Shown: positions 1-64,000 of the stretch, in pieces
How positions within the stretch are numbered: position 1 is the first letter of the stretch
How the letters are laid out: every line of letters begins with the position of its first letter
Assembly (NCBI GenBank): GCA_949300485.1
Contig: CASGEL010000001.1
Coordinates: 1-64,000, forward strand
Direction: 5' to 3'
DNA from: an uncultured bacterium
GTDB lineage: Bacteria > Cyanobacteriota > Vampirovibrionia > Gastranaerophilales > Gastranaerophilaceae
DNA: 64,000 nucleotides
The notes under the pieces: generated by a model
What the model saw: only the letters and a program-made list of their open reading frames with translations
Told to the model about the DNA's origin: nothing
Databases searched by the model: none
Program-made: the position numbers and the translations under genes

Positions 1-1
1 A

Positions 2-967
2 AAAAGTAAGGTTGAAGTTTTAAGAGAAAAGTATAATTTTGACCTGCTGCTTAAAATAAATGATGAATATATTATTATTGAGAATAAATGCAAATCAGTG
101 CCAAACAGAGCTCAATTAGAAAAATATTACAAAAAATTTAAAACCGATAAAAAGAAAATTGTTTTAGTTAGTTATTTTACACCGTTATTTTTATTTACTT
201 TATTTGATTATGAAGAATTTTTATCATACGAAGAACTGTATTCTCGTTTAAAAAACGCTTTTTATAATATTAGTTCTGAATCTATTGAAAAAAATGACAA
301 AGTTTTAATCGAAAGTTATATTGATTTTCTCGCATTATTGAATGAGTTTCAAGCAAATATAGCCATAAAAACTGATGACAAAATAAAAGATTTATGGTCG
401 GTTGTAAGGGATACTGATATTCAAAACGAATTATACAAAATAAACTTTCAAAAATCTTTTGAACGTACTTATATAATAAAACTGACTGAAAAAGTTCTAG
501 AAAATTTTAAATATAAAGAATTCATAGATGATATTCGTATTGATTGTGGTCGAGATTTGAAAATGTTTAGCGATATTCTTTTCTATTTCCCGGGGGCGTG
601 GGATAAAGACGAGAATAAACGTCAAGATTTATGTTATCTTGGTGTAAGTTTATGGGGCAATGAGTATAGATATTATGCAGGATTGCATAAAGCCCAATGT
701 GGAATTTTTGCCTCTAAAAAAGACAAATACGACAAAGAGAATAAAATCGCAGGTTTCAAATATTTAAGTGAAAACTATAGTTGGCTTTTTGAACAAGAAG
801 ATACTTGTAAGTGGAATGGTTATAGCTATGAGAAGGAAATGTATTTATATAAAAAACTGGACATTTCTGATTTGACTGTCAAAGAGTATGCAGAAAAAGT
901 TGTACACGATTTAGAGTTAATTTATTTTTATTTAGAAGCAACAAGAGGGAGAGAATGTCAAGACTAA
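2..967 (+). CDS. PD-(D/E)XK nuclease-like protein, 5' partial
   Basis: The reading frame is open from base 2, so the start codon lies upstream of the window; the GTG at 98 is internal. The visible N-terminal part has the layout of a PD-(D/E)XK nuclease core: an Asp (codon 41-43) in FDLLLKI, then IIIENK with E and K at codons 80-82 and 86-88, then a Q-x-x-x-Y helix (QLEKYY). This resembles the PDDEXK_4 family (PF14281), often found in defence or mobile regions. The remaining ~270 residues are charged and I recognise no second domain. The stop overlaps the next gene by 13 bases, so the two are probably co-transcribed. The nuclease fold is inferred from motif spacing; activity and substrate are unknown. 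Confidence 0.6.
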   Translation, partial: KSKVEVLREKYNFDLLLKINDEYIIIENKCKSVPNRAQLEKYYKKFKTDKKKIVLVSYFTPLFLFTLFDYEEFLSYEELYSRLKNAFYNISSESIEKNDKVLIESYIDFLALLNEFQANIAIKTDDKIKDLWSVVRDTDIQNELYKINFQKSFERTYIIKLTEKVLENFKYKEFIDDIRIDCGRDLKMFSDILFYFPGAWDKDENKRQDLCYLGVSLWGNEYRYYAGLHKAQCGIFASKKDKYDKENKIAGFKYLSENYSWLFEQEDTCKWNGYSYEKEMYLYKKLDISDLTVKEYAEKVVHDLELIYFYLEATRGRECQD

Positions 968-1935
968 ACAAAGCAGAAGAAATAATAGAACTTGCAATGA
1001 TGTTTCAGAATAGCTATTGCGGCTTATGTATTGATGACATTCAAGAGCATTTTGAGTGTTCAAGACGTTCAGCAGAAAGAATGAAAGCACTTTTGTTTGA
1101 CTTGTTTCCAGAAAAGATTGAGGAAGTTCCGACATCTGACAAGAAAAAGCGGTGGCGGTTTGTTAAAGGCACAATGAATGCTCTTATATCATTTACAGCA
1201 GATGATTTTGCAAACCTTGAATATTTAAAAGGCTTGTCAACAGATGAAAACAAAAAAACGCAGCTTGATGAACTTGTCGCAAAAATTAAGGCTTTGACAC
1301 CTCAAAAGAATTTGAGAACACTTGACACTGATGTTTCTGCAATTTTAGAATCGGAAGGCTTTGCAGTTAGACAGTATTCAAGAGCAAAAGCAGACCCGAA
1401 AATTTTAGAACAATTAAGGTCTGCTATGCTTGCATTTAAAAAGATACGTTTTGACTATCCGATAAACAGTGAAACAAAGACAATTACACTGAATCCATAC
1501 GGGCTTGTTATTGCAGATAAATATTATTTAGTCGGATTTAACGATTATGTAAACGCTTTAAGGCAGTATAAAGTAGATAAAATCAGCAATCTGTCCGTTT
1601 TAGATGAATATTTTGAAAAAGATGACAAATTTTCACTGACAGATTATTGCAACAATTCATTCGGAGTATATCAGGAAAAGCCCCTGAATATAACGCTCGA
1701 ATTTGATAAATCAGTAGCAGAAGATGTTTTGAATTATCATTTTCATCCGACACAGAAGATGAAACAGCTTGAAAACGGGAATATACAGGTAAAATTTACA
1801 TCAGGCGGAACTTATGCAATCTGTCAGGAGCTTTTTAAATGGGGCTGCAACGTCAAAATCAAAAAGCCTGTTGAATTGAGAGATTATTATAAAACGTATC
1901 TGTCTGATGTGTTAGATAATGTGATAAATTATTAG
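955..1935 (+). CDS. WYL-domain transcriptional regulator (HTH-WYL-WCX)
   Basis: This 326-residue protein has the layout of YafY/BrxR/CapW-type regulators. An N-terminal winged helix (about residues 1-70, with IDDIQEHFECSRRSAERMK as recognition region) is followed by a WYL domain around residues 150-215 (KKIRFDYPIN...LNPYGLVIADKYYLVGFN) and a C-terminal WCX-like extension ending in a conserved-looking LRDYYKTYLSDVL. WYL proteins bind a ligand, often nucleic acid, and repress or activate neighbouring genes, commonly in phage-defence loci. It overlaps the preceding nuclease-like gene by 13 bases, so it may autoregulate that unit. The family call is firm; the defence role is inference from the neighbour. 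Confidence 0.85.
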   Translation: MSRLNKAEEIIELAMMFQNSYCGLCIDDIQEHFECSRRSAERMKALLFDLFPEKIEEVPTSDKKKRWRFVKGTMNALISFTADDFANLEYLKGLSTDENKKTQLDELVAKIKALTPQKNLRTLDTDVSAILESEGFAVRQYSRAKADPKILEQLRSAMLAFKKIRFDYPINSETKTITLNPYGLVIADKYYLVGFNDYVNALRQYKVDKISNLSVLDEYFEKDDKFSLTDYCNNSFGVYQEKPLNITLEFDKSVAEDVLNYHFHPTQKMKQLENGNIQVKFTSGGTYAICQELFKWGCNVKIKKPVELRDYYKTYLSDVLDNVINY

Positions 1936-1971
1936 ACTTGTTTTTTATGGATTTTATCGTATCATAAATTT

Positions 1972-2295
1972 ATGATATATAAAGCAACTGTAATAGATGG
2001 TTATACATTTAAGCAAATTGATAATATGAGTTCAGATGATAATTTTCGTTTTGAGCAAATTTGTTATGATTATCCATTGATATTTATACCTAATGAGCCT
2101 GCTATTATATATTTTAATTTTAGAGTCAACCTAGATAGAATGCATTACAATTTATTATATTATTTAGTCAAAAATGCAACTGAAATGAGAAATGATAAAG
2201 GTATAAGTGCATTATGTTTATTTAAACTTCTTGGTTGTAAACATACAAAAGAAAAATCAAGACAGAATTTAACAGAAGAACGGAAAACCACTTGA
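1972..2295 (+). CDS. hypothetical protein, possibly a fragment
   Basis: This short frame codes for 107 residues starting MIYKATVIDG. No family is recognised. The middle is aromatic-rich (YDYPLIFIPNEPAIIYFNF) and could be a folded beta region. The C-terminal tail becomes basic and runs into the recombinase fragment that begins at about 2273 in another frame, so the true C-terminus may have been replaced at a recombination junction. There is no clear ribosome binding site. It may be a real small accessory protein or debris. Confidence 0.3.
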   Translation: MIYKATVIDGYTFKQIDNMSSDDNFRFEQICYDYPLIFIPNEPAIIYFNFRVNLDRMHYNLLYYLVKNATEMRNDKGISALCLFKLLGCKHTKEKSRQNLTEERKTT

Positions 2296-2536
2296 CGCAG
2301 ACAACCTAATGAACAGAAGATATCGAAAAATCTTAAAATTAGCCGGAGTAAAGCAGATAAGATTTCACGACTTGCGGCATACATACGCAAGTCTTTTAAT
2401 ATCAAAAGATTTGAATATTAAATATATCCAAAAGCAAATGGGACATTCATCTTTTGAAGTTACCATGAACACCTATGCACACCTTATGCCCGAAGTTTAT
2501 GAAAAAAGTAAGCAGGCTATTGATGAATTAATTTAA
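2273..2536 (+). pseudogene. C-terminal fragment of a tyrosine recombinase/integrase
   Basis: Read in the frame of the ATG at 2309, the sequence is open from 2273 and gives GKPLDADNLMNRRY followed by the catalytic C-terminal third of a phage/ICE-type integrase. Visible landmarks are RFHDLRHTYASLL (the H-x-x-R box), MGHSSFEVT (second catalytic His) and NTYAHL (nucleophilic Tyr). The N-terminal DNA-binding arm, the core-binding domain and the first catalytic Arg are absent, and a stop codon lies at 2270-2272. The fragment cannot be active and marks an old mobile-element insertion in this accessory stretch. Confidence 0.85.
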
Positions 2537-3339
2537 CACGATTTTTGAATTATTAATTAAAATATCTGGATTCAATTTATACTCTTTTAAAAGATATTTT
2601 ATATAACCTTCTAGCGAATTTTGTGAAAATGGAGAAATAAATATTTTTGTTTCGTCGTCAAATAATTCATTCAATTTAATTTTTAGAAAACCACCTAAAC
2701 AATTTTGTTTATTTTCATCAAACATTTGAATAACGGCTCTTTCCTCATGTTCATATTTATAAAAATCTAATTTTAATGAATGTAATAATTCATAAAATTC
2801 ATAACAGGATTTATTATCCAATAATATTTTGGCTCTTTCGACAATATCTGCTTTTGATGCATATTGCATTTTTCTTAGAAAAACCCTGTATTTATCAATT
2901 GTTATTCCATTATTCATTACAAATTTTGGTTGTTTAAATAAATTTATTAAGTGATTTTTTTAAATCTAATAGCAAGTCCCTGATTTATTTGCACTGTACC
3001 ATTTAAGTCTGTAGGATAAATTTTCCATAATGCATAATTTTCTACAGAATCATTTGTAAATGAACAAACAAAAATATTTTTTATTACATTTTCTCGAATA
3101 ATTTCAAAATCTTTAATATGCAGTTTAAATTTTTGTTTAATATCGTCAAAAAAAACATTCCTTTAAAGTACTCTGAATAGATACAATTTGATTATTCGTA
3201 TAACTGTCTATTATTAAACATTCTTCTGGATCAATATTTGTTTTTAAATGTTGCACAGTTGAAAATACAGACCATTATTTTTTAGTAATGATACAAATTT
3301 ATCCAAAGATAAGTATTTCCATAAATATTCTTCTGTCAT
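2528..3339 (-). pseudogene. DUF2971-family protein, frameshifted
   Basis: On the minus strand the ATG at 3339 begins MTEEYLWKYLSLDKFVSLL, typical of DUF2971 openings. The family pattern continues through three frames: FSTVQHLKTNIDPEECL, then NIFVCSFTNDSVENYALW and GLAIRF, then YEHEERAVIQMF and the C-terminal part down to 2528. The breaks fall at a run of four T, a run of eight T and a run of seven A (minus-strand sense), each repaired by a single-base change. Only the last ~129 residues (complement of 2528-2917) remain as one continuous frame. DUF2971 function is unknown. This is a decayed gene, or one with homopolymer sequencing errors. It overlaps the end of the recombinase fragment by 9 bases. 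Confidence 0.7.
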
Positions 3340-3366
3340 ATTTCCTTGAAACCCTCTTTTGATAAA

Positions 3367-3443
<77 letters not shown>

Positions 3444-3514
3444 TTATTTTATTTTGGGACTCTGATAACTACCGTTACCATTTACCCTCATACCATTATT
3501 AAACGCTAAAAAAC

Positions 3515-3537
3515 AAAAATCAAGCCCCATGATTTTT
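3515..3537 (-). terminator. intrinsic terminator after the XRE regulator
   Basis: Minus-strand hairpin AAAAATCA/TGATTTTT with a 7-base loop, followed by GTTTTTT. It lies five bases beyond the stop of the XRE-family gene. Confidence 0.7.
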
Positions 3538-3541
3538 CTTA

Positions 3542-3862
3542 TTATAAATTCTTTGCTATTAGATATAGCGCTTTGATTTTATTATAGTCGCTTGAATCTA
3601 TAATTATTTTTAGCTGCTCTTTCAATAATGTTTCAGACTGCAGGTAATCATTATCAAATAAATCTTGAATATTACAACCAAATACCTGTGATATTTTATT
3701 CAAGGTACTTAGTTTTGGAAATGACAATCCTCGTTCTATCATTGAAACTTGGCGTTGAGTTATATCCAGTTTTTCACTCAGTTCCTCCTGGGAAAGCTGG
3801 AATTTCTCTCTGTATTCTTTTATTTTTCTGCCAAAAACTTCTTTTACTTCATTGTCATTCAT
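3542..3862 (-). CDS. XRE-family HTH transcriptional regulator
   Basis: This 106-residue protein carries a Cro/CI-type helix-turn-helix at about residues 9-65 (IKEYREKFQLSQEELSEKLDI, then QRQVSMIERG and PKLSTLNKISQVFGC), followed by a short acidic and hydrophobic tail with no sensor domain. Its 3' end carries its own terminator. It faces away from a GT2 gene at 4028 across a 165-base AT-rich region containing two near-identical 20-bp direct repeats, a plausible operator for autoregulation. Its target is unknown. Confidence 0.9.
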   Translation of the reverse strand: MNDNEVKEVFGRKIKEYREKFQLSQEELSEKLDITQRQVSMIERGLSFPKLSTLNKISQVFGCNIQDLFDNDYLQSETLLKEQLKIIIDSSDYNKIKALYLIAKNL

Positions 3863-3915
3863 TAATTATCCTCAATATGTATTATAAAAATCATCTTTTA
3901 TAAATTAAACAAAAT

Positions 3916-3967
3916 ATAATATTGTTATTATGATGTGTTTATGATAAATAATATTGTTAATTATGAT
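3916..3967. repeat. pair of near-identical direct repeats in the XRE/GT2 divergent region
   Basis: ATAATATTGTTATTATGAT at 3916-3934 recurs as ATAATATTGTTAATTATGAT at 3948-3967, differing by one inserted base, 32 bases start to start (about three helical turns). A short palindrome GATATTTAATATC (3965-3977) overlaps the second copy. The position between divergent genes suggests operator sites for the adjacent XRE regulator; this is inference. Confidence 0.45.
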
Positions 3968-4027
3968 ATTTAATATCATTTATCTAAAAAAAGTCACTAT
4001 TTAATTTACATAGGTTAAAACTTGCAC

Positions 4028-4876
4028 ATGATGAAACAACCAAAAGTATCAATTATTGTACCGGTTTATAATGTTGAAAAATATTTGACAAGATGCCTTG
4101 ATAGTCTACTAAACCAAACTCTGAAAGATATTGAAATTATATGTATCAATGATGGTTCTAAAGATAATTCATTATCAATACTTAAAAATTATTCTGTTCT
4201 AGACAATAGAATTCGACTTATAGACCAAAAGAACCAGGGTCAATCTGTTGCTAGAAACAAAGGAATTGAAATAGCTGCAGGAGAATATATAGGATTTGTA
4301 GATTCTGATGATTGGGTTGATTTAGATTTTTTCGAAAAACTCTATACGGCAGCAGAAAAACATACTTGTGAAATTGCAGCTGCAGGAATTATCCGTCTGC
4401 ATAAACTTAATAAAAAATTTCATTTAAAATTTGATAAGGAAATAATTACAGAGGACATAAATACGAAATTTGAACTTTGCGATGTTCCGGAATTATCCTA
4501 TGTGTGGAATAAAATATACAAAAAAGAAGTTTTGTTACAGCATCAGTTAAAATTTGAAGAGGGTATCTTTTTTGAAGATGTAATAATAACGCCTAAAATG
4601 CTGTTTTATATGGGAAAAATGGTTACAGTGCCAGATACTTACTATTATTATTGGAGAAATCCAAATTCTACCGTTACGAACAGATCGGATAAAGCTAACA
4701 GTGATTCCATTTATGCACATAATAAAGCGTTAGAGTTTATTAAAAATCACAATATTGATATATCCACACATGAACCTATAACAAAAAGATATAAACTTTT
4801 TGGAGTTACAATTTTAAAAATCCGCCAAAAGGGAGATAAGAAGACAACATCGCTATTTAATATTATAAAATGGTAA
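4028..4876 (+). CDS. GT2 family glycosyltransferase
   Basis: A GT-A-fold family 2 glycosyltransferase of about 282 residues. The N-terminus has the nucleotide-sugar signature VSIIVPVYNVEKYL, then EIICINDGSKDNS and the D-x-D-like GFVDSDDW near residue 100. The C-terminal third is a shorter acceptor part with YVWNKIYKKE and FFEDVI, and it ends in a basic-hydrophobic tail (LFGVTILKIRQK) like those of other GT2 enzymes in this window. I take the ATG at 4028 or 4031; an upstream in-frame TTG at 4022 is less likely. It stands alone, outside the main glycan operon, downstream of the XRE regulator. Donor and acceptor cannot be told. Confidence 0.9.
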   Translation: MMKQPKVSIIVPVYNVEKYLTRCLDSLLNQTLKDIEIICINDGSKDNSLSILKNYSVLDNRIRLIDQKNQGQSVARNKGIEIAAGEYIGFVDSDDWVDLDFFEKLYTAAEKHTCEIAAAGIIRLHKLNKKFHLKFDKEIITEDINTKFELCDVPELSYVWNKIYKKEVLLQHQLKFEEGIFFEDVIITPKMLFYMGKMVTVPDTYYYYWRNPNSTVTNRSDKANSDSIYAHNKALEFIKNHNIDISTHEPITKRYKLFGVTILKIRQKGDKKTTSLFNIIKW

Positions 4877-4948
4877 CAGAATTTATAGAATACCGGTTTA
4901 CCCCATTAGGACAATAAAATTTAAATTTTTTTAGTTTAGAGTATGCAT

Positions 4949-5698
4949 ATGAAAAAACTGACAGCTCTAATCTTAATATTATTAGTTTTATGTATAACCC
5001 CAATAAGTTCTCTTGCTGAAGAAACAAGTTATACCGATTGCAGTGAATGTATAAATTCAACGGATACCATTTCTGATGCTAATTCTAAAGCTCCATGTAA
5101 TTGTGTAAATATTACTGATAACTATTATATATTATCTAAAGGTAATGTTTTTAAAATAGCTTTTGAAGGCAAATTTCTGTCCGAATGCGCCAAAGAAGGA
5201 GATTGTATTTATTTTTACGTTCCGAAAGATATTTGTACATCCTGCGGAACTCTTATATTACCGATGGGGTCAAAGCTTTCAGGTTATATAAGAGGAATCA
5301 CTAAGCAAAAAATGTTAAATAAAAATGCTAGAGTTTACGTGAGTATAAATAAATTAATTTTACCTGATAATACAGAGTTAGATATTAAGGCAAAACCATT
5401 TACAAAAGATTTTTCACTTGTCGAAAACGGATGGATGACTGCTGGAAAACTAGCAGCTTCAACTGTAGGATTAGGTGCAATCGGTACAGGTGCAGGTGCA
5501 GGTTTGGCATTTATCCCTAAGCCTCATAAAATTGCCGTAGGCGCTGCAGCTATTGGTTTACCGGTAGGTTGCTTTATAGGGCTTGTTACAGGACTTGTTA
5601 CTCCTGGGCTTAAATATCATGCAAAACAAGGCGAAGAAATCTATATAATTTTATGCGAAGACTTATGTATACCAAAATGTAATGTCAGTGAATTTTAA
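4949..5698 (+). CDS. secreted or periplasmic protein of unknown function
   Basis: The protein starts with a clear signal peptide (MKKLTALILILLVLC...SLAEE, cleavage probably after SSLA). Four Cys lie within ~35 residues after the signal (DCSECINS, APCNC), and a CTSC pair follows. The middle (LPMGSKLSGYI ... ARVYVSINKLILPDNTELDI) resembles the beta-rich 'G-S-x-x-x-G ... lPdG' pattern seen in VirB10/TrbI-like periplasmic domains, but too weakly to assign. Two Gly/Ala-rich hydrophobic stretches near residues 165-215 could be membrane-inserting. ATG 4949 is preferred over 4943 because the AGAG upstream is then correctly spaced. Monocistronic; role unknown. Confidence 0.6.
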   Translation: MKKLTALILILLVLCITPISSLAEETSYTDCSECINSTDTISDANSKAPCNCVNITDNYYILSKGNVFKIAFEGKFLSECAKEGDCIYFYVPKDICTSCGTLILPMGSKLSGYIRGITKQKMLNKNARVYVSINKLILPDNTELDIKAKPFTKDFSLVENGWMTAGKLAASTVGLGAIGTGAGAGLAFIPKPHKIAVGAAAIGLPVGCFIGLVTGLVTPGLKYHAKQGEEIYIILCEDLCIPKCNVSEF

Positions 5699-5720
5699 TA
5701 ACAAATCGTTTGGCTTATAC

Positions 5721-6248
5721 TTATCCCTTAATTGCTCCCCAGGCTTTGACATCACCTCTTTCATATCTTATCAGGTAATATCCGCCTGCAGGAATATATT
5801 CAATTGTTGCTTCCTGATAAATATCTTTTTCCGTATTAACAGGAGGTAATCCTTTTTTAGCACGTTTAGCATTAGTCTTAGCTATTTCTTTTTTTTCTTT
5901 TTTCTCTTTTTTCAAAGCTTTTTTATCTTTCACTACCGCATAAGTTGACATATCTATATCAACTCTGAATACCGGAATAATAGCAATAGGCTTTTTAGAC
6001 TGCATAAGAATTAAAAAATTCCGTTCATCAGATAAAGCTAATTCATAATGTCCAGGAGGAATAATATTTCCCTGACTGTCAGAGATTTCATCAACAAGTG
6101 ATAATGTAGGATATGAGGATTCTCTTAAAGAATATCTGTAAATTGCCTGTGATCCATCAATAACACCAGCTGAAATTTGAGGCTCTGTTGGATAAACCCT
6201 TGTTTCGGAATGCATCATTATATTTTCTACGTACATACCCTCAAGCAT
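5721..6248 (-). CDS. hypothetical protein coupled to rnpA
   Basis: A 175-residue soluble-looking protein whose ATG follows the rnpA stop codon with no intervening base, so translation is probably coupled. I see no known family. Residues ~20-105 look beta-rich (YRYSLRESSYPTLSLVDEI, PPGHYELAL, RNFLILMQSKKPIAIIPVF). A highly basic Lys/Glu segment (KKALKKEKKEKKEIAKT) follows, then a final beta part ending in GGYYLIRYERGDVKAWGAIKG. The gene sits where yidD or yidC usually follows rpmH-rnpA, but it resembles neither. Function unknown. Confidence 0.6.
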   Translation of the reverse strand: MLEGMYVENIMMHSETRVYPTEPQISAGVIDGSQAIYRYSLRESSYPTLSLVDEISDSQGNIIPPGHYELALSDERNFLILMQSKKPIAIIPVFRVDIDMSTYAVVKDKKALKKEKKEKKEIAKTNAKRAKKGLPPVNTEKDIYQEATIEYIPAGGYYLIRYERGDVKAWGAIKG

Positions 6249-6599
6249 TTATAACCTCTTTAGCAAAATTTCAATAATAGAACTTATTTCAGAAAAAGAC
6301 TTGCCTAAAGCTTTTTCACTTCCAACAAACACTAATGACATATATTTTTGAGAATTTCCTAGATTTCCGTCTTTTAATAATAATCTGTAGCTTTCCCGCA
6401 TTAAACGCTTTAAACGATTACGTTTTACTGCGCGTTTATGGACTTTTTTACTGACGACAAAACCAACTTTCGTAGGGTAATCTTCTTTTTTTAAAATACC
6501 TGCAAACAAAGTTACTCCACCCATATGGGAGGAGTTTTTAACTTTATATGTTGCTTTAAATGCAGATCTATTTTTTAAACGATATTGTTTTGGTAACAT
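6249..6599 (-). CDS. rnpA: ribonuclease P protein component
   Basis: RnpA, 116 residues, the usual size. It binds RnpB RNA to process tRNA 5' ends. The family signature is intact: LPKQYRLKNRSAF at the N-terminus, GFVVSKKVHKRAVKRNRLKRLMRE (residues ~47-70, the RNR motif that contacts RNA) and LVFVGSEKA near the end. It lies 56 bases downstream of rpmH, the near-universal bacterial pairing. Confidence 0.97.
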   Translation of the reverse strand: MLPKQYRLKNRSAFKATYKVKNSSHMGGVTLFAGILKKEDYPTKVGFVVSKKVHKRAVKRNRLKRLMRESYRLLLKDGNLGNSQKYMSLVFVGSEKALGKSFSEISSIIEILLKRL

Positions 6600-6655
6600 T
6601 ATTGACTCCGTATATTGCTAACGAAAATTCGTTAAAAAGAGTCTACATAAAGCAC

Positions 6656-6808
6656 CTATGCACGATTTTTAGCAGTGATAGCAACTTTATGACGACCGCG
6701 AGCTCTGCGTCTATTAATAACTTCTCTGCCGCCAGGAGTTGACATTCTTGCTCTGAAACCGCTTACATTTTGTCTTTTTCTTTTTGTTCCTTCTAGTGTA
6801 CGTCTCAT
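6656..6808 (-). CDS. rpmH: 50S ribosomal protein L34
   Basis: The protein is 50 residues: [18 protein letters not shown], then the conserved core [21 protein letters not shown]. The ATG at 6808 is preceded by AAGGAATAAAG, a good ribosome binding site; a longer frame from 6865 adds 19 unrelated residues and is rejected. First gene of the rpmH-rnpA unit. Confidence 0.97.
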
Positions 6809-6948
6809 ATCTTTATTCCTTTTACTATTTATTTTGTCGTATAATACAAATGTTATAGTAAACAAATTAAATAGTCAACAAATAGGACTCATTGATTAAA
6901 TATTATGAAGCAATCTCTCTATTTCCCGAATAAATCTGAAATTGATAG

Positions 6949-7236
6949 CTAAAAATGCATATCAAAACTTGGATTTTTGCCGTTTACTTTTTCATTTTCA
7001 ATTCTCATTGCAGAACCGATTGTGAAGTTTTGAGCAACTGTCTTGTTTATTTCATACGCAACATCACCGTTAAAAACAGCTTCATTTTCTTCTAAAAACT
7101 CAAATAATGGAGCTGCAGGAGATTTAACAAGTTCTTCCAAAGTTTCTCCTGCTTGTTGAATTGTTCTTTCAGGAACCTTTACATTTAGCCCGAAAGGTTT
7201 ATAGGGTCTGTTGAATGTAAAATTTGAATCTGACAT
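6949..7236 (-). CDS. small hypothetical protein with N-terminal PFG motif
   Basis: 95 residues, acidic, probably soluble, preceded by a good AAGGAAT binding site. The N-terminus MSDSNFTFNRPYKPFGLNVK contains an F-G followed by a basic residue, resembling the N-terminal motif on several unrelated proteins in this window. The remainder (ERTIQQAGETLEELVKS ... FEFLEENEAVF) looks helical. No family recognised. It is monocistronic, upstream of rpmH on the same strand with ~140 bases between. Confidence 0.6.
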   Translation of the reverse strand: MSDSNFTFNRPYKPFGLNVKVPERTIQQAGETLEELVKSPAAPLFEFLEENEAVFNGDVAYEINKTVAQNFTIGSAMRIENEKVNGKNPSFDMHF

Positions 7237-7355
7237 TTTATATTCCTTTTAACTAAGATTACTCATGTTATCGGCAAAAATTATAAAAATATTTAATTTT
7301 CAAACGATATTATTAACTTATGTAAACAGGCAAACATATTTGCTTATGATATTAT

Positions 7356-8471
7356 GTGAATATGGACACCCTTAAAAGCTTTGAAAAAGATTTGAATAAA
7401 TGTTCAAAATGCGGCCTATGCGAACCTGTATGTCCGCTGTTTAAAATTGACCCAAACGAATGTGTTGCCAGCAAGGGAAAATTCATAATGCTTCATGGCG
7501 TCACAAAAGGAGATTTAAAGCTTTCAAAAAATATAAACCGATATATTGATATGTGCCTAAGATGCGGAAAATGTAATAATTTCTGCCCAAGTGATATTGA
7601 TGTATGCAAAATTTTAAACTGCGCAAAATATGAATATATGAAAGACAAATTTTTCGGTAAAATACTATTTTTTTTGGAAAGCAAATTTATTTTTTCAAAC
7701 GTTATCAAAACTATTTCTCATCTGACAAATATGTTCCGACCAAAGCTTAAAACAACAAATTTAAAAAACGCAACCAAAGTATTATATTTTAAAGGTTGTG
7801 TAAATCAGATGCTTCCAAATACTGATAAATATATTAGCAAAATTTTTAAAAATCAGCCGATTAATATTATTGAACCTGATTTTGATTGCTGTGGACTTCC
7901 GTTTCTGTCAGACGGAAATATAAAAAGGTTTATTGAAACAGCAGAATATAATACTGAACTTATTAACAACACCACTTATGACTATATTATTACCGACTGC
8001 GCAAGCTGTGACCATACACTAAATGAATATCATAAATATATTGCAAACGAATCCGTAAAAAATATAAAACCTGAAAAAACAATAAACTGGGGAGATTTAA
8101 TAGCCGTTCAGGGTATCCATTTCAAGTATAACAAACCGATTAAAGTAACTTTCCACAAACCTTGCCACCTTAAAAACGATGCTTTTTTCAAACAAATATT
8201 AAAAAATTGCCAAAATGTTGAATATGTCGAAATGGAAAATTATGACGATTGCTGCGGACTTGCCGGAAGTTTTGCAATAAAAAACACAAAAATGTCAGTT
8301 GAAATTGCAAAACAAAAAGCTATTAATATAAAAAAAACAAATGCCGATTACGTTATTACAACTTGCCCCGGATGCATTATCGGGTTAAAATACGGATTGT
8401 TTTTAACAAAAGGAAAAACAAAAACGTTAAGCCTTTTGGAATTTTTAGCAAAAGCTGATATAATTGAATAG
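7356..8471 (+). CDS. (Fe-S)-binding oxidoreductase subunit, GlcF/LutA/HdrD-like
   Basis: 371 residues. Two 4Fe-4S ferredoxin motifs open the protein (CSKCGLCEPVCP near residue 16 and CLRCGKCNNFCP near 67). Two CCG domains follow: FKGCVNQ...DCCGLPF...CASCDH and FHKPCHLK...DCCGLAGSF...CPGC. This is the architecture of the iron-sulfur subunit of glycolate oxidase (GlcF), lactate utilisation proteins and heterodisulfide reductase D. These act as electron-transfer subunits beside an FAD dehydrogenase. No GlcD-like partner is present here; the only neighbour is a small TonB-C-like secreted protein 10 bases downstream. The substrate cannot be assigned. Confidence 0.88.
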   Translation: MNMDTLKSFEKDLNKCSKCGLCEPVCPLFKIDPNECVASKGKFIMLHGVTKGDLKLSKNINRYIDMCLRCGKCNNFCPSDIDVCKILNCAKYEYMKDKFFGKILFFLESKFIFSNVIKTISHLTNMFRPKLKTTNLKNATKVLYFKGCVNQMLPNTDKYISKIFKNQPINIIEPDFDCCGLPFLSDGNIKRFIETAEYNTELINNTTYDYIITDCASCDHTLNEYHKYIANESVKNIKPEKTINWGDLIAVQGIHFKYNKPIKVTFHKPCHLKNDAFFKQILKNCQNVEYVEMENYDDCCGLAGSFAIKNTKMSVEIAKQKAINIKKTNADYVITTCPGCIIGLKYGLFLTKGKTKTLSLLEFLAKADIIE

Positions 8472-8481
8472 GGAGAAATTT

Positions 8482-8952
8482 ATGAAAAAATATATTATTA
8501 TAGCATCTATATTATTGCTAACATCAGGGATCGCACAATCAGCATCAGTATTTGATTACAGCGGCAGCCAGGCTCAAAATCAGATGTCAAGGCCTTTTTT
8601 ACGATTTGAATTTGATAAACCTATTGAAAACAACGAAGCTGATACTGCAAACAATACATATAACTGGGGACGGTATATCAGAAACCTTCAGCATAAATTA
8701 AATTCACAAATTCTAGTCAAAAAGAATAGCCCTATTGCTCTTGAATTTGATATTGCAAAAGATGGCAATATATCCAATTTACAAATTACAACAAGTTCAG
8801 AAAAACCTGAATTTGATAAATATATAAAAGCTTCAATAGAAACATGTGCTCCTTTTGCTCAGTTACCTTCAAAATATAAAGGTGACAGAATAAAAGTTAA
8901 GCTCAATATTTATAATGGTGCAATAAGCACGTCAGTTGTAGAATATCAATAA
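8482..8952 (+). CDS. secreted TonB C-terminal-like domain protein
   Basis: 156 residues from ATG 8482, preceded by GGGAGA. A signal peptide (MKKYIIIASILLLTSGIAQSA) is followed by a short linker and a domain resembling the TonB C-terminus (residues ~75-150: IALEFDIAKDGNISNLQITTS ... FAQLPSKYKGDRIKVKLNI). Unlike true TonB it has no Pro-rich spanner and no membrane anchor if the signal is cleaved. It is co-directional with the Fe-S protein and converges with the efflux permease gene, the stops three bases apart. Function unknown; a partner of an envelope energy-transducing system is possible. Confidence 0.65.
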   Translation: MKKYIIIASILLLTSGIAQSASVFDYSGSQAQNQMSRPFLRFEFDKPIENNEADTANNTYNWGRYIRNLQHKLNSQILVKKNSPIALEFDIAKDGNISNLQITTSSEKPEFDKYIKASIETCAPFAQLPSKYKGDRIKVKLNIYNGAISTSVVEYQ

Positions 8953-8955
8953 TAG

Positions 8956-10185
8956 TTATTCATATCTCAATGCATCAATCGGATTAAGTAAAGAAGCTTT
9001 ATATGCAGGATAATATCCAAATCCTATGCCTATTGCTGCTGAAAATCCTAATGAAAGAAGAATTGAAGGCAGAGTTATTGCAATATTCATGCCGGCAAGA
9101 GCATGCATTAAATGAGCACCTAAAATTCCTATAAGCACACCTATTAACCCTCCTGACATAGACAATAAAAAAGATTCCAATAAAAACTGAAAACGAATAT
9201 CTGAAGATTTCGCACCTATTGCCATACGAATACCTATTTCTTTAGTTCTTTCTGTAACTGAAACCAGCATAATATTCATAATGCCAATTCCACCAACAAT
9301 TAAAGAAACTCCTGCTATTGCACCTAACAAAAGCGACATCGTTTTTGTTGTTGATTTAATAGTCTCCTGCATTTCTGCCAAATTTCTTATTTCAAAATCA
9401 TTTTCCTGCTTTGACCCAATATTATGACGTGTCCGCAATAAATCGGTTATGTCTTCTTGAGCTGTTGATATTGTATCTTCTCCTTGAGCTTTAACTGCAA
9501 TCATATTAACCGTTCCAGGAAAATCAGTTCCGAAAACTTTTCTTTGTGCGGTTGTTATCGGAATAAAGACCATATCATCTTGATCCTGCCCCATACCGCT
9601 TGACCCCTTGGTTTTTAACAGCCCTACAACCTTAAACGGAACATTACCTATTCTAATTGTCTTATTTATAGGGTCAACATCTCCAAATAACTCTGTCGAA
9701 ACAGTCTGACCTATTACTGCAACTTTGGTACTGTTTTTATTATCTTCCGGTAAAAATCCTCGACCTGATTCAACTTCATAATTTCTAATCATAAAATACG
9801 GTGTTGTTGTTCCGCCAACGGTAGTTGACCAGTTTTGATTTCCATATGTTAACTGTTGAGTTTGTGATGAATATGGCGCAACCGCTAAAACTCCCCTGCA
9901 TTTTACTTCAATTGCTTCTGCATCTTTTAAAGTTAGTGTTGGGCGAGTTCCTGATCCCATTCTAACCCCGCCTGATTTTGCAGAAGCAGAACGGACCATA
10001 AGAAGATTGCTACCCATTGCCTCCATATCTTTTGCAATTTTTTTGCTTGCTCCGGAACCTACAGCTAGCATAATAATTACCGCACTTACACCGATAATTA
10101 TACCTAAACTTGTTAGGATAGAACGCATTTTATTTATTCTTAATGACACTGTCGCCATTTTTAATATTGATTTAAATTCTAACAT
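8956..10185 (-). CDS. ABC transporter permease, MacB/FtsX type
   Basis: 409 residues from MLEFKSILKMATVSLRINKMRS. The layout is MacB-type: TM1 (SILTSLGIIIGVSAVIIMLAVG), a large periplasmic MacB_PCD domain (~residues 50-260), then an FtsX domain with three TMs ending in YPAYKASLLNPIDALRYE, the classic C-terminal signature. It exports peptides, macrolides or lipoproteins with the ATPase and adaptor upstream. ATG 10185 is two bases after the ATPase stop with GAGAG upstream; a longer frame from 10218 overlaps the ATPase and is rejected. E. coli MacB fuses permease and ATPase; here they are separate, as in YknYZ-type systems. Confidence 0.93.
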   Translation of the reverse strand: MLEFKSILKMATVSLRINKMRSILTSLGIIIGVSAVIIMLAVGSGASKKIAKDMEAMGSNLLMVRSASAKSGGVRMGSGTRPTLTLKDAEAIEVKCRGVLAVAPYSSQTQQLTYGNQNWSTTVGGTTTPYFMIRNYEVESGRGFLPEDNKNSTKVAVIGQTVSTELFGDVDPINKTIRIGNVPFKVVGLLKTKGSSGMGQDQDDMVFIPITTAQRKVFGTDFPGTVNMIAVKAQGEDTISTAQEDITDLLRTRHNIGSKQENDFEIRNLAEMQETIKSTTKTMSLLLGAIAGVSLIVGGIGIMNIMLVSVTERTKEIGIRMAIGAKSSDIRFQFLLESFLLSMSGGLIGVLIGILGAHLMHALAGMNIAITLPSILLSLGFSAAIGIGFGYYPAYKASLLNPIDALRYE

Positions 10186-10187
10186 AA

Positions 10188-10904
10188 CTATGTCTCTCTG
10201 GTTCGATGATGCAGCCAAACCTCTTTAGGCTCATCAAGTACTATATTTCCATCTTTAAATTTAACAACACGTTTTGTATACTCTGCAATATCAGGTTCAT
10301 GTGTAACAAGAACAATTGTTTTGCCCATTTCTTCATTTAATCGTACAAAAAATTCCATAACCTCAATACTTGTTTTTGTATCAAGGTTTCCTGTAGGTTC
10401 ATCGGCTAAAATTAATGGGGCATCATTAACTATTGCTCTTGCAATAGCTACACGCTGCTGTTGTCCTCCAGACATTTGATTTGGCATATGGTCTTCTCTT
10501 TTTTCAAGACCTACAATTTTTAATGCCCATTTTGCTCTTTCTATCCTTTCTTCTTCAGGAACACCTTTATATATCATAGGCAGGCAAACATTATCCAAAG
10601 CAGAAGTTCTTGATATTAAATTGAATCCTTGAAATACAAAACCTAATTTTTCACATCTTATTCTGGCAAGTTCATCAGGATCTTGATGTATCATATCTTC
10701 TCCATCCAGATAGTAAGTTCCTGATGTAGGTTTATCAAGTGTTCCTAACATATTCATAAAAGTAGACTTACCCGAGCCTGATGCCCCCATAATTGCGACA
10801 AACTCACCTTTTTTGACACTCAAAGACACGTCGTTTAATGCATTAAACGAATCTTCTCCGGTTTGGTATGTTTTTATTGCATGTTTTACCTCTATTAAAG
10901 CCAT
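10188..10904 (-). CDS. ABC transporter ATP-binding protein, MacB/LolD family
   Basis: 238-residue nucleotide-binding domain. Walker A is GASGSGKST (~residue 40), the Q-loop FVFQGFNL, the ABC signature MSGGQQQRVAIARA, Walker B ILADEPTGNLD and the H-loop LVTHEP. LIEVKHAIKTYQTGEDSFNALNDV is typical of the MacB/LolD/YknY group. It powers the permease encoded immediately downstream. It lies ~100 bases after the adaptor gene, the largest gap in this operon, with no terminator in it. Confidence 0.95.
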   Translation of the reverse strand: MALIEVKHAIKTYQTGEDSFNALNDVSLSVKKGEFVAIMGASGSGKSTFMNMLGTLDKPTSGTYYLDGEDMIHQDPDELARIRCEKLGFVFQGFNLISRTSALDNVCLPMIYKGVPEEERIERAKWALKIVGLEKREDHMPNQMSGGQQQRVAIARAIVNDAPLILADEPTGNLDTKTSIEVMEFFVRLNEEMGKTIVLVTHEPDIAEYTKRVVKFKDGNIVLDEPKEVWLHHRTRET

Positions 10905-11003
10905 ATATATAATCCTGTTATTTGTTTTAGTTTAAGGAAATTTATCATTTCAAGGTTAAGTCATTACCTGATAACAGTTAAAACCTCAGATAATATTTAC
11001 CCC

Positions 11004-12215
11004 TTAAAACATACCCGGAGGCCCACCTCTTCTTTTACCTTTTGACGATGACGCCGAAGAAGAAGTTATTTTTGAATTTTTACCGCCTGTTGAGCCTATA
11101 ATAACTTCATCGCCTAACTTCAGACGCTGAGATATAACCTCAATATTAGTATCATCACTTGCACCCTGTTCTATATCAATTCTTACAGGCTTTTTATTTT
11201 CCAATATCCAAAGCCCCTGATTTTTATACTTTTGACCGTTTGTTTCCGGTGTATACTTAAGTGCAATAGAAGGAGCACACATTACATCTTTACTTTCTTT
11301 TGTAATTATTGAAACATTAGCTGTCATTCCTGGTTTTAATTTCAGATCCTCATTACTTACACTGACAATAACAGTATACGTAACAACGTTAGACGTAGTT
11401 GTTGAATCTAAACGAACCTGAGTAACCTTACCATAGAAGGTACTATCCGGATATCCGTCAAGGGTATACTCAACATCTTGACCTTCTTTGACTTTGCCGA
11501 TATCTGCTTCTGAAACATTAACTTCTATCTGCATTTTGGTTAAATCCTGAGCTATTGTAAATAGTTCCGGAGCCTGAAAACTTGCTGCAACCGGTTGACC
11601 TACATCAATATCCCTAGAAATTATTGTACCATCAACAGGAGCTAAGATTTTTGTATAACCTAAGTTTGTTAAAGCAGTATTATAAGTTGCTTTTGCCTGA
11701 GCAATAGAAGCTTTTTGAGCTCCAATAGAAGCCTTTTGTGCAAGATAATCGCTTTCTGCCTGATCTAATTCACTTCTTGCAATAAAATTCTTCGCATATA
11801 AGTTTTTATACCGTTTATATGTTTTTTCAGCCATAACCATCTGCGCATTTAACTTTGCAAGATTAGCTTCTGCATTATTTATCTGAGCTAAATTTTGATC
11901 AACGGAAGCCTGAAAAGTTGCAGGGTCAATCTGTGCTAACAACTGTCCTTTTTTAACCTCAGAATTATAATCTACATAAATTTCTTTCATTAGACCGGAT
12001 ACTGTGGAACCAACACTTACGGTATTTACAGGGTTAATTGTGCCAGAGGCTTCAACAATATCCGTTATTGTACATTTAGAAAGTTTTTGAGTCTGGTAAA
12101 CAATTTTATGTGAATTATATTCACTTATACCCCAGGCACAAACCGCCAAAGCCGCAATTAATATTATACCAACCTTTTTATTTAGATATTTTTCAGTAAG
12201 TTGTTTGATATTCAT
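11004..12215 (-). CDS. periplasmic adaptor (membrane fusion protein), MacA/HlyD family
   Basis: 403 residues. A membrane anchor (KVGIILIAALAVCAWGI) is followed by the lipoyl/barrel-sandwich half-motifs (SVGSTVSGLMKEIYVDYNSEVKKG and ILAPVDGTIISRDIDVGQPV). Between them is a long coiled-coil hairpin (~residues 95-180, QNLAQINNAEANLAKLNAQM, SELDQAESDYLAQKASIGAQ). Beta-barrel and membrane-proximal domains complete it, and a Ser/Lys/Gly-rich tail ends in GPPGMF. It bridges the inner-membrane transporter to the TolC-like channel. It follows the TolC gene by 4 bases. Confidence 0.95.
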   Translation of the reverse strand: MNIKQLTEKYLNKKVGIILIAALAVCAWGISEYNSHKIVYQTQKLSKCTITDIVEASGTINPVNTVSVGSTVSGLMKEIYVDYNSEVKKGQLLAQIDPATFQASVDQNLAQINNAEANLAKLNAQMVMAEKTYKRYKNLYAKNFIARSELDQAESDYLAQKASIGAQKASIAQAKATYNTALTNLGYTKILAPVDGTIISRDIDVGQPVAASFQAPELFTIAQDLTKMQIEVNVSEADIGKVKEGQDVEYTLDGYPDSTFYGKVTQVRLDSTTTSNVVTYTVIVSVSNEDLKLKPGMTANVSIITKESKDVMCAPSIALKYTPETNGQKYKNQGLWILENKKPVRIDIEQGASDDTNIEVISQRLKLGDEVIIGSTGGKNSKITSSSASSSKGKRRGGPPGMF

Positions 12216-12219
12216 AATA

Positions 12220-13686
12220 TTATTTTCCTTCTAATGTTATAGTAACTTCCTGAGGAAGCGCTATTGCACTTTCTAAATTTGCTCTTGCCACATTGTATTG
12301 ATAAATTGTTTCTATATAAGATCTTTGAGCATTATTATAATTTACTTTTGCATCCTGTAATTGAATATAGTCACCCAAGCCTACATAGTATCTTCCTTCT
12401 GCCAATTCAAAATTTTCTAATGTCTGGCGAACTTTAACCGCCAAAAGCGGAATTTGTTTTTCTATTTCTATCATATTAATATAAGCATTTTGCACTTCAA
12501 AATAAATATCTTTGTTTAATTGATTTAAAGAATTTTCTGCAATACTTACCTGATATTTTGCGGCATCTACTTGAGATTTTTGGTTCATTATATTAACAGA
12601 GCTTGATAAGTTTACCCCGACATTAAAAGAATTTGTCGAATTTGTATTTCTAAATCCATACCCTGCAGTTGCGGATAACTCCGGATAATAATTTCTTTTT
12701 ATATACAAAAGCTGTTGTTTTACAGCATCTAATGTAGAATTATAGGCTTTCAAATCTGCTCTGTTTTCATAAGCCATTTTTATACATTCTTCAAATGTAT
12801 AAGGAAAGTCATTTAACTTATAATTTGTAAGAACTTCCAACTTTTGAACCGAAGTAATAAGTTTTGCATCATTTACACTCACCGGTAATTCGCTTGATTC
12901 TTTTTTTCTTGTTTTCGAAATATTCGTTAAATTTACCGGAGCATAGTCATTGTCTATATTAAAACCTTCTGTGCTTGATATAGAGTAAACTGGAGCATTT
13001 GAAACATACATTGCATTATTCAGATTAACCAAAGCATTTTTATATGCTTTACTGGATTCAATCAACTGGATTTTTGAATCGCTCAGGGTTACTTCGGCGT
13101 TTACCAAATCAATCTTTGACATAACACCTTCTTCGAAATATGCCTTAGTCCTTAAATAATTTCTTTCATTTATATCTACATATGCTCTGTTAATAGCAAC
13201 AGTCGCTCTGGCTGCTAATACTTCATAATATCTTTGTTTAACATTAAATGTAGTTTCTCTTACAGCATTTTCAAAATTATACTTATCTGCAATCATATAA
13301 AATTTCTGCATTCTAATATTCGCATTTGTTCTGCCAAAATTCCACAATAGTTGATTCAATGTCGCCTCAACAGTATAGGTATTTGTATTTGTAAGAGCAC
13401 TCATTCCCCTCCTGTTAGAACTTACATCATTAAAAGTATAACCAGTTCCAACTCCAACGGTAGGGAAAAATTCTGATCTGGCAATATTTACGTTGGCCTT
13501 AGATATTCCATAATTATATCTAGCATTCCTTATTGCAGGATTATTATTCAGTGCAATAGATATACAATCATTTAAAGTTAATATTGAATTTTCTTGAATG
13601 GTTATATCTTCTATGGCATTTGCGGGGGCTAAACTGCACAATGCCAAGAAACATAGCACTATAACTATATTTATTAACCGCTGCAC
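12220..13686 (-). CDS. TolC-family outer-membrane efflux protein
   Basis: 488 residues with a signal peptide (INIVIVLCFLALCSLAPANA) and the two pseudo-repeated OEP halves of TolC. Each half starts with a conserved helix (LTLNDCISIALNNNPAIRNARYN and YTFEECIKMAYENRADLKAYN). Asn/Tyr-rich strands follow (VGVGTGYTF, SATAGYGFRN), then long helices (YEVLAARATVAINRAYVDINER; YVGLGDYIQLQDAKVNYNNAQ). It is the trans-periplasmic channel of the tripartite pump and first gene of the four-gene operon, which is evidence for an outer membrane. An Asn/Lys-rich insertion separates the halves (~residues 235-275). Confidence 0.95.
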   Translation of the reverse strand: MQRLINIVIVLCFLALCSLAPANAIEDITIQENSILTLNDCISIALNNNPAIRNARYNYGISKANVNIARSEFFPTVGVGTGYTFNDVSSNRRGMSALTNTNTYTVEATLNQLLWNFGRTNANIRMQKFYMIADKYNFENAVRETTFNVKQRYYEVLAARATVAINRAYVDINERNYLRTKAYFEEGVMSKIDLVNAEVTLSDSKIQLIESSKAYKNALVNLNNAMYVSNAPVYSISSTEGFNIDNDYAPVNLTNISKTRKKESSELPVSVNDAKLITSVQKLEVLTNYKLNDFPYTFEECIKMAYENRADLKAYNSTLDAVKQQLLYIKRNYYPELSATAGYGFRNTNSTNSFNVGVNLSSSVNIMNQKSQVDAAKYQVSIAENSLNQLNKDIYFEVQNAYINMIEIEKQIPLLAVKVRQTLENFELAEGRYYVGLGDYIQLQDAKVNYNNAQRSYIETIYQYNVARANLESAIALPQEVTITLEGK

Positions 13687-13869
13687 GGTATATATCCTCT
13701 CAATATCTACATGTATTACAACGATTAGAACATATTTTTGTTCATTTTACATCATATAAATGCTTTAAAAGAGATGCATAAAATTTTCTAGAGAAATAGC
13801 CTGTTGTATTATTGTAAAATTTTTATTTTCTTTGCGATAATATGTTATAGTAATTTATGGAGGGTAAAT

Positions 13870-14259
13870 ATGAATAAAAAGTCAATTATAACAATATTAG
13901 CAATACTAATAATTCCTATTTTAGCATTTTTTGGACTAACTTTTAATAAAGATACATCTACAATCGCACAAGCTACAGGAAAGCCGCAAATTATAAAATT
14001 TTCATCAACAATGTGTCTTGAATGCCAGGAAGTAGAAAAAGTTTTTAAAGAACTTCTCCCAAAATACCAAGATAAAGTTGCTTATACTGAAATCATCGTT
14101 GACAGTAGAGATGATATGAAAAATAACATGATAAAAAAATATAATGTTACTCTTGTTCCTACAATTATTATGCTAAATTCTGACGGAACACAATACAAAA
14201 GAATCGAATCAGCTATTCCTAAAGATGAAATGGAAAATTATATTAAAGGGTTAAAATAA
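13870..14259 (+). CDS. membrane-anchored thioredoxin-like protein
   Basis: 129 residues from ATG 13870, with TGGAGGG upstream; an in-frame upstream extension from 13804 is rejected. An N-terminal hydrophobic anchor (SIITILAILIIPILAFFGLTF) precedes a thioredoxin fold with the redox motif MCLECQEV (C-x-x-C = CLEC) and the cis-Pro region NVTLVPTIIML. The stop overlaps the start of the next gene, a CcdA/DsbD-like membrane protein, by one base. The pair most likely moves reducing power across the membrane. Exported target proteins are not evident. Confidence 0.88.
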   Translation: MNKKSIITILAILIIPILAFFGLTFNKDTSTIAQATGKPQIIKFSSTMCLECQEVEKVFKELLPKYQDKVAYTEIIVDSRDDMKNNMIKKYNVTLVPTIIMLNSDGTQYKRIESAIPKDEMENYIKGLK

Positions 14260-14957
14260 TGGAAAGCTTAACTCAAATTTTTACAACTCAGCATAGTATA
14301 TATATTCTATTCGGAGCAGCTTTTTTAGGCGGATTAATCTCTTCTATTTCGCCATGTTCATTGTCTATGCTTCCATTAATTATAGGCTATATCGGCGGAT
14401 ACTCTAATGAAAAACCTGTTAAAACTCTTATACAAATGATATTTTTCGTAATAGGTACAGGTATTGTATTTTCAATAATCGGAGCCATTTGTGCCCTAAC
14501 CGGGAAAATATTTATAGGAAACCCATATTTTGCATTGATTGTAGCATCTATTATCATGATAATGGGATTAAAAATTCTAGACGTTATTGAATTTGATATG
14601 CCCGTAATAATTAAAGAAATTCCCCAAAATAATATAAACAATGAATTTATATATCCGCTTATATTAGGAGCTGTATTTGCACTTATCGGAACACCATGTT
14701 CTACACCTATTCTTGCTAGCATAATGGCATTTGCATCAATGTCAGCAAAAATAAGCAATGCAGTTATAATGTTATTCTTATTTTCTATCGGACAAGGACT
14801 TATTTTTATTCTGGCTGGATTCTTAACCTCCAAACTTAAATCTGCTAAAAATTTCTATAAAATTTCCGAATATATTATGAAAATAAGCGGTATTTTACTT
14901 ATTCTCGTATCTATATTTATTTTTTATAAGATTTTTGCTCCAATCCTTGTAAAATAA
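14259..14957 (+). CDS. CcdA/DsbD-type transmembrane thiol-disulfide transporter
   Basis: 232 residues, six predicted TM helices, DsbD/CcdA family. The two redox Cys are in the duplicated SPCSLSMLPLI (near the first TM) and TPCSTPILASI (near the fourth TM), the diagnostic pattern. It relays electrons from cytoplasmic thioredoxin to the extracytoplasmic thioredoxin encoded just upstream; the start overlaps that gene's stop (TAATG). It could serve cytochrome c maturation or general disulfide reduction; no cytochrome genes are visible here. Confidence 0.93.
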   Translation: MESLTQIFTTQHSIYILFGAAFLGGLISSISPCSLSMLPLIIGYIGGYSNEKPVKTLIQMIFFVIGTGIVFSIIGAICALTGKIFIGNPYFALIVASIIMIMGLKILDVIEFDMPVIIKEIPQNNINNEFIYPLILGAVFALIGTPCSTPILASIMAFASMSAKISNAVIMLFLFSIGQGLIFILAGFLTSKLKSAKNFYKISEYIMKISGILLILVSIFIFYKIFAPILVK

Positions 14958-15026
14958 GCCTGTATATAGTATCATGTATGGGTAAATACATTATAATATT
15001 CTTAGTAATATTTAAGGAGCAGACAG

Positions 15027-15491
15027 ATGAGAACGCTAGAAGGTCAGTTAACAACAACAGGTGAAGATAAATTTTGTATAATAGTTTCAAGATTCAATGA
15101 TTTTATAGGAGCAAAACTATTAGAAGGTGCAATAGATGAGTTAAAACGCCATGGAGTGAATACTGATAATATTGATATAGTAAAAGTCCCTGGAGCTTTT
15201 GAAATACCTGTTATTGCATTAAAATGTGCTCAATCTCATAATTATAGTGCTATTATAACATTAGGGGCTGTTATAAAAGGTTCAACTCCTCATTTTGACT
15301 ATGTTTCAGCAGAAGTTTCAAAAGGAGTAGCAAATGTAAGTCTTCAAACAGGTATTCCTGTAATATTTGGAGTATTAACAACTGATAACATTGAACAAGC
15401 AATAGAAAGAGCCGGAACAAAAGCCGGAAATAAAGGGGCAGATGCCGCAAAAACTGCAATCGAAATGGCAAATTTAGTAAAATTAGTGTAA
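15027..15491 (+). CDS. ribH: 6,7-dimethyl-8-ribityllumazine synthase
   Basis: 154 residues. Lumazine synthase condenses the pyrimidinedione with 3,4-dihydroxy-2-butanone 4-phosphate, the penultimate step of riboflavin synthesis. Family landmarks: [21 protein letters not shown] and [14 protein letters not shown] with the catalytic His, plus [17 protein letters not shown] lies upstream. It heads a four-gene run ribH-murQ-gpsA-ricT; other rib genes are not in the window and no FMN riboswitch is seen upstream. Confidence 0.97.
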
Positions 15492-15538
15492 GCCGTAAAA
15501 CCTTAGAGTTTTAGGCAAAAGAAAAGGAGTTAAGTAGT

Positions 15539-16435
15539 ATGAGTGAAGCAATTACCGAGTATAGAAATGAAAATACGAAGGATATTGATCTTCTATCCAC
15601 AATTGATATGGTCAGGAAAATGAATGAAGAGGATCAAATTGTAGCTAAAGTCGTAGGAGATGAAGCTCCTAATATTGCAACAGCAATTGATATGATTGCA
15701 AAGGCGTTTCTAAAAGGCGGAAGATTATTTTATTTTGGCGCCGGTACATCTGGAAGACTCGGTATTCTTGATGCTTCTGAATGTCCCCCAACATTCAGCG
15801 TTGACCCGTCTATGGTTCAGGGAATTATTGCGGGCGGCCCTAAATCTTTTATCAATGCGGTAGAAGGAGCTGAAGATAATTTTGGTAACGGAAAAGAAGA
15901 TGCTAAAGTTTTAACGGATAAAGATATTTGTGTTGTTATATCTGCTAGCGGAAATCCTAAATATTTACTTGGAGTATTAGAACAAGCTGATGAAGCAGGA
16001 GCTGCTACTATTGCAGTAACATGTAACTCTAGAGGAATGATTGCACAAGAAGCAGGTCATGTAATTTGTGCAGAAGTAGGCCCTGAAGTTATTGCAGGCT
16101 CAAGCAGATTAAAAGCAGGTACTGCACAAAAAATGATTTTAAATATGCTTACAACCGGAGCAATGATTAAAATAGGTAAAACTTATGAAAACTTTATGAT
16201 TGATCTTAAAGCTGTTAATGAAAAATTAAAAGACAGAGCAATCAGGATTGTATCTCAAATAGCTGATGTAACAAATAGCGAAGCTCTTGCAGCATTATTA
16301 AAATGCAACTGGGAAATTAAAACTGCAATTGTAATGATTATGATGAAAACGGATGTAGATAATGCCAGATTAGAGTTAAAACGCCATGGCGGAGTTTTGA
16401 GAAGAATTATAAAAGCAGAAGAAACAGCTGTATAG
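15539..16435 (+). CDS. murQ: N-acetylmuramic acid 6-phosphate etherase
   Basis: 298 residues, a full-length single-SIS-domain MurQ. It cleaves the lactyl ether of MurNAc-6-P to GlcNAc-6-P in peptidoglycan recycling. Signatures: FGAGTSGRLGILDASECPPTF (with the catalytic Glu), VISASGNPKYLLG, and the C-terminal AIVMIMMKTDVDNARLEL. An AAAAGGAG site precedes it. It points to import or internal recycling of cell-wall sugars, consistent with a diderm; no PTS or anhMurNAc kinase is adjacent. Confidence 0.96.
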   Translation: MSEAITEYRNENTKDIDLLSTIDMVRKMNEEDQIVAKVVGDEAPNIATAIDMIAKAFLKGGRLFYFGAGTSGRLGILDASECPPTFSVDPSMVQGIIAGGPKSFINAVEGAEDNFGNGKEDAKVLTDKDICVVISASGNPKYLLGVLEQADEAGAATIAVTCNSRGMIAQEAGHVICAEVGPEVIAGSSRLKAGTAQKMILNMLTTGAMIKIGKTYENFMIDLKAVNEKLKDRAIRIVSQIADVTNSEALAALLKCNWEIKTAIVMIMMKTDVDNARLELKRHGGVLRRIIKAEETAV

Positions 16436-16450
16436 GAGGAATTAAGAGAG

Positions 16451-17452
16451 ATGAAATTAACTGTACTTGGAGCAGGTTGCTGGGGATTAACTTTAGCTTG
16501 GCTATTAAATGAAAATTTTGAAAAAATTACTGTATGGGGCAGAGAAAAAGATTTATCGCAGGATTTAATAGAAAACAAGCACACTTCAAAACCTTTAGAA
16601 GTTCAGTTAGACAAAAAAGTTGAAATCTCCTCAGATTTATCCTCCGCAATCAAAGATGCAGATATAATATTATCTGTTGTAGCAACTTCAGGAACCCGAG
16701 ATGTATGTGAAAACTTAAAACGCTCAGGGATAAAATCTGAACAAGTATTAGTTAATGCTTCAAAAGGAATTGAACTTCCATCCTTAATGAGAATGTCAGA
16801 GGTTATAAAAGATGTTTTGCCTGATCAAAGACTTGCAATATTATCAGGCCCAACATTAGCAAAAGAAGTTCTGCAAGGCAAACCTACCGCAGCATGTGTT
16901 GCCTGCGAAGATATTGAAACAGCTAAATTTGTCCAACATGCCTGCAATGTTCCAAATCGTTTCAGACTTTATACAAATACAGATGTTATAGGTGTGGAAC
17001 TTGGCGGGAGCTTGAAAAATGTTATTGCAATCGCATCAGGGTTTGCTCACACAATGGGATTAGGCGATAATTGTTCAGGAACCCTGCTAACAAGAGGTAT
17101 GGCTGAAATCGTAAGAGTAAGTATTCAACTCGGTGCAAATCCTTCTACTTTATATGGACTATCAGGAATGGGAGATCTTATAGCAACCTGTTCTTCTCCT
17201 ATGTCCAGAAACTATACCGTAGGCTCAATGCTTGCTAAGGGTAAAAAAATTGACGATATTTTAGCAGAGCTGGGTTCTGTTGCAGAAGGTGTTAAAACTT
17301 CCAAAGCAATATGTGAGTTAGCGGAAAATTTAGGGATTGAAGTTCCTGTATCGAATGCTATATATGAAGCTGTTTACACTGATATTACTCCTGAACAGCT
17401 TTTATCAAAATTGATGAACAGAAAACTGAAAGAAGAAGAAAGATACGTATAA
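16451..17452 (+). CDS. gpsA: glycerol-3-phosphate dehydrogenase [NAD(P)+]
   Basis: 333 residues. It reduces dihydroxyacetone phosphate to sn-glycerol-3-phosphate for phospholipid synthesis. The N-terminal Rossmann motif is LGAGCWGLTLAWLL. The catalytic region contains LSGPTLAKEV and VIGVELGGSLKNVIAIASG (active-site Lys). The C-terminal substrate domain has LSGMGDLIATCSSPMSRNY. TAGGAGG upstream overlaps the murQ stop; the gpsA stop overlaps the next start by one base. Cytoplasmic. Confidence 0.97.
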   Translation: MKLTVLGAGCWGLTLAWLLNENFEKITVWGREKDLSQDLIENKHTSKPLEVQLDKKVEISSDLSSAIKDADIILSVVATSGTRDVCENLKRSGIKSEQVLVNASKGIELPSLMRMSEVIKDVLPDQRLAILSGPTLAKEVLQGKPTAACVACEDIETAKFVQHACNVPNRFRLYTNTDVIGVELGGSLKNVIAIASGFAHTMGLGDNCSGTLLTRGMAEIVRVSIQLGANPSTLYGLSGMGDLIATCSSPMSRNYTVGSMLAKGKKIDDILAELGSVAEGVKTSKAICELAENLGIEVPVSNAIYEAVYTDITPEQLLSKLMNRKLKEEERYV

Positions 17453-18378
17453 TGAAATTTGCTGTCAGATATTTAAAAAATACATTTTATCCGTTGGATC
17501 TGCCCGAAAATATACAACTTGAAGACGGTCAGATGGTTATAGCAAGAACAGAAAAAGGAGAAGAAGCACTAAAAGCTTTTTTAGTTAATTCTGAAATTGA
17601 AAAATTATGGAATAATTCTAAAAATAAACCGGAGCCGCTCCCTTTTATAAGAATTATGACCCAAAGAGATTTACAAACCTTAGAAGAAATAAAAAAAGAA
17701 GAAGTTGAAGCTTTTTTCAAATGTCAGGCTCTTGTTAAGCAGCATAACCTTGTTATGAATTTAGTACAATGCAGGATAACTTTTGACAGAAGAAAAATAA
17801 CATTTTATTATACCGCCCCTGAAAGGGTTGATTTTAGAGCGTTATTAAAAGATTTAACCCAAACATTTACAAGGGTCAGAATTGATTTAAGACATATCGG
17901 TGTTCGTGATGAAACCTCTATTTTAGAAGGTGTAGGTATTTGCGGACAACCGTTTTGCTGCTCAAGCTTTTTAAGAAAATTTGCAACGATAAATGTTAAA
18001 CTTGCCAAAGATCAGGGAATGCCGATAGCTCCGGGGAAAATTTCAGGAACCTGCGGACGTTTGCTGTGTTGTTTGACCTATGAATATTCAAATTATATTG
18101 AAGCAGCAAAGGGAATGCCGCCAATAGGTTCTTCAGTTATGACAACAGAAGGGCTTGGAAAAGTTTGCTACCTGCAATTTTTAAGCGGAAAAGTTGCTGT
18201 AAAAATGGAAGACGGCAAAACTAAAGAATTTGATAAAAACGATATCGAAATGGTTGATGCTGATGTTAATGTCGAAATTGATATACCTGCAATAAATACT
18301 TATGGTGAAGAAGATAGTTCCAATATTGACATCAAACAATTAGAAGATGATAAAAACAGTTCTACAGGAAATATCTAA
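17452..18378 (+). CDS. ricT: PSP1/YaaT (RicT) family protein
   Basis: 308 residues with the PSP1 C-terminal domain. Conserved YaaT/RicT features are visible: FDRRKITFYYTAPERVDFRALLKDL, RIDLRHIGVRDE, and the Cys-rich patch GICGQPFCCSSFL...ISGTCGRLLCCLTYE (residues ~160-205), which binds Fe-S clusters in RicT. In Bacillus RicT works with RicA and RicF in RNA maturation; those partners are not visible here. The N-terminal ~90 residues and the acidic tail are lineage-specific. Last gene of the ribH operon; start overlaps the gpsA stop by one base. Confidence 0.85.
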   Translation: MKFAVRYLKNTFYPLDLPENIQLEDGQMVIARTEKGEEALKAFLVNSEIEKLWNNSKNKPEPLPFIRIMTQRDLQTLEEIKKEEVEAFFKCQALVKQHNLVMNLVQCRITFDRRKITFYYTAPERVDFRALLKDLTQTFTRVRIDLRHIGVRDETSILEGVGICGQPFCCSSFLRKFATINVKLAKDQGMPIAPGKISGTCGRLLCCLTYEYSNYIEAAKGMPPIGSSVMTTEGLGKVCYLQFLSGKVAVKMEDGKTKEFDKNDIEMVDADVNVEIDIPAINTYGEEDSSNIDIKQLEDDKNSSTGNI

Positions 18379-18400
18379 TAATATTTCTACCTTTACTATA

Positions 18401-19381
18401 TTATTTAGATAAATAATCATTAACAGCTTCTAAACGTAATTTCTTATTTTTTACATTTTCCCTTAAAGAAGTAATAAAGGAAATTATGTCTTCACTATCT
18501 TTTCCAAAATCACAAACAAAAGCCCAAACTTTATTATCATAGTCAGGATTTGATATTAAAGGCAGTTCATATCTTTCTCCTGCAAGAATAACCTTCCTAA
18601 AAAGTTCCGAGCGCAACGGTTTATTTTCACTTGTTTTTGGAGCAAGCATTATTGTATTTGCCTTCCTCAAAAACACATCTAAAAGACCAGCTGTACAATT
18701 TGGATTTATTCCGATTACATCATCAATCTCATCTACTATTCTTAATGTAGACGAACCGGCCAGCACTATATTATTAGGATTTCTTGTATCGAATTTCATT
18801 CTATATACCCCAAAACCTTTTTTATTTAGACAAGAAAAATCCTGTGCAATCCTATCAAAACTTCTTTGCGGTAAATTTGCAAATATCGGAAGATAAATAT
18901 TATTATAATAAGCTATAAGCTCATCTTTCGGATAATTGCCTATCATTCGTCTTGGAATACCTGCAGGTACATGCTGAGAGTTAGAAGATACATTACGAAG
19001 AATTTTTATATCTCCAAATCTCATAAGAACTTTTCCAAAATAGCTTTTTAAACCATTTAATAAATAACTAAATCCAGGATCAAATGTGAAGTTCCCTACA
19101 TTAGGTTTTGAATTATGCCGATATTTTAAAACATATTTATCATCTATTAAAAAAACTTTTTCATGAAAACCTTCATTGATAAGCTTTTCTTGACTCTGAG
19201 GGCTTTTAAAATAATCCTCCAGCATACGACGTAGTTCCATAATACTATCTGGTTCAGAAGCTTTAGTCGCAATCACTTTATCAATCTGCCTGCCAATTTT
19301 TGAAATTCGCATGCCAAAAGAACAATGGGCTTTTTTATTTTGGGGATTGTATATATTTATTGGATTATAAGTTACGTTCAT
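18401..19381 (-). CDS. FG-motif protein with kinase-like fold features
   Basis: 326 residues from ATG 19381, preceded by GAAGGG; an upstream start at 19399 lacks a site. The N-terminus MNVTYNPINIYN followed by HCSFGMRISK carries the recurrent F-G motif (residues 22-23). The body shows hints of a protein-kinase/APH fold: FLIDDKYVLKYRHN (K86 as a VAIK-like Lys), MKFDTRNPNNIVL (D198-x4-N203, as in HRDxxxxN), then LRIVDEID (D217, DFG-like). The glycine loop is not obvious, so activity is unproven. Divergent from the CheR-like FG protein at 19503. Possibly an effector-like or secreted protein; this is inference. Confidence 0.55.
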   Translation of the reverse strand: MNVTYNPINIYNPQNKKAHCSFGMRISKIGRQIDKVIATKASEPDSIMELRRMLEDYFKSPQSQEKLINEGFHEKVFLIDDKYVLKYRHNSKPNVGNFTFDPGFSYLLNGLKSYFGKVLMRFGDIKILRNVSSNSQHVPAGIPRRMIGNYPKDELIAYYNNIYLPIFANLPQRSFDRIAQDFSCLNKKGFGVYRMKFDTRNPNNIVLAGSSTLRIVDEIDDVIGINPNCTAGLLDVFLRKANTIMLAPKTSENKPLRSELFRKVILAGERYELPLISNPDYDNKVWAFVCDFGKDSEDIISFITSLRENVKNKKLRLEAVNDYLSK

Positions 19382-19502
19382 ATACCCTTCAAAAACCAAA
19401 CATATTTTTATTTGCTAGAAAAAATATAGTTAAATGATTTGTAAAAGTTTTTATTACATAAATAACAGGCAAAAATATTTATGTTCAGTTTTAAATATGA
19501 CT

Positions 19503-20303
19503 ATGCAAATCCAAGGAATAAATATATACAATAAAAAATATAATAACTCTATTGGACAAAAACGTTCTACTCCGACATTTACAAGCAGCTCAAGAGATTA
19601 TTATGATAAAAGTCTTATCAAGACAACAAGAACCTGGGGGAATGTTGCGACTACAACCTGGATGTTCAGACAAGATTTAGATTGGAATAAATTTACCGAA
19701 TTTGTTTACAAAAATTTTGCAAGTAAAAATAAAGTAAATACATACAGCCTTGCATGTTCTGACGGGTCTGAAGCGTATACATTCCTGATTTCAATTCTAG
19801 AAAAATTACCAAAAGAAACTATTCCAAAATTTTCTCCGATAATTGCAACAGATAGAGATTTTGAAATAATAAAAGCAGCGCGTTCAGGAAAAATAAATCT
19901 TGCAGCTGATGATATAGCAAGAATAAATATTATATCAGGGTTTAAAGAATATTTCATAAATAAAAGCAATCCTATGCATATAAAAAACAATAATTTCAGT
20001 CTGCAATGCCATGCATATGAACCGATAAAGGAATTAAGAGATAAAGTAATCTTTAAACAGATTGATTTACTTAATCATTTAAAACAGATTAAAGATGAAG
20101 GAAATTCAATAGTATTTTGCAGAAACGTGACTCCATACCTGCCGCAAAATGATATTTTCAAACTTGCAAATACCGCATCTGAAATATTAAAAAAAGGCAG
20201 TCTTATTGTTTTCGGAGAATTTGATAAACATTCCGGTATATTAGATTTTATAGATATAAAGGGTTTTGAAGAGTGTATGGAGTTTGTATTCAGAAAAATT
20301 TAA
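19503..20303 (+). CDS. CheR-type SAM-dependent methyltransferase with lineage-specific N-terminus
   Basis: 266 residues from ATG 19503 (ATG 19497 is also possible; no strong binding site). The N-terminus MQIQGINIYN ... TPTFTSSS resembles the short leader on other FG-motif proteins, though its FG is replaced by FT. The body matches the CheR class: TTWMFRQDLDWNKFTEFVY, motif I YSLACSDGSEAYTFLI (residues 81-96), IIATDRDFEIIKAARSG, VIFKQIDLLNHL and IVFCRNVTPYLP. CheR normally methylates chemoreceptor glutamates, but no chemotaxis or receptor gene is nearby, so the substrate may differ. Ends in a strong bidirectional terminator. Confidence 0.75.
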   Translation: MQIQGINIYNKKYNNSIGQKRSTPTFTSSSRDYYDKSLIKTTRTWGNVATTTWMFRQDLDWNKFTEFVYKNFASKNKVNTYSLACSDGSEAYTFLISILEKLPKETIPKFSPIIATDRDFEIIKAARSGKINLAADDIARINIISGFKEYFINKSNPMHIKNNNFSLQCHAYEPIKELRDKVIFKQIDLLNHLKQIKDEGNSIVFCRNVTPYLPQNDIFKLANTASEILKKGSLIVFGEFDKHSGILDFIDIKGFEECMEFVFRKI

Positions 20304-20344
20304 AATAAAGAGGCAAAGATTTAAAATCTTTGCCTCTTTATTTT
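20302..20344. terminator. bidirectional terminator between the CheR-like gene and minE
   Basis: Perfect 19-bp inverted repeat (AAAATAAAGAGGCAAAGAT and its complement) around a 5-base loop, with A-run and T-run on the two sides. It serves the convergent CheR-like (+) and minE (-) transcripts; the CheR-like stop codon lies in its first arm. Confidence 0.95.
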
Positions 20345-20366
20345 AGAGTTTAAATAATATAATTTA

Positions 20367-20936
20367 CTACTGATTATTATTTTCTTGATAAGGTTCTTCC
20401 TGAATATTTTCATTCTGCTGATTATCATTTTGAGTATCATTGTTCTCTTCAGAAGTATTTTCATCATTAGACTCTGAATTATCTTCAGAAATTTCAATTT
20501 CATCTTCAGATTTATTTTCCCCTTCTGAAGCTTCAGTATTTTCACCTTCTGAATTATCACCCTCGCCAGCTTCAGACTCTTCAGCATCCTCCTCAGAAAC
20601 TTTACCCTCATCATCTTGTGCTAAAGCTTCCTCAATTTCAGCTTCATCTTTTGCCCTAATAACCGGAATAGAAAGCATCAAAGCCATCTGATCACCTTCC
20701 TGATCAAAATTAAGCTCCAACGCATCCTTATCCATTTCTACATATTTTGAAAGTAATTCAACTAATTCTTTTCTCATACGCTGTAATAAATCCGGAGTAA
20801 GATTTGTTCTGTCCTGCATAAGAACAACACGTAATCTGTTACGTGCAACATCTTTTGCATTTTCTTCTTTTGATTCTGTTTGTTTAAACAGATTTAAAAT
20901 TCTATTACATAATTCCTTAAAAATATTATCACTCAT
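20367..20936 (-). CDS. minE: cell division topological specificity factor MinE with acidic tail
   Basis: 189 residues, about twice a usual MinE. Residues 1-94 are canonical: an amphipathic N-terminus (MSDNIFKELCNRILNLF), the MinD-contact region AKDVARNRLRVVLMQDRTNLTP (27-48) and the topology domain ending ALMLSIPVIR. Residues ~95-189 are an extreme low-complexity acidic Glu/Asp/Ser/Asn tail with repeated GEGDNSEGENTEASEGEN-like units. MinE stimulates MinD ATPase to drive pole-to-pole oscillation. Last gene of minC-minD-minE, with 1 base between minD stop and its start. The tail's role is unknown. Confidence 0.95.
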   Translation of the reverse strand: MSDNIFKELCNRILNLFKQTESKEENAKDVARNRLRVVLMQDRTNLTPDLLQRMRKELVELLSKYVEMDKDALELNFDQEGDQMALMLSIPVIRAKDEAEIEEALAQDDEGKVSEEDAEESEAGEGDNSEGENTEASEGENKSEDEIEISEDNSESNDENTSEENNDTQNDNQQNENIQEEPYQENNNQ

Positions 20937-20937
20937 T

Positions 20938-21753
20938 TTACTTCTCCTTGCCTATCAGGTGCGAGAAGAATTTCTTAACCTTAGTGACAACACTTGTTTC
21001 TTTTTCTAAGTCTAAGAAAGGAACTTCATTACCCATTATACGTTGTGCTACATTACGATAAGCCTGACCTGCCAAAGATTTATCATCATTAACAATAGGC
21101 TCACCTTTATTGGTTGATGTAATAATTCCGGTATCTTCAGGAATTATACCGATTAAATCTGCTGATAAGATTTCAACAACATCTTCAACGCTCATCATAT
21201 CATTAGATTTAACAAGATTTGGTCTTACTCTGTTGATTAACAATTTATAAGATTTGATATCTTCTTTAGCTTCCAACAATCCGATAATTCTATCAGCATC
21301 ACGAACAGCAGACATCTCAGGAGTTGTAACAACAATAGCTTCAGATGCGCCTGCAACAGCATTTTGAAAACCCTGTTCAATACCTGCAGGACAATCAACC
21401 AAAATAAAATCAAAATCTTTTTTCAATTTTTCGCAAATTTCTTTTAATTGTTTTTCCGTAACTGCGGATTTATCTCTTGTTTGAGCGGCTGCTAAAAGGC
21501 AAAGATTAGGATTTTTCTTATCTTTAACAAGTGCCTGTTTTAATTTACAGCGTTTTTCAACAACATCAACTATTGTATATACAATCCGATTTTCTAACCC
21601 TAAAAGCAGGTCCAAATTTCTTAAACCAAGATCTGTATCGATCATAACAACCTTGTTTCCTGCTCTGGCCAGTGCGGTTCCGATATTTGCATTAGTTGTT
21701 GTTTTACCAACACCGCCTTTTCCGGATGTAATTACTATTACTCTACCAGTCAT
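20938..21753 (-). CDS. minD: septum site-determining ATPase MinD
   Basis: 271 residues. Deviant Walker A is GKGGVGKTT (residues ~11-19), with DTDLGLRNLDLLLG and VDCPAGIEQGF as further MinD motifs. The C-terminal membrane-targeting helix VVTKVKKFFSHLIGKEK is amphipathic, as in functional MinD. It binds the membrane with ATP, recruits MinC to block FtsZ and is released by MinE. It lies 10 bases after minC. Confidence 0.98.
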   Translation of the reverse strand: MTGRVIVITSGKGGVGKTTTNANIGTALARAGNKVVMIDTDLGLRNLDLLLGLENRIVYTIVDVVEKRCKLKQALVKDKKNPNLCLLAAAQTRDKSAVTEKQLKEICEKLKKDFDFILVDCPAGIEQGFQNAVAGASEAIVVTTPEMSAVRDADRIIGLLEAKEDIKSYKLLINRVRPNLVKSNDMMSVEDVVEILSADLIGIIPEDTGIITSTNKGEPIVNDDKSLAGQAYRNVAQRIMGNEVPFLDLEKETSVVTKVKKFFSHLIGKEK

Positions 21754-21763
21754 TTATATCTCC

Positions 21764-22636
21764 TTAATTTTCGTCATGTATTTTTCTGATAACAATATTG
21801 CCCTTAAAAGTAAAGGCTTCCTCCGGTGTATATTCACACGATTTTTGAATATACGGCAGATTAATTGTATCAGGTCTTCTTGCAAAAATATCTCCTATGC
21901 GAATTTGCACCGGATTTAATTTTAATGCCCTAATTCTTGCATATTCATTTCCGTCAGAACCGGCATGAGCAATACCGCCTAAAATACCCCATACCGTAAT
22001 ATCTCCCTTTGCAATAATTTCAGAGCCAGGATTTACATCTCCGATAACAATAATATTGCCGTCAGAGGAAATACTTTGGCCTGAACGAATTGTTTTTCTT
22101 ATGTATAACGTCGGTAAATTTTCAGTTTCCGTAATTTTATCAACTACTTCTTTATCCTCATTATCTATTTCTTCCAATGAGTCTACAATAGTATCATCAT
22201 GCTGTAATATCTCACCGACCTTATTTGATTCTGAAACATCCTCACCTGATGGTACAGGTTGATTATCAGAATCTTCCCCAAAAATATTATTTAATGCTTC
22301 AGAAACTTCCTCCGTCGGCTCTGAGGTTTCAAATGTAGGAGCCTCTATTTCATTAGTGAATTCTGAAATTTTAATATCAAGAGCTGTCGCAGATTCCAAA
22401 GTTTTTGTTGAACTTGTACTGATAAAAGCAAGTGTTGATTCCATTAATTCAACCAAAGCATTTATACTTGTCAATTCTGCCTGTGATAAAGGCACTGAAC
22501 CTAATTTTAAACATATGTGCTTTCCTTTAGATTCAGGCATGTCCAAAACTCTTGAAAGTTCATAAATAATTTCAGAGGTTTTCTTTGCATTGGTTAAATC
22601 AACGATAAAACCGTTCTCAATATATCCCTTATCCAT
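21764..22636 (-). CDS. minC: septum site-determining protein MinC with acidic linker
   Basis: 290 residues. The N-terminal FtsZ-antagonist domain (residues ~1-105) is divergent. The C-terminal beta-helix dimerisation/MinD-binding domain (from about residue 178) is clear: TIRSGQSISSDGNIIVIGDV, NPGSEIIAKGDITVWGILGG and AHAGSDGNEYARIRALKLNP. Between them lies an acidic linker of ~70 residues (SEPTEEVSEALNNIFGED..., VDSLEEIDNEDKEVV), longer than usual and similar in composition to the MinE tail. First gene of the min operon. Confidence 0.95.
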   Translation of the reverse strand: MDKGYIENGFIVDLTNAKKTSEIIYELSRVLDMPESKGKHICLKLGSVPLSQAELTSINALVELMESTLAFISTSSTKTLESATALDIKISEFTNEIEAPTFETSEPTEEVSEALNNIFGEDSDNQPVPSGEDVSESNKVGEILQHDDTIVDSLEEIDNEDKEVVDKITETENLPTLYIRKTIRSGQSISSDGNIIVIGDVNPGSEIIAKGDITVWGILGGIAHAGSDGNEYARIRALKLNPVQIRIGDIFARRPDTINLPYIQKSCEYTPEEAFTFKGNIVIRKIHDEN

Positions 22637-22732
22637 TTTTCCCTTTCTAAAATTCGGTTACTATCTTAAGGGTACACAAAAAAAGTTAAGACTTCAAGAA
22701 ATTATTTACATTTGTAATTAAATATTACATAT

Positions 22733-23653
22733 CTATGCTATAAAAGTTTTATCACTTACATAAAATCTTTTAATTCTTTCATCTAATTCGCTTTTTGAAA
22801 TCTTACCATCTTTATTTATATCTAATCCATTATTTGCTGAATAATAAGATTCTCCTGATGATGTTAGAACATCTCTTTTGGCTCTTGCAGGTAAAAAGAT
22901 TAAAGCATATAACTGACCTCCTGAAACATGGTCTGTTGAAGAAAATCCTGCAACTGCTTTAGCATTTCTTATATATTTCTCAACATAATCCAATTGTTCA
23001 ATAGGACTCATTGCTCTTAATTGAGCTGTTGTTGTTCCCAATGCCTGGGCTGTAGATTCCATAAATTGAATTAAACCGGAGGCTGAGCTGTTTGGATTTT
23101 TTGCCGCAGCATTTATACCGGATTCAGCATTCATTACAGCCAATAAATCCTTATAGTTACAATTCAGCCGTTTTGAAATTTCTTTTACCTTAGCTAAAAA
23201 TTTTGGGCCGTATTGATTTTTATCTTTATTTAATTTTGCCCCCGTTACATTGCTGTTATCAGATGTTTGATTCTGGCACATAGTTGGCACAGTATAACTA
23301 GGCATTTGTGGAATTGTAATTTGCGGCATTGGGAATGTTGGCATTGACATAGAACCAATACCACCAACTCCGCTAAATACTGAAAATGAAGATATATTTG
23401 GGTTATATATAAAATTCGTATTTGTATTCATATATGCAAACGGATTTGAATTCATTGCAAACATCGGCATACTAAATGTCGGAAATGAAAAAACTGAATT
23501 CATAAACGGATTAAACATAGGATAATAAGGCATAAAAGATGTTGCAGCAGCCATACCCAAGAAGAAGTTAATTCTCGGACTCATCCCCATCCAACCCATT
23601 GCAAACGGGTTGGAATGAAATCTCATATGATGATGTAATGCCGGTAAAAACAT
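22733..23653 (-). CDS. lytic transglycosylase-like protein with Met/Phe/Pro-rich N-terminus and EF-hand
   Basis: 306 residues. The first ~125 are low-complexity and hydrophobic with repeated F-x-M-P and NPF units (FPTFSMPMFAMNSNPFAY, MPTFPMPQITIPQMPS), not a standard signal peptide. Residues ~145-230 form an SLT domain: LLAVMNAESGINAAAKNP with the catalytic-type Glu, then SASGLIQFMESTAQALGTT and MSPIEQLDYVEKYI. A single EF-hand follows (DINKDGKISKSELDERI, residues ~277-293). It probably cleaves peptidoglycan, perhaps calcium-dependently. GGGAAAG precedes the ATG. The export route is unclear; it sits upstream of minC on the same strand with no obvious terminator between. Confidence 0.75.
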   Translation of the reverse strand: MFLPALHHHMRFHSNPFAMGWMGMSPRINFFLGMAAATSFMPYYPMFNPFMNSVFSFPTFSMPMFAMNSNPFAYMNTNTNFIYNPNISSFSVFSGVGGIGSMSMPTFPMPQITIPQMPSYTVPTMCQNQTSDNSNVTGAKLNKDKNQYGPKFLAKVKEISKRLNCNYKDLLAVMNAESGINAAAKNPNSSASGLIQFMESTAQALGTTTAQLRAMSPIEQLDYVEKYIRNAKAVAGFSSTDHVSGGQLYALIFLPARAKRDVLTSSGESYYSANNGLDINKDGKISKSELDERIKRFYVSDKTFIA

Positions 23654-23843
23654 ATTCTTTCCCTTATATATCCCCAGAGGTTTTCCCTAAATTTCCCCTA
23701 TTAATATAAAGGTAAAAAATATATACAAATTGCATATTTTTTAATTTTATGTAAACAAATATTAAAAAATTTAACAAATTGATTAATAAAAATACTTATG
23801 TTTATTATATAAATATAATAGTAGGTTAAAAGGTTATACAAGA

Positions 23844-24524
23844 ATGTTTAACGTAACAAAGACTCACGAAATAACAGTCGACGTAGTAATTTTAACAATA
23901 AAAAACAACAACATTCAAGTTTTACTGGTAAAACGTACAAATGAACCTTTCAAAGGAAAGTGGGCAATCCCCGGAGGATATATAAGGTTATCAGAAAATC
24001 TGGATGAAGCAGCGTTAAGAGTACTGAAAGAAAAAACAGCCGTTGATAATATTTACCTTGAACAGCTGTATACTTTTGGAGATCCTCTACGTCACCCTAA
24101 TGCACGTGTTATAACTTGTGCATATTTTGCATTGGTAAGATCCGAAGATATAAAAATCATATCCACACCGGAACTTGGATGGCATAAAGTTAACGATTTA
24201 CCGGCATTAGCTTTTGACCACAAAGAAATTATTCAATATTCAATGAAAAGAACTCGTGAAAGATTGGAAATTTGTCCGGTTGCATATCAATTATTGCCTG
24301 AAAAATTCACATTAACAGAAATGCAAAAAGCTTATGAACTTATAATGAATAAGAAATTAGATAAACGTAATTTCCGTAAAAAAGCTCTTTCTACAAACGG
24401 TCTTATTGAACTTGACGAATATACAAAATCATCTTCAAAAAGACCTGCAAGGTTGTACACATTTGAAAATATTGAATTAAATTCAAAACGTGCACATTTT
24501 ATCAAAAAGGAGAAAAATAAATAA
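23844..24524 (+). CDS. Nudix-wHTH protein, NrtR-like regulator with degenerate Nudix box
   Basis: 226 residues. A Nudix fold (1-~140; VDVVILTIKNNNIQVLLVKR, GKWAIPGGYIRL) is fused to a C-terminal winged helix (~150-215; FTLTEMQKAYELIMNKKLDKRNFRKKAL, RPARLYTF), the NrtR architecture. The Nudix box keeps G45-x5-E51 and R59 but reads RVLKEK instead of RExxEE (V60, K64), so hydrolysis is probably lost and ADP-ribose-type ligands are sensed, as for NrtR repressors of NAD metabolism. No NAD gene is adjacent. The stop overlaps the secG start by one base. Confidence 0.85.
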   Translation: MFNVTKTHEITVDVVILTIKNNNIQVLLVKRTNEPFKGKWAIPGGYIRLSENLDEAALRVLKEKTAVDNIYLEQLYTFGDPLRHPNARVITCAYFALVRSEDIKIISTPELGWHKVNDLPALAFDHKEIIQYSMKRTRERLEICPVAYQLLPEKFTLTEMQKAYELIMNKKLDKRNFRKKALSTNGLIELDEYTKSSSKRPARLYTFENIELNSKRAHFIKKEKNK

Positions 24525-24751
24525 TGTTAGTAAACATATTATGGGGAATTGAAACAGTATCTGCAATATTGTTGATAGTTTTAATATTATTACATTCACC
24601 AAAAGGTGACGGAATTGCAGGGATTGGCGGAGCATCTCATGTTTTCGCTTCACAAAAAAGTGCTGAAAAAGGTTTAAATAAATTAACAGGTATAGTTTGT
24701 GCAATATTTATATTATGCACATTTCTAATCGGTTTCGGTATTGTAAAATAA
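24524..24751 (+). CDS. secG: preprotein translocase subunit SecG
   Basis: 75 residues, two TM helices (ILWGIETVSAILLIVLILLH and LTGIVCAIFILCTFLIGFGI) flanking the conserved loop SPKGDGIAGIGGASHVFASQKSAEKGLNKLT. It assists SecYE translocation. Start overlaps the NrtR-like stop (TAATG). A hairpin follows at 24783. Confidence 0.95.
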   Translation: MLVNILWGIETVSAILLIVLILLHSPKGDGIAGIGGASHVFASQKSAEKGLNKLTGIVCAIFILCTFLIGFGIVK

Positions 24752-24782
24752 TTCAAACCGATAAAAACTTAATACTAAATTT

Positions 24783-24812
24783 ACCCCGCAATACAATTTA
24801 ATAATGTGGGGT
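24783..24812 (+). terminator. probable terminator/attenuator after secG
   Basis: Stem ACCCCGCA/TGTGGGGT (one G-T pair) with a 14-base loop, followed by CTTTTAG. The T-run is short, so it may be a weak terminator or attenuator in front of the small gene at 24834. Confidence 0.55.
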
Positions 24813-24833
24813 CTTTTAGTAAGGAGAGAGATT

Positions 24834-25097
24834 ATGAAAATTTTGAAAATTAAAAACCTAATGGGCGGATTAGTTCTTACAGGAGTGGCTGTAGGCGGAG
24901 GATCAGCAGCTCTTGGGGCTTCAACAAGAAAATCCCAGCAACAAAAACAAGCTGAACAAACTGCAAAATTATTACAAAATGAACTTAATAAAACATACAA
25001 AAAAACATTAGACCACTTAACCTTAAAAGCAAATTATGAAAAAATTTATCTGCAATCCTTAAATGCAATAAAAAAAGCAATTCCTCCCAAAAGATAA
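24834..25097 (+). CDS. small hypothetical protein with hydrophobic N-terminus
   Basis: 87 residues from ATG 24834, chosen for the strong AAGGAGAG upstream. A Gly-rich hydrophobic N-terminus (MKILKIKNLMGGLVLTGVAVGGGSAALGAS) is followed by a Lys/Gln-rich, probably helical remainder (KSQQQKQAEQTAKLLQNELNKTYKK). It is likely membrane-associated or exported. No family recognised. It sits between secG and tcdA. Confidence 0.6.
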   Translation: MKILKIKNLMGGLVLTGVAVGGGSAALGASTRKSQQQKQAEQTAKLLQNELNKTYKKTLDHLTLKANYEKIYLQSLNAIKKAIPPKR

Positions 25098-25152
25098 TAT
25101 TTTCTTCAATATAAAAAAAGACTATTCAAAACTTTTGTTTTAAAATAAAAGT

Positions 25153-25917
25153 ATGATTAATGAAATTTTTGACAGAAACATTTTATTTTGGGGAGAAGAA
25201 AACCAACAAATTTTAAAAAGTAAAAAGGTTGCCGTATTTGGTCTTGGCGGAGTAGGCGGATATTGCGTTGAAGCCCTTGCAAGAGCCGGCGTCAGGAAAC
25301 TTACTATTGTTGACTTTGATACTGTTTCTAAGTCAAATATTAATCGGCAGATTATTGCTCTACAATCTACTGTTGGAAAAAAGAAAACTCAACTATTTGA
25401 ACAAAGATTAAAAGATATAAATCCTGATATAAACTTAAAAATTATTGATGATTTTTACAACAGCGAAGAAATTATCATTGATTTAGCAAAAGAAAAATAT
25501 GATTACATAGCTGATGCGATAGACACAATGAGATCTAAAATTTACCTTTTGGAAAACTGTTATAAAAACAAAATTCCTGTCATAAGTTCTATGGGAGCAG
25601 GCAATAGAATAGATCCTACACAGCTTTATATTTCAGATTTAAAAGATATAGAAAATAAAAATGCTCCATTTGTATCAAATGTTATATATCAATTAAAAAA
25701 ATTAGGAATTACTGAGGGGATAACATTTGTAACAAGCAGAGAAAAACCTTTTGTTCAAGAAAAAATTTCGGAAAATGAAAAAATAACAACAAACAGCGGA
25801 CTGGATATTGAATTTAACAAAATTATACCGTCTTCCACCCCGTTTGTTGCTTCAACTGCAGGAATATATATGGCATATTATATAGTCAACAGCTTAATAA
25901 AGGAGTTTAGAACATGA
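25153..25917 (+). CDS. tcdA: tRNA threonylcarbamoyladenosine dehydratase (ThiF/MoeB-like E1 family)
   Basis: 254 residues. Landmarks of the TcdA/CsdL group: FGLGGVGGYCVEALARAGV (ATP-binding Gly loop), DFDTVSKSNINRQI, ADAIDTMRSKIYLL (catalytic Asp region) and ISSMGAGNRIDPTQL. TcdA cyclises t6A to ct6A in tRNAs decoding ANN codons. It lacks the Cys/Zn features of MoeB/ThiF used with ubiquitin-like proteins, supporting TcdA. Its stop overlaps the next start by 4 bases. Confidence 0.88.
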   Translation: MINEIFDRNILFWGEENQQILKSKKVAVFGLGGVGGYCVEALARAGVRKLTIVDFDTVSKSNINRQIIALQSTVGKKKTQLFEQRLKDINPDINLKIIDDFYNSEEIIIDLAKEKYDYIADAIDTMRSKIYLLENCYKNKIPVISSMGAGNRIDPTQLYISDLKDIENKNAPFVSNVIYQLKKLGITEGITFVTSREKPFVQEKISENEKITTNSGLDIEFNKIIPSSTPFVASTAGIYMAYYIVNSLIKEFRT

Positions 25918-26621
25918 ATATTTTAGTAACAGGAGCCTCAAGAGGAATTGGAAAAGTTATTGCCACAGAACTGCAAAGCTTAGGAAAAGTTTTTGTAACA
26001 GCAAGAACAGAAAATGATTTACAAGTTTTTGGGATTGGAAATTATTGTGTTGCAGATTTGGCAGACGAAGTTGAACTGACAAAAGTCGGAAATTTTATTG
26101 AAGAAAACGAAATTGATGTTTTAATAAATAATGCCGGGGCATATCATTATAGCGGAATAGAAGAAACTGAAATGTACAGGCTAAATCATATGCTTGCCGT
26201 TAATTTAAAGGCTCCTATCTATTTGATACATAGAGCTGTTCCGCATATGAAAAGGAATAATTTTGGCAGGATAATAAATATAGGTTCAATTTCAGGTGTT
26301 ATGGGCGAGGCTAATGCAAGTATTTATTCAGCAACAAAAGCAGGGCTTATAGGACTGGCAAAAGCAACAGGCCTAGAACTGGCTGCGTATGGGATTACCG
26401 TTAATACTATAAATCCGGGGTGGGTTGATACCGAGCTTGGAAAATTTTCAATTGAGAAAAGCGAGTTTTCGGAAGATGAAATTATTGAAACAATTCCGCA
26501 AAAACGATTTGTAAAGCCTGAAGAAATTGCAAGTCTTGCAAAATACTTAATTTCAGACAATGCAAAAGGCATAACAGGGCAATCTATCAATATCTGTGCA
26601 GGTTTATCCGTTGGTATTTAG
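25914..26621 (+). CDS. short-chain dehydrogenase/reductase (FabG-like)
   Basis: 235 residues. Classical SDR: TGASRGIGK (residues 6-14), NNAG near 90, catalytic Ser in NIGSISG, Y-x-x-x-K as YSATK, and NPGWVDTEL. It overlaps tcdA by four bases (ATGA). The family includes 3-oxoacyl-ACP reductases (FabG), but no fatty-acid genes are adjacent, so the substrate is uncertain. Followed by a strong terminator. Confidence 0.9.
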   Translation: MNILVTGASRGIGKVIATELQSLGKVFVTARTENDLQVFGIGNYCVADLADEVELTKVGNFIEENEIDVLINNAGAYHYSGIEETEMYRLNHMLAVNLKAPIYLIHRAVPHMKRNNFGRIINIGSISGVMGEANASIYSATKAGLIGLAKATGLELAAYGITVNTINPGWVDTELGKFSIEKSEFSEDEIIETIPQKRFVKPEEIASLAKYLISDNAKGITGQSINICAGLSVGI

Positions 26622-26649
26622 TTAAAGTATTGTTAAATTTTATTAATAT

Positions 26650-26684
26650 AACCCTAAAAATAAGCAATTATTATTTTTAGGGTT
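26650..26684 (+). terminator. intrinsic terminator after the SDR gene
   Basis: Perfect 14-bp stem AACCCTAAAAATAA/TTATTTTTAGGGTT with a 7-base loop, 28 bases after the SDR stop. Confidence 0.8.
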
Positions 26685-26735
26685 GTTCGTGTATATACAA
26701 TTTAACATGAACCAAAACAGAAAGGAACGATTATC

Positions 26736-27278
26736 ATGCAAATTAACAACACTCAATGCCCATATCCAAAATCAACATCTTTCGGTATGGCTGTAAAAAT
26801 TACTAAAGGTGGAGCTGATTATTTAAGAAAACAAGGTACAGCAACTTTAGAAAAATTAAGTACTATTGGAGATGAAATGAAAGATTACAAACACTGGGAT
26901 TTGTTTGTAACAGAAGATGGTTTTGTAGCAAGACCCAAAGCAAACATGAAAAACGGTTTCAAGGATTTTGTTAGAATAGATCCTTCAAATATTTTTCCTA
27001 GTTCTGGGCAAATTAGAATAGAATCAAGATACTCTGACTTTGGCAACAAAGGAGAAGAAGCAAATATTCTTATTGAAGGATTAAAAGATGGGGAAGCAGT
27101 CAAAATTGCTCAAAAAATAAAAGAAGAGACTACACTTGGGCGCTTCGCAGAACTTATAAGATTGCTTGAAAAAAGAGATGCTAAAACTGCGGCAGAAGAA
27201 GCCGCAAAAGCTGCAGAAGAAGCTAAACGTTCAAGTATTGTAAATGATTTAATCTCAAAATTTGGTTTTGATGCTTAA
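26736..27278 (+). CDS. FG-motif hypothetical protein
   Basis: 180 residues, preceded by AAAGGAACG. The N-terminus MQINNTQCPYPKSTSFGMAVK has the F-G motif (residues 16-17) followed by basic residues. The rest is soluble: a short alpha/beta part (KDYKHWDLFVTEDGFVARPK) and an Ala/Glu/Lys helix near the C-terminus (RDAKTAAEEAAKAAEEAKRS, residues ~148-167) ending NDLISKFGFDA. No family recognised. It is monocistronic, bracketed by its own terminators, just upstream of fusA. Confidence 0.65.
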   Translation: MQINNTQCPYPKSTSFGMAVKITKGGADYLRKQGTATLEKLSTIGDEMKDYKHWDLFVTEDGFVARPKANMKNGFKDFVRIDPSNIFPSSGQIRIESRYSDFGNKGEEANILIEGLKDGEAVKIAQKIKEETTLGRFAELIRLLEKRDAKTAAEEAAKAAEEAKRSSIVNDLISKFGFDA

Positions 27279-27300
27279 GGTTAAATCAATTTTATTTACA

Positions 27301-27326
27301 AAAAAGCTCCTTAACGGAGCTTTTTT
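27301..27326 (+). terminator. intrinsic terminator upstream of fusA
   Basis: Stem AAAAAGCTCC/GGAGCTTTTT with a 5-base loop and T-run, 22 bases after the preceding stop. Confidence 0.9.
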
Positions 27327-27366
27327 AATTATGATTTAATAAACATTCATAAATCATTGTATATAT

Positions 27367-27394
27367 TTGAAAATTATCATGTTTATGGGATAAT
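27367..27394 (+). promoter_or_regulatory. probable sigma-70 type promoter of fusA
   Basis: TTGAAA (27367-27372), a 16-base spacer and GATAAT (27389-27394), about 60 bases before the fusA ATG and downstream of a terminator. Based on consensus only. Confidence 0.55.
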
Positions 27395-27456
27395 TTTTAT
27401 GAGGCTAAATATAAAATAGCGATGTACATATATAAATAGAAAAAGGAAAAAGAAAA

Positions 27457-29547
27457 ATGGCAAGACAAACTCCATTGGAAAAAATTAGAAACATTGGTAT
27501 TGCAGCCCACATCGATGCCGGTAAAACAACTACTACAGAACGTATTTTGTTTTATACAGGTAAAACTCACAAAATCGGTGAAGTTCACGATGGTGCAGCT
27601 GTAACAGACTTTATGGAACAAGAAAGAGAACGTGGTATTACAATCCAATCTGCTGCAGTAACAGCAACCTGGAAAGGCCACCAGATTAACATTATTGATA
27701 CCCCGGGACACGTTGACTTTACTATTGAAGTCGAACGTTCACTTCGTGTATTAGACGGTGTTGTTGCTGTATTCTGTGCAGTAGGCGGTGTTCAATCTCA
27801 ATCAGAAACTGTTTGGAGACAAGCTAACCGTTACGAAGTTCCTCGTATGGTTTTCGTTAATAAAATGGACAGAACAGGTGCTGACTTCTATAGAGTTGTA
27901 GATCAAATTAAAAACAGATTAGGTGCAAATGCAGTACCTATCCAGTTACCTATCGGTGCTGAAGATAAATTCACAGGTTTGATTGACCTTATGACAATGA
28001 AAGCTGAAATTTATACTAACGATTTAGGTACTGATATCAGAGAAGAAGATGTTCCTGCAGATATGGCAGAAAAAGCAAAAGAATATCGTGATGCTATGGT
28101 TGAAGCTATCGCATCTGAAGATGATGCTTTAATGGAAAAATACTTCGAAGATCCTGATTCAATTACTGTAGAAGAATTGAAAAAAGTTTTAAGAAAAGCA
28201 GTTTGCAACAACAAGATTGTTCCTGTATGCTGCGGTACAGCATTCAAAAATAAAGGTGTACAATTATTATTAAATGCTGTTGTTGACTATATGCCATCTC
28301 CTGTTGATGTTAAAGCTATCGAAGGGGAATTGGAAGATGGTACAAAAACAGAAAGACACTCTTCTGATGATGAACCATTCTCTGCTTTGGCATTTAAAGT
28401 TATGACTGACCCATTTGTAGGTCGTTTAACTTTCTTAAGAGTTTATTCTGGAAAAATTACTTCTGGATCTTATGTACTAAATGCTACAAACGGTAAGAAA
28501 GAACGTATTTCTAGATTGGTTCGTATGTATGCGGATCAAAGACTTGAAGAATCTGAAGTATATGCTGGTGATATTTGTGCAGCTGTTGGTTTGAAAGATA
28601 CAACTACAGGTGATACATTATGTGACGAAAAGGCTCCAATTATTTTGGAAAAAATGACATTCCCTGAACCTGTTATTTCAGTTGCTATTGAACCAAAAAC
28701 AAAAGCTGACCAGGATAAAATGGGTATTGCTCTTCAAAAACTTGCAGAAGAAGATCCTTCATTCAGAGTTAAATCTGATGAAGAAACTGGTCAAACAATT
28801 ATTTCAGGTATGGGAGAACTTCATCTTGATATTATTGTTGACCGTATGTTAAGAGAATTCAAAGTAGAAGCTAATATCGGTAAACCTCAAGTTGCATACA
28901 GAGAAACAATTAGAGGAACAGCTGATCAAGATTCTAAATTTGCTCGTCAATCAGGTGGTAAAGGTCAATACGGACACGTTAAAATCAGAATTTCTCCGGC
29001 AGAAGAAAATGCAGGATTTGTATTTGAAAACAAAATTGTCGGTGGTGCTATTCCAAAAGAATACATCGAACCTGCAAGAAAAGGTATGGAAGAAGCATTG
29101 GAAGGCGGTATCTTAGCAGGATATCCAATGATAGACGTTAAAGTTGAACTTTACGATGGTTCTTACCACGAAGTTGACTCTTCAGAAATGGCATTTAAAA
29201 TTGCCGGTTCTATGGCAATCAAAGAAGGTACTAAAAAAGCTCAGCCTTGCATCTTAGAACCAATGATGAAGGTTGAAGTTGAAATTCCGGAAGAATTTAC
29301 CGGTACCATTATCGGTGATATTTCTAGAAGACGTGGAAGAGTTGAAGGACAAGAGCCTATTGGTAATACAGGTAACGTAATCGTTAGATCTATCGTTCCG
29401 TTAGCTAATATGTTCGGTTATGCAACAGACTTGAGATCTAATACTCAAGGCCGCGGAACATTCTCTATGGAATTTAAATGCTATGAACAAGTTCCTAAGA
29501 ATATTGAAGACGAAATTATTTCTAAATCAGGAGCAGCTAAAGCTTAA
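27457..29547 (+). CDS. fusA: translation elongation factor G
   Basis: 696 residues, full-length EF-G, the ribosomal translocase. G1 [13 protein letters not shown], switch [11 protein letters not shown] and G4 NKMD are intact. Domain IV ([14 protein letters not shown]) and the C-terminal domain V region ([18 protein letters not shown], then [12 protein letters not shown]) are complete. It stands alone rather than in the usual str operon (rpsL-rpsG-fusA-tuf); a good promoter and terminators flank it. AAAAAGGAAAAAG precedes the ATG. Confidence 0.98.
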
Positions 29548-29562
29548 CCTGTAAAGAATTAT

Positions 29563-29601
29563 AAAAAAAGGACCAAAGGTTATAACCTTTGGTTCTTTTT
29601 T
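29563..29601 (+). terminator. intrinsic terminator of fusA
   Basis: Long stem AAAAAAGGACCAAAGGT / ACCTTTGGTTCTTTTTT with a 4-base loop, 15 bases after the fusA stop. It is symmetric enough to act on the convergent unit as well. Confidence 0.95.
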
Positions 29602-29623
29602 ATATAAAAGAGTTATATTATTA

Positions 29624-30022
29624 CTATTTACCGCCGCTAATTCCGCCATATACGAAATCTGCTTTTATCGCTGTTAATAACAATTTCTGCCAAGTATTTT
29701 CATAAGATTGTATCTCATTTAACTGAGTTTCAAGATTTTCTTTTTCGATATCCAGTTGAGATTCCCAGGAGTTTATATTTGCAAGTTCAAACTCATGATC
29801 ATTTTGTAACTCTAATAACAACTGAGAATATTCATCAGTTCCGTAACCATAATTTTCATCATAATATAATGCACTCAATTTCGCATTATACTCCTGCTGC
29901 GCTGTAGCAGACTGCTTTGATGCAGATAACTGCTTCATTTGAACATCAGATAATTTCATACTAATAGCACTTTTCTGTTGTGTGTAGAATAATAATTTTT
30001 CTTGTAAATTTGCAATAGCCAT
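29624..30022 (-). CDS. small coiled-coil hypothetical protein
   Basis: 132 residues, almost wholly helical by composition: NLQEKLLFYTQQKSAISMKL and SQLDIEKENLETQLNEIQSYE form heptad-like stretches around a short Tyr/Gly segment (YYDENYGYGTDEY). It has no signal peptide and ends in KADFVYGGISGGK. Size and make-up recall small secreted coiled-coil proteins of flagellar or type III-like systems, but no such genes are here. Monocistronic; function unknown. Confidence 0.6.
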   Translation of the reverse strand: MAIANLQEKLLFYTQQKSAISMKLSDVQMKQLSASKQSATAQQEYNAKLSALYYDENYGYGTDEYSQLLLELQNDHEFELANINSWESQLDIEKENLETQLNEIQSYENTWQKLLLTAIKADFVYGGISGGK

Positions 30023-30176
30023 AACTCTGTCCTCTTATTTTTAATCTCTCTTAATTATATAAAGTATTTTTATAATAGCAGATTTCAAAGTTTGCATATT
30101 GTGTTACATTTCTTAATAAAATACAAATAGTAAATATTTTATTGACAATAAAGAAAATATAATTATACAAATTAAT

Positions 30177-30548
30177 ATGCAATGGAGTGAAATTTTTAAT
30201 CTAAACAAAAAATGTACCCACGATAAAGTTCCTTTAGATGAAGATATCGGTTATTGTCCAGATTGTGGAGAATTGATCGAAAATCACTGGTATATCACCA
30301 GATGCGGATGCTGTGGGGTAAAATTACGTGCAACAATTCGAAATGAAGAGGTTGTACCTGAAGATGGCTTTTGTCACAATTGCGGAAGTAAATTGTATTA
30401 TGTTGAAGAAATCGAAAAAATCGACTGTATTAATATTAATTATGCAATTCTAGTCAGAGAAATTATGAAGAATGAAATAACCGAATACACTCAAAGTTGG
30501 CAGGATGCTATGAAAACATCAAGTTACAAACCGAAACTGCTGCGATAA
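30177..30548 (+). CDS. zinc-ribbon protein of unknown function
   Basis: 123 residues with three Cys-pair knuckles: YCPDCGEL, RCGCCGVKL and FCHNCGSKL, plus an earlier Cys-His (KKCTHD), consistent with two zinc ribbons in residues ~13-80. The C-terminal part is a plain helical tail. No binding site is evident upstream. The 3' end overlaps the end of the convergent spmB gene by 41 bases. Confidence 0.65.
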   Translation: MQWSEIFNLNKKCTHDKVPLDEDIGYCPDCGELIENHWYITRCGCCGVKLRATIRNEEVVPEDGFCHNCGSKLYYVEEIEKIDCININYAILVREIMKNEITEYTQSWQDAMKTSSYKPKLLR

Positions 30549-31044
30549 TACCGATTAAATCAGCCAAAAGTCCGACGATAAGAGCATAGCGAATTTTGGA
30601 AATCCCAACCGCACCAAAATAAACCGCTAAAACATAAAATGTTGTTTCACTGCTCCCAACCATCACAGCAGCTAATTTCGTCGCATAAGAGTCAGGCCCA
30701 AGATTATTTGCAATATCAGAAAAAATCCCCAATGCTCCTGAACCGGATAATGACCTTACTATCATCAGCGGCAACGTATCCGCAGGAATATTACATTTTG
30801 TAAGAAGAGGATTCAGTATAGATGCCAGCATATCTATAGCACCACTTGCACGAAGCATTGAAATGCCGACAATTATAGCAACCAAATATGGGATAATCTT
30901 TACTGCTATTCTAAAACCATCTTTAGCGCCAACAGTAAATTCTTCATATAAAGGAACTTTTTTCGCAAGTCCGTATGTTAAAACAAATACCAAAATAAAA
31001 GGCAATGCCCATAGTGAAATTAAATTAAGGAGCTTTGTTATCAC
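30508..31044 (-). CDS. spmB: spore maturation protein B family membrane protein
   Basis: 178 residues, SpmB-like with a Gate/nucleoside-transporter-recognition fold. Motifs: GAKDGFRIAVKIIPYLVAIIVGISMLRASG, VRSLSGSGALGIFSD and MVGSSETTFYVLAVYFGAVGI. The start is GTG at 31044 with GAGGAAG just upstream, overlapping the end of spmA by 20 bases. SpmA/SpmB pairs occur in many non-sporulating bacteria, where their transport role is unknown. Confidence 0.92.
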   Translation of the reverse strand: MITKLLNLISLWALPFILVFVLTYGLAKKVPLYEEFTVGAKDGFRIAVKIIPYLVAIIVGISMLRASGAIDMLASILNPLLTKCNIPADTLPLMIVRSLSGSGALGIFSDIANNLGPDSYATKLAAVMVGSSETTFYVLAVYFGAVGISKIRYALIVGLLADLIGIIAAVSVCNLMFS

Positions 31045-31651
31045 AATCTTCCTCCATTTCTTTTTTCACTATTTGTGGGGCAAAAAATTTCTGTCCCAAC
31101 TTTGCTAAAATAATTGCTGATATAAAGGATATCAATGTAACCAACAGAGTCGGAGCAATAATTTCAGTAGGATTTTTATATCCTATGCCGACTAAAACTG
31201 CAATAACAGTAGCCGGAATTAATTGAAATCCTGCTGTATTCATTCCTAAAAATAAACACATAGAATTTGATGCAGTTGTTTTATCTTTATTCACTTTTTG
31301 CATCTCTTCCATCGCTCTAATACCAAACGGGGTAGCAGCATTAGCAAGTCCAAATGCATTGGCAGTAAAATTCATAGCTATATCACCAATTGCTGGGGAA
31401 TCCTGAGGCAATTCATTGAATAAACGCTTAGTAACAGGTTTTATAATTTTGGCAATTAATTTTATCAAACCTGACTTTTCTGCTATTCTCATAATTCCAA
31501 GCCAAAAAGCCATAATTCCAATCAATGAAAGAGCTATTTTAACAGATAATTCTGCACCGGACATAACTGCATTAATAACATCTTGCAGTGTTCCGTTAAT
31601 TGCCCCTATTATTATTGAAATTACTATTAAAAGATAGAAAATATAATTCAT
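31025..31651 (-). CDS. spmA: spore maturation protein A family membrane protein
   Basis: 208 residues, polytopic. Conserved SpmA features: GAELSVKIALSLIGIMAFWLGIMRIAEKSG, NELPQDSPAIGDIAMNFTANAFGLANAATPFGI and CLFLGMNTAGFQLIPATVIA. It forms a pair with spmB. No sporulation genes are visible in the window, so the name should not be read as function. Confidence 0.93.
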   Translation of the reverse strand: MNYIFYLLIVISIIIGAINGTLQDVINAVMSGAELSVKIALSLIGIMAFWLGIMRIAEKSGLIKLIAKIIKPVTKRLFNELPQDSPAIGDIAMNFTANAFGLANAATPFGIRAMEEMQKVNKDKTTASNSMCLFLGMNTAGFQLIPATVIAVLVGIGYKNPTEIIAPTLLVTLISFISAIILAKLGQKFFAPQIVKKEMEEDCDNKAP

Positions 31652-31694
31652 AATAAACCAATTATGTCATTAAATTTACCAAGGGTCAATTTAC

Positions 31695-32297
31695 TTACGA
31701 ATTGAAATAATTTATCATTATCTCATTAATAAGATTATTCATCTCAGAAGCACCTGATTTTACTCTTTTGGGAGAATAAATTTCAGCTATTGCCTCAGGG
31801 TAATTATCAGAATATGTTTCTTCCAAATCTTCGCCTAGAATAACTGAAACTGCTGCATCTTTACTACTCATATAATCTCTGTCAACTTTGAATTTATTAT
31901 CCTGATTATTTGTTACTTTATTTATTAGTTTAGCAAGGTATGAGAAGAATTGTAGATTTTGGTCGCTAACTTCAAGCTCTTTATCCGCGTCATTTATGTA
32001 GACCTGATAATCTACTGTTTTGCCAAGGTAATCCGTTACGATATCTTTTGAAATTGCAATATTTAACATAGCAGGATCTATTGGATGATAATAGTCATTT
32101 AAATTTGTTGTTTTAATTTTATTTTTGAACTCTGTTAAATCATTGCCTTTATCATCATCAGACAATTCAAGATTGAGAAAATGCTCATCTTCGACCTCGA
32201 AAAACTCTTCGGGATTATTTTCGTCAGGTTCTACGTACTGGGCATATCTTCTTTTTTCATATCCTACATTTTTTATTCCGGTAAAATTAACTTGCAT
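31695..32297 (-). CDS. hypothetical protein with NFTG N-terminus
   Basis: 200 residues, strongly acidic. The N-terminus MQVNFTGIKNVGYEKRRYAQY gives F-T-G followed by basic residues, a variant of the F-G leader on other small proteins here. The rest has no recognisable domain: acidic 40-70, then a likely alpha/beta body (NLNDYYHPIDPAMLNIAIS, VDYQVYINDADKELEV). Preceded by AGAGAT. Monocistronic between spmA and pgk. Confidence 0.6.
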   Translation of the reverse strand: MQVNFTGIKNVGYEKRRYAQYVEPDENNPEEFFEVEDEHFLNLELSDDDKGNDLTEFKNKIKTTNLNDYYHPIDPAMLNIAISKDIVTDYLGKTVDYQVYINDADKELEVSDQNLQFFSYLAKLINKVTNNQDNKFKVDRDYMSSKDAAVSVILGEDLEETYSDNYPEAIAEIYSPKRVKSGASEMNNLINEIMINYFNS

Positions 32298-32362
32298 TAT
32301 TTAATATCTCTTTCATTCTATTTGGCAAATATTATAAAATACAAACAAAAATAATTTTGCGT

Positions 32363-32392
32363 AAAAAAGCGGGATTTTATAACCCCGCTTTT
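32363..32392 (-). terminator. intrinsic terminator of pgk
   Basis: Minus-strand stem AAAAGCGGG/CCCGCTTTT with a 10-base loop and T-run, 20 bases beyond the pgk stop. Confidence 0.9.
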
Positions 32393-32412
32393 AAAAGAAT
32401 AAGTTTTATTCT

Positions 32413-33615
32413 CTATGCTTCATCTAAAGCATCAACACCAGGTAATACTTTACCTTCAATAAATTCTAATGATGCGCCGCCGCCAGTTGATACATGAGTG
32501 AAATCTTCAGCTTTGCAGAATTTTTTAGCTGCAGAAACTGAATCTCCGCCGCCGATAACTGATACAGCACCGGATTTTGTAGCTTCAACAATGGCTTCTA
32601 ATACAGCTTTTGTACCTTCAGCAAATTTAGGATTTTCAAATGCACCTACAGGACCGTTCATCAATATTGTTTTTGAATCCTTAATTACTTGAGCGAAAGC
32701 TTTTCTTGAATCAGGGCCTGCATCAACACCTTCAAATCCGTCAGGAATTTCATTGATTTTAACAAATTCATTTTTACCGTTTCCTGAAAAATCATCTGTA
32801 GCCAATACATCTGTAGCCATTACAAGTTTTACACCTTTATCAGCTGCTTTCTTTTCAATAGCTTTTGCAACATCAATTTGATCATCTTCGCAAATTGAAT
32901 TACCTATTTTACCGCCGTTAGCTTTTACAAATGTATAAGCCATACCGCCGCCGATAATTAAATTATCAACTTTATCAATTAAGTTTTCTAAAACACCAAT
33001 TTTAGAAGAAACTTTAGCTCCGCCTACAACTGCTGTGAATGGTCTTGTAGGATTATCCAAAGCTTGAGATAAGCATCTGATTTCTTTTTCCATCAATAAG
33101 CCGGCAACTGCAGGTTTAACAACATGAGCCAATTTTGCAGTTGAAGTGTGTTTTCTGTGAGCTGCACCAAATGCATCGTTTACATAAAAATCACCTAATT
33201 TAGCAAGTTCATTAGCAAATGTCATATCATCATCTTTTGCTTCTTCTTCTTTATAAAATCTGATGTTTTCCAACAATGCAACCTGACCGTCTTTTAATGC
33301 TTCTAATTCTTTATCAGCACCTTTTCCAACAGGAGATTTTACAAATAATACATCTTCACCCAAAACTTTAGACATGTATTTTGCTACAGGTTCAAGTGAA
33401 AATTCCATATTCCATTCACCTTTTGGTCTGCCTAAGTGTGCCATTAAGATAATTTTTGCACCTTTATCTTTTAAATAATTAACTGTAGGCAAAATAGCCT
33501 GAATTCTGGTATCATCTGTAACATTTTTGTCTGCATCCAAAGGTACATTAACGTCAACCCTTACTAATGCTCTTTTTCCCTTGATATCACCAAGGTCTTT
33601 AATTGATTTTTTCAT
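32413..33615 (-). CDS. pgk: phosphoglycerate kinase
   Basis: 400 residues from ATG 33615, with AAGGAG upstream; an in-frame extension from 33645 is rejected. It transfers phosphate from 1,3-bisphosphoglycerate to ADP in glycolysis. Motifs: KRALVRVDVNVPLD, LMAHLGRPKG, LLENIRFYKEE, DAFGAAHRKHTST, VVGGAKVSSKIGVL, the nucleotide loop LMNGPVGAFE and VIGGGDSVSAAKK. Monocistronic here, not linked to gap or tpi. Confidence 0.98.
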   Translation of the reverse strand: MKKSIKDLGDIKGKRALVRVDVNVPLDADKNVTDDTRIQAILPTVNYLKDKGAKIILMAHLGRPKGEWNMEFSLEPVAKYMSKVLGEDVLFVKSPVGKGADKELEALKDGQVALLENIRFYKEEEAKDDDMTFANELAKLGDFYVNDAFGAAHRKHTSTAKLAHVVKPAVAGLLMEKEIRCLSQALDNPTRPFTAVVGGAKVSSKIGVLENLIDKVDNLIIGGGMAYTFVKANGGKIGNSICEDDQIDVAKAIEKKAADKGVKLVMATDVLATDDFSGNGKNEFVKINEIPDGFEGVDAGPDSRKAFAQVIKDSKTILMNGPVGAFENPKFAEGTKAVLEAIVEATKSGAVSVIGGGDSVSAAKKFCKAEDFTHVSTGGGASLEFIEGKVLPGVDALDEA

Positions 33616-33788
33616 ATGTATTCTCCTTCTTAAATGGTGTACCACCGCATGTATATTTTACAAAAAACATAACAGAATGTAAAAATTATCTTCAATTTCA
33701 TAAAGATTATATAAAAAATGCCCGAAATAAAAAATATTGACTTTTGAAAAAATATTATTAAACAGATTAGAAAGAAAGGTGTGTATTT

Positions 33789-34298
33789 ATGTCTATTAAT
33801 TCAATATCAACCTCATCTGTAAACTATTCGGATACAAGTCAACTATCCAAAATAAGTGAGGCAACAAAACGAAAATTACAAGCTCTTGGAATAGATCCTT
33901 CCAGTGTCACCTCTGAGGCTCAGGCTCAAACACTTATAGCAAGCGCCCAACAGCGACAACAAGTACAACAAACCCAACAAAGCAGCACTGAGAAAAAAAC
34001 AACCTCCAGCGAATCAGAACTTATATCTCAAGCAAAAACGCTTGCTTCAAAAATGGGAGTCAGTGTTTCTTCTAACGACTCACTGTCAGACATTTTAAGT
34101 ACATTGTCTTCAAAAATAAGCTCTATGAGCGCACAAGCAAACGGGGATGCTGTAAAGCTGCAAGAAATTAAACAGTTCCAGTCGGAATTATATTCTATAC
34201 AAAGCCAATATTCTACAGTACAACAGAATGACAATTCGCTCTACACTGCTATGAATATGACTGCAAATATAAATAAATATATGCTGGGATTACAATAG
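33789..34298 (+). CDS. Ser/Gln-rich coiled-coil hypothetical protein
   Basis: 169 residues. The N-terminus MSINSISTSSVNYSD is polar and lacks a signal peptide. The central Gln/Ser/Thr tract (QRQQVQQTQQSSTEKKTTSS) is followed by helical regions (LQEIKQFQSELYSIQSQYS). GAAAGGTG precedes it and a terminator follows it. It resembles in composition the coiled-coil protein at 29624. No family recognised; a surface or secreted role is conceivable. Confidence 0.6.
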   Translation: MSINSISTSSVNYSDTSQLSKISEATKRKLQALGIDPSSVTSEAQAQTLIASAQQRQQVQQTQQSSTEKKTTSSESELISQAKTLASKMGVSVSSNDSLSDILSTLSSKISSMSAQANGDAVKLQEIKQFQSELYSIQSQYSTVQQNDNSLYTAMNMTANINKYMLGLQ

Positions 34299-34323
34299 TA
34301 AAGTTTATTTGTTCATCAATATG

Positions 34324-34352
34324 AAAATCCTCACATAACAGTGGGGATTTTT
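34324..34352 (+). terminator. intrinsic terminator
   Basis: Stem AAAATCCTCAC/GTGGGGATTTT (one G-T pair), 6-base loop, T-rich 3' side; 25 bases after the stop at 34298. Confidence 0.85.
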
Positions 34353-34373
34353 ATTTATTTATTTACTTAATTA

Positions 34374-34402
34374 TTGACATACAACACTCAAGGTTATATC
34401 AT
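34374..34402 (+). promoter_or_regulatory. probable sigma-70 type promoter
   Basis: TTGACA (34374-34379), 17-base spacer, TATCAT (34397-34402), 39 bases before the ATG of the zinc-ribbon membrane protein and just after a terminator. Confidence 0.6.
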
Positions 34403-34441
34403 TTAATAAGCAGTAATCATAAATTCAAGAGGAGTTTTATA

Positions 34442-34870
34442 ATGGAAAATTCAGGGAAAAAATTATGTCCTTTCTGTAATGCAGAAATAGATAACAATGC
34501 AAAAAAATGTAAATTTTGCGGAGAATGGGTTTGTCAGGATGAAGATAATATTCCTCAAGAACTAAAGCATTTTAATTGGGGTGCATTTCTTATGAATTGG
34601 ATATGGGGTATAATGCATAAAAAATATATTACGCTGTTGTACTTCCCGGCATGCATAATACCGGTCATAGGGCCAATTGCAATATCTATTTGGTTTGGCC
34701 TTGCAGGTAATAAATGGGCTTGGGAATCTAAAACTTGGGAAAGCATTGAACAATTTAACGAAAGCCAGCAAAATTGGGTTCGAATATGGATAATTCTATT
34801 TATCCTGGGTATAATCTTTGCTATAAAAACAATAATCACTCTAGTTTACATAGGCAGCGTTGAAGTTTAA
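34442..34870 (+). CDS. zinc-ribbon membrane protein (DUF2628-like)
   Basis: 142 residues. An N-terminal zinc ribbon (CPFCNAEIDNNAKKCKFCGEWVC, quoted in part: CPFC...CKFC) precedes an aromatic-rich segment (HFNWGAFLMNWIWGIMHKK) and three likely TM helices (YITLLYFPACIIPVIGPIAI; IWFGLAG; IWIILFILGIIFAIKTIITL). The 'FNWGAFlmnwiWgi' pattern is typical of DUF2628/zinc-ribbon membrane proteins of unknown role. AAGAGGAG lies upstream. Confidence 0.75.
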   Translation: MENSGKKLCPFCNAEIDNNAKKCKFCGEWVCQDEDNIPQELKHFNWGAFLMNWIWGIMHKKYITLLYFPACIIPVIGPIAISIWFGLAGNKWAWESKTWESIEQFNESQQNWVRIWIILFILGIIFAIKTIITLVYIGSVEV

Positions 34871-34890
34871 ACCTCATCCGGAGATAAATC

Positions 34891-35829
34891 GTGAATAACA
34901 GGAATTTAATTTCTATATTTTTAATTATTCTTGCTGTTTTATGTGTGGTATTTAATAAGCAGATATCAGCCCCTTTTAAAAAACAGCCTGTAAAACAAGT
35001 TAAAAATACAATTTCTACAACAGAAAACAATATAAAGCCTTCTGTTGAAAAAAATGCAGATGATTTAATAAATATTCAAATAAATCCGCCGACAGAGCTG
35101 AGTTATAAGTTAAAAGAAAATATCTATGCTTCAAGAATAGATTACGTTCAAAACTCAATATTTCATTCGGAAAACTACCATCCATCAGACGAAGTTTTTG
35201 GAAGTATAGAAAGCGGTAAACCTTGGATTGCAAATGATATCTGTAAAGATTGGCAAACAAAAGCTCTAAAAATAGACGGGCCCTCAGAAGAAGCCCGATT
35301 TATCAATAATCCAACAATACTTGTTGCCATAGAATATCCGTTTTCTTTTAGTAATTTTGATGATGTATCCTGGTGTACAAATTCCATTTCTACAATTTCA
35401 CCAACTAAAATCACATATCAAAAATCAAAAAATGAAATTACAGTAAGCTACAAACGCTTACCGTTTGAAACAGAAAATAACCATTCATTTTATACTTTTA
35501 ACGGAGTTAATGCAAGGGATCTAGGGTATAAATACGCATATATTGACCAATCGAAAACAACATATGACAAAATAATTTTTCAAAATGACAGGAATATATC
35601 AAAAGGAATTATAGAATTTCAGAACTTTATTCACCTTGGAGGATCATGTAAAGTTCCGGGCGGTTGCAATAACGGTTCACCACGTCAAACTTATCTTGAA
35701 TTTAAACAGCAGGATACTGATTATTCACAATCAAACGGAGAAATTTATATAAAACTTTGGCATAAGAAACCTTCTTCTCCTTCTCAAAAGGCTGATATTA
35801 TAGAAAAAATTATTATTGAGGAATACTAA
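34891..35829 (+). CDS. exported hypothetical protein
   Basis: 312 residues, GTG start at 34891 with GGAGA upstream. An N-terminal signal anchor (LISIFLIILAVLCVVFNKQ) precedes a Lys/Asn-rich linker and a beta-rich body. The body has four Cys (ICKDW, WCTN, SCKVPGGCNNG) that may form disulfides. It is 20 bases after the zinc-ribbon membrane protein, so likely co-transcribed. No family recognised; probably periplasmic or surface-bound. Confidence 0.65.
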   Translation: MNNRNLISIFLIILAVLCVVFNKQISAPFKKQPVKQVKNTISTTENNIKPSVEKNADDLINIQINPPTELSYKLKENIYASRIDYVQNSIFHSENYHPSDEVFGSIESGKPWIANDICKDWQTKALKIDGPSEEARFINNPTILVAIEYPFSFSNFDDVSWCTNSISTISPTKITYQKSKNEITVSYKRLPFETENNHSFYTFNGVNARDLGYKYAYIDQSKTTYDKIIFQNDRNISKGIIEFQNFIHLGGSCKVPGGCNNGSPRQTYLEFKQQDTDYSQSNGEIYIKLWHKKPSSPSQKADIIEKIIIEEY

Positions 35830-35865
35830 TAAGTAACTTTGTGCTATATTATTATTGAACCATAA

Positions 35866-35938
<73 letters not shown>

Positions 35939-35943
35939 AATAA

Positions 35944-35980
35944 AAAATAATGTATACAATTTAGATGTATACATTATTTT
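35944..35980. terminator. bidirectional terminator between tRNA-Thr and the glycan operon
   Basis: Perfect inverted repeat AAAATAATGTATAC/GTATACATTATTTT, 9-base loop. It serves tRNA-Thr (+) and the end of the minus-strand glycan operon. Confidence 0.85.
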
Positions 35981-35983
35981 CTA

Positions 35984-37252
35984 TTATATATTTCGTAATA
36001 AAGTAACTAACGTTTTGTAGTTATTCTTTTTCTTTTTATACAAATTCCTTTTTTTACCTATAAGTATTTTTGACAAAATTTTATATTTATAATATTTTAA
36101 AAGTATTTTTCTTTTGTTTGCTAAAACATACAATTTCTTTTTAGTTAATTCATTTTGCATAGATGTTTTTGATATAAAGTAGTTGAAAAAGTCATTTTGG
36201 CTATTTAACTGTTTTGGCTGATTTATTGCATTCTTTAGCCAAGTTTCAGCTTTTATTCTTTCTTGACTTAAAATATTATTTATTTTTTCCCAATTTTTAG
36301 GAGCTAGAATTTTATCTAAATCAACTATATCATCTTTTCCAATCGAATTATTATCAATCTCCAATAATCTAAATAATGATTCAAAACGGCTTTGAGTTTG
36401 AGCATTTTTTACTTGCACAAACGGTCTGTTAAATATAATAGAAAATACTACTGCATGATATGAATCAGTTATTACAAACTCAGCATTTTTAATAAATGCC
36501 AGCCATTCTTCAATTGTTACAGAAGGATTGAATGTCATTTTTTTTATTGGCAAGCCTGTCTCTTTACTAAGCTTGGTTAATATATTTTGGTACCATTTTT
36601 GACTACTAAAATATGGTAATGCATAGCAACCTATATATTTTTCATTATTTGTATAATTTTTAGTCATATTATTTAAGGTTTCCATCGGAATATGGAATGC
36701 CCCATCGATTAATTGAGTTGCATCTGCATCAAATATTTGATTTAGAATTCTAACTCCATCATCTTCTCGAACAGAAATGTTATCGAACTGATTAATAAAG
36801 TATTTAAAAGTTTCTTTATAATTGATATTTAAAACATTATCCAAAAATTCAGCTTTACCAAAACTTGCAGCATAAGATAACTTTTTTTTATTATTTTTAA
36901 CAAAATCCAACAGATATATATTTTCACTTACACCAGAATGATGAGAACGCATAATCCCTGCATTCCAAACCTGATCTGAACCAACGATAAAATTATCTGT
37001 TTCCTCATTTAATGCAATAAAATCATTGTAATTATCAACAGAATCTGTTAAATGTAAATATTTGTTTGCAAATTTTTCAGCAAATGTATTTTTGTAAGCA
37101 AGACCTATTTTAGGTTTATAATTTATAACCTTAGCTTTATAACCTAATTTTTCGGCTAAACACTGAACACCCCAACAGGTTAAGGAGGCTCCGTAATTGG
37201 TACATGACCATAAATTTAAAATCAAACAATCAACTTTATCTTTAATTTCCAT
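35984..37252 (-). CDS. polysaccharide pyruvyl transferase family protein
   Basis: 422 residues. PF04230-type features: a 'NYGA' opening (LNLWSCTNYGASLTCWGVQCLAEKLGYKAKVINY, in part), FIVGSDQVWNAGIM near residue 95, YAASFGKAEF, FDNISVREDDGVRIL and AEFVITDSYHAVVFSIIFNRPFV. The family adds pyruvyl ketals to glycan sugars using PEP, or acts as a GT-B enzyme. A strongly basic C-terminal tail suggests membrane association. Last gene of the operon, one base after the SDR stop. The exact reaction is not determinable. Confidence 0.88.
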   Translation of the reverse strand: MEIKDKVDCLILNLWSCTNYGASLTCWGVQCLAEKLGYKAKVINYKPKIGLAYKNTFAEKFANKYLHLTDSVDNYNDFIALNEETDNFIVGSDQVWNAGIMRSHHSGVSENIYLLDFVKNNKKKLSYAASFGKAEFLDNVLNINYKETFKYFINQFDNISVREDDGVRILNQIFDADATQLIDGAFHIPMETLNNMTKNYTNNEKYIGCYALPYFSSQKWYQNILTKLSKETGLPIKKMTFNPSVTIEEWLAFIKNAEFVITDSYHAVVFSIIFNRPFVQVKNAQTQSRFESLFRLLEIDNNSIGKDDIVDLDKILAPKNWEKINNILSQERIKAETWLKNAINQPKQLNSQNDFFNYFISKTSMQNELTKKKLYVLANKRKILLKYYKYKILSKILIGKKRNLYKKKKNNYKTLVTLLRNI

Positions 37253-37253
37253 T

Positions 37254-38126
37254 TTATTTTTTACTCCCTCTAAAGATTTTATTTATAAAATTTGATTTAC
37301 TCTTTTTTATTTTTTCTGCACATTTTATGGCTCGCCAATATGAGGCATTGTAATCCTTTTTCAATTCTTTTATTTCTGCCCCAATTTGAATCATTGCATC
37401 TTTCCCCAACATTAAACGTCTTGGAATTCGATTTTCTTCTATTTGATTAATTAAACAATCAATGGCTATTGATAAATTGTTTTCAAAATTTCGTTTATAC
37501 TTTATATAAAAACTATTTAAAGTTTTATAATCAGAAATATTAGATTTCTTGCTTAAACTATTTTTGTAGATTTCGGTTCCTTTAAAATAACCAAGTTCAA
37601 GAGCCATAACCCTACAAAAAGATTTTGTCTCATGCCATAAAACAGATGTTAAACCTTCTATTGCATGTTTTGAAGATACATACGCACATCCATATGCCCT
37701 ACAACTTATTCCAGATTGAGATGTATTGTTAATAATAGTTCCATTTTTGTTTGCTCTGAAATGTGGCAAAATTGCATTGATAACATTAAATGTTCCAAAG
37801 TAATTTGTTTCAAAAACTTGTTTTAAGTGTTCCAAATGTTCTTCTTCAACTGTAATATTTGCACTAATTCCAGCATTATTAGATAAAACATCAATTCTTC
37901 CAAATTTTTCAATTCCTTTATCGATCGCAGCTTGTATAGTCTCAGGCTTTGTAACATCAACACTCAGACATAATGCATTAGAACTCTCAAAATCCGGAAC
38001 TCTCCTAGAAACAGCAATTACATTATACCCTCTATCCAGAAGTTGTTTACAGAGCTCATATCCGACTCCGCTGGAGGCTCCTGTTACAAACCAGGTTTTG
38101 ATTTTTTCTTTGTCTATTTTTTGCAT
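37254..38126 (-). CDS. short-chain dehydrogenase/reductase in glycan operon
   Basis: 290 residues. Classical SDR: FVTGASSGVGYELCKQLL, SNNAGIS, and catalytic YVSSK after NNTSQSGIS. The C-terminal ~70 residues form a longer basic tail than usual (KEIKKSKSNFINKIFRGSKK-like end). The start overlaps the end of the ThDP enzyme by 13 bases with GGGGA upstream. Placed between a ThDP enzyme and a pyruvyl transferase, it probably reduces a keto-sugar or keto-acid made by the former. Confidence 0.88.
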   Translation of the reverse strand: MQKIDKEKIKTWFVTGASSGVGYELCKQLLDRGYNVIAVSRRVPDFESSNALCLSVDVTKPETIQAAIDKGIEKFGRIDVLSNNAGISANITVEEEHLEHLKQVFETNYFGTFNVINAILPHFRANKNGTIINNTSQSGISCRAYGCAYVSSKHAIEGLTSVLWHETKSFCRVMALELGYFKGTEIYKNSLSKKSNISDYKTLNSFYIKYKRNFENNLSIAIDCLINQIEENRIPRRLMLGKDAMIQIGAEIKELKKDYNASYWRAIKCAEKIKKSKSNFINKIFRGSKK

Positions 38127-39808
38127 ATAAATTTCCCCAATTTTTCTAAAATACCTTCCTTTTCTTTTGTCTTGTTACAATTCACAATATTGTTTTTTAA
38201 AAGACTTAAACCTAATTTTTCATTTTCATCAGTTGTAAAGACTTCAAATAAAACAGGTTGTTCAAATTTTTGCGTACAAAAATCTTTTATTTGAGTTCCA
38301 AATTCATCCTTTGTTTCAGCTTTCATATAATAAAATCCACATGCCTCAGCCCAACTTTTTGCACCATTTTTATAATGTCCACTAGCCGCAATTAACGAAT
38401 CTGTAGAATTTCCAAGGTTAAGTTCCAATGTCGGATTTAATCTAAATTCTTCTCCTCTATTATTATTGATAAGAATTATTCGAAGGTTACTAGAAAGGTG
38501 CCTGTTTCCAAGAATATTCATATCGTAAAAGAATGCTAAATCTCCAATAATACCAAAATATAATTTATTAGGATAAGCTAACGATTGACCAAATAGGGTT
38601 GAAACAGCTCCATCAATTCCAAATCCTCCTACATTGCAATTTACATCAATATTTTCAGGCAAATCAAAGAAATTCATATTTCTCAGCGAGTTCAAAATAG
38701 ACACATGTAGGGAAGAATTTGCAGGAATATATTTTGCTAAATTCTGACATACTAACCCATTAGAGAGAGGTAACTCAATTTTTATTTTATCTTCACTTTC
38801 GGATTTTAAATATGTATAATAACCTGAAGAAATTGTTGTATCATTTTTCATTCTTTCAAAGAAATATTGTTCTCTGCATAAGAAAAGATTTTCGACAGGC
38901 AGATTCAATCTGTTTGAAAACTTGTTATCTTCTGCTATTCTCCATATTTTTGCTTTAGTAAAAATAGAAGAACTTGAATATTCTCCTGAAATTCCTCCTA
39001 TATCAATTACTATATCTGGGGGAGTTAATGATTTCATTTTATAAGATATTTGTGAGACTAAAATTTTATTTTTGCCATGATAATTTGAAGTATGATCACA
39101 AATCACAGGGATATCCCAACTTGAGACAAACTCTGAAAGAGCTAGTTCTTCATTTTTAGAAAATTTCGTATGCGAACCGATAAATACAGCGGTATTTTTA
39201 TTATTAAACTCTCTTTTTAATGTTTCAAAGTTTTCTGAATAAATAGTAGGAGTCCAAATATCTATTGGAAGACTCTGTTCTATATCTTTATAATTATGTA
39301 TAGCTGGACAATTTATATGTACGGGTAAATTATTGTATTTTGCATTGATTAATGCTGCATTTAAAAATGTAAGACAACGTTTTTTACCAGAAGTATCCAT
39401 ATTTTTGGGTAATTCTACTGAGATGTATTTAATATCATTTTGGGAATTTGTTCTGTCTATATATTGTGGAGACAAGCTATATTTATTACTATCATAATTA
39501 AAAAAAGTTATTGCAATTATTGGGATTTTCCTATAAAAAGCCTCTGTAAGTGCCGATAAATAATTTCTACTAGCAGTAGCTCCTGTACAGGTAATAATAA
39601 CTGGCTCTTGGGTTTCATAAGCTATCCCCGTTGCAACATATGCAGCACTCCGTTCATCCACAACCGAATAACAGTTAAAAGCCTTATCCTCTTGTACTAT
39701 TGAATTAAATTTAGCATTCTGCATACCAGGACTGGCAATTACATATTTTATTTTATATGCCTTAAGCAAAGATATTAAATAGTATATTAAATCTTGTTGT
39801 TTATTCAT
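38114..39808 (-). CDS. MenD-like thiamine diphosphate-dependent enzyme
   Basis: 564 residues, close to MenD length. The activating Glu is present (VVDERSAAYVATGIA, E52). The ThDP-binding motif starts IIGDLAFFYDMNIL (G422-D423) and ends INNNRGEEF (N448-N450), and NVGGFGIDGAVSTLFG is the MenD-type pre-motif. MenD adds a succinyl-semialdehyde carbanion from 2-oxoglutarate to isochorismate. No men genes are near; the gene lies within a glycan operon, so a C-C bond-forming step on a sugar or its precursor is more likely. Start overlaps the upstream GT2 stop; GAGGG site present. Confidence 0.82.
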   Translation of the reverse strand: MNKQQDLIYYLISLLKAYKIKYVIASPGMQNAKFNSIVQEDKAFNCYSVVDERSAAYVATGIAYETQEPVIITCTGATASRNYLSALTEAFYRKIPIIAITFFNYDSNKYSLSPQYIDRTNSQNDIKYISVELPKNMDTSGKKRCLTFLNAALINAKYNNLPVHINCPAIHNYKDIEQSLPIDIWTPTIYSENFETLKREFNNKNTAVFIGSHTKFSKNEELALSEFVSSWDIPVICDHTSNYHGKNKILVSQISYKMKSLTPPDIVIDIGGISGEYSSSSIFTKAKIWRIAEDNKFSNRLNLPVENLFLCREQYFFERMKNDTTISSGYYTYLKSESEDKIKIELPLSNGLVCQNLAKYIPANSSLHVSILNSLRNMNFFDLPENIDVNCNVGGFGIDGAVSTLFGQSLAYPNKLYFGIIGDLAFFYDMNILGNRHLSSNLRIILINNNRGEEFRLNPTLELNLGNSTDSLIAASGHYKNGAKSWAEACGFYYMKAETKDEFGTQIKDFCTQKFEQPVLFEVFTTDENEKLGLSLLKNNIVNCNKTKEKEGILEKLGKFICKK

Positions 39809-40872
39809 TATTTTTTCCCTCTTTTTATAGTTATTTTTATCCCTAATATAGTTATTACTTTTTTATTCCTAATATTTTTTATAGAAAATATTTTTTGTAC
39901 AAATTTTATTAACTTAATAATTTTATAGTCATATTTTATAATTTTTATTACATCTCTATAAGCAAAATGTTCTTCATACTTTAATAAATCATATTGAGCA
40001 TTCAATTTTATAAAAATTCTTCGCATCTCATTGTAAAAATACTTTCGTTTATGCCTACTTTCTTTTGAAAATTTTGTATAAAAATATAAGACTGACCTGA
40101 TATAATAAGGAACAAATGCATTCAACAAGTTTTTATTATTTAACTTTAATAAATAATTATAATTTTTTTCTTTTTCCTGTAAGTATAAATTAAATAAAGC
40201 TAAACCATTGGCTATAGTAGAGTTACTATGTATCCTATAATGATATAACGGCAAATCAATTATAGAAATTGTATCAGCAAAAGCCAATGTCATTAGTGAA
40301 AATTGTCCATCTTCACCAAATCGACCCTCTGAAAATTTTATAGAATTATTATCTATGAACGATTTTTTGTATATTTTATACCATATTTCACAAGTCTGTA
40401 TATAAGGTATATCAATTTCCTTTAATTTAATCTGTTTAGTATTAATAAAATTTTCAAAAGGTTTAAGTCTATATTTATCAATACTTATCCTGCCACTATT
40501 TTGATAATATCTTTCGATATTAAAAAATACAATATCATTATTATTCTTTTTTATTTTATTATATGCGATTTCACAAGCATGAATATCCAGCCAGTCATCA
40601 GGGTCAAGAAACATAATATACTCTCCTGTTGCCATGTCAAGAGCAATATTTCTTGCAACACCTTGACCTTGATTTTCTTTCTGTTGATAGATTTTAAATC
40701 TGCTATCCTTTGATGCATATTCTTTTAATATATCTAAAGAATTATCTGTTGAACAATCATCAACACATATAATTTCTAAATCTTCCAAGGTCTGGTTAAC
40801 AACACTGTCAAGTGCTTGTCTTAAGTATTCCTCAACATTATATACCGGTATAATAACACTTACTTTAGGCAT
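39808..40872 (-). CDS. GT2 family glycosyltransferase
   Basis: 354 residues. GT-A signature: VSVIIPVYNVEEYLRQALDS, EIICVDDCSTDNS, GQGVARNIAL and the D-x-D-like IMFLDPDDWLD. The acceptor region has WYKIYKKSFI and GRFGEDGQFSL. The C-terminus is a basic-hydrophobic tail (ITILGIKITIKRGKK). GAAGGATAG precedes the ATG, which overlaps the end of the upstream GT2 gene by 8 bases. It assembles part of the surface glycan repeat; donor unknown. Confidence 0.93.
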   Translation of the reverse strand: MPKVSVIIPVYNVEEYLRQALDSVVNQTLEDLEIICVDDCSTDNSLDILKEYASKDSRFKIYQQKENQGQGVARNIALDMATGEYIMFLDPDDWLDIHACEIAYNKIKKNNNDIVFFNIERYYQNSGRISIDKYRLKPFENFINTKQIKLKEIDIPYIQTCEIWYKIYKKSFIDNNSIKFSEGRFGEDGQFSLMTLAFADTISIIDLPLYHYRIHSNSTIANGLALFNLYLQEKEKNYNYLLKLNNKNLLNAFVPYYIRSVLYFYTKFSKESRHKRKYFYNEMRRIFIKLNAQYDLLKYEEHFAYRDVIKIIKYDYKIIKLIKFVQKIFSIKNIRNKKVITILGIKITIKRGKK

Positions 40873-41839
40873 TCTTTACTATCCTTCCTCTACAAAATTT
40901 TATAAAACTTGATAAAATATTTTCCCTAAAATGCAATTTCTTCCTAAAATAAATCAACTCTTCAGGTGATAATTTATTTTCTAATACCTTATAAAATTCA
41001 GCCTTCCTGTCCTCTGTTAGCGTACGATATATAAAAACTGAATTCATAACTATAAAATAGCTTAGATTAATTTTATATAACTCTGCCCTGTTTATTGTTT
41101 TTACAAAATCTGCTATATCTTCATAAATTGACAGTAAATCAGAATAATCTCTGCTTGTCGATGATTTTCGTATTGTATATCTATATAAAGGTTTATTTAT
41201 ATAGGATATCCTATCTGCATAATTATGTGTTTTAAAAATAAAGCTACAGTCCTCAAAACTTTTACAAATCGAAAATTCTATATTGTATTTTTGTATCAAT
41301 TCCCGCTTATAAATTCTGTTCCATGAATAATTCGGTGAAACTAACAGGGTTTTATAAAGTTCCCCAAGAGCTATATTTTTATTTTGTTCAATCTTTATGG
41401 TTTGTGTCTTTGTCGGGGTAATTGCTTTTTTAAAAAATTTAAATTTTTCTATCTTTCTTGTAGTTTCATTTTGCTTTACAAAATCACAGATTACAATATC
41501 CGAATCAAGTTCTACAGCTTGATTATACATCTTTTCAAACATATCAGTCTGTACAAAATCATCAGGATCTACAAAACCCACATATACTCCAGTCGCCACC
41601 TTTATTCCAATATTTCTTGCAACTCCCTGTCCTTCATTCTCCTTATTTATAATCTTTATTCTACAATCTTTTTGTGCATATTTTTGTAAAATTGATAATG
41701 AATCATCTGTTGAACCGTCATTGATACAAATAATTTCAATATCCTTTAATGTCTGCGTTATTAAGCTATTCAGACATTTAGATAGATATTTTTCTACATT
41801 GTATATAGGAACTATTATTGAAACTTTTATTGCTGACAT
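40865..41839 (-). CDS. GT2 family glycosyltransferase
   Basis: 324 residues: VSIIVPIYNVEKYLSKCLNS, EIICINDGSTDDS, GQGVARNIGI and GFVDPDDFVQ mark the GT2 catalytic core, followed by YSWNRIYKRELI and FEDCSF. The tail is basic (FIKFCRGRIVKNA). GAGGAAG site upstream; start overlaps the GT2-Stealth gene by 13 bases. Probably transfers the next sugar of the glycan. Confidence 0.93.
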   Translation of the reverse strand: MSAIKVSIIVPIYNVEKYLSKCLNSLITQTLKDIEIICINDGSTDDSLSILQKYAQKDCRIKIINKENEGQGVARNIGIKVATGVYVGFVDPDDFVQTDMFEKMYNQAVELDSDIVICDFVKQNETTRKIEKFKFFKKAITPTKTQTIKIEQNKNIALGELYKTLLVSPNYSWNRIYKRELIQKYNIEFSICKSFEDCSFIFKTHNYADRISYINKPLYRYTIRKSSTSRDYSDLLSIYEDIADFVKTINRAELYKINLSYFIVMNSVFIYRTLTEDRKAEFYKVLENKLSPEELIYFRKKLHFRENILSSFIKFCRGRIVKNA

Positions 41840-43731
41840 ACTTCCTCATCTCTTTCAAATTCTGATTTGTTAGGAAATAGTTCCTGCAAAAATTTTTTCA
41901 TAGCAACCCTATCCGCATTTGTTGTTTTTTCTATGTCATTCATACAAAATAAATATGGATTATATTTATTTAATCTTTTATGGTAGTCTTCTCCTACACT
42001 ATCAATCATTATTGAATCTGCACAATATTTATGATTTAAAAACCGTTTTATCCTACTATAAGTATCTAACCACCTGTCAACTCTTGAATATAATTTCATC
42101 CGACCATTTCTTTTGGCTAATGTATAATAACCAATTATAGATCTTTGAAAATCATTTTCTGTTCTAAACTTATGCGTTCTTGTCGTATCTACCTTTTCTT
42201 TAAAATATTCCAAGCATTCAATAAAATCTGATTTTTTATAGGCATCAATATTATGATGGGGTGCATATTCATAACTCTTATGAAAAGCTTTACGAATTAT
42301 CTTTTGCATTTCAAGAATTTTTCTTGTGTACATATTATTTTTGCAGTGTCGTCTCGAAACTTGTTGTTTTAACCTAATGATAGGTTGTTGATTTTCATCA
42401 TAGAAAAAATTTTTAGTTACATATTTTCCAAAAAACATATCATCATTTGCATACAAAAAACATTCTGATAAATTTGGAATATATGGCAGGTAAGTTTCAA
42501 TAGCCTCACTGTTGAATAGGGGCAAATTTTTATCAGAAATAAGATCTTTATGAAATATAATATTTATTTTATCATTACAAGTTTTTAACCATTCGGGAGC
42601 TTGATTATCTGTTATTATATAAATTTTGTTTATCCAGGAACAATATTTTTCAACAGATCGTAATGAGAACTTTAATTCTTCATTATTAATAAATCTATAT
42701 TCTGAAAACACTTCATTATTATAAGCAGTTCGTTGTTGCCAATATTCTTTTTTTTCTTTCCATTTATAATCATTGCCATCGACCCATAAGTATACTAAAT
42801 CTATAGGATAACTAAAGTTAATTCTTTTTTTCTTTATAGGTACAAGTCCTAAAAGAAATGTTTTTGCATAATATTTACCAATATACGTTTTTATGAACGG
42901 ATTATACCAAACTGATGTAGAATAATTTAATCTTTCCGGAAGAATTATATTATGTTCGTGGCAAAAGTCCTGCAATTCTGTATATGCTTTTGTTAGATCG
43001 TATTCTTTTTTACCGGTGATATCCTTCCTTTTAACACTCGAATTTTTTCTTTCTATATAGTGATATTTTATATTCGGAACAGAAACAACTCTATTTGAAT
43101 AATACAGAGCTTCTATTGCAAATATGACGTCTTCATAAATTTGGCCTTGTGCAAATTCTATACCATTGTTTTTTATTAAATCTGTTTTATATATTTTATT
43201 CCAGGCATAAAAGAAAAATTTTTTCTTATCTCCGCAAAGTTTTATTTTATCCTGTATATTCTCTGCAATGCCTTCTTTTTTATATATTACATTGTATTTT
43301 TTATAATTTTTCTTATGCTTTAAGATGCTGGCTACTGAAATATCTGCATCTTGTTTTACAGCACTATTATATAAGGCCTCAAAATATTTTGCATCTATAT
43401 AATCATCGCCATCTACAAACCCAATATACTCTCCTTGAGCAATTTCAATGCCTCTATTCCGAGCATAACCTTGTCCATAATTCTTATCCAACTTTAAAAG
43501 TTTGATTCTATTATCTTTTAATTTATATTCCTCTAATATATTGAAAGATTGATCCGTCGAACAATCATCAACACAAATAATTTCTATATCTTGTAATGTT
43601 TGATTTTTAACAGAATCAAGACAATCTCTAAGATAACTCTCAACATTATAAACAGGTACAATAACTGATAGTTTAGGTTTTATTAAATTTTCTTTATTAA
43701 TTACAAAATTAATATTATCTGCGTCACCCAT
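41827..43731 (-). CDS. GT2 glycosyltransferase fused to a Stealth-type phosphotransferase
   Basis: 634 residues, two enzymes in one chain. Residues ~18-285 are a GT2 domain (LSVIVPVYNVESYLRDCLDS, GQGYARNRGI, GFVDGDDYID). From ~306 a Stealth protein begins: CR1 PIDLVYLWVDGNDYKW, CR2 with EYRFINNEELKFSLRSVEKY, IYIITDNQAPEWL and CFLYANDDMFFG, then CR3/CR4-type HHNIDAY, FIECLEYFKEKVDTTRTH and ENDFQRSIIGYY. Stealth enzymes transfer hexose-1-phosphate from UDP-sugar, making phosphodiester-linked polysaccharides. First gene of the six-gene glycan operon; no strong binding site is seen. Confidence 0.9.
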   Translation of the reverse strand: MGDADNINFVINKENLIKPKLSVIVPVYNVESYLRDCLDSVKNQTLQDIEIICVDDCSTDQSFNILEEYKLKDNRIKLLKLDKNYGQGYARNRGIEIAQGEYIGFVDGDDYIDAKYFEALYNSAVKQDADISVASILKHKKNYKKYNVIYKKEGIAENIQDKIKLCGDKKKFFFYAWNKIYKTDLIKNNGIEFAQGQIYEDVIFAIEALYYSNRVVSVPNIKYHYIERKNSSVKRKDITGKKEYDLTKAYTELQDFCHEHNIILPERLNYSTSVWYNPFIKTYIGKYYAKTFLLGLVPIKKKRINFSYPIDLVYLWVDGNDYKWKEKKEYWQQRTAYNNEVFSEYRFINNEELKFSLRSVEKYCSWINKIYIITDNQAPEWLKTCNDKINIIFHKDLISDKNLPLFNSEAIETYLPYIPNLSECFLYANDDMFFGKYVTKNFFYDENQQPIIRLKQQVSRRHCKNNMYTRKILEMQKIIRKAFHKSYEYAPHHNIDAYKKSDFIECLEYFKEKVDTTRTHKFRTENDFQRSIIGYYTLAKRNGRMKLYSRVDRWLDTYSRIKRFLNHKYCADSIMIDSVGEDYHKRLNKYNPYLFCMNDIEKTTNADRVAMKKFLQELFPNKSEFERDEEVCQQ

Positions 43732-43833
43732 TATTTAAACCAAATAATTTAATTCCAACGTTCTTCTATTTCTTTGCTATTCTTAATCTTATACATTTTG
43801 TTTATTATGTAATGGGTTTAAAAAATGAGAACT

Positions 43834-43857
43834 TCTGTAAATACCATAATTTACAGA
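43834..43857. repeat. 9-bp inverted repeat, possible operator
   Basis: TCTGTAAAT and its exact complement ATTTACAGA separated by 6 bases, about 105 bases upstream of the glycan operon's first ATG. No T-run follows on either strand, so it is not a terminator. Confidence 0.4.
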
Positions 43858-43920
43858 GATAATTAATAAACTAATTCGAAAATGAAATACTAAAAAGTAT
43901 TTTAAATTCTTAATTCCAAT

Positions 43921-43946
43921 GGGCTATTTTTAGCCCTTTTTTTTAG
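43921..43946 (+). terminator. orphan plus-strand intrinsic terminator
   Basis: GGGCTA-TTTT-TAGCCC followed by ten T. It points along the plus strand, yet both flanking genes are on the minus strand. Confidence 0.7.
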
Positions 43947-44038
43947 TGAACAATTTATTATTATGCGTGAATTTACATAAATCTTAATAATTAAAAATAA
44001 AAAATTTTAAATTGGGCTATTTATGTTATTATAAAGAA

Positions 44039-44075
44039 AAAACCATAACATTTTAAACAAAATGTTATGGTTTTG
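44039..44075. terminator. terminator after the recombinase gene
   Basis: Perfect 14-bp stem AACCATAACATTTT/AAAATGTTATGGTT with a 4-base loop and A/T runs on both sides, about 45 bases beyond the recombinase stop. Confidence 0.8.
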
Positions 44076-44121
44076 CAATAGTTATATCATAAAATATTTA
44101 AAATAGATATTTTTTATACTT

Positions 44122-44664
44122 TTACAAAATAAAATTATTATAACTTTCGTCTATTTTATCTTGTTCAATTCCTATATATCTTAATGTTATGGATGGGGAA
44201 GAATGGTTAAAGATTTTTTGTAGCATAACAACATCTTTAAACTTTTTATAATGATGATAACCAAATGTTTTTCTCAATGTATGAGTCCCGATATCCCCCT
44301 CTATTCCAACCTTTTTACAAGCATCATGAATAATATAATATGCAGTTGTTCTGTTCATACGATGTCCCCAAACAGACTGAAACAGTGGCTCTTCCGAATG
44401 TTTATTTTGAGTAAACTCATCCAGCATTGGTTTTAATTTTGCATTTATTGGAAACTTTTTAAATTTGCCTGTTTTTTTCTCTGTAATTTGAATATATTGT
44501 TTATTTTTAACATCTTTGACATTAAGAGCTAGTATATCTGAAATGCGTAATCCACAATTCGTACCAATAGTAAACATTAACAGATTTCTATAACTTTGTT
44601 TGGCCAAAATTTTCTCAACTTTTCTGATATCACTTAATTTTCTCAAAGGTTCAACTATCCCCAT
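44122..44664 (-). CDS. single-domain tyrosine recombinase (FimB-like architecture)
   Basis: 180 residues from ATG 44664, with AAAGGAGGG 13 bases upstream; a longer frame from 44778 is rejected. The catalytic domain is complete: GLRISDILAL (Arg I), KKTGKFKKF (beta-hairpin Lys), THTLRKTFGYHHYK (H-x-x-R), FNHSSPSIT (His III) and LRYIGI (Tyr). The N-terminal core-binding SAM domain of XerC or phage integrases is absent, as in FimB/FimE-type invertases. It lies upstream of the glycan operon on the same strand. An inversion role is possible, but no paired invertible repeats were seen. Confidence 0.85.
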   Translation of the reverse strand: MGIVEPLRKLSDIRKVEKILAKQSYRNLLMFTIGTNCGLRISDILALNVKDVKNKQYIQITEKKTGKFKKFPINAKLKPMLDEFTQNKHSEEPLFQSVWGHRMNRTTAYYIIHDACKKVGIEGDIGTHTLRKTFGYHHYKKFKDVVMLQKIFNHSSPSITLRYIGIEQDKIDESYNNFIL

Positions 44665-44791
44665 TTTTTTTATGTCTCCCTCCTTTTTAAATAAAAATCT
44701 ATACATATTTAAATACAATTTTAAAATTTTGTGCAAATTTGTATTCCAAATTATTCTACATGGATCCAGGTAATACAATTAGTTCACATAT

Positions 44792-45208
44792 TTAACATGT
44801 AAATAAATGGGAATATTGATGATTATATTCTTCTATTTCAGAAGCAATATAGTGAGCAAGTGTATCTTGTGGGATATAATCCAAATATTTTATTACAGAT
44901 TTTTTAATAGGATACTTAGGGCCATGGAGTGAACTGTAAACATTATCCAATTTTTGTGTCAATTTATATATGGCAATATTTTCTTTAGTTGGCGGTATAG
45001 CATTATTTATAAGTAAATGTTTGTATGTTGAAGTCCCTGTTATTTGAAGAGTTAAATCACCTTTTCGTGTTGCGCCAAGATATATATCATTGGGGTATAG
45101 CTGTCCGAGAGCAAACGAATAAACCAATTTCTTTCTATTCTCAGGTGACAAATTTTTTAAAGATGGAGTTAAATATGTCTGTCCAAATGATATTGAATTT
45201 ATTTTCAT
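44792..45208 (-). CDS. FG-motif hypothetical protein
   Basis: 138 residues. MKINSISFGQTYLTPSLKNL has the F-G motif at residues 8-9, the shortest leader of the set. The body is a compact soluble alpha/beta protein (SFALGQLYPNDIYLGATRKGDLTLQI, KYLDYIPQDTLAHYIASEIEEY, in part). No family recognised. It is upstream of the recombinase gene on the same strand, 127 bases before that start. Confidence 0.65.
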   Translation of the reverse strand: MKINSISFGQTYLTPSLKNLSPENRKKLVYSFALGQLYPNDIYLGATRKGDLTLQITGTSTYKHLLINNAIPPTKENIAIYKLTQKLDNVYSSLHGPKYPIKKSVIKYLDYIPQDTLAHYIASEIEEYNHQYSHLFTC

Positions 45209-45232
45209 AACACATTTTTTAAAACACCTGAA

Positions 45233-46918
45233 TTATTTTTTTGCTAGTTCTTTAGAATTTTTTAATATAATTTTAGTTAGCTCTGAAAATACATCTCTCC
45301 AGCAATTTGTTTCTTCGGCCTGAATAGGAAAAACTGAACTGTACCAACCAACATCTTCTCCATTTAATTTATACCATCTGTAATTAGGAAAAGTATTAAA
45401 CAACCCGTATGTTTTTATACCTAACGCTCCTGACAAATTTAATATTACATTATCCGTCGAAATTACAATATCCATGCTTTTTATTGCACATGCTGTATCC
45501 GTAAAATTATTAAAAGTTTTACCCAAACTAATTATATTATATTTACTTTCATCCTCCCCAGCTACTTGCAAAGAATAAAAATCAATATTTGGGATATTTA
45601 AAAGATTTCGAAATCTTTTTAGTTCAATATCTCGCCCATTGTAATTTGCGGATTTGTCACCTGAATATGCTATTCCTATTTTTATATTTTCTGATTTTTT
45701 CAAATATTTTTTCGCATATTCTTCTGTTTTATGCCTGTCGACGTCCAAGTACCCGTTTATATATGGAATTTTTGAGATATCTATATTCAATGCCAATGGC
45801 GCATCCAGCAATGCCATATGAAAATCATACTTCAAAGCAGAAATATCAACACTTTCGGGTACAACTTCAATACCGTCGGAAATTAAGGGGGAAGACTTGA
45901 TTAAATCAAACAATGCATCCTGAACCACAAAAATAATTTTACCGGCTAAATTTTTCAAGAACGGAACAAATCTACAATACATAAATGTATCGCCAAATCC
46001 CTGTTCATAATGCACTAATAAAGTTTTATCCGAAATATCTGATTTTAAATCCCATCTATGCTCAAGATCAAATGCTATAGGATATTTTAAGTTTTCATCA
46101 TCAATGTTAAATCTGTGTGCAAAATATTTATGGCCGCTTTGAAAATCTCCGCAGCTGATTAAAAAAGCCCCGTAATTATAATAATCAATTTCCGTAGGAT
46201 TGTTCTCAAGCAATTTTATATAAAATTTATTTGAATTTTCATTATCCCCAAGTTTTTCATAACCATATGCCAAACCATGCAAAACTAATCTGTCAGAAGG
46301 ATTTAAAGCATAAGCTTTTCTAAAATAAAATATTTGGTCCCTTAAACTCAAATCTCCATAAACTTTTGCGTATAAACTCCCGACAATTGTATAAACAACT
46401 GATTTTGTTTTATCAATTTCAATATACTTCTTATAATATTTTATCGCTGTTTTATAATCTCTGAATTGTAAATTATAAAAATTTGCTAAAGTTATAAACA
46501 TCAATGGTTTATTAGTTTCTTTTTCTTCATACAAATTTATAAACTGTATTGCAAGGTCTTTATCCCCGATAAAAAAAAGTGTTTCGCCTATATCAAAATA
46601 ATCTCCTGCTTTTAAAGCAGACTTTACTATCAAAAATCTATATAACAAAAGCGCATTATAATATTCTTCACTTGTCAATTTTTCCTTAATAAAATTCCTC
46701 ATAACTCGAAACAGATCATTTTTCATAACTTCAGGTGCATCCTGTTTCATTGTTACGAATTTTTTATACACACCGAAAACGTCATCACTAATATTGGAAA
46801 CACTATTCGAAGACAATATAATATCATCCAATTCTGACAATAAAAAATTAGTTATATTATTAACTTCAAAAGGAATCTTATCCTTTACAAGCAAATTTTT
46901 TAGCTCATCTTCTCTCAT
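45233..46918 (-). CDS. TPR protein with C-terminal GT9/ADP-heptose-transferase-like domain
   Basis: 561 residues. Residues ~80-270 hold TPR-like helical repeats (DYKTAIKYYKKYIEIDKTKS, LRDQIFYFRKAYALNPSDR, ENSNKFYIKLLENNPTE). From ~300 a GT-B-like domain follows (DKTLLVHYEQGFGDTFMYCRFVPFL, KIGIAYSGDKSANYNGRDIEL, then MDIVISTDNVILNLSGALG and YRWYKLNGEDVGWYSS), resembling TPR-GT9 proteins. Family 9 enzymes include heptosyltransferases, so a glycan or protein-glycosylation role is plausible. Monocistronic; no evident binding site. Confidence 0.82.
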   Translation of the reverse strand: MREDELKNLLVKDKIPFEVNNITNFLLSELDDIILSSNSVSNISDDVFGVYKKFVTMKQDAPEVMKNDLFRVMRNFIKEKLTSEEYYNALLLYRFLIVKSALKAGDYFDIGETLFFIGDKDLAIQFINLYEEKETNKPLMFITLANFYNLQFRDYKTAIKYYKKYIEIDKTKSVVYTIVGSLYAKVYGDLSLRDQIFYFRKAYALNPSDRLVLHGLAYGYEKLGDNENSNKFYIKLLENNPTEIDYYNYGAFLISCGDFQSGHKYFAHRFNIDDENLKYPIAFDLEHRWDLKSDISDKTLLVHYEQGFGDTFMYCRFVPFLKNLAGKIIFVVQDALFDLIKSSPLISDGIEVVPESVDISALKYDFHMALLDAPLALNIDISKIPYINGYLDVDRHKTEEYAKKYLKKSENIKIGIAYSGDKSANYNGRDIELKRFRNLLNIPNIDFYSLQVAGEDESKYNIISLGKTFNNFTDTACAIKSMDIVISTDNVILNLSGALGIKTYGLFNTFPNYRWYKLNGEDVGWYSSVFPIQAEETNCWRDVFSELTKIILKNSKELAKK

Positions 46919-47088
46919 ATTTTCATAATATCATATGTTAATAAATTTCTACTGGTCCATAAATACGAATTTATTACAACATTGTAACATTTCTACTAAA
47001 GGAGTAGCAAAAAAGATTTTTACGAGTATTATATAAACAACCAAGACATGCTTTAATGACTCTTTAATCAGGAAAGGATAATAAATAT

Positions 47089-47562
47089 ATGAGTTTTGTA
47101 AGACCAGTTGATATGGAAACAACTTTAAACTATATGTACAAAACACTAAAACCAGGAACTGAAAGAAAACTTGAAAATTTTAATGGACATAGAAAAATCA
47201 GTGTTTTTAGAGGTGATCACTATTTGAATAAAATAACAAGAAAACTTTCCGATCCGCCGTTAACACTTATAAGATATATGCGAAATACAGGCACCGCAGA
47301 AGATCCCAAATTAGCTACAGCTACAATTGCTCTAAAGGCACCTCAAGGAGATATTATAGTTTATTATAATGAACCAGGCAACAGTAACAAAGGAGTTCTT
47401 TTAAATATATTCAGAGAAGGTTTTATTCCTTATAAAAAGAACTTTGAAAACCTGATGAAACTTCGTGAGGATACTCATTTTATGGATGTTTTAAGCAAAC
47501 TCACAGGCAAAGATGTCAGAAGATATCCAACTACTAATCGCCTAGACATTATATCAAAATAA
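47089..47562 (+). CDS. hypothetical protein
   Basis: 157 residues, basic, soluble-looking. It begins MSFVRPVDMETTLNYMYKTL, lacks the F-G motif, and has a beta-rich centre (LATATIALKAPQGDIIVYYN) and a C-terminal helix (FENLMKLREDTHFMDVLSKL). AGGAAAGGA lies upstream. Followed by a terminator. No family recognised. Confidence 0.6.
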   Translation: MSFVRPVDMETTLNYMYKTLKPGTERKLENFNGHRKISVFRGDHYLNKITRKLSDPPLTLIRYMRNTGTAEDPKLATATIALKAPQGDIIVYYNEPGNSNKGVLLNIFREGFIPYKKNFENLMKLREDTHFMDVLSKLTGKDVRRYPTTNRLDIISK

Positions 47563-47574
47563 AATTTACAAAAC

Positions 47575-47618
47575 AAAAATCCGGAATTGTAAAATATTAT
47601 ACAAAACCGGATTTTTTA
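47575..47618 (+). terminator. intrinsic terminator
   Basis: AAAAATCCGG/CCGGATTTTT outer stem with an inner TTGTA/TACAA stem and T-run, 12 bases after the stop at 47562. Confidence 0.85.
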
Positions 47619-47648
47619 TAATACTAACATATAAATTAGAGATTTTAA

Positions 47649-48005
47649 ATGGAAATAACAAATTATAACCTAAAATCACCCTATTTTGGAATAAAATTAA
47701 ACACAGCCAGTGTATTGGAAACAACAACATTAAAAATATTTAAAAATGACGGAATCGCAGGCTTTAAAGAAGTAACCCAAGCTTTATCTCCAAACAAGAT
47801 TAAAGCAGTAGGAAACAGAGGTTACAAATATTATGCCCAGTTATATGGCGAAAAAATTATTACTAAATACCCTGAAATAGCTGAAGCAACAGAGCAAATA
47901 AAAAAAATCGCAACTGAAAATCCTCATATTACAAAAGCCGAATTATACTTAAAAATACAACCCATAATAAATAAACTTGGAGATGAAATTGACATAACAA
48001 TATAG
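47649..48005 (+). CDS. FG-motif hypothetical protein
   Basis: 118 residues. MEITNYNLKSPYFGIKLNTA carries the F-G motif (residues 13-14) followed by Lys. The rest is mostly helical and basic (AGFKEVTQALSPNKIKAVG; EATEQIKKIATENPHITKAE). No family recognised. It converges with the TonB-C-like gene, 5 bases between stops. Confidence 0.65.
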   Translation: MEITNYNLKSPYFGIKLNTASVLETTTLKIFKNDGIAGFKEVTQALSPNKIKAVGNRGYKYYAQLYGEKIITKYPEIAEATEQIKKIATENPHITKAELYLKIQPIINKLGDEIDITI

Positions 48006-48010
48006 AAAAA

Positions 48011-48895
48011 CTATCCGCCTATATGAATTTTTATTCTTTCATTATCATTAAAATCATTTGGTGTTGATTTTTGAGTTGTATTAGATAACAACATTACAGC
48101 TTTTACTTGAGCCTTTTCCCTTTTACTATTCGCAGGGAATACTGTTATATCTTGATATTCATAACTTTTTATTAAATTTGCAACTAAATCTTTATCATGC
48201 TGCGAAATAACCATAGATTTCACTGTAATATTATCTATTCGACCATCTGCATATACATTAAATTGATAATACAACCAAGTACCCGCACTATACTGATCAA
48301 GTTCCCTAATTTGTATACTATCATCTAAAATTTTATTAACAAAGTTACTTTGCCAAGTATTCCAGTCAATGTCTTTATATATATAACGATCTCTTTGCTT
48401 AACTCTTTTTAATGGCCTATTATCCTTACCTAATGGCTGCGTTGAAACATTTTGAGCATTATTTAACATTGTATCAATATGTGAATCATCTAAATTATTA
48501 AAATTCAAATTATCAGAATCATTAACATTTAAATTTTGATTTGCAAAATCAGCATTCGAATTATCAAACGAATTAGACTGACTTGAAAAACCTGAATTGT
48601 TATTAAACTGCATTTCAGTATTATTCAATGTTCCTGAATTTTCAACATTTAAGCTTGATGAATTTAACGCAATATCAGTATTATTTGCATTTATTTGGGC
48701 ATTATTAATTTTTGAATCATTTAAATTAATTTTTACAGTTTCATTATTTACTAGTTCAGTATTTTCATGAGTTATTTCAAAATTTTGATTAGATATCTTC
48801 ACTCGCCTGCCAATATTTGTATCATCCAATGACAAGACAAACACTGTCACAAAAACAAATACAATTAGCCCTATTATCCAAGCGATTTTATTCAT
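48011..48895 (-). CDS. TonB-C-like envelope protein with Asn-rich linker
   Basis: 294 residues. One N-terminal TM helix (IAWIIGLIVFVFVTVFVLSL), a ~120-residue Asn/Ser-rich linker with a repetitive x-N-x-S/N-x pattern (NNTEMQFNNNSGF, NDSDNLNFNNLDDS), then a TonB-C/TolA-like domain (~205-280: YYQFNVYADGRIDNITVKSM, YQDITVFPANSKREKAQVKA). This matches TonB topology, except that the usual Pro-rich spanner is replaced by Asn-rich sequence. Third gene of a minus-strand trio with an FHA/polytopic protein and a VWA protein; the upstream stop is 6 bases away. Confidence 0.7.
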   Translation of the reverse strand: MNKIAWIIGLIVFVFVTVFVLSLDDTNIGRRVKISNQNFEITHENTELVNNETVKINLNDSKINNAQINANNTDIALNSSSLNVENSGTLNNTEMQFNNNSGFSSQSNSFDNSNADFANQNLNVNDSDNLNFNNLDDSHIDTMLNNAQNVSTQPLGKDNRPLKRVKQRDRYIYKDIDWNTWQSNFVNKILDDSIQIRELDQYSAGTWLYYQFNVYADGRIDNITVKSMVISQHDKDLVANLIKSYEYQDITVFPANSKREKAQVKAVMLLSNTTQKSTPNDFNDNERIKIHIGG

Positions 48896-48901
48896 ATAAC
48901 A

Positions 48902-50488
48902 TTAATCCAAAGTATCTAATAATTCACTGTAATTATTGATTTTGTACATTGTTGAACTCAAAAGATGAGTTTCTGCAATCAACAATGCTGTAGGAACAAG
49001 TGCTGTTACAAAGCTCAAAAACATACCTTGTATATCACCGCCAATTTCCGTAATAAAATATGATACGTTCATTGTAAATTCAATCAAAATAATAAAACAG
49101 GCAATATACATTACTATATTTTTTTCTCGTTCTAAACTTCTCATTGAATCCAGACCCAAAACAGTAACCCCATGACTACCGTAATCATGAAATCCATCAA
49201 ATTTTATAATTTCAGAACCTTTAATTTGTTTTCCTATAGTAAAGGCTCTTACAAATGAGAAAAATGCAAATATAATCAAGAATGTTGCCAATACAAGAAA
49301 TATAGGACTGAATCTTAGACCTGAGATACGAACCCAGTTTGCAGCTTCAGGGAAACAGCTGGCAAGAGTATTTGAAACTCCATATGCCAAAAATGGAGAT
49401 GTTAATAAACCTACAAACACTTCAACAATCATTCTCAACTGATGATTTACCAAACTGCTTTTTACTGCATTTATCCTATTCGGAGTTAATTTATTTATAA
49501 ATGTATGAATCAATGCTCTATAACTTTTCATTACAGATTCAAAATCTTCTCTGTATTCACAATTAGTTAACTGTTGTTTATAATTTTTAATTTGGAATTT
49601 AAAATAACCGCTTGCAATAGTTACTGTAGCTAATGCTCCTACAAATAATAATGAAATAAAAAATGATGCGGCTAAAAATCCAGGAATAGATTTATAATAA
49701 AACAAATTCATTACATATACTATAAACAAAAATAAAGAAGCTATTCCGATAATAAATCTCTGTGCGACATCAGAATCTCCTAATCTTTTTGTTTGATTAA
49801 ATTCAAGCAGTGAATAAATACCATGCTTCAATATTAAACATACTGCACCGACAACTGCAGTAACACATATTAAAAATCCTACATTTGTTGTCAGATTTAA
49901 TACGGATGATGAATTATCGATTTTAAATCCTAATAAAAAATTTGTAATACCGAATGATGAAACGACTGATAGTATAAAGATTGAAAGATTTAAAATAAAA
50001 TTAGTAATATTTGCAGAACGAATATTACCTTTCAATTCTAATATTCTAAAGCCTATTTCTTTAATAATTGCAATTCTATGTTTTTCTACATCACCCTCAA
50101 AAAGGTCATCTTTATTTTTAGCCTGAGTAGAATTGTCGGCCACAACATTTTTATCTGCAATTTTAGGTTGCTGGACAGAATTAATCGCAACCGGTACTGC
50201 CATTTCTACTGAAACTTCTATAGGAATAGAATTTTTAACAGTAGTCAAAGTAAAATTAGGGGTAACTAAAATTTTAGAAAAGACCTTTCCGTTAAAAAGA
50301 ATCTCTCTATCATTTGAAACATTAACCAAAATATAATTATTATATTTTGGCATGTACATTAATTTTAAAACAGATTCCGCCGGCAAATCTCCTATTATAA
50401 AATCACTGCCGGAATTACTGCCTATAACAATATTAGTTTGATTTTCAAACTTTCTAAAGCTATCTCCATACTTGATAGTTACTTTCAT
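48902..50488 (-). CDS. FHA-like domain plus polytopic membrane protein
   Basis: 528 residues. Residues ~1-85 look like an FHA fold (NIVIGSNSGSDFIIGDLPAES, NNYILVNVSNDREILFNGK), the usual phosphothreonine reader. After a linker come about eight TM helices (e.g. FILNLSIFILSVVSSFGI, FIIGIASLFLFIVYVMNLFY, IFLVLATFLIIFAFFSFV). The last two (YIACFIILIEFTMNVSYFI and MFLSFVTALVPTALLIAETHLL) faintly resemble MotA/ExbB channels. It lies between a VWA protein (6 bases) and a TonB-C-like protein (6 bases), so the three are probably one complex. No named family known to me. Confidence 0.65.
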   Translation of the reverse strand: MKVTIKYGDSFRKFENQTNIVIGSNSGSDFIIGDLPAESVLKLMYMPKYNNYILVNVSNDREILFNGKVFSKILVTPNFTLTTVKNSIPIEVSVEMAVPVAINSVQQPKIADKNVVADNSTQAKNKDDLFEGDVEKHRIAIIKEIGFRILELKGNIRSANITNFILNLSIFILSVVSSFGITNFLLGFKIDNSSSVLNLTTNVGFLICVTAVVGAVCLILKHGIYSLLEFNQTKRLGDSDVAQRFIIGIASLFLFIVYVMNLFYYKSIPGFLAASFFISLLFVGALATVTIASGYFKFQIKNYKQQLTNCEYREDFESVMKSYRALIHTFINKLTPNRINAVKSSLVNHQLRMIVEVFVGLLTSPFLAYGVSNTLASCFPEAANWVRISGLRFSPIFLVLATFLIIFAFFSFVRAFTIGKQIKGSEIIKFDGFHDYGSHGVTVLGLDSMRSLEREKNIVMYIACFIILIEFTMNVSYFITEIGGDIQGMFLSFVTALVPTALLIAETHLLSSTMYKINNYSELLDTLD

Positions 50489-50494
50489 ATAATA

Positions 50495-51160
50495 TTACCT
50501 TCCGATTGCATTTAAAAAACGTCTTAAAGATTTGTTAGATGTTGTTTCACTTCCAATAATCAGTTTATTCTCGCCCAATACTGGGGTCAATCTTTCTTTA
50601 ACCAAATCCAACTTTTCAGGTGCGGCAAATAAAAACATCATAGCAAACTCATTTGCTTGATTACGAACATTTGCAACCTCTTCTGGCAAAGTGTCCCAAT
50701 CTATTTGTTTATCTACATCTCCTTCATTTTCCAAATCACCAATAACTACAACCGCAGGAACATACCCCTCTTTATACATATTAAGAGCATGATTGAAAGC
50801 TTTTTTAAGAGCCAAACCGTATGCAGTTCCATATTCTTTAGAATCATACTGGGTGAATTTCTCAATAGATTTTCTAACCTCTGAACTGGATTGAGGAGAA
50901 CCTTCATATATTAAATATGAATCCTCTGAAACTCTCAACATTTTTACATGATCTTCGGGATCAAGCATAGAACATAACTGCCTTATTATCATTTTTTGGT
51001 TTTGTAAGTTTTTTTGATTAGATGCAGAAGCATCAACAACAAAAATTACAGCAGCCTTATGAAAATCATCGACTTTAAGCTGAGACAAACCAAAAATTCC
51101 CAAACATAAAAATATAAAAAATATTATTCCAAATAAAACTATCTTCAATGTATTACTCAT
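50495..51160 (-). CDS. membrane-anchored VWA-domain protein
   Basis: 221 residues from MSNTLKIVLFG (a start at 51199 adding 13 residues is possible; neither has a strong site). An N-terminal TM helix (IVLFGIIFFIFLCLGIFGL) precedes a von Willebrand A domain with an intact MIDAS (FVVDASASNQKN, D-x-S-x-S), a Thr in EYGTAYGLALKKAF and VVVIGDLENEGD. Such proteins bind partners through a metal ion. First gene of the trio with the FHA/polytopic and TonB-C-like proteins; divergent from the FeoAB gene. Confidence 0.8.
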   Translation of the reverse strand: MSNTLKIVLFGIIFFIFLCLGIFGLSQLKVDDFHKAAVIFVVDASASNQKNLQNQKMIIRQLCSMLDPEDHVKMLRVSEDSYLIYEGSPQSSSEVRKSIEKFTQYDSKEYGTAYGLALKKAFNHALNMYKEGYVPAVVVIGDLENEGDVDKQIDWDTLPEEVANVRNQANEFAMMFLFAAPEKLDLVKERLTPVLGENKLIIGSETTSNKSLRRFLNAIGR

Positions 51161-51305
51161 ATCAAAAAAATAGCACAAAAAAGGTAAAAGTGTAATCATA
51201 TAAATGAAGTATGAAGAATTATATACATTTTATAGAAAAAATACAGAAAAATCCATTTGACAAACATACACACATAGAATACCATAATGATGGAGCGAGA
51301 AGTGA

Positions 51306-53681
51306 ATGCCGGAAAAAGAAATAATTACAACTCTTGATAAACTAAAAATTGGTAAAGATGCAATTATAAAATCAATTAATTGCGAGAATAAAGCATTAAG
51401 ACAACACATCCTTGAAATGGGACTTACACCTAATACAGAAGTAACCCTCATAAAAACTGCCCCCTTAGGAGATCCTCTAGAATTAAGAGTAAGAAATTAT
51501 GAACTGACACTGCGAAAGGAAGATGCATCTAAAATTATAATAAAAGACATTCACGATGCACATAATTGCCCAAGAAAAAATATGAAAAACGAAGAATCCG
51601 AACATTCCCAAAAAGGAGAATCAAGAACTTACAAAACAAGACCCGGAAACAAAACTCCTGAAAAAAATAAAATTTCACTTGCACTTGCAGGAAATCAAAA
51701 TTGTGGTAAAACAACATTATTTAATAAACTGACAGGTTCCAACCAACATGTAGGGAATTTCCCAGGAGTCACAATAGATAAAAAAGATGGTATAATAAAA
51801 CATCATAAAGACGTAACAATAACAGATCTGCCGGGGATATACTCACTTTCACCATATAGCAGCGAAGAAGTCGTAACAAGAAACTTCATATTAAATGAAA
51901 AACCTGATGCAATTATTAATATTATTGATGCGACAAATATTGAAAGAAACCTATTATTAACACTTCAATTGATAGAGCTTGATATACCAATGGTAATTGC
52001 TCTAAACATGATGGATGAAATAAATAAAAACGGTGGAAGTATAGACATTAACGGAATGGAAAATACATTAGGAATTCCTGTTATTCCAATATCCGCTTCT
52101 AAAAATCAAGGACTTGAAGAACTTGTTGAACATGCAATTAATGTTGCCAAATACCAAGAACACCCAGGACGACTTGATTTTTGCGATGCAGAAGATCCTG
52201 AAACAAGTGCCGTACATCGATGTATCCATTCAATTATACACCTTATAGAAGACCATGCCATCAAAAAAAATATTCCGGTGAGATTTGCTTCAACAAAAAT
52301 TGCAGAAGGTGATAATAAAATAATCTCAGAATTAAATCTTGACCCAAATGAGATAGAAACTTGCAATCAGATAATATCAGAGATGGAAAAAGAATGCGGA
52401 TTAGAAAAAGAGTCTGCTATTATCAATATGAGATTTTATTTCATAGAAAAGCTTTGTCAACAATATGTATTAAAACCTGAAGAGTCAGAAGAATATAAAA
52501 TTTCTGCCAACATAGATAAAATATTGACAGGGAAATACACTGCAATTCTAGCATTTTTATTCATTATGACTATAATATTTTACATTACCTTTGGACATAT
52601 CGGAATATTTCTATCCGAAGCAATGGAAACAGGTATAACATTTATCACAAACTATATTGATAATTTATTAACTAATTACGGTTTAAATCCTGTTGTTCAA
52701 TCTCTTATTATAGATGGGGTATTTGCTGGTGTAGGAAGCGTTTTGAGCTTTTTACCAGTAATTGTTATTCTATTCTTCTTTCTATCCATTTTGGAAGATA
52801 CTGGGTACATGGCTAGAGTTGCTTTTGTTATGGACAAACTCTTAAGAAAAATCGGATTATCTGGCAGAAGTTTTGTACCTATGCTTATAGGATTTGGATG
52901 TTCAGTGCCTGCAATAATGTCAACTCGAACACTGCCATCTGAACGCGACAGGAAAATGACCATTTTTTTAACACCATTTATGAGTTGTTCTGCCAAATTA
53001 CCAATTTATGCACTGTTTACTGCCGCATTTTTTAAAGACTATCAAATATTTGTAATTTTAGGTCTTTATTTAATTGGCATAATTACAGGAATAATCTTTG
53101 CATATATTTTAAAATTATTTATTTTTAAGGGAGAACCTGTACCTTTTGTGATGGAACTACCTAATTACAGACTGCCAAGTCCCATTAATGTTTATCGATT
53201 AATATATACAAAATCAAAAGGATTTATTACAAAAGCGTTTACCATAATATTTTGGGCAACAATTATTATATGGTTTTTACAAACATTCGATTCAAGATTA
53301 AATCTGGTTTCAGATTCCTCACAAAGCCTGCTGGCTATTTTAGGAAATATTATTACCCCTATTTTTAAACCGCTTGGTATCACTGACTGGAGAATTTCAA
53401 CTGCATTTATAACAGGTTTTATGGCAAAAGAAAGTGTTGTTAGTACTTTAACAGTATTAAGCGGTGGAGATGTTTCAAAACTCCCAGAAATGTTTACAAA
53501 ACTGACAGCTTTTGTATTCTTAGTATTTTCTTTGTTATACACGCCTTGCGTAGCAACTATCGCTACGGTAAAAAGAGAACTTGGGAAAACATATGCACTT
53601 TTAGTCATACTAATTCAATGCTCAATTGCCTGGATTGTTGCTCTTCTAACATATCTCTTTGGAAGTGTATTAATTACATAA
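51306..53681 (+). CDS. feoB: ferrous iron transporter FeoB with fused FeoA domain
   Basis: 791 residues. Residues 1-82 are a FeoA SH3-like domain (LKIGKDAIIKSIN, HILEMGLTPNTEVTLIKTAPLGDPLELRV). A charged linker (~83-120) leads to the FeoB G domain: P-loop AGNQNCGKTT (G129-T136), DLPG (174-177) and NMMD (234-237). About eight TM helices follow with the two Gate domains (GSVLSFLPVIVILFFFLSILED, MLIGFGCSVPAIMSTR). It imports Fe(II) across the inner membrane. FeoA and FeoB are usually separate genes. Stops one base from a convergent FG-motif gene. Confidence 0.97.
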   Translation: MPEKEIITTLDKLKIGKDAIIKSINCENKALRQHILEMGLTPNTEVTLIKTAPLGDPLELRVRNYELTLRKEDASKIIIKDIHDAHNCPRKNMKNEESEHSQKGESRTYKTRPGNKTPEKNKISLALAGNQNCGKTTLFNKLTGSNQHVGNFPGVTIDKKDGIIKHHKDVTITDLPGIYSLSPYSSEEVVTRNFILNEKPDAIINIIDATNIERNLLLTLQLIELDIPMVIALNMMDEINKNGGSIDINGMENTLGIPVIPISASKNQGLEELVEHAINVAKYQEHPGRLDFCDAEDPETSAVHRCIHSIIHLIEDHAIKKNIPVRFASTKIAEGDNKIISELNLDPNEIETCNQIISEMEKECGLEKESAIINMRFYFIEKLCQQYVLKPEESEEYKISANIDKILTGKYTAILAFLFIMTIIFYITFGHIGIFLSEAMETGITFITNYIDNLLTNYGLNPVVQSLIIDGVFAGVGSVLSFLPVIVILFFFLSILEDTGYMARVAFVMDKLLRKIGLSGRSFVPMLIGFGCSVPAIMSTRTLPSERDRKMTIFLTPFMSCSAKLPIYALFTAAFFKDYQIFVILGLYLIGIITGIIFAYILKLFIFKGEPVPFVMELPNYRLPSPINVYRLIYTKSKGFITKAFTIIFWATIIIWFLQTFDSRLNLVSDSSQSLLAILGNIITPIFKPLGITDWRISTAFITGFMAKESVVSTLTVLSGGDVSKLPEMFTKLTAFVFLVFSLLYTPCVATIATVKRELGKTYALLVILIQCSIAWIVALLTYLFGSVLIT

Positions 53682-53682
53682 C

Positions 53683-53958
53683 TTAGCGATTGCGTGATGA
53701 AGATTTATAACCTGCGACAATCCCTGCTGTAGTTGCAATAAGACCATTTATTGCAAAAGAATTTTTTGTAGGAGATTTAAAAAAACTTATTTTTCTAGAT
53801 AAAAAATCAAGCCCAACACCAAAGGCAAACCAAACACCGGCAGTCGCTAAACTTTCTTTTATCGGACTGCTATGATAATTAGATATATTTGCATTGTTAG
53901 ATTTTTTAGTGCCGAATCCTGTCTGGGGAAAACTGTTATTTATACTATATATTTTCAT
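53683..53958 (-). CDS. small FG-motif membrane protein
   Basis: 91 residues, with AGGTGAT upstream. MKIYSINNSFPQTGFGTKKS has the F-G motif (residues 15-16) followed by two Lys. Two hydrophobic segments follow (ESLATAGVWFAFGVGLDFLS and FAINGLIATTAGIVAGY), suggesting a two-helix membrane protein, with a basic C-terminus. No family recognised. Convergent with feoB. Confidence 0.65.
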   Translation of the reverse strand: MKIYSINNSFPQTGFGTKKSNNANISNYHSSPIKESLATAGVWFAFGVGLDFLSRKISFFKSPTKNSFAINGLIATTAGIVAGYKSSSRNR

Positions 53959-54148
53959 AATATCACCTAAACATAAGGTATTACTAATTTAACATAAAAA
54001 ACTTTATTAATACAAAATTTGATATTAAAAATATAACAAATTTAATATTTTCAAAGTTGAAAGTGATAAATTACTCATTGACTTAATCCCATTACTTTGT
54101 ATCATTATTATGATATCTAAAAATCTTAAATATAGAAAAGAGGGAAAA

Positions 54149-54958
54149 ATGGAGAATAAAACAATCGGATTTATTGGGGCAGGAAAAATGGCAAGTGCCA
54201 TTATTAAAGGTTTGTTAAGTTCAAAAACATTTGACAATAACCATATATTAGCCGCAGAAGTAAATGAAACTACAGCAAAGATTGCTCAAGAAAAATTTAA
54301 AATAAAAATTTTTACTAATGCAAAAGATGCCGTATGCAATTCTGATATCATACTAATCGCAACAAAACCATTTGTTGTACAAGAGCTTTTAGAAAACATT
54401 AAAAATGAAGTAACAAAAGAAAAATTAATTATTTCTATTGCTGCAGGAATAACTTTTGAAAAACTTGAAGCAGCCTTAGGAAAAGATAAAAGAATAGTTA
54501 GGGTAATGCCAAATACTCCGGCATTAGTTGAATGTGGGATGAGTGCAATCTGCAAAAATGCATCCGCAACCGAAGATGATCTGCAACTTGTTAAAACAAT
54601 ATTCTCTAAAATAGGAAAAGTTATTTCTTGCCAAGAAAAAGATATTGATGCAGTAACAGGGGTTTCAGGATCAGGCCCGGCTTTTTACTACTATATAATT
54701 GACAAAATTGCAAAAGCAGGAGAAAGTCTTGGATTAGATTATAAAACAGCTCTAATGTTATCAGCACAAACAGCATTAGGCGCAGCAAAAATGATTATAG
54801 AGACAGGGAATAGTCCTGAAGATCTCATAACAGCTGTTACTACTCCAGGCGGCACAACTGCAGAGGGAAACAAAGTTTTAAATGAAAGTAATATAGATAC
54901 AATTCTTTGTGAAACAGTTAGAAAAACTGCAGAAAAATCTGCACTTATGAGTAAATAA
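54149..54958 (+). CDS. proC: pyrroline-5-carboxylate reductase
   Basis: 269 residues from ATG 54149, with AGAGGG upstream; an extension from 54110 is rejected. NAD(P)H reduction of P5C to L-proline. Motifs: TIGFIGAGKMASAIIKGLL, LIATKPFVVQELL, VRVMPNTPALVECGMSAI and the C-terminal signature TGVSGSGPAFYYYIIDKIA plus TTPGGTTAEGNKVL. Followed closely by the convergent gdx gene, 16 bases between stops. Confidence 0.97.
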   Translation: MENKTIGFIGAGKMASAIIKGLLSSKTFDNNHILAAEVNETTAKIAQEKFKIKIFTNAKDAVCNSDIILIATKPFVVQELLENIKNEVTKEKLIISIAAGITFEKLEAALGKDKRIVRVMPNTPALVECGMSAICKNASATEDDLQLVKTIFSKIGKVISCQEKDIDAVTGVSGSGPAFYYYIIDKIAKAGESLGLDYKTALMLSAQTALGAAKMIIETGNSPEDLITAVTTPGGTTAEGNKVLNESNIDTILCETVRKTAEKSALMSK

Positions 54959-54974
54959 ATGAAATTACAATCTT

Positions 54975-55292
54975 TTAATGAGATAACAATTTTAAACCTG
55001 TAATTCCACTTACAATAAGAGCAAAACACAGCATTCGCATCATTGTAAAAGGTTCTTTAAACAGTATAATACCCAAAATTACTGTTCCTAAGGTACCTAT
55101 TCCTGTCCAAATTGCATAAGCAGTACCCAATGGCAAACTTTTCAAGGCTAATGCAAGAAAATAAAAACTTGCAATCATACAAACTATTGTTATTATCGTT
55201 GGTATAACTTGTGTAAAACCATGCGAGAACTTTAACCCTATTGCCCAGCTGATTTCAAACAATCCTGCGACTAATAAAATAATCCATTCCAT
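54975..55292 (-). CDS. gdx: SMR-family guanidinium exporter Gdx (formerly SugE)
   Basis: 105 residues, four TM helices. The Gdx subclass signature is visible: MEWIILLVAGLFEISWAIGLK with the essential Glu13, HGFTQVIPTI, SLPLGTAYAIWTGIGTLGTVILGI and a GLKL-type C-terminus. Gdx exchanges guanidinium for protons. The assignment is strengthened by a guanidine-I riboswitch directly upstream in its leader, which turns on expression when guanidine accumulates. Monocistronic. Confidence 0.96.
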   Translation of the reverse strand: MEWIILLVAGLFEISWAIGLKFSHGFTQVIPTIITIVCMIASFYFLALALKSLPLGTAYAIWTGIGTLGTVILGIILFKEPFTMMRMLCFALIVSGITGLKLLSH

Positions 55293-55331
55293 AAATAATT
55301 ATCCTTTCTACATATACTTATCAGTAATATA

Positions 55332-55367
55332 AAACCCGAGAGATATTTACTTATATCTCCCAGGTTT
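55332..55367 (-). terminator. riboswitch-controlled terminator of gdx
   Basis: Minus-strand 14-bp stem AACCTGGGAGATAT/ATATCTCTCGGGTT (two G-U pairs), loop of 8, followed by a T-rich stretch. Its 5' arm contains the GGGAGA 3' element of the aptamer, so ligand-bound aptamer and terminator are mutually exclusive. Confidence 0.85.
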
Positions 55368-55460
55368 TTATCCTTCCGTGTACACAAGAAATAATTTTCT
55401 TGTTTATTTTCTCTCGGACCAGCCAATAAATAGCAATTCTTATTGCGGAACCCTAGAAAA
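55354..55460 (-). promoter_or_regulatory. guanidine-I riboswitch (ykkC class)
   Basis: Reading the minus strand, the leader contains the conserved ykkC elements in order: CTAGGGTTCCGC, then CTGGTCCGAGAGA, a variable hairpin (AACAAGAAAATTATTTCTTG), ACACGGAAGGATAAA and CCTGGGAGA. These are the conserved blocks of the guanidine-I aptamer. It lies 62 bases upstream of gdx and overlaps a terminator, giving an ON switch in response to guanidinium. The family is recognised from its conserved blocks; no covariance search was run. Confidence 0.93.
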
Positions 55461-55526
55461 TTTCATATTTAATTTACTATGAATTATAATACATTAAAAT
55501 ATATTTCTTAGTCAAACTATTATCAA

Positions 55527-56165
55527 TCAATTATTATTTATTTGATGTAGTTTTTGATTTCTAAAGTCTCTATATCCAGACGACACTGCTTCTTGATCAG
55601 AAATAGGGTCAGAAAACTTTAAAAGTTTTTTATCTGGAATTTTACCTGATATTATAGGTTCTAAAAAACCTTTTGAGTATACTCTCGCAATAAATTTACT
55701 CATTCTTTCCGGAATACCTATCGCTGCACAAAGGTATCCGTATACATTGTTTGAAATATAATTGCCGGTAACAATTTTTCCGTTATATCGTGCAAATTGA
55801 ACCTTTCCTTGTCTATCTCTACCTGGGAATTCAACCATAAATTTTGTATCCCATTTTGCCCCTGTTGCAAAATTATCCAAAAATAACTTTAAAACCCTGA
55901 TTTTACCAAAAGTTTTTTTCATTACAGCAGAGGTTTCACAAATCATATCAAATTTCAATTTCTCATAATCTTTTGTTATATCCGGATAGCAAGCATAAAA
56001 ACTATCCTCTGATGTTGGAAATCTGTGTAATTTTATTCCGGTATAACCATCATAAGATGCATCAATATTTTTAGAACATCCATTCAATTCAAGCCAGCGA
56101 GCTGATTTTTGTTTCTGCTCGTTTATGATAAATTTATTTACAAATTTCTTTGGTAAAATATTCAT
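55527..56165 (-). CDS. hypothetical protein
   Basis: 212 residues, basic. It starts MNILPKKFVNKFIINEQKQK without an F-G motif or signal peptide. The middle is alpha/beta (TGIKLHRFPTSEDSFYACYP, KWDTKFMVEFPGRDRQGKVQ) and the C-terminus is basic (YRDFRNQKLHQINNN). No family recognised. Monocistronic between gdx and the divergent FG-motif gene. Confidence 0.55.
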   Translation of the reverse strand: MNILPKKFVNKFIINEQKQKSARWLELNGCSKNIDASYDGYTGIKLHRFPTSEDSFYACYPDITKDYEKLKFDMICETSAVMKKTFGKIRVLKLFLDNFATGAKWDTKFMVEFPGRDRQGKVQFARYNGKIVTGNYISNNVYGYLCAAIGIPERMSKFIARVYSKGFLEPIISGKIPDKKLLKFSDPISDQEAVSSGYRDFRNQKLHQINNN

Positions 56166-56273
56166 TATTTGTTGTGTAAAAAGACAAAAAAATGTTTTTT
56201 GCTACTTTGTAAATATTTATTTCTGATATAAATGACTATATACAACCAAATTATTTTATTATCTGAGTCTATA

Positions 56274-56301
56274 TTGACAATTAACCTTTCTGATGTAATA
56301 T
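56274..56301 (+). promoter_or_regulatory. probable sigma-70 type promoter
   Basis: TTGACA (56274-56279), 16-base spacer, TAATAT (56296-56301), 49 bases before the ATG of the FG-motif gene at 56351. Confidence 0.6.
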
Positions 56302-56350
56302 ACATAACTGAACAAAAGATTATAAAAAAGGATATGTAAACAACTTAAAA

Positions 56351-57019
56351 ATGTTAGCCCCAATAAATAATAATTACCCTGACAAAACTTTTAAAACATT
56401 TGGATTTCGCCTTAAAAAGGATAATTTCTTCACAATTCCAAAAAGAAAACCGCTTACTTTAACAGAAAAAATATCTATAGGAGCAGGAACTTTAATCGGA
56501 ACTGCAATACCTATAATACAATTTCGAAAAAAACAACAAGTTTCTCTTTCAAAATTAAAATACACTGAAAAAGAAATGATTTTATTAAGTACCGGATCAA
56601 TTACAGGTGGAGTATTGGGAGGAATCATTACAGATAGGAAAACAAATCCTCAATATAAAATTAGAGAAGGGATATTTCAATTTTTTAATGCTATAGTTCC
56701 AACACTGCTGATAAAACCCATATTAAAAACTTGCGAGCACTTTCAACCCCTAAACAATACCAAAGCTAAAGCTGCAGCAATCCTAAGCGGAATATTTGCA
56801 GGAATGCTTTTTGGGGCAGAAATTTCTAATCGCATAAACGGAACAAATAATGGTAAAAATAAAAGAAAAGTAAAATTCATTGATACAATAGCAAATATTG
56901 ATGTAATCTCAGGGGCACTTATAATGGCAAAATTTCCAATAATAGGGAAACTTGGAATTGAAAAATTCTTACCATTATTCTATATGTGGACAGGATATGA
57001 AGCAGGAAGAATGAGATAA
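56351..57019 (+). CDS. FG-motif membrane protein
   Basis: 222 residues. MLAPINNNYPDKTFKTFGFR carries the F-G motif (residues 17-18) followed by Arg/Lys. Several hydrophobic Gly/Ala-rich segments suggest 4-5 membrane helices (ISIGAGTLIGTAIPI, STGSITGGVLGGIITD, AAAILSGIFAGMLFGAEIS). No family recognised. The AAAAAGG upstream is ~20 bases away, so the start is uncertain, but an in-frame stop lies close upstream. Followed by tRNA genes on the other strand. Confidence 0.6.
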   Translation: MLAPINNNYPDKTFKTFGFRLKKDNFFTIPKRKPLTLTEKISIGAGTLIGTAIPIIQFRKKQQVSLSKLKYTEKEMILLSTGSITGGVLGGIITDRKTNPQYKIREGIFQFFNAIVPTLLIKPILKTCEHFQPLNNTKAKAAAILSGIFAGMLFGAEISNRINGTNNGKNKRKVKFIDTIANIDVISGALIMAKFPIIGKLGIEKFLPLFYMWTGYEAGRMR

Positions 57020-57038
57020 ATATCCATAAAAATTAAAA

Positions 57039-57112
57039 TCGGAACGACAGGATTTGAACCTGCGACCTCTACCACCCCAAGGTAGCACGCTACCAAGCTG
57101 CGCCACGTCCCG
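57039..57112 (-). tRNA. tRNA-Pro (TGG)
   Basis: 74-nt minus-strand cloverleaf CGGGACG...CGTTCCG plus A. Anticodon TGG in the loop CTTGGGG, T-arm GCAGGTTCAAATCCTGT. No CCA encoded. Confidence 0.95.
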
Positions 57113-57141
57113 ATTAAAAAATTTATACCAACAAAATTTTA

Positions 57142-57168
57142 AAAGACCGGAATACACACCGGTCTTTG
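57142..57168 (-). terminator. terminator after tRNA-Gln
   Basis: Stem AAAGACCGG/CCGGTCTTT with an 8-base loop between the two minus-strand tRNA genes, six bases beyond the tRNA-Gln CCA. Confidence 0.8.
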
Positions 57169-57173
57169 TATTT

Positions 57174-57249
57174 TGGCTGGGGCGGAAGGATTCGAACCTC
57201 CGGGATGGCTGGACCAAAACCAGCTGCCTTACCACTTGGCGACGCCCCA
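57174..57249 (-). tRNA. tRNA-Gln (TTG)
   Basis: 76-nt minus-strand cloverleaf TGGGGCG...CGCCCCA-G-CCA with encoded CCA. The U1-A72 pair and TTG anticodon (stem CTGG/CCAG) identify Gln. Confidence 0.95.
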
Positions 57250-57410
57250 TTATAGTTTTGTCACATTTATAATTCTATACGGTAAAAATTTATTGTCAAT
57301 AATTATTCTTCTTACTATATTAAAAAATAATATTATAATTTATACTTCTAACAAATTTTTCTATATTTTGTTTTATAAATATATAAATATAAATCAAGGA
57401 AATAATTCTT

Positions 57411-57899
57411 ATGCAAGTTTCAAAAATTTTTCAGAATGCATTGAATAATGGAGGACAACTGCTTGAAAATGGTTCTGTTTATACCTGCCAAAATTCTAAG
57501 CATCATCCTAACCGTTATATACAAAAAGTTATTGATCCTAAAGGTAACTATACAATACAAGTATCCGAAAACGGGAATATTATTAAACGAATTTCAAAAT
57601 ATATCTTAAAAGGCAACTCAACCCTAACAGACAGCTGGGATTTTGTAAAAAAACAGGGAATCCATCTGAGTTCAGTGATGCTCAATGAAGGTAAATCAAT
57701 TATGAGTCGAGTATTTGATAAAACCGGGGAGCTCAGCATTAAACAAGATGGCATAATATACCTTCACCATTTTGGAAAAGCTGACACTTATATGACAGAG
57801 GTAAAAACTCTTAACGGAATTTCCTCAACTGCAAAACCTTTTAGTAAATTGTCCTGGCTAAATAATGAATTTTACAAGTATTTTAACAAACAGGACTAA
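57411..57899 (+). CDS. hypothetical protein
   Basis: 162 residues, with AAGGAAAT upstream. MQVSKIFQNALNNGG starts like other small lineage proteins here but without F-G. The body is beta-rich with repeated 'G-x-Y/I' turns (DPKGNYTIQVSENGNIIKRI, DKTGELSIKQDGIIYLHHFG), recalling tandem beta-hairpin repeats. No family recognised. The 3' end overlaps the nif3-like gene by 17 bases. Confidence 0.6.
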   Translation: MQVSKIFQNALNNGGQLLENGSVYTCQNSKHHPNRYIQKVIDPKGNYTIQVSENGNIIKRISKYILKGNSTLTDSWDFVKKQGIHLSSVMLNEGKSIMSRVFDKTGELSIKQDGIIYLHHFGKADTYMTEVKTLNGISSTAKPFSKLSWLNNEFYKYFNKQD

Positions 57900-58581
57900 A
57901 AGGAGAATTTTCTTTTGCAAATATTATCTCCACATCTTTTCCGATTAGGCTTTGCAACACCGGAAGAACCAATATTTCTGAGTCAAAATGCCCAATATCA
58001 TAAACAACTATTTCACTATCTAATGCCGTATGGAATTTTAAATCACCTGTAACCATACAATCTGCCCCAAGAATTTTAGCTTCGCTAATAAATTCCGAAC
58101 CGCTTCCTGCACAAAATGCTATACGGTTTAATATTGTTTCATGCCTGTTATTAACAAGACGTGCATATGGGAATTTTATAGAAATAATTTGTGAAAATTC
58201 TTTAACAGATACACCTTCTTTAAATTCAATAATTCGTAAAAAGTCGTGTTCAATATGAATCATGTATTTATCAAGACCAAGGACTTTTATTATTGTATCT
58301 GTTGTTCCTCCGTTTGCCTTATCCAAATTTGTATGCGCAGAATATATATTAATATTTTCCCAAGCAATAGGTACATAAAATAAAGGATGATGAGAAACTA
58401 TCATCTCACAATTTTGCTTTCTGGCTTGATTTACTACATCCTCAGTAACCGTAAGACACAGCATAATTTTTGAAACATCTTTCACTGCATTATCTACTCC
58501 CCAGCCGGAACAATCCCATGGCTCAGCAGTTTCTAATGGTGCGAAATTTTCTATACGCTTTGAAATTTCATATTTATCCAT
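57883..58581 (-). CDS. Nif3-like dinuclear metal centre protein (YbgI family)
   Basis: 232 residues from ATG 58581, which overlaps the coaBC stop by 8 bases; a longer frame from 58632 is rejected. Nif3/DUF34 landmarks: EPWDCSGWGVDN (the usual 'DN.G' loop), the metal ligands in MIVSHHPLFY, IYSAHTNLD, and the C-terminal VTGDLKFHTA and VVYDIGHFDSE. The family binds two metal ions; its biochemical role is unsettled despite frequent annotation as GTP cyclohydrolase I type 2. Confidence 0.92.
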   Translation of the reverse strand: MDKYEISKRIENFAPLETAEPWDCSGWGVDNAVKDVSKIMLCLTVTEDVVNQARKQNCEMIVSHHPLFYVPIAWENINIYSAHTNLDKANGGTTDTIIKVLGLDKYMIHIEHDFLRIIEFKEGVSVKEFSQIISIKFPYARLVNNRHETILNRIAFCAGSGSEFISEAKILGADCMVTGDLKFHTALDSEIVVYDIGHFDSEILVLPVLQSLIGKDVEIIFAKENSPFSPVC

Positions 58582-59749
58582 GTATGTATTCCAATATTTG
58601 TCTTGCAATAACTTGTTTAGATGCCTTTTCAAGTTTTTTTATTCTGCCGGATTTATCTAATATTGTAACCTCATTATCATCTGAAGAAAATCCTATATCA
58701 GAACGGGAAATATCATTAGCCACTAAAAAATCACAACCCTTTTTAGCAATTTTTTCATTAGCATTTTGCAGTAAATTTTCGCTTTCCGCACAAAAACCAA
58801 CAACCGTTTGATGAGTTTTCTTCTCGCATAAACTTCTTAAAATATCCGGATTTTTGACCAGCTCCAGGGTTAAATTATCAGACTCAGTTTTTTTTATCTT
58901 TTGTTTTGAATATTCTTTAACCCTGTAATCTGCCACAGCAGCTGCCATAATTATATAATCTGCCTGATCAAATTCTTCATTCAAAGCATTTTGCATATCC
59001 ATTGCGGACTTAACTTTTATAATCTTATAAGGTGCTTCAAAATTTTTTGTAGTAATAAGAACAGATTCCGCACCCATCTGATAAGCGGCATCAGATATTG
59101 CAAACCCCATCTTTCCTGACGAATAATTAGAAATATATCTTACAGGATCAATATCCTCTACAGTTCCTCCGGCTGTCACTACAACCTTTTTGCCCTTTAA
59201 TATTTGTGAATAATTTAAAGCTTCATCAACCGCTCCATATATCTTTTCAATAGAACATAATCTACCTTTGCCCAAATACCCGCAGGCTAAAAATCCGCTT
59301 TCTGGCTCTAGAATTTCTATTCCACGAGCTTTCAAAATATTTATATTTTCTTGAACAGCCTGATTTTTCCACATATTACAGTTCATCGCAGGTGCTATAA
59401 TCATTTTTTTTGAAAATGCACAGGCTACAGATGTCAAAAGATTATCAGCAATTCCACGTGCAATTTTAGATATCGTATTTGCTGTTGCTGGAGCTATAAT
59501 CATAATATCTGCTTCATCAGCAAGCGAAATATGCTCAGGTTTCCAGTTTTTTACATCAAACTCTTCAACATAAACTTCATTTTGACTAAGATTTTGAAGA
59601 GTTAATTTAGTAACGAAATTCAAAGCATTCGGAGTACAAACGACTTTGACATCAGCACCTTTTTTTTTAAATTTACGAATTAATTCACAAATCTTATATG
59701 CTGCAATACCACCGGTTATACCTATTAAAATACATTTCCCGCTAAGCAT
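58574..59749 (-). CDS. coaBC: bifunctional phosphopantothenoylcysteine decarboxylase/synthetase
   Basis: 391 residues from ATG 59749. The N-terminal CoaC flavodoxin-like domain has [13 protein letters not shown], the catalytic His in [22 protein letters not shown] and APAMNCNMW. The C-terminal CoaB domain has [18 protein letters not shown] and AAAVADYRV. It makes 4'-phosphopantetheine in CoA synthesis. The start overlaps the gmk stop by 8 bases (ATGCTTAG), tying the two in translation. Confidence 0.97.
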
Positions 59750-60317
59750 TTTGAGATAATTCCTTTTTTGTAATTTCTTCAATTTCATTGACAGCACGAC
59801 TTATATCATCATTTACAACTATGTAGTCATACTGTTTTGCCCTATCTAGTTCGGTTTTAGCAGCCTCAAGACGTTTTTGTATAGTATCCTCATCTTCTGT
59901 ATGACGGCCTCTTAATCGTTTTTCCAATTCATTAACACCTACTCCGGGCGGAGCAATAAAGATTAAAACGGCCTCAGGCATTTTCTTTTTAACTTGCAAT
60001 GCGCCCTGAGTTTCTATTTCAAGAATAATATTCATGCCTTCTTCAAATTTTTGTTTAATAAATTTCTTTTTGGTGCCGTAAAAATTTCCTGCAAATTGGG
60101 CATATTCCAAAAATTTTTCTCTAGCTATACAATCTTCAAACTCTTCCTTTGTTATAAAAAAATAATTAACACCATCAACTTCTCCCGGGCGAGGTTTTCT
60201 TGTAGTGCATGACACAGAAAGCATAAAATCATCTGAGTTTCTTTTCATAAACTCATTTAACACAGTGCCTTTTCCGACACCAGAACACCCTGATATTACA
60301 AATAACTTCTTATCCAT
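59742..60317 (-). CDS. gmk: guanylate kinase
   Basis: 191 residues. P-loop [10 protein letters not shown] near the N-terminus, [19 protein letters not shown] (GMP-binding), FAGNFYGT and [16 protein letters not shown] are all typical. It phosphorylates GMP to GDP. Heads gmk-coaBC-nif3; the rpoZ gene that often sits between gmk and coaBC is absent. Confidence 0.97.
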
Positions 60318-60453
60318 AGATTGATTATACTATGAAAAAAATAAATATATTTTTAGATTATTAATTTTTCCTTAATTTTATTAATGTTTTTCAAAATTCG
60401 TTATATAAATGTAATGTAAATATAAAAAATTATATTGAAAAGGAGAGGAAACT

Positions 60454-60738
60454 ATGATTAAACCATTAGGTGACAGAATTGTTATTAAAGTTATTGAAGA
60501 AACAGAACAAACTTCAGGTGGTATATTTATTCCTGACAGTGCAAAAGAAAAACCTCAAAGAGGAGAAGTTGTAGCTGTAGGTTTGGGAAAAATGAATGAC
60601 AAAGGAGAAAGAGAACCAATGGATGTTAAGGTTGGTGATACAATCCTTTATGCTAAATATGCAGGTACAGATGTTAAGGTTGACGGAACTGAATATAAAA
60701 TTCTTTCAATAAAAGATGCATTAGCTGTTATCGAATAA
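60454..60738 (+). CDS. groES: co-chaperonin GroES
   Basis: 94 residues: [21 protein letters not shown], the mobile loop [19 protein letters not shown] and [22 protein letters not shown]. It caps GroEL. AAAAGGAGAGG precedes it. No CIRCE element is seen upstream, so HrcA control at this site is unlikely. Confidence 0.98.
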
Positions 60739-60810
60739 CTTATTAATATATTTCCAATGACTTATATATTTTATAAGTTTTTATAATGTAAAATTGAAAA
60801 ATGTATATAA

Positions 60811-62475
<1,665 letters not shown>

Positions 62476-62507
62476 TTAAAAATTCATCCAACCTATCAAT
62501 ATAAGAA

Positions 62508-62541
62508 AGACGGTCGAAAACTTATTCCGACCGTCTATTTT
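62508..62541 (+). terminator. intrinsic terminator of groESL
   Basis: Stem AGACGGTCG/CGACCGTCT, 11-base loop, T-run, 32 bases after the groEL stop. Confidence 0.9.
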
Positions 62542-62594
62542 TTAGAATTAAGAAATAGGGGTAAATGAACATAGAAATTATAAATATATTTTAT

Positions 62595-63671
62595 TTATAA
62601 ATTTCCGCTTAATGTTTTTCTATAATCCTTTACTCTTGCCTTTAATCTATCTTTCTTTTCAATATAATGTTCTCTAGTTTTTCCAAAAGTAAATATTTTC
62701 ATAACTTTACATTTCAAATAATTCAAATAAATTTCTCTTTGCCTTACAACATTCTTTATAGTATTGCGAGAAATCGAACTTCTACAATTTTTATAAATTA
62801 TCTCTTCATAAAATGGGGTTTGTCTTGCATATTGCCAAAATAATCCGGAATATTCTAACCATGGCTGTTTCCAAGGTTTATACGCTCCCGCATAATGTAT
62901 TATCTTTGGCTCTTCCCAAGATGTAATATAATTATTATAAATTTCTGCAGACATACGCTCTTTAGCATCTTGGTAATAATGAATACAATTCCATAACAAA
63001 TTGTAATTATAAGGAAGATATTTCACATGACCATCGCATACCTTATTTAAAACATCTTGATCAGGAAACAATGGAGTCTTTAATCTATCTAATACTTGTA
63101 TACATTTATCAAAAAAATTTATATTTTTAAGAGCATTTATATTAAATAATAAAACTCCTGTATTAAAATAGTTTTCTCTTTTTATATTTAAAACATTTTC
63201 TCTATATTTTTCACCAACATAATCCTGCATTTGTTGGGAGATATCCTGAACTGCGGCTATATAATTTTCCCCCAATTCAATATTATATAATTCTACAACA
63301 TCACAATTAAATATTACATCACCGTCTAAGTATAAAACCTTGTCATAATCAGTAAATAATTCCGAAATAAAGAATCGGTAATACATAGCATCCGTATAAT
63401 TCCAATGTGTATACCACAGATCTTTATACTTATCCATATACTCAGACATATCAAAAAATCTTATTGAAACATTTTCTTTTGATAATTGTGACAATCTTGA
63501 TATATTATAATCATTTATTTTGGAATATAGAATTACTATGTCATAATTATTAGTTATATTAGACTTTTCTATTAATGACTTTATTGCAACATATAAATAC
63601 GGAATAAAATTGTCATCTGTTGCAAATACTATTGGTATATAATTATTTTTAAAAATTTTTTTAATATTCAA
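62595..63671 (-). CDS. GT8 family glycosyltransferase
   Basis: 358 residues with a TTG start at 63671 that has AAGGAG correctly spaced. GT8 features: IPIVFATDDNFIPYLYVAIKS, the D-x-D motif KVLYLDGDVIF, YFNTGVLLFNI and PDQDVLNK, then the retaining-GT region KIIHYAGAYKPW. It transfers glucose or galactose in LPS or teichoic-type glycans. The tail IFTFGKTREHYIEKKDRLK is common in capsule-type GTs. The start overlaps the end of the glycerophosphotransferase-like gene by 11 bases. Confidence 0.93.
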   Translation of the reverse strand: MNIKKIFKNNYIPIVFATDDNFIPYLYVAIKSLIEKSNITNNYDIVILYSKINDYNISRLSQLSKENVSIRFFDMSEYMDKYKDLWYTHWNYTDAMYYRFFISELFTDYDKVLYLDGDVIFNCDVVELYNIELGENYIAAVQDISQQMQDYVGEKYRENVLNIKRENYFNTGVLLFNINALKNINFFDKCIQVLDRLKTPLFPDQDVLNKVCDGHVKYLPYNYNLLWNCIHYYQDAKERMSAEIYNNYITSWEEPKIIHYAGAYKPWKQPWLEYSGLFWQYARQTPFYEEIIYKNCRSSISRNTIKNVVRQREIYLNYLKCKVMKIFTFGKTREHYIEKKDRLKARVKDYRKTLSGNL

Positions 63672-64000
63672 TTTTCAACTCCTTATCCAAATCATTAAGT
63701 ATATTTTTAGAAGCATTACAAACTAGATGTAATGAATCCAACATTTCTAAGCGTTTATCCTTGTTTATATCAATACCGTTTAAAACAACATCTTCCAAAA
63801 ATATTGATAATTCACCTAGATTATGAGCGTGATAGTAATACCTTGTAACCTTCTGGGCAAGAAAATTATATGGCCTTGCTATACCAGAACATAATAAGAT
63901 TACAGGATTTTTACTTGGCATATATTCAGTTAAAAAAGACCCGCAATCAGTAATCAAAACTTTTGATTGTTTGAACAACTCAATATAATCTGGTCCTTCA
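63661..64000 (-). CDS. CDP-glycerol glycerophosphotransferase-like protein, 5' partial
   Basis: The frame is open to the window end, so the start lies beyond 64000. The visible ~112 C-terminal residues (EGPDYIELFKQSKVLITDCGS then FLTEYMPSKNPVILLCSG, quoted in parts) match the C-terminal GT-B half of TagF/TagB-like glycerophosphotransferases, where 'LITDxSS...Dy...kP' is diagnostic. The usual Ser-Ser is CGS here. With the GT8 gene downstream it marks a second glycan cluster extending out of the window. Confidence 0.75.
   Translation of the reverse strand, partial: EGPDYIELFKQSKVLITDCGSFLTEYMPSKNPVILLCSGIARPYNFLAQKVTRYYYHAHNLGELSIFLEDVVLNGIDINKDKRLEMLDSLHLVCNASKNILNDLDKELKIEY

Follow-up and report, generated by a model that had tools for sequence, protein, structure and literature searches.

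What kind of envelope complex, familiar or new, is encoded by three closely packed genes on the minus strand of a Gastranaerophilaceae genome? Members of this family are common uncultured gut bacteria, relatives of the cyanobacteria, for which there is no genetics. The genes, here called VWA, MID and TON, lie in a window (the whole stretch of DNA analysed) of 64,000 nucleotides. A preliminary description had reported them as separated by gaps of 6 bases each, and the open reading frames were found exactly where it had placed them. A longer in-frame ATG is present upstream of VWA at 51199; the start at 51160 is favoured by homologues. The genes and the parts of their products are as follows:

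50495..51160, minus strand: VWA gene, 221 aa; N-terminal transmembrane (TM) anchor and VWA domain, predicted periplasmic
about 51145-51086, minus strand: N-terminal TM anchor of VWA
about 51055-50498, minus strand: VWA domain with intact MIDAS
48902..50488, minus strand: MID gene, 528 aa; FHA domain (predicted cytosolic) and 8-TM membrane domain; AlphaFold pLDDT 83.7
50198..50488, minus strand: FHA-fold domain of MID, residues 1-97 (AlphaFold with Foldseek/VIA)
48956..50002, minus strand: membrane domain of MID, residues 163-511, two apparently homologous 4-TM halves
48011..48895, minus strand: TON gene, 294 aa; TM anchor, disordered spanner and TonB/TolA-like C-terminal domain (AlphaFold, Foldseek/VIA)
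48827..48889, minus strand: TM helix of TON, residues 3-23, without the TonB/TolA Ser/His motif
48395..48814, minus strand: predicted disordered spanner of TON, residues 28-167, 25% Asn; pLDDT below 50 for 28-67 and for most of 76-124
48014..48394, minus strand: TonB/TolA-like C-terminal domain of TON, residues 168-294, core pLDDT over 90 (AlphaFold)

No Pfam or NCBIfam family matched MID or TON above the cut-off, none of the three proteins matched a PADLOC defence model, and sequence searches returned no solved structure for MID or for VWA. Together these resources assign the trio to no known Tol, Ton, Mot or defence family, in keeping with the earlier remark that no such system was recognisable; an identity as Zorya or another known defence system was rejected on the negative PADLOC result. 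No description of the operon was found in the literature, coverage of which was incomplete. Purifying selection acts on all three genes, with dN/dS against the nearest relative of 0.03 (VWA), 0.04 (MID) and 0.07 (TON) and of 0.03-0.30 across near relatives; these are rough values, dS being near or above saturation. Divergent from the trio is a gene for a FeoA-FeoB fusion, a ferrous iron transporter (51306-53681, plus strand), which is not conserved as a neighbour. A tyrosine recombinase (44122-44778, minus strand; PF00589, 8e-26) is encoded 3 kb downstream, beyond lineage-specific genes.

The first protein is, as had been proposed, a membrane-anchored VWA protein with an intact metal site. Its domain matches PF00092 (E=1.3e-7), and each position of the MIDAS (D43-x-S45-x-S47, T112 and D142) is kept in 33-36 of 37 aligned homologues. 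A weak match to TssR_VWA (0.0028) was also recorded. Comparable proteins have been described by Williams-Jones et al. 2025 (PMC12204202), who reported families of vWA force transducers, encoded beside tolQ homologues, from Proteobacteria, PVC, Bacteroidetes and Rhodothermaota. Motor-coupled transducers are defined there by an SHLS motif or by a proton-binding Asp in the transpore helix. The trio resembles these systems, for which force transmission was proposed, in having an inner-membrane-anchored periplasmic vWA protein beside a polytopic membrane protein. It differs from them in that its VWA lacks both SHLS and the TM Asp (an acid or His occurs in the TM core of none of the 37 homologues), in that MID is not TolQ-like by sequence, and in having a separate TonB-like rod.

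That rod is TON, for which a TonB-like topology had been suggested and which indeed combines a TM helix, predicted disorder and a C-terminal domain whose structural matches rank TonB and TolA first. The first 11 Foldseek matches are all TonB-family C-terminal domains (best E=3.8e-3), among them those of H. pylori TonB, FusB, HasB, P. aeruginosa TonB and E. coli TonB, while VIA gave Z scores of 6.6 for TolA III and 6.1 for TonB. A TonB/TolA fold is supported for the predicted structure, the scores being modest and the family consistency of the match list strong. The Asn-rich spanner of the preliminary description holds for this TON and not as a defining trait: Asn-richness is confined to the genus type of the window (mean 21% N), and spanners from other genera have 8% N and 7% P. 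Neither His nor D/E was found in the TM core of any of 50 TON proteins. Elsewhere in the window lies an orphan gene (8464-8952, plus strand) whose 162-aa product resembles a signal peptide at its N-terminus, ends in a TonB_2 domain (PF13103, 2.4e-7) and has no spanner, and the genome contains two further TonB-domain matches.

The middle protein, MID, had been read as an FHA-like domain on about eight TM helices, and this architecture is borne out by an FHA fold over residues 1-97, followed by eight hydrophobic TM peaks. The best Foldseek match of the FHA domain is FHA-1 of Rv1747 (TMt 0.75, probability 1.00), and VIA gave a Z score of 11.5; the FHA domain of EssC (5fwh) is among the VIA matches (Z 9.5). 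Regulation by phosphorylation, which the preliminary description had drawn from this domain, did not survive alignment of 54 homologues, in which the phosphothreonine contacts (G-R, S-x-x-H and N-G) are not conserved. The Arg position is occupied by S, T or N in 50 of the 54 and by Arg in none, the Ser is kept in one and the His in none, and the Asn is unconserved. Because these residues are missing or unconserved, the FHA domain of MID probably serves for docking independently of phosphorylation. Scaffolds of secretion machines are known to contain FHA folds that lack phospho-binding residues. MID resembles the FHA membrane scaffolds (EssC of the T7SS and YscD-like proteins) in carrying such a domain at the N-terminus of a membrane protein, and differs from them in having eight TM helices without an ATPase or ring-forming domain, with no secretion-system genes nearby. 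In a sister genus, most of whose sampled genomes are without the trio, a homologue of the N-terminus of MID exists as a separate FHA protein of 99 aa. Its gene adjoins a TolC/EmrAB-type efflux locus at each of four loci:

L159:342-641, plus strand: stand-alone FHA protein
L160:5387-5686, minus strand: stand-alone FHA protein
L161:5506-5805, plus strand: stand-alone FHA protein
L162:5298-5597, plus strand: stand-alone FHA protein

The membrane domain of MID appears to be built from a repeat. TM1-4 and TM5-8 align colinearly (hhalign E=4.7e-4, probability 33%; 1.4% or less for reversed and block-shuffled controls), which suggests, from sequence, that a 4-TM unit was duplicated within the protein. 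Conservation is concentrated in the second half, at T363, P365, S372 and T374 of TM5, E470 and N474 of TM7, and P499, T500, E506 and T507 of TM8; by column counts all of these except T374 are invariant or near-invariant, and the two intramembrane acids are kept in 54/54 (E470) and 53/54 (E506) homologues. The loop between TM5 and TM6, (C)FPEAAxWVRISGLRFSP, is near-invariant and lies on the periplasmic side. A faint resemblance of the last helices to the MotA/ExbB channel had been noted, and by eye TAPFLAYGVS in TM5 and TALxPTAL in TM8 do recall TM2 and TM3 of ExbB. Profiles give this no support: hhalign against 32 ExbB proteins of the phylum, with MID whole and with each TM hairpin, returned probabilities of 0.5% or less, and homology to MotA/ExbB/TolQ was rejected at the level of sequence. 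The MotA_ExbB family is absent among the matches listed for the 54 MID members, four of which have a weak match to TssO (0.0023). No credible PDB fold match to the 8-TM domain was obtained, with the FHA part filling the match lists so that a known fold could be masked.

MID homologues were found in 106 of 240 genomes of the class and 129 of 386 of the phylum, though in a few of the 129 the match is weak and partial or is to an FHA domain by itself. Among the matches listed all are, by record title, in Gastranaerophilaceae, none of the 386 phylum genomes having a match beyond this family, and tblastn found none in 72,556 plasmids. One match, in a 5-kb contig labelled Muribaculaceae, looks like mis-binning. 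A neighbourhood survey across Vampirovibrionia had been proposed beforehand as a check, and gene order proved to be conserved: 68 of 78 loci have the order VWA-MID-TON, five have c4-MID-TON without the anchored VWA, three have VWA-MID-c3, and two are broken or at a contig end (c3 and c4 are described below). Median gaps between the open reading frames are 9 and 5 bases, taking the longest-frame starts. The three VWA-MID-c3 loci (L096, L097 and L098), which lack TON and belong to one genus, lie immediately downstream of genes for TrkA-TrkH-like potassium uptake. In profile searches, all 25 Gastranaerophilaceae genomes examined that lack a full-length MID had neither VWA nor TON, and three of three MID-positive control genomes had both. 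Across 68 trios the pairwise distances of VWA, MID and TON are correlated (rho 0.75-0.82). Given this all-or-none presence, the kept order, the correlated distances and the purifying selection, the three genes form a single functional unit that is acquired or lost as a whole.

Outside the genus type of the window the usual unit is larger, c4-VWA-MID-TON-c3. The product of the upstream gene, c4, is secreted and contains a VirB10/TrbI-like domain (PF03743, E=1.9e-4, below the cut-off), and a paralogue of c4 has a weak TraM match; c4 relatives occur in 146 of 146 class genomes, with or without the trio. The product of the downstream gene, c3, starts with a zinc ribbon (C4, C7, C18 and C20 invariant) and continues through a TM helix and a spanner to a TonB_2 domain (PF13103, 1.3e-8 at locus L096 and 6.6e-4, below the cut-off, at L084). 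Comparison of the TON and c3 profiles gave a weak match over the C-terminal domain (probability 19%, E=0.0012). Neither His nor D/E occurs in the TM core of any of 27 c3 proteins. The genome of the window has no c3 orthologue, only TonB-domain matches, so c3 is dispensable. A further gene often found next to the trio, c6, encodes another VWA protein, this one with an N-terminus of secretion type. The five loci without the anchored VWA (L076, L079, L080, L095 and L100) carry one or two c6 genes instead, which suggests that c6 substitutes for it.

To our knowledge, all energised outer-membrane work (Ton, Tol, gliding and Zorya) runs on 5:2 motors of the MotA/ExbB/TolQ type. As in the Ton and Tol-Pal systems (TonB or TolA with ExbBD or TolQR), TON and c3 each join a TM helix, a disordered spanner and a TonB/TolA-type C-terminal domain. 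Unlike those systems, the trio operon contains no ExbB/TolQ and no ExbD/TolR, the TM helix of TON has no Ser/His motor-binding motif, and the polytopic partner is unrelated, an apparently duplicated protein of eight TM helices that bears an FHA domain. Because neither coupling signature (the SHLS-type His or the ExbD/TolR-type acid) is present and the operon lacks TolQ, TON is unlikely to be driven by ExbBD in the manner known so far, and MID is left as the sole candidate for a hub.

The reading we prefer, with a probability of roughly 45%, is that the genes encode a lineage-specific TonB/TolA-like trans-envelope complex on a non-ExbB hub, with its energisation left as a hypothesis. Against it stand the lack of detectable homology between MID and known motors and the lack of motor-coupling residues in TON, c3 and VWA. 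MID would sit in the inner membrane as the hub, its degenerate FHA domain acting on the cytosolic side in docking or assembly, independently of phosphorylation. TON would be a flexible rod anchored beside MID, crossing the periplasm so that its TonB/TolA domain could grip a partner on the outer membrane or the peptidoglycan side, and VWA a metal-dependent periplasmic adaptor binding the hub, the rod or the target through its MIDAS. In most genera, c3 may add a second TonB-domain rod, with its zinc ribbon inside, and secreted c4 a further periplasmic or outer component. The most likely mode would be mechanical coupling of both membranes, gated or driven via E470, N474, T500 and E506 of MID and not by ExbB/ExbD. 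That VWA, MID and TON bind one another is, from their all-or-none co-inheritance, very likely; that TON contacts a partner in the outer envelope is a reasonable expectation from its modelled fold.

Whether anything moves is the weaker part of the proposal. The proteins may form a passive tether or scaffold, in which MID, TON and VWA would hold the envelope layers together or organise another machine without energised movement. Such a scaffold, which we regard as a serious though somewhat unlikely alternative, is consistent with the lack of ExbB/MotA homology in MID, with the lack of an ExbD-like TM Asp or a TonB-type TM His in all three single-TM families, and with the EssC match of the FHA domain. 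It is opposed by the invariant E470, N474, T500 and T507 within TM helices and by the putatively duplicated 8-TM domain, which exceed the needs of a simple anchor. Invariant intramembrane polar residues occur, however, also in membrane proteins that are not energised, and it is doubtful that MID energises movement, a passive tether fitting almost as well.

Alternatively, TON and c3 could serve as additional TonB-type rods for the one ExbB/ExbD motor that the genome encodes elsewhere, with MID and VWA as modulators. In favour of this, a single MotA_ExbB gene is present in each of 21 sampled Gastranaerophilaceae genomes, with or without MID (in the genome of the window on another contig than the trio), and the C-terminal domain of TON is TonB-like. 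This arrangement is nevertheless improbable, given that Ser-x3-His is present in the TM helix of 13 of 13 canonical TonBs examined as against no TM-core His in TON or c3, and that the trio was never found within an ExbB operon. The canonical TonB-ExbB-ExbD-ExbD operon of the genome (L163:1656-5980, contig C14) is linked to the trio operon in another respect, since VirB10-like homologues precede it as they do the trio in most other genera: two secreted VirB10/TraM-like proteins, relatives of c4, are encoded ahead of the Ton operon in 13 of 13 genomes (L163 and L179-L190). We know of no earlier description of two such genes heading a Ton operon.

A role in envelope sensing, with VWA and TON sensing the periplasm and the FHA domain, together with the zinc ribbon, signalling to cytosolic partners, would suit the cytosolic position of these two modules and the inferred periplasmic topology of VWA, and would need no output enzyme in the operon if the partners were encoded elsewhere; the loss of the phosphothreonine motif and the absence of any conserved kinase, sigma or regulator gene from the trio neighbourhood leave it little chance of being correct. 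That the trio is the core of a T4SS-, T6SS- or T7SS-like secretion or injection platform, as the sub-threshold c4 domain, the weak TssR_VWA and TssO matches and the EssC-like FHA might hint, is highly improbable, since the T6SS sheath VipB/TssC is missing from 30 of 30 family genomes (on which identity as a T6SS was rejected), the operon has no ATPase or pilin gene, and the VirB10-like family is present throughout the class irrespective of the trio.

The complex on a MID hub is accordingly best rated a variant of the TonB/TolA-type trans-envelope system, not categorically new, because its rod belongs to a known kind and its drive is hypothetical. A bolder version, that MID is a new inner-membrane motor or gate, distinct from ExbB, TolQ and MotA, driving TonB/TolA-type rods, is unlikely; if true, this would be the first case of a Ton-like force-transducing system whose energiser evolved independently. 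The known range of trans-envelope machines would be extended by one in which a TonB/TolA rod is combined with an unrelated 8-TM hub, a MIDAS-bearing VWA protein and an FHA domain blind to phosphorylation. For the Gastranaerophilaceae the trio would give a lead on the biology of their envelope, and it may represent a novel means by which bacteria operate their cell surface.
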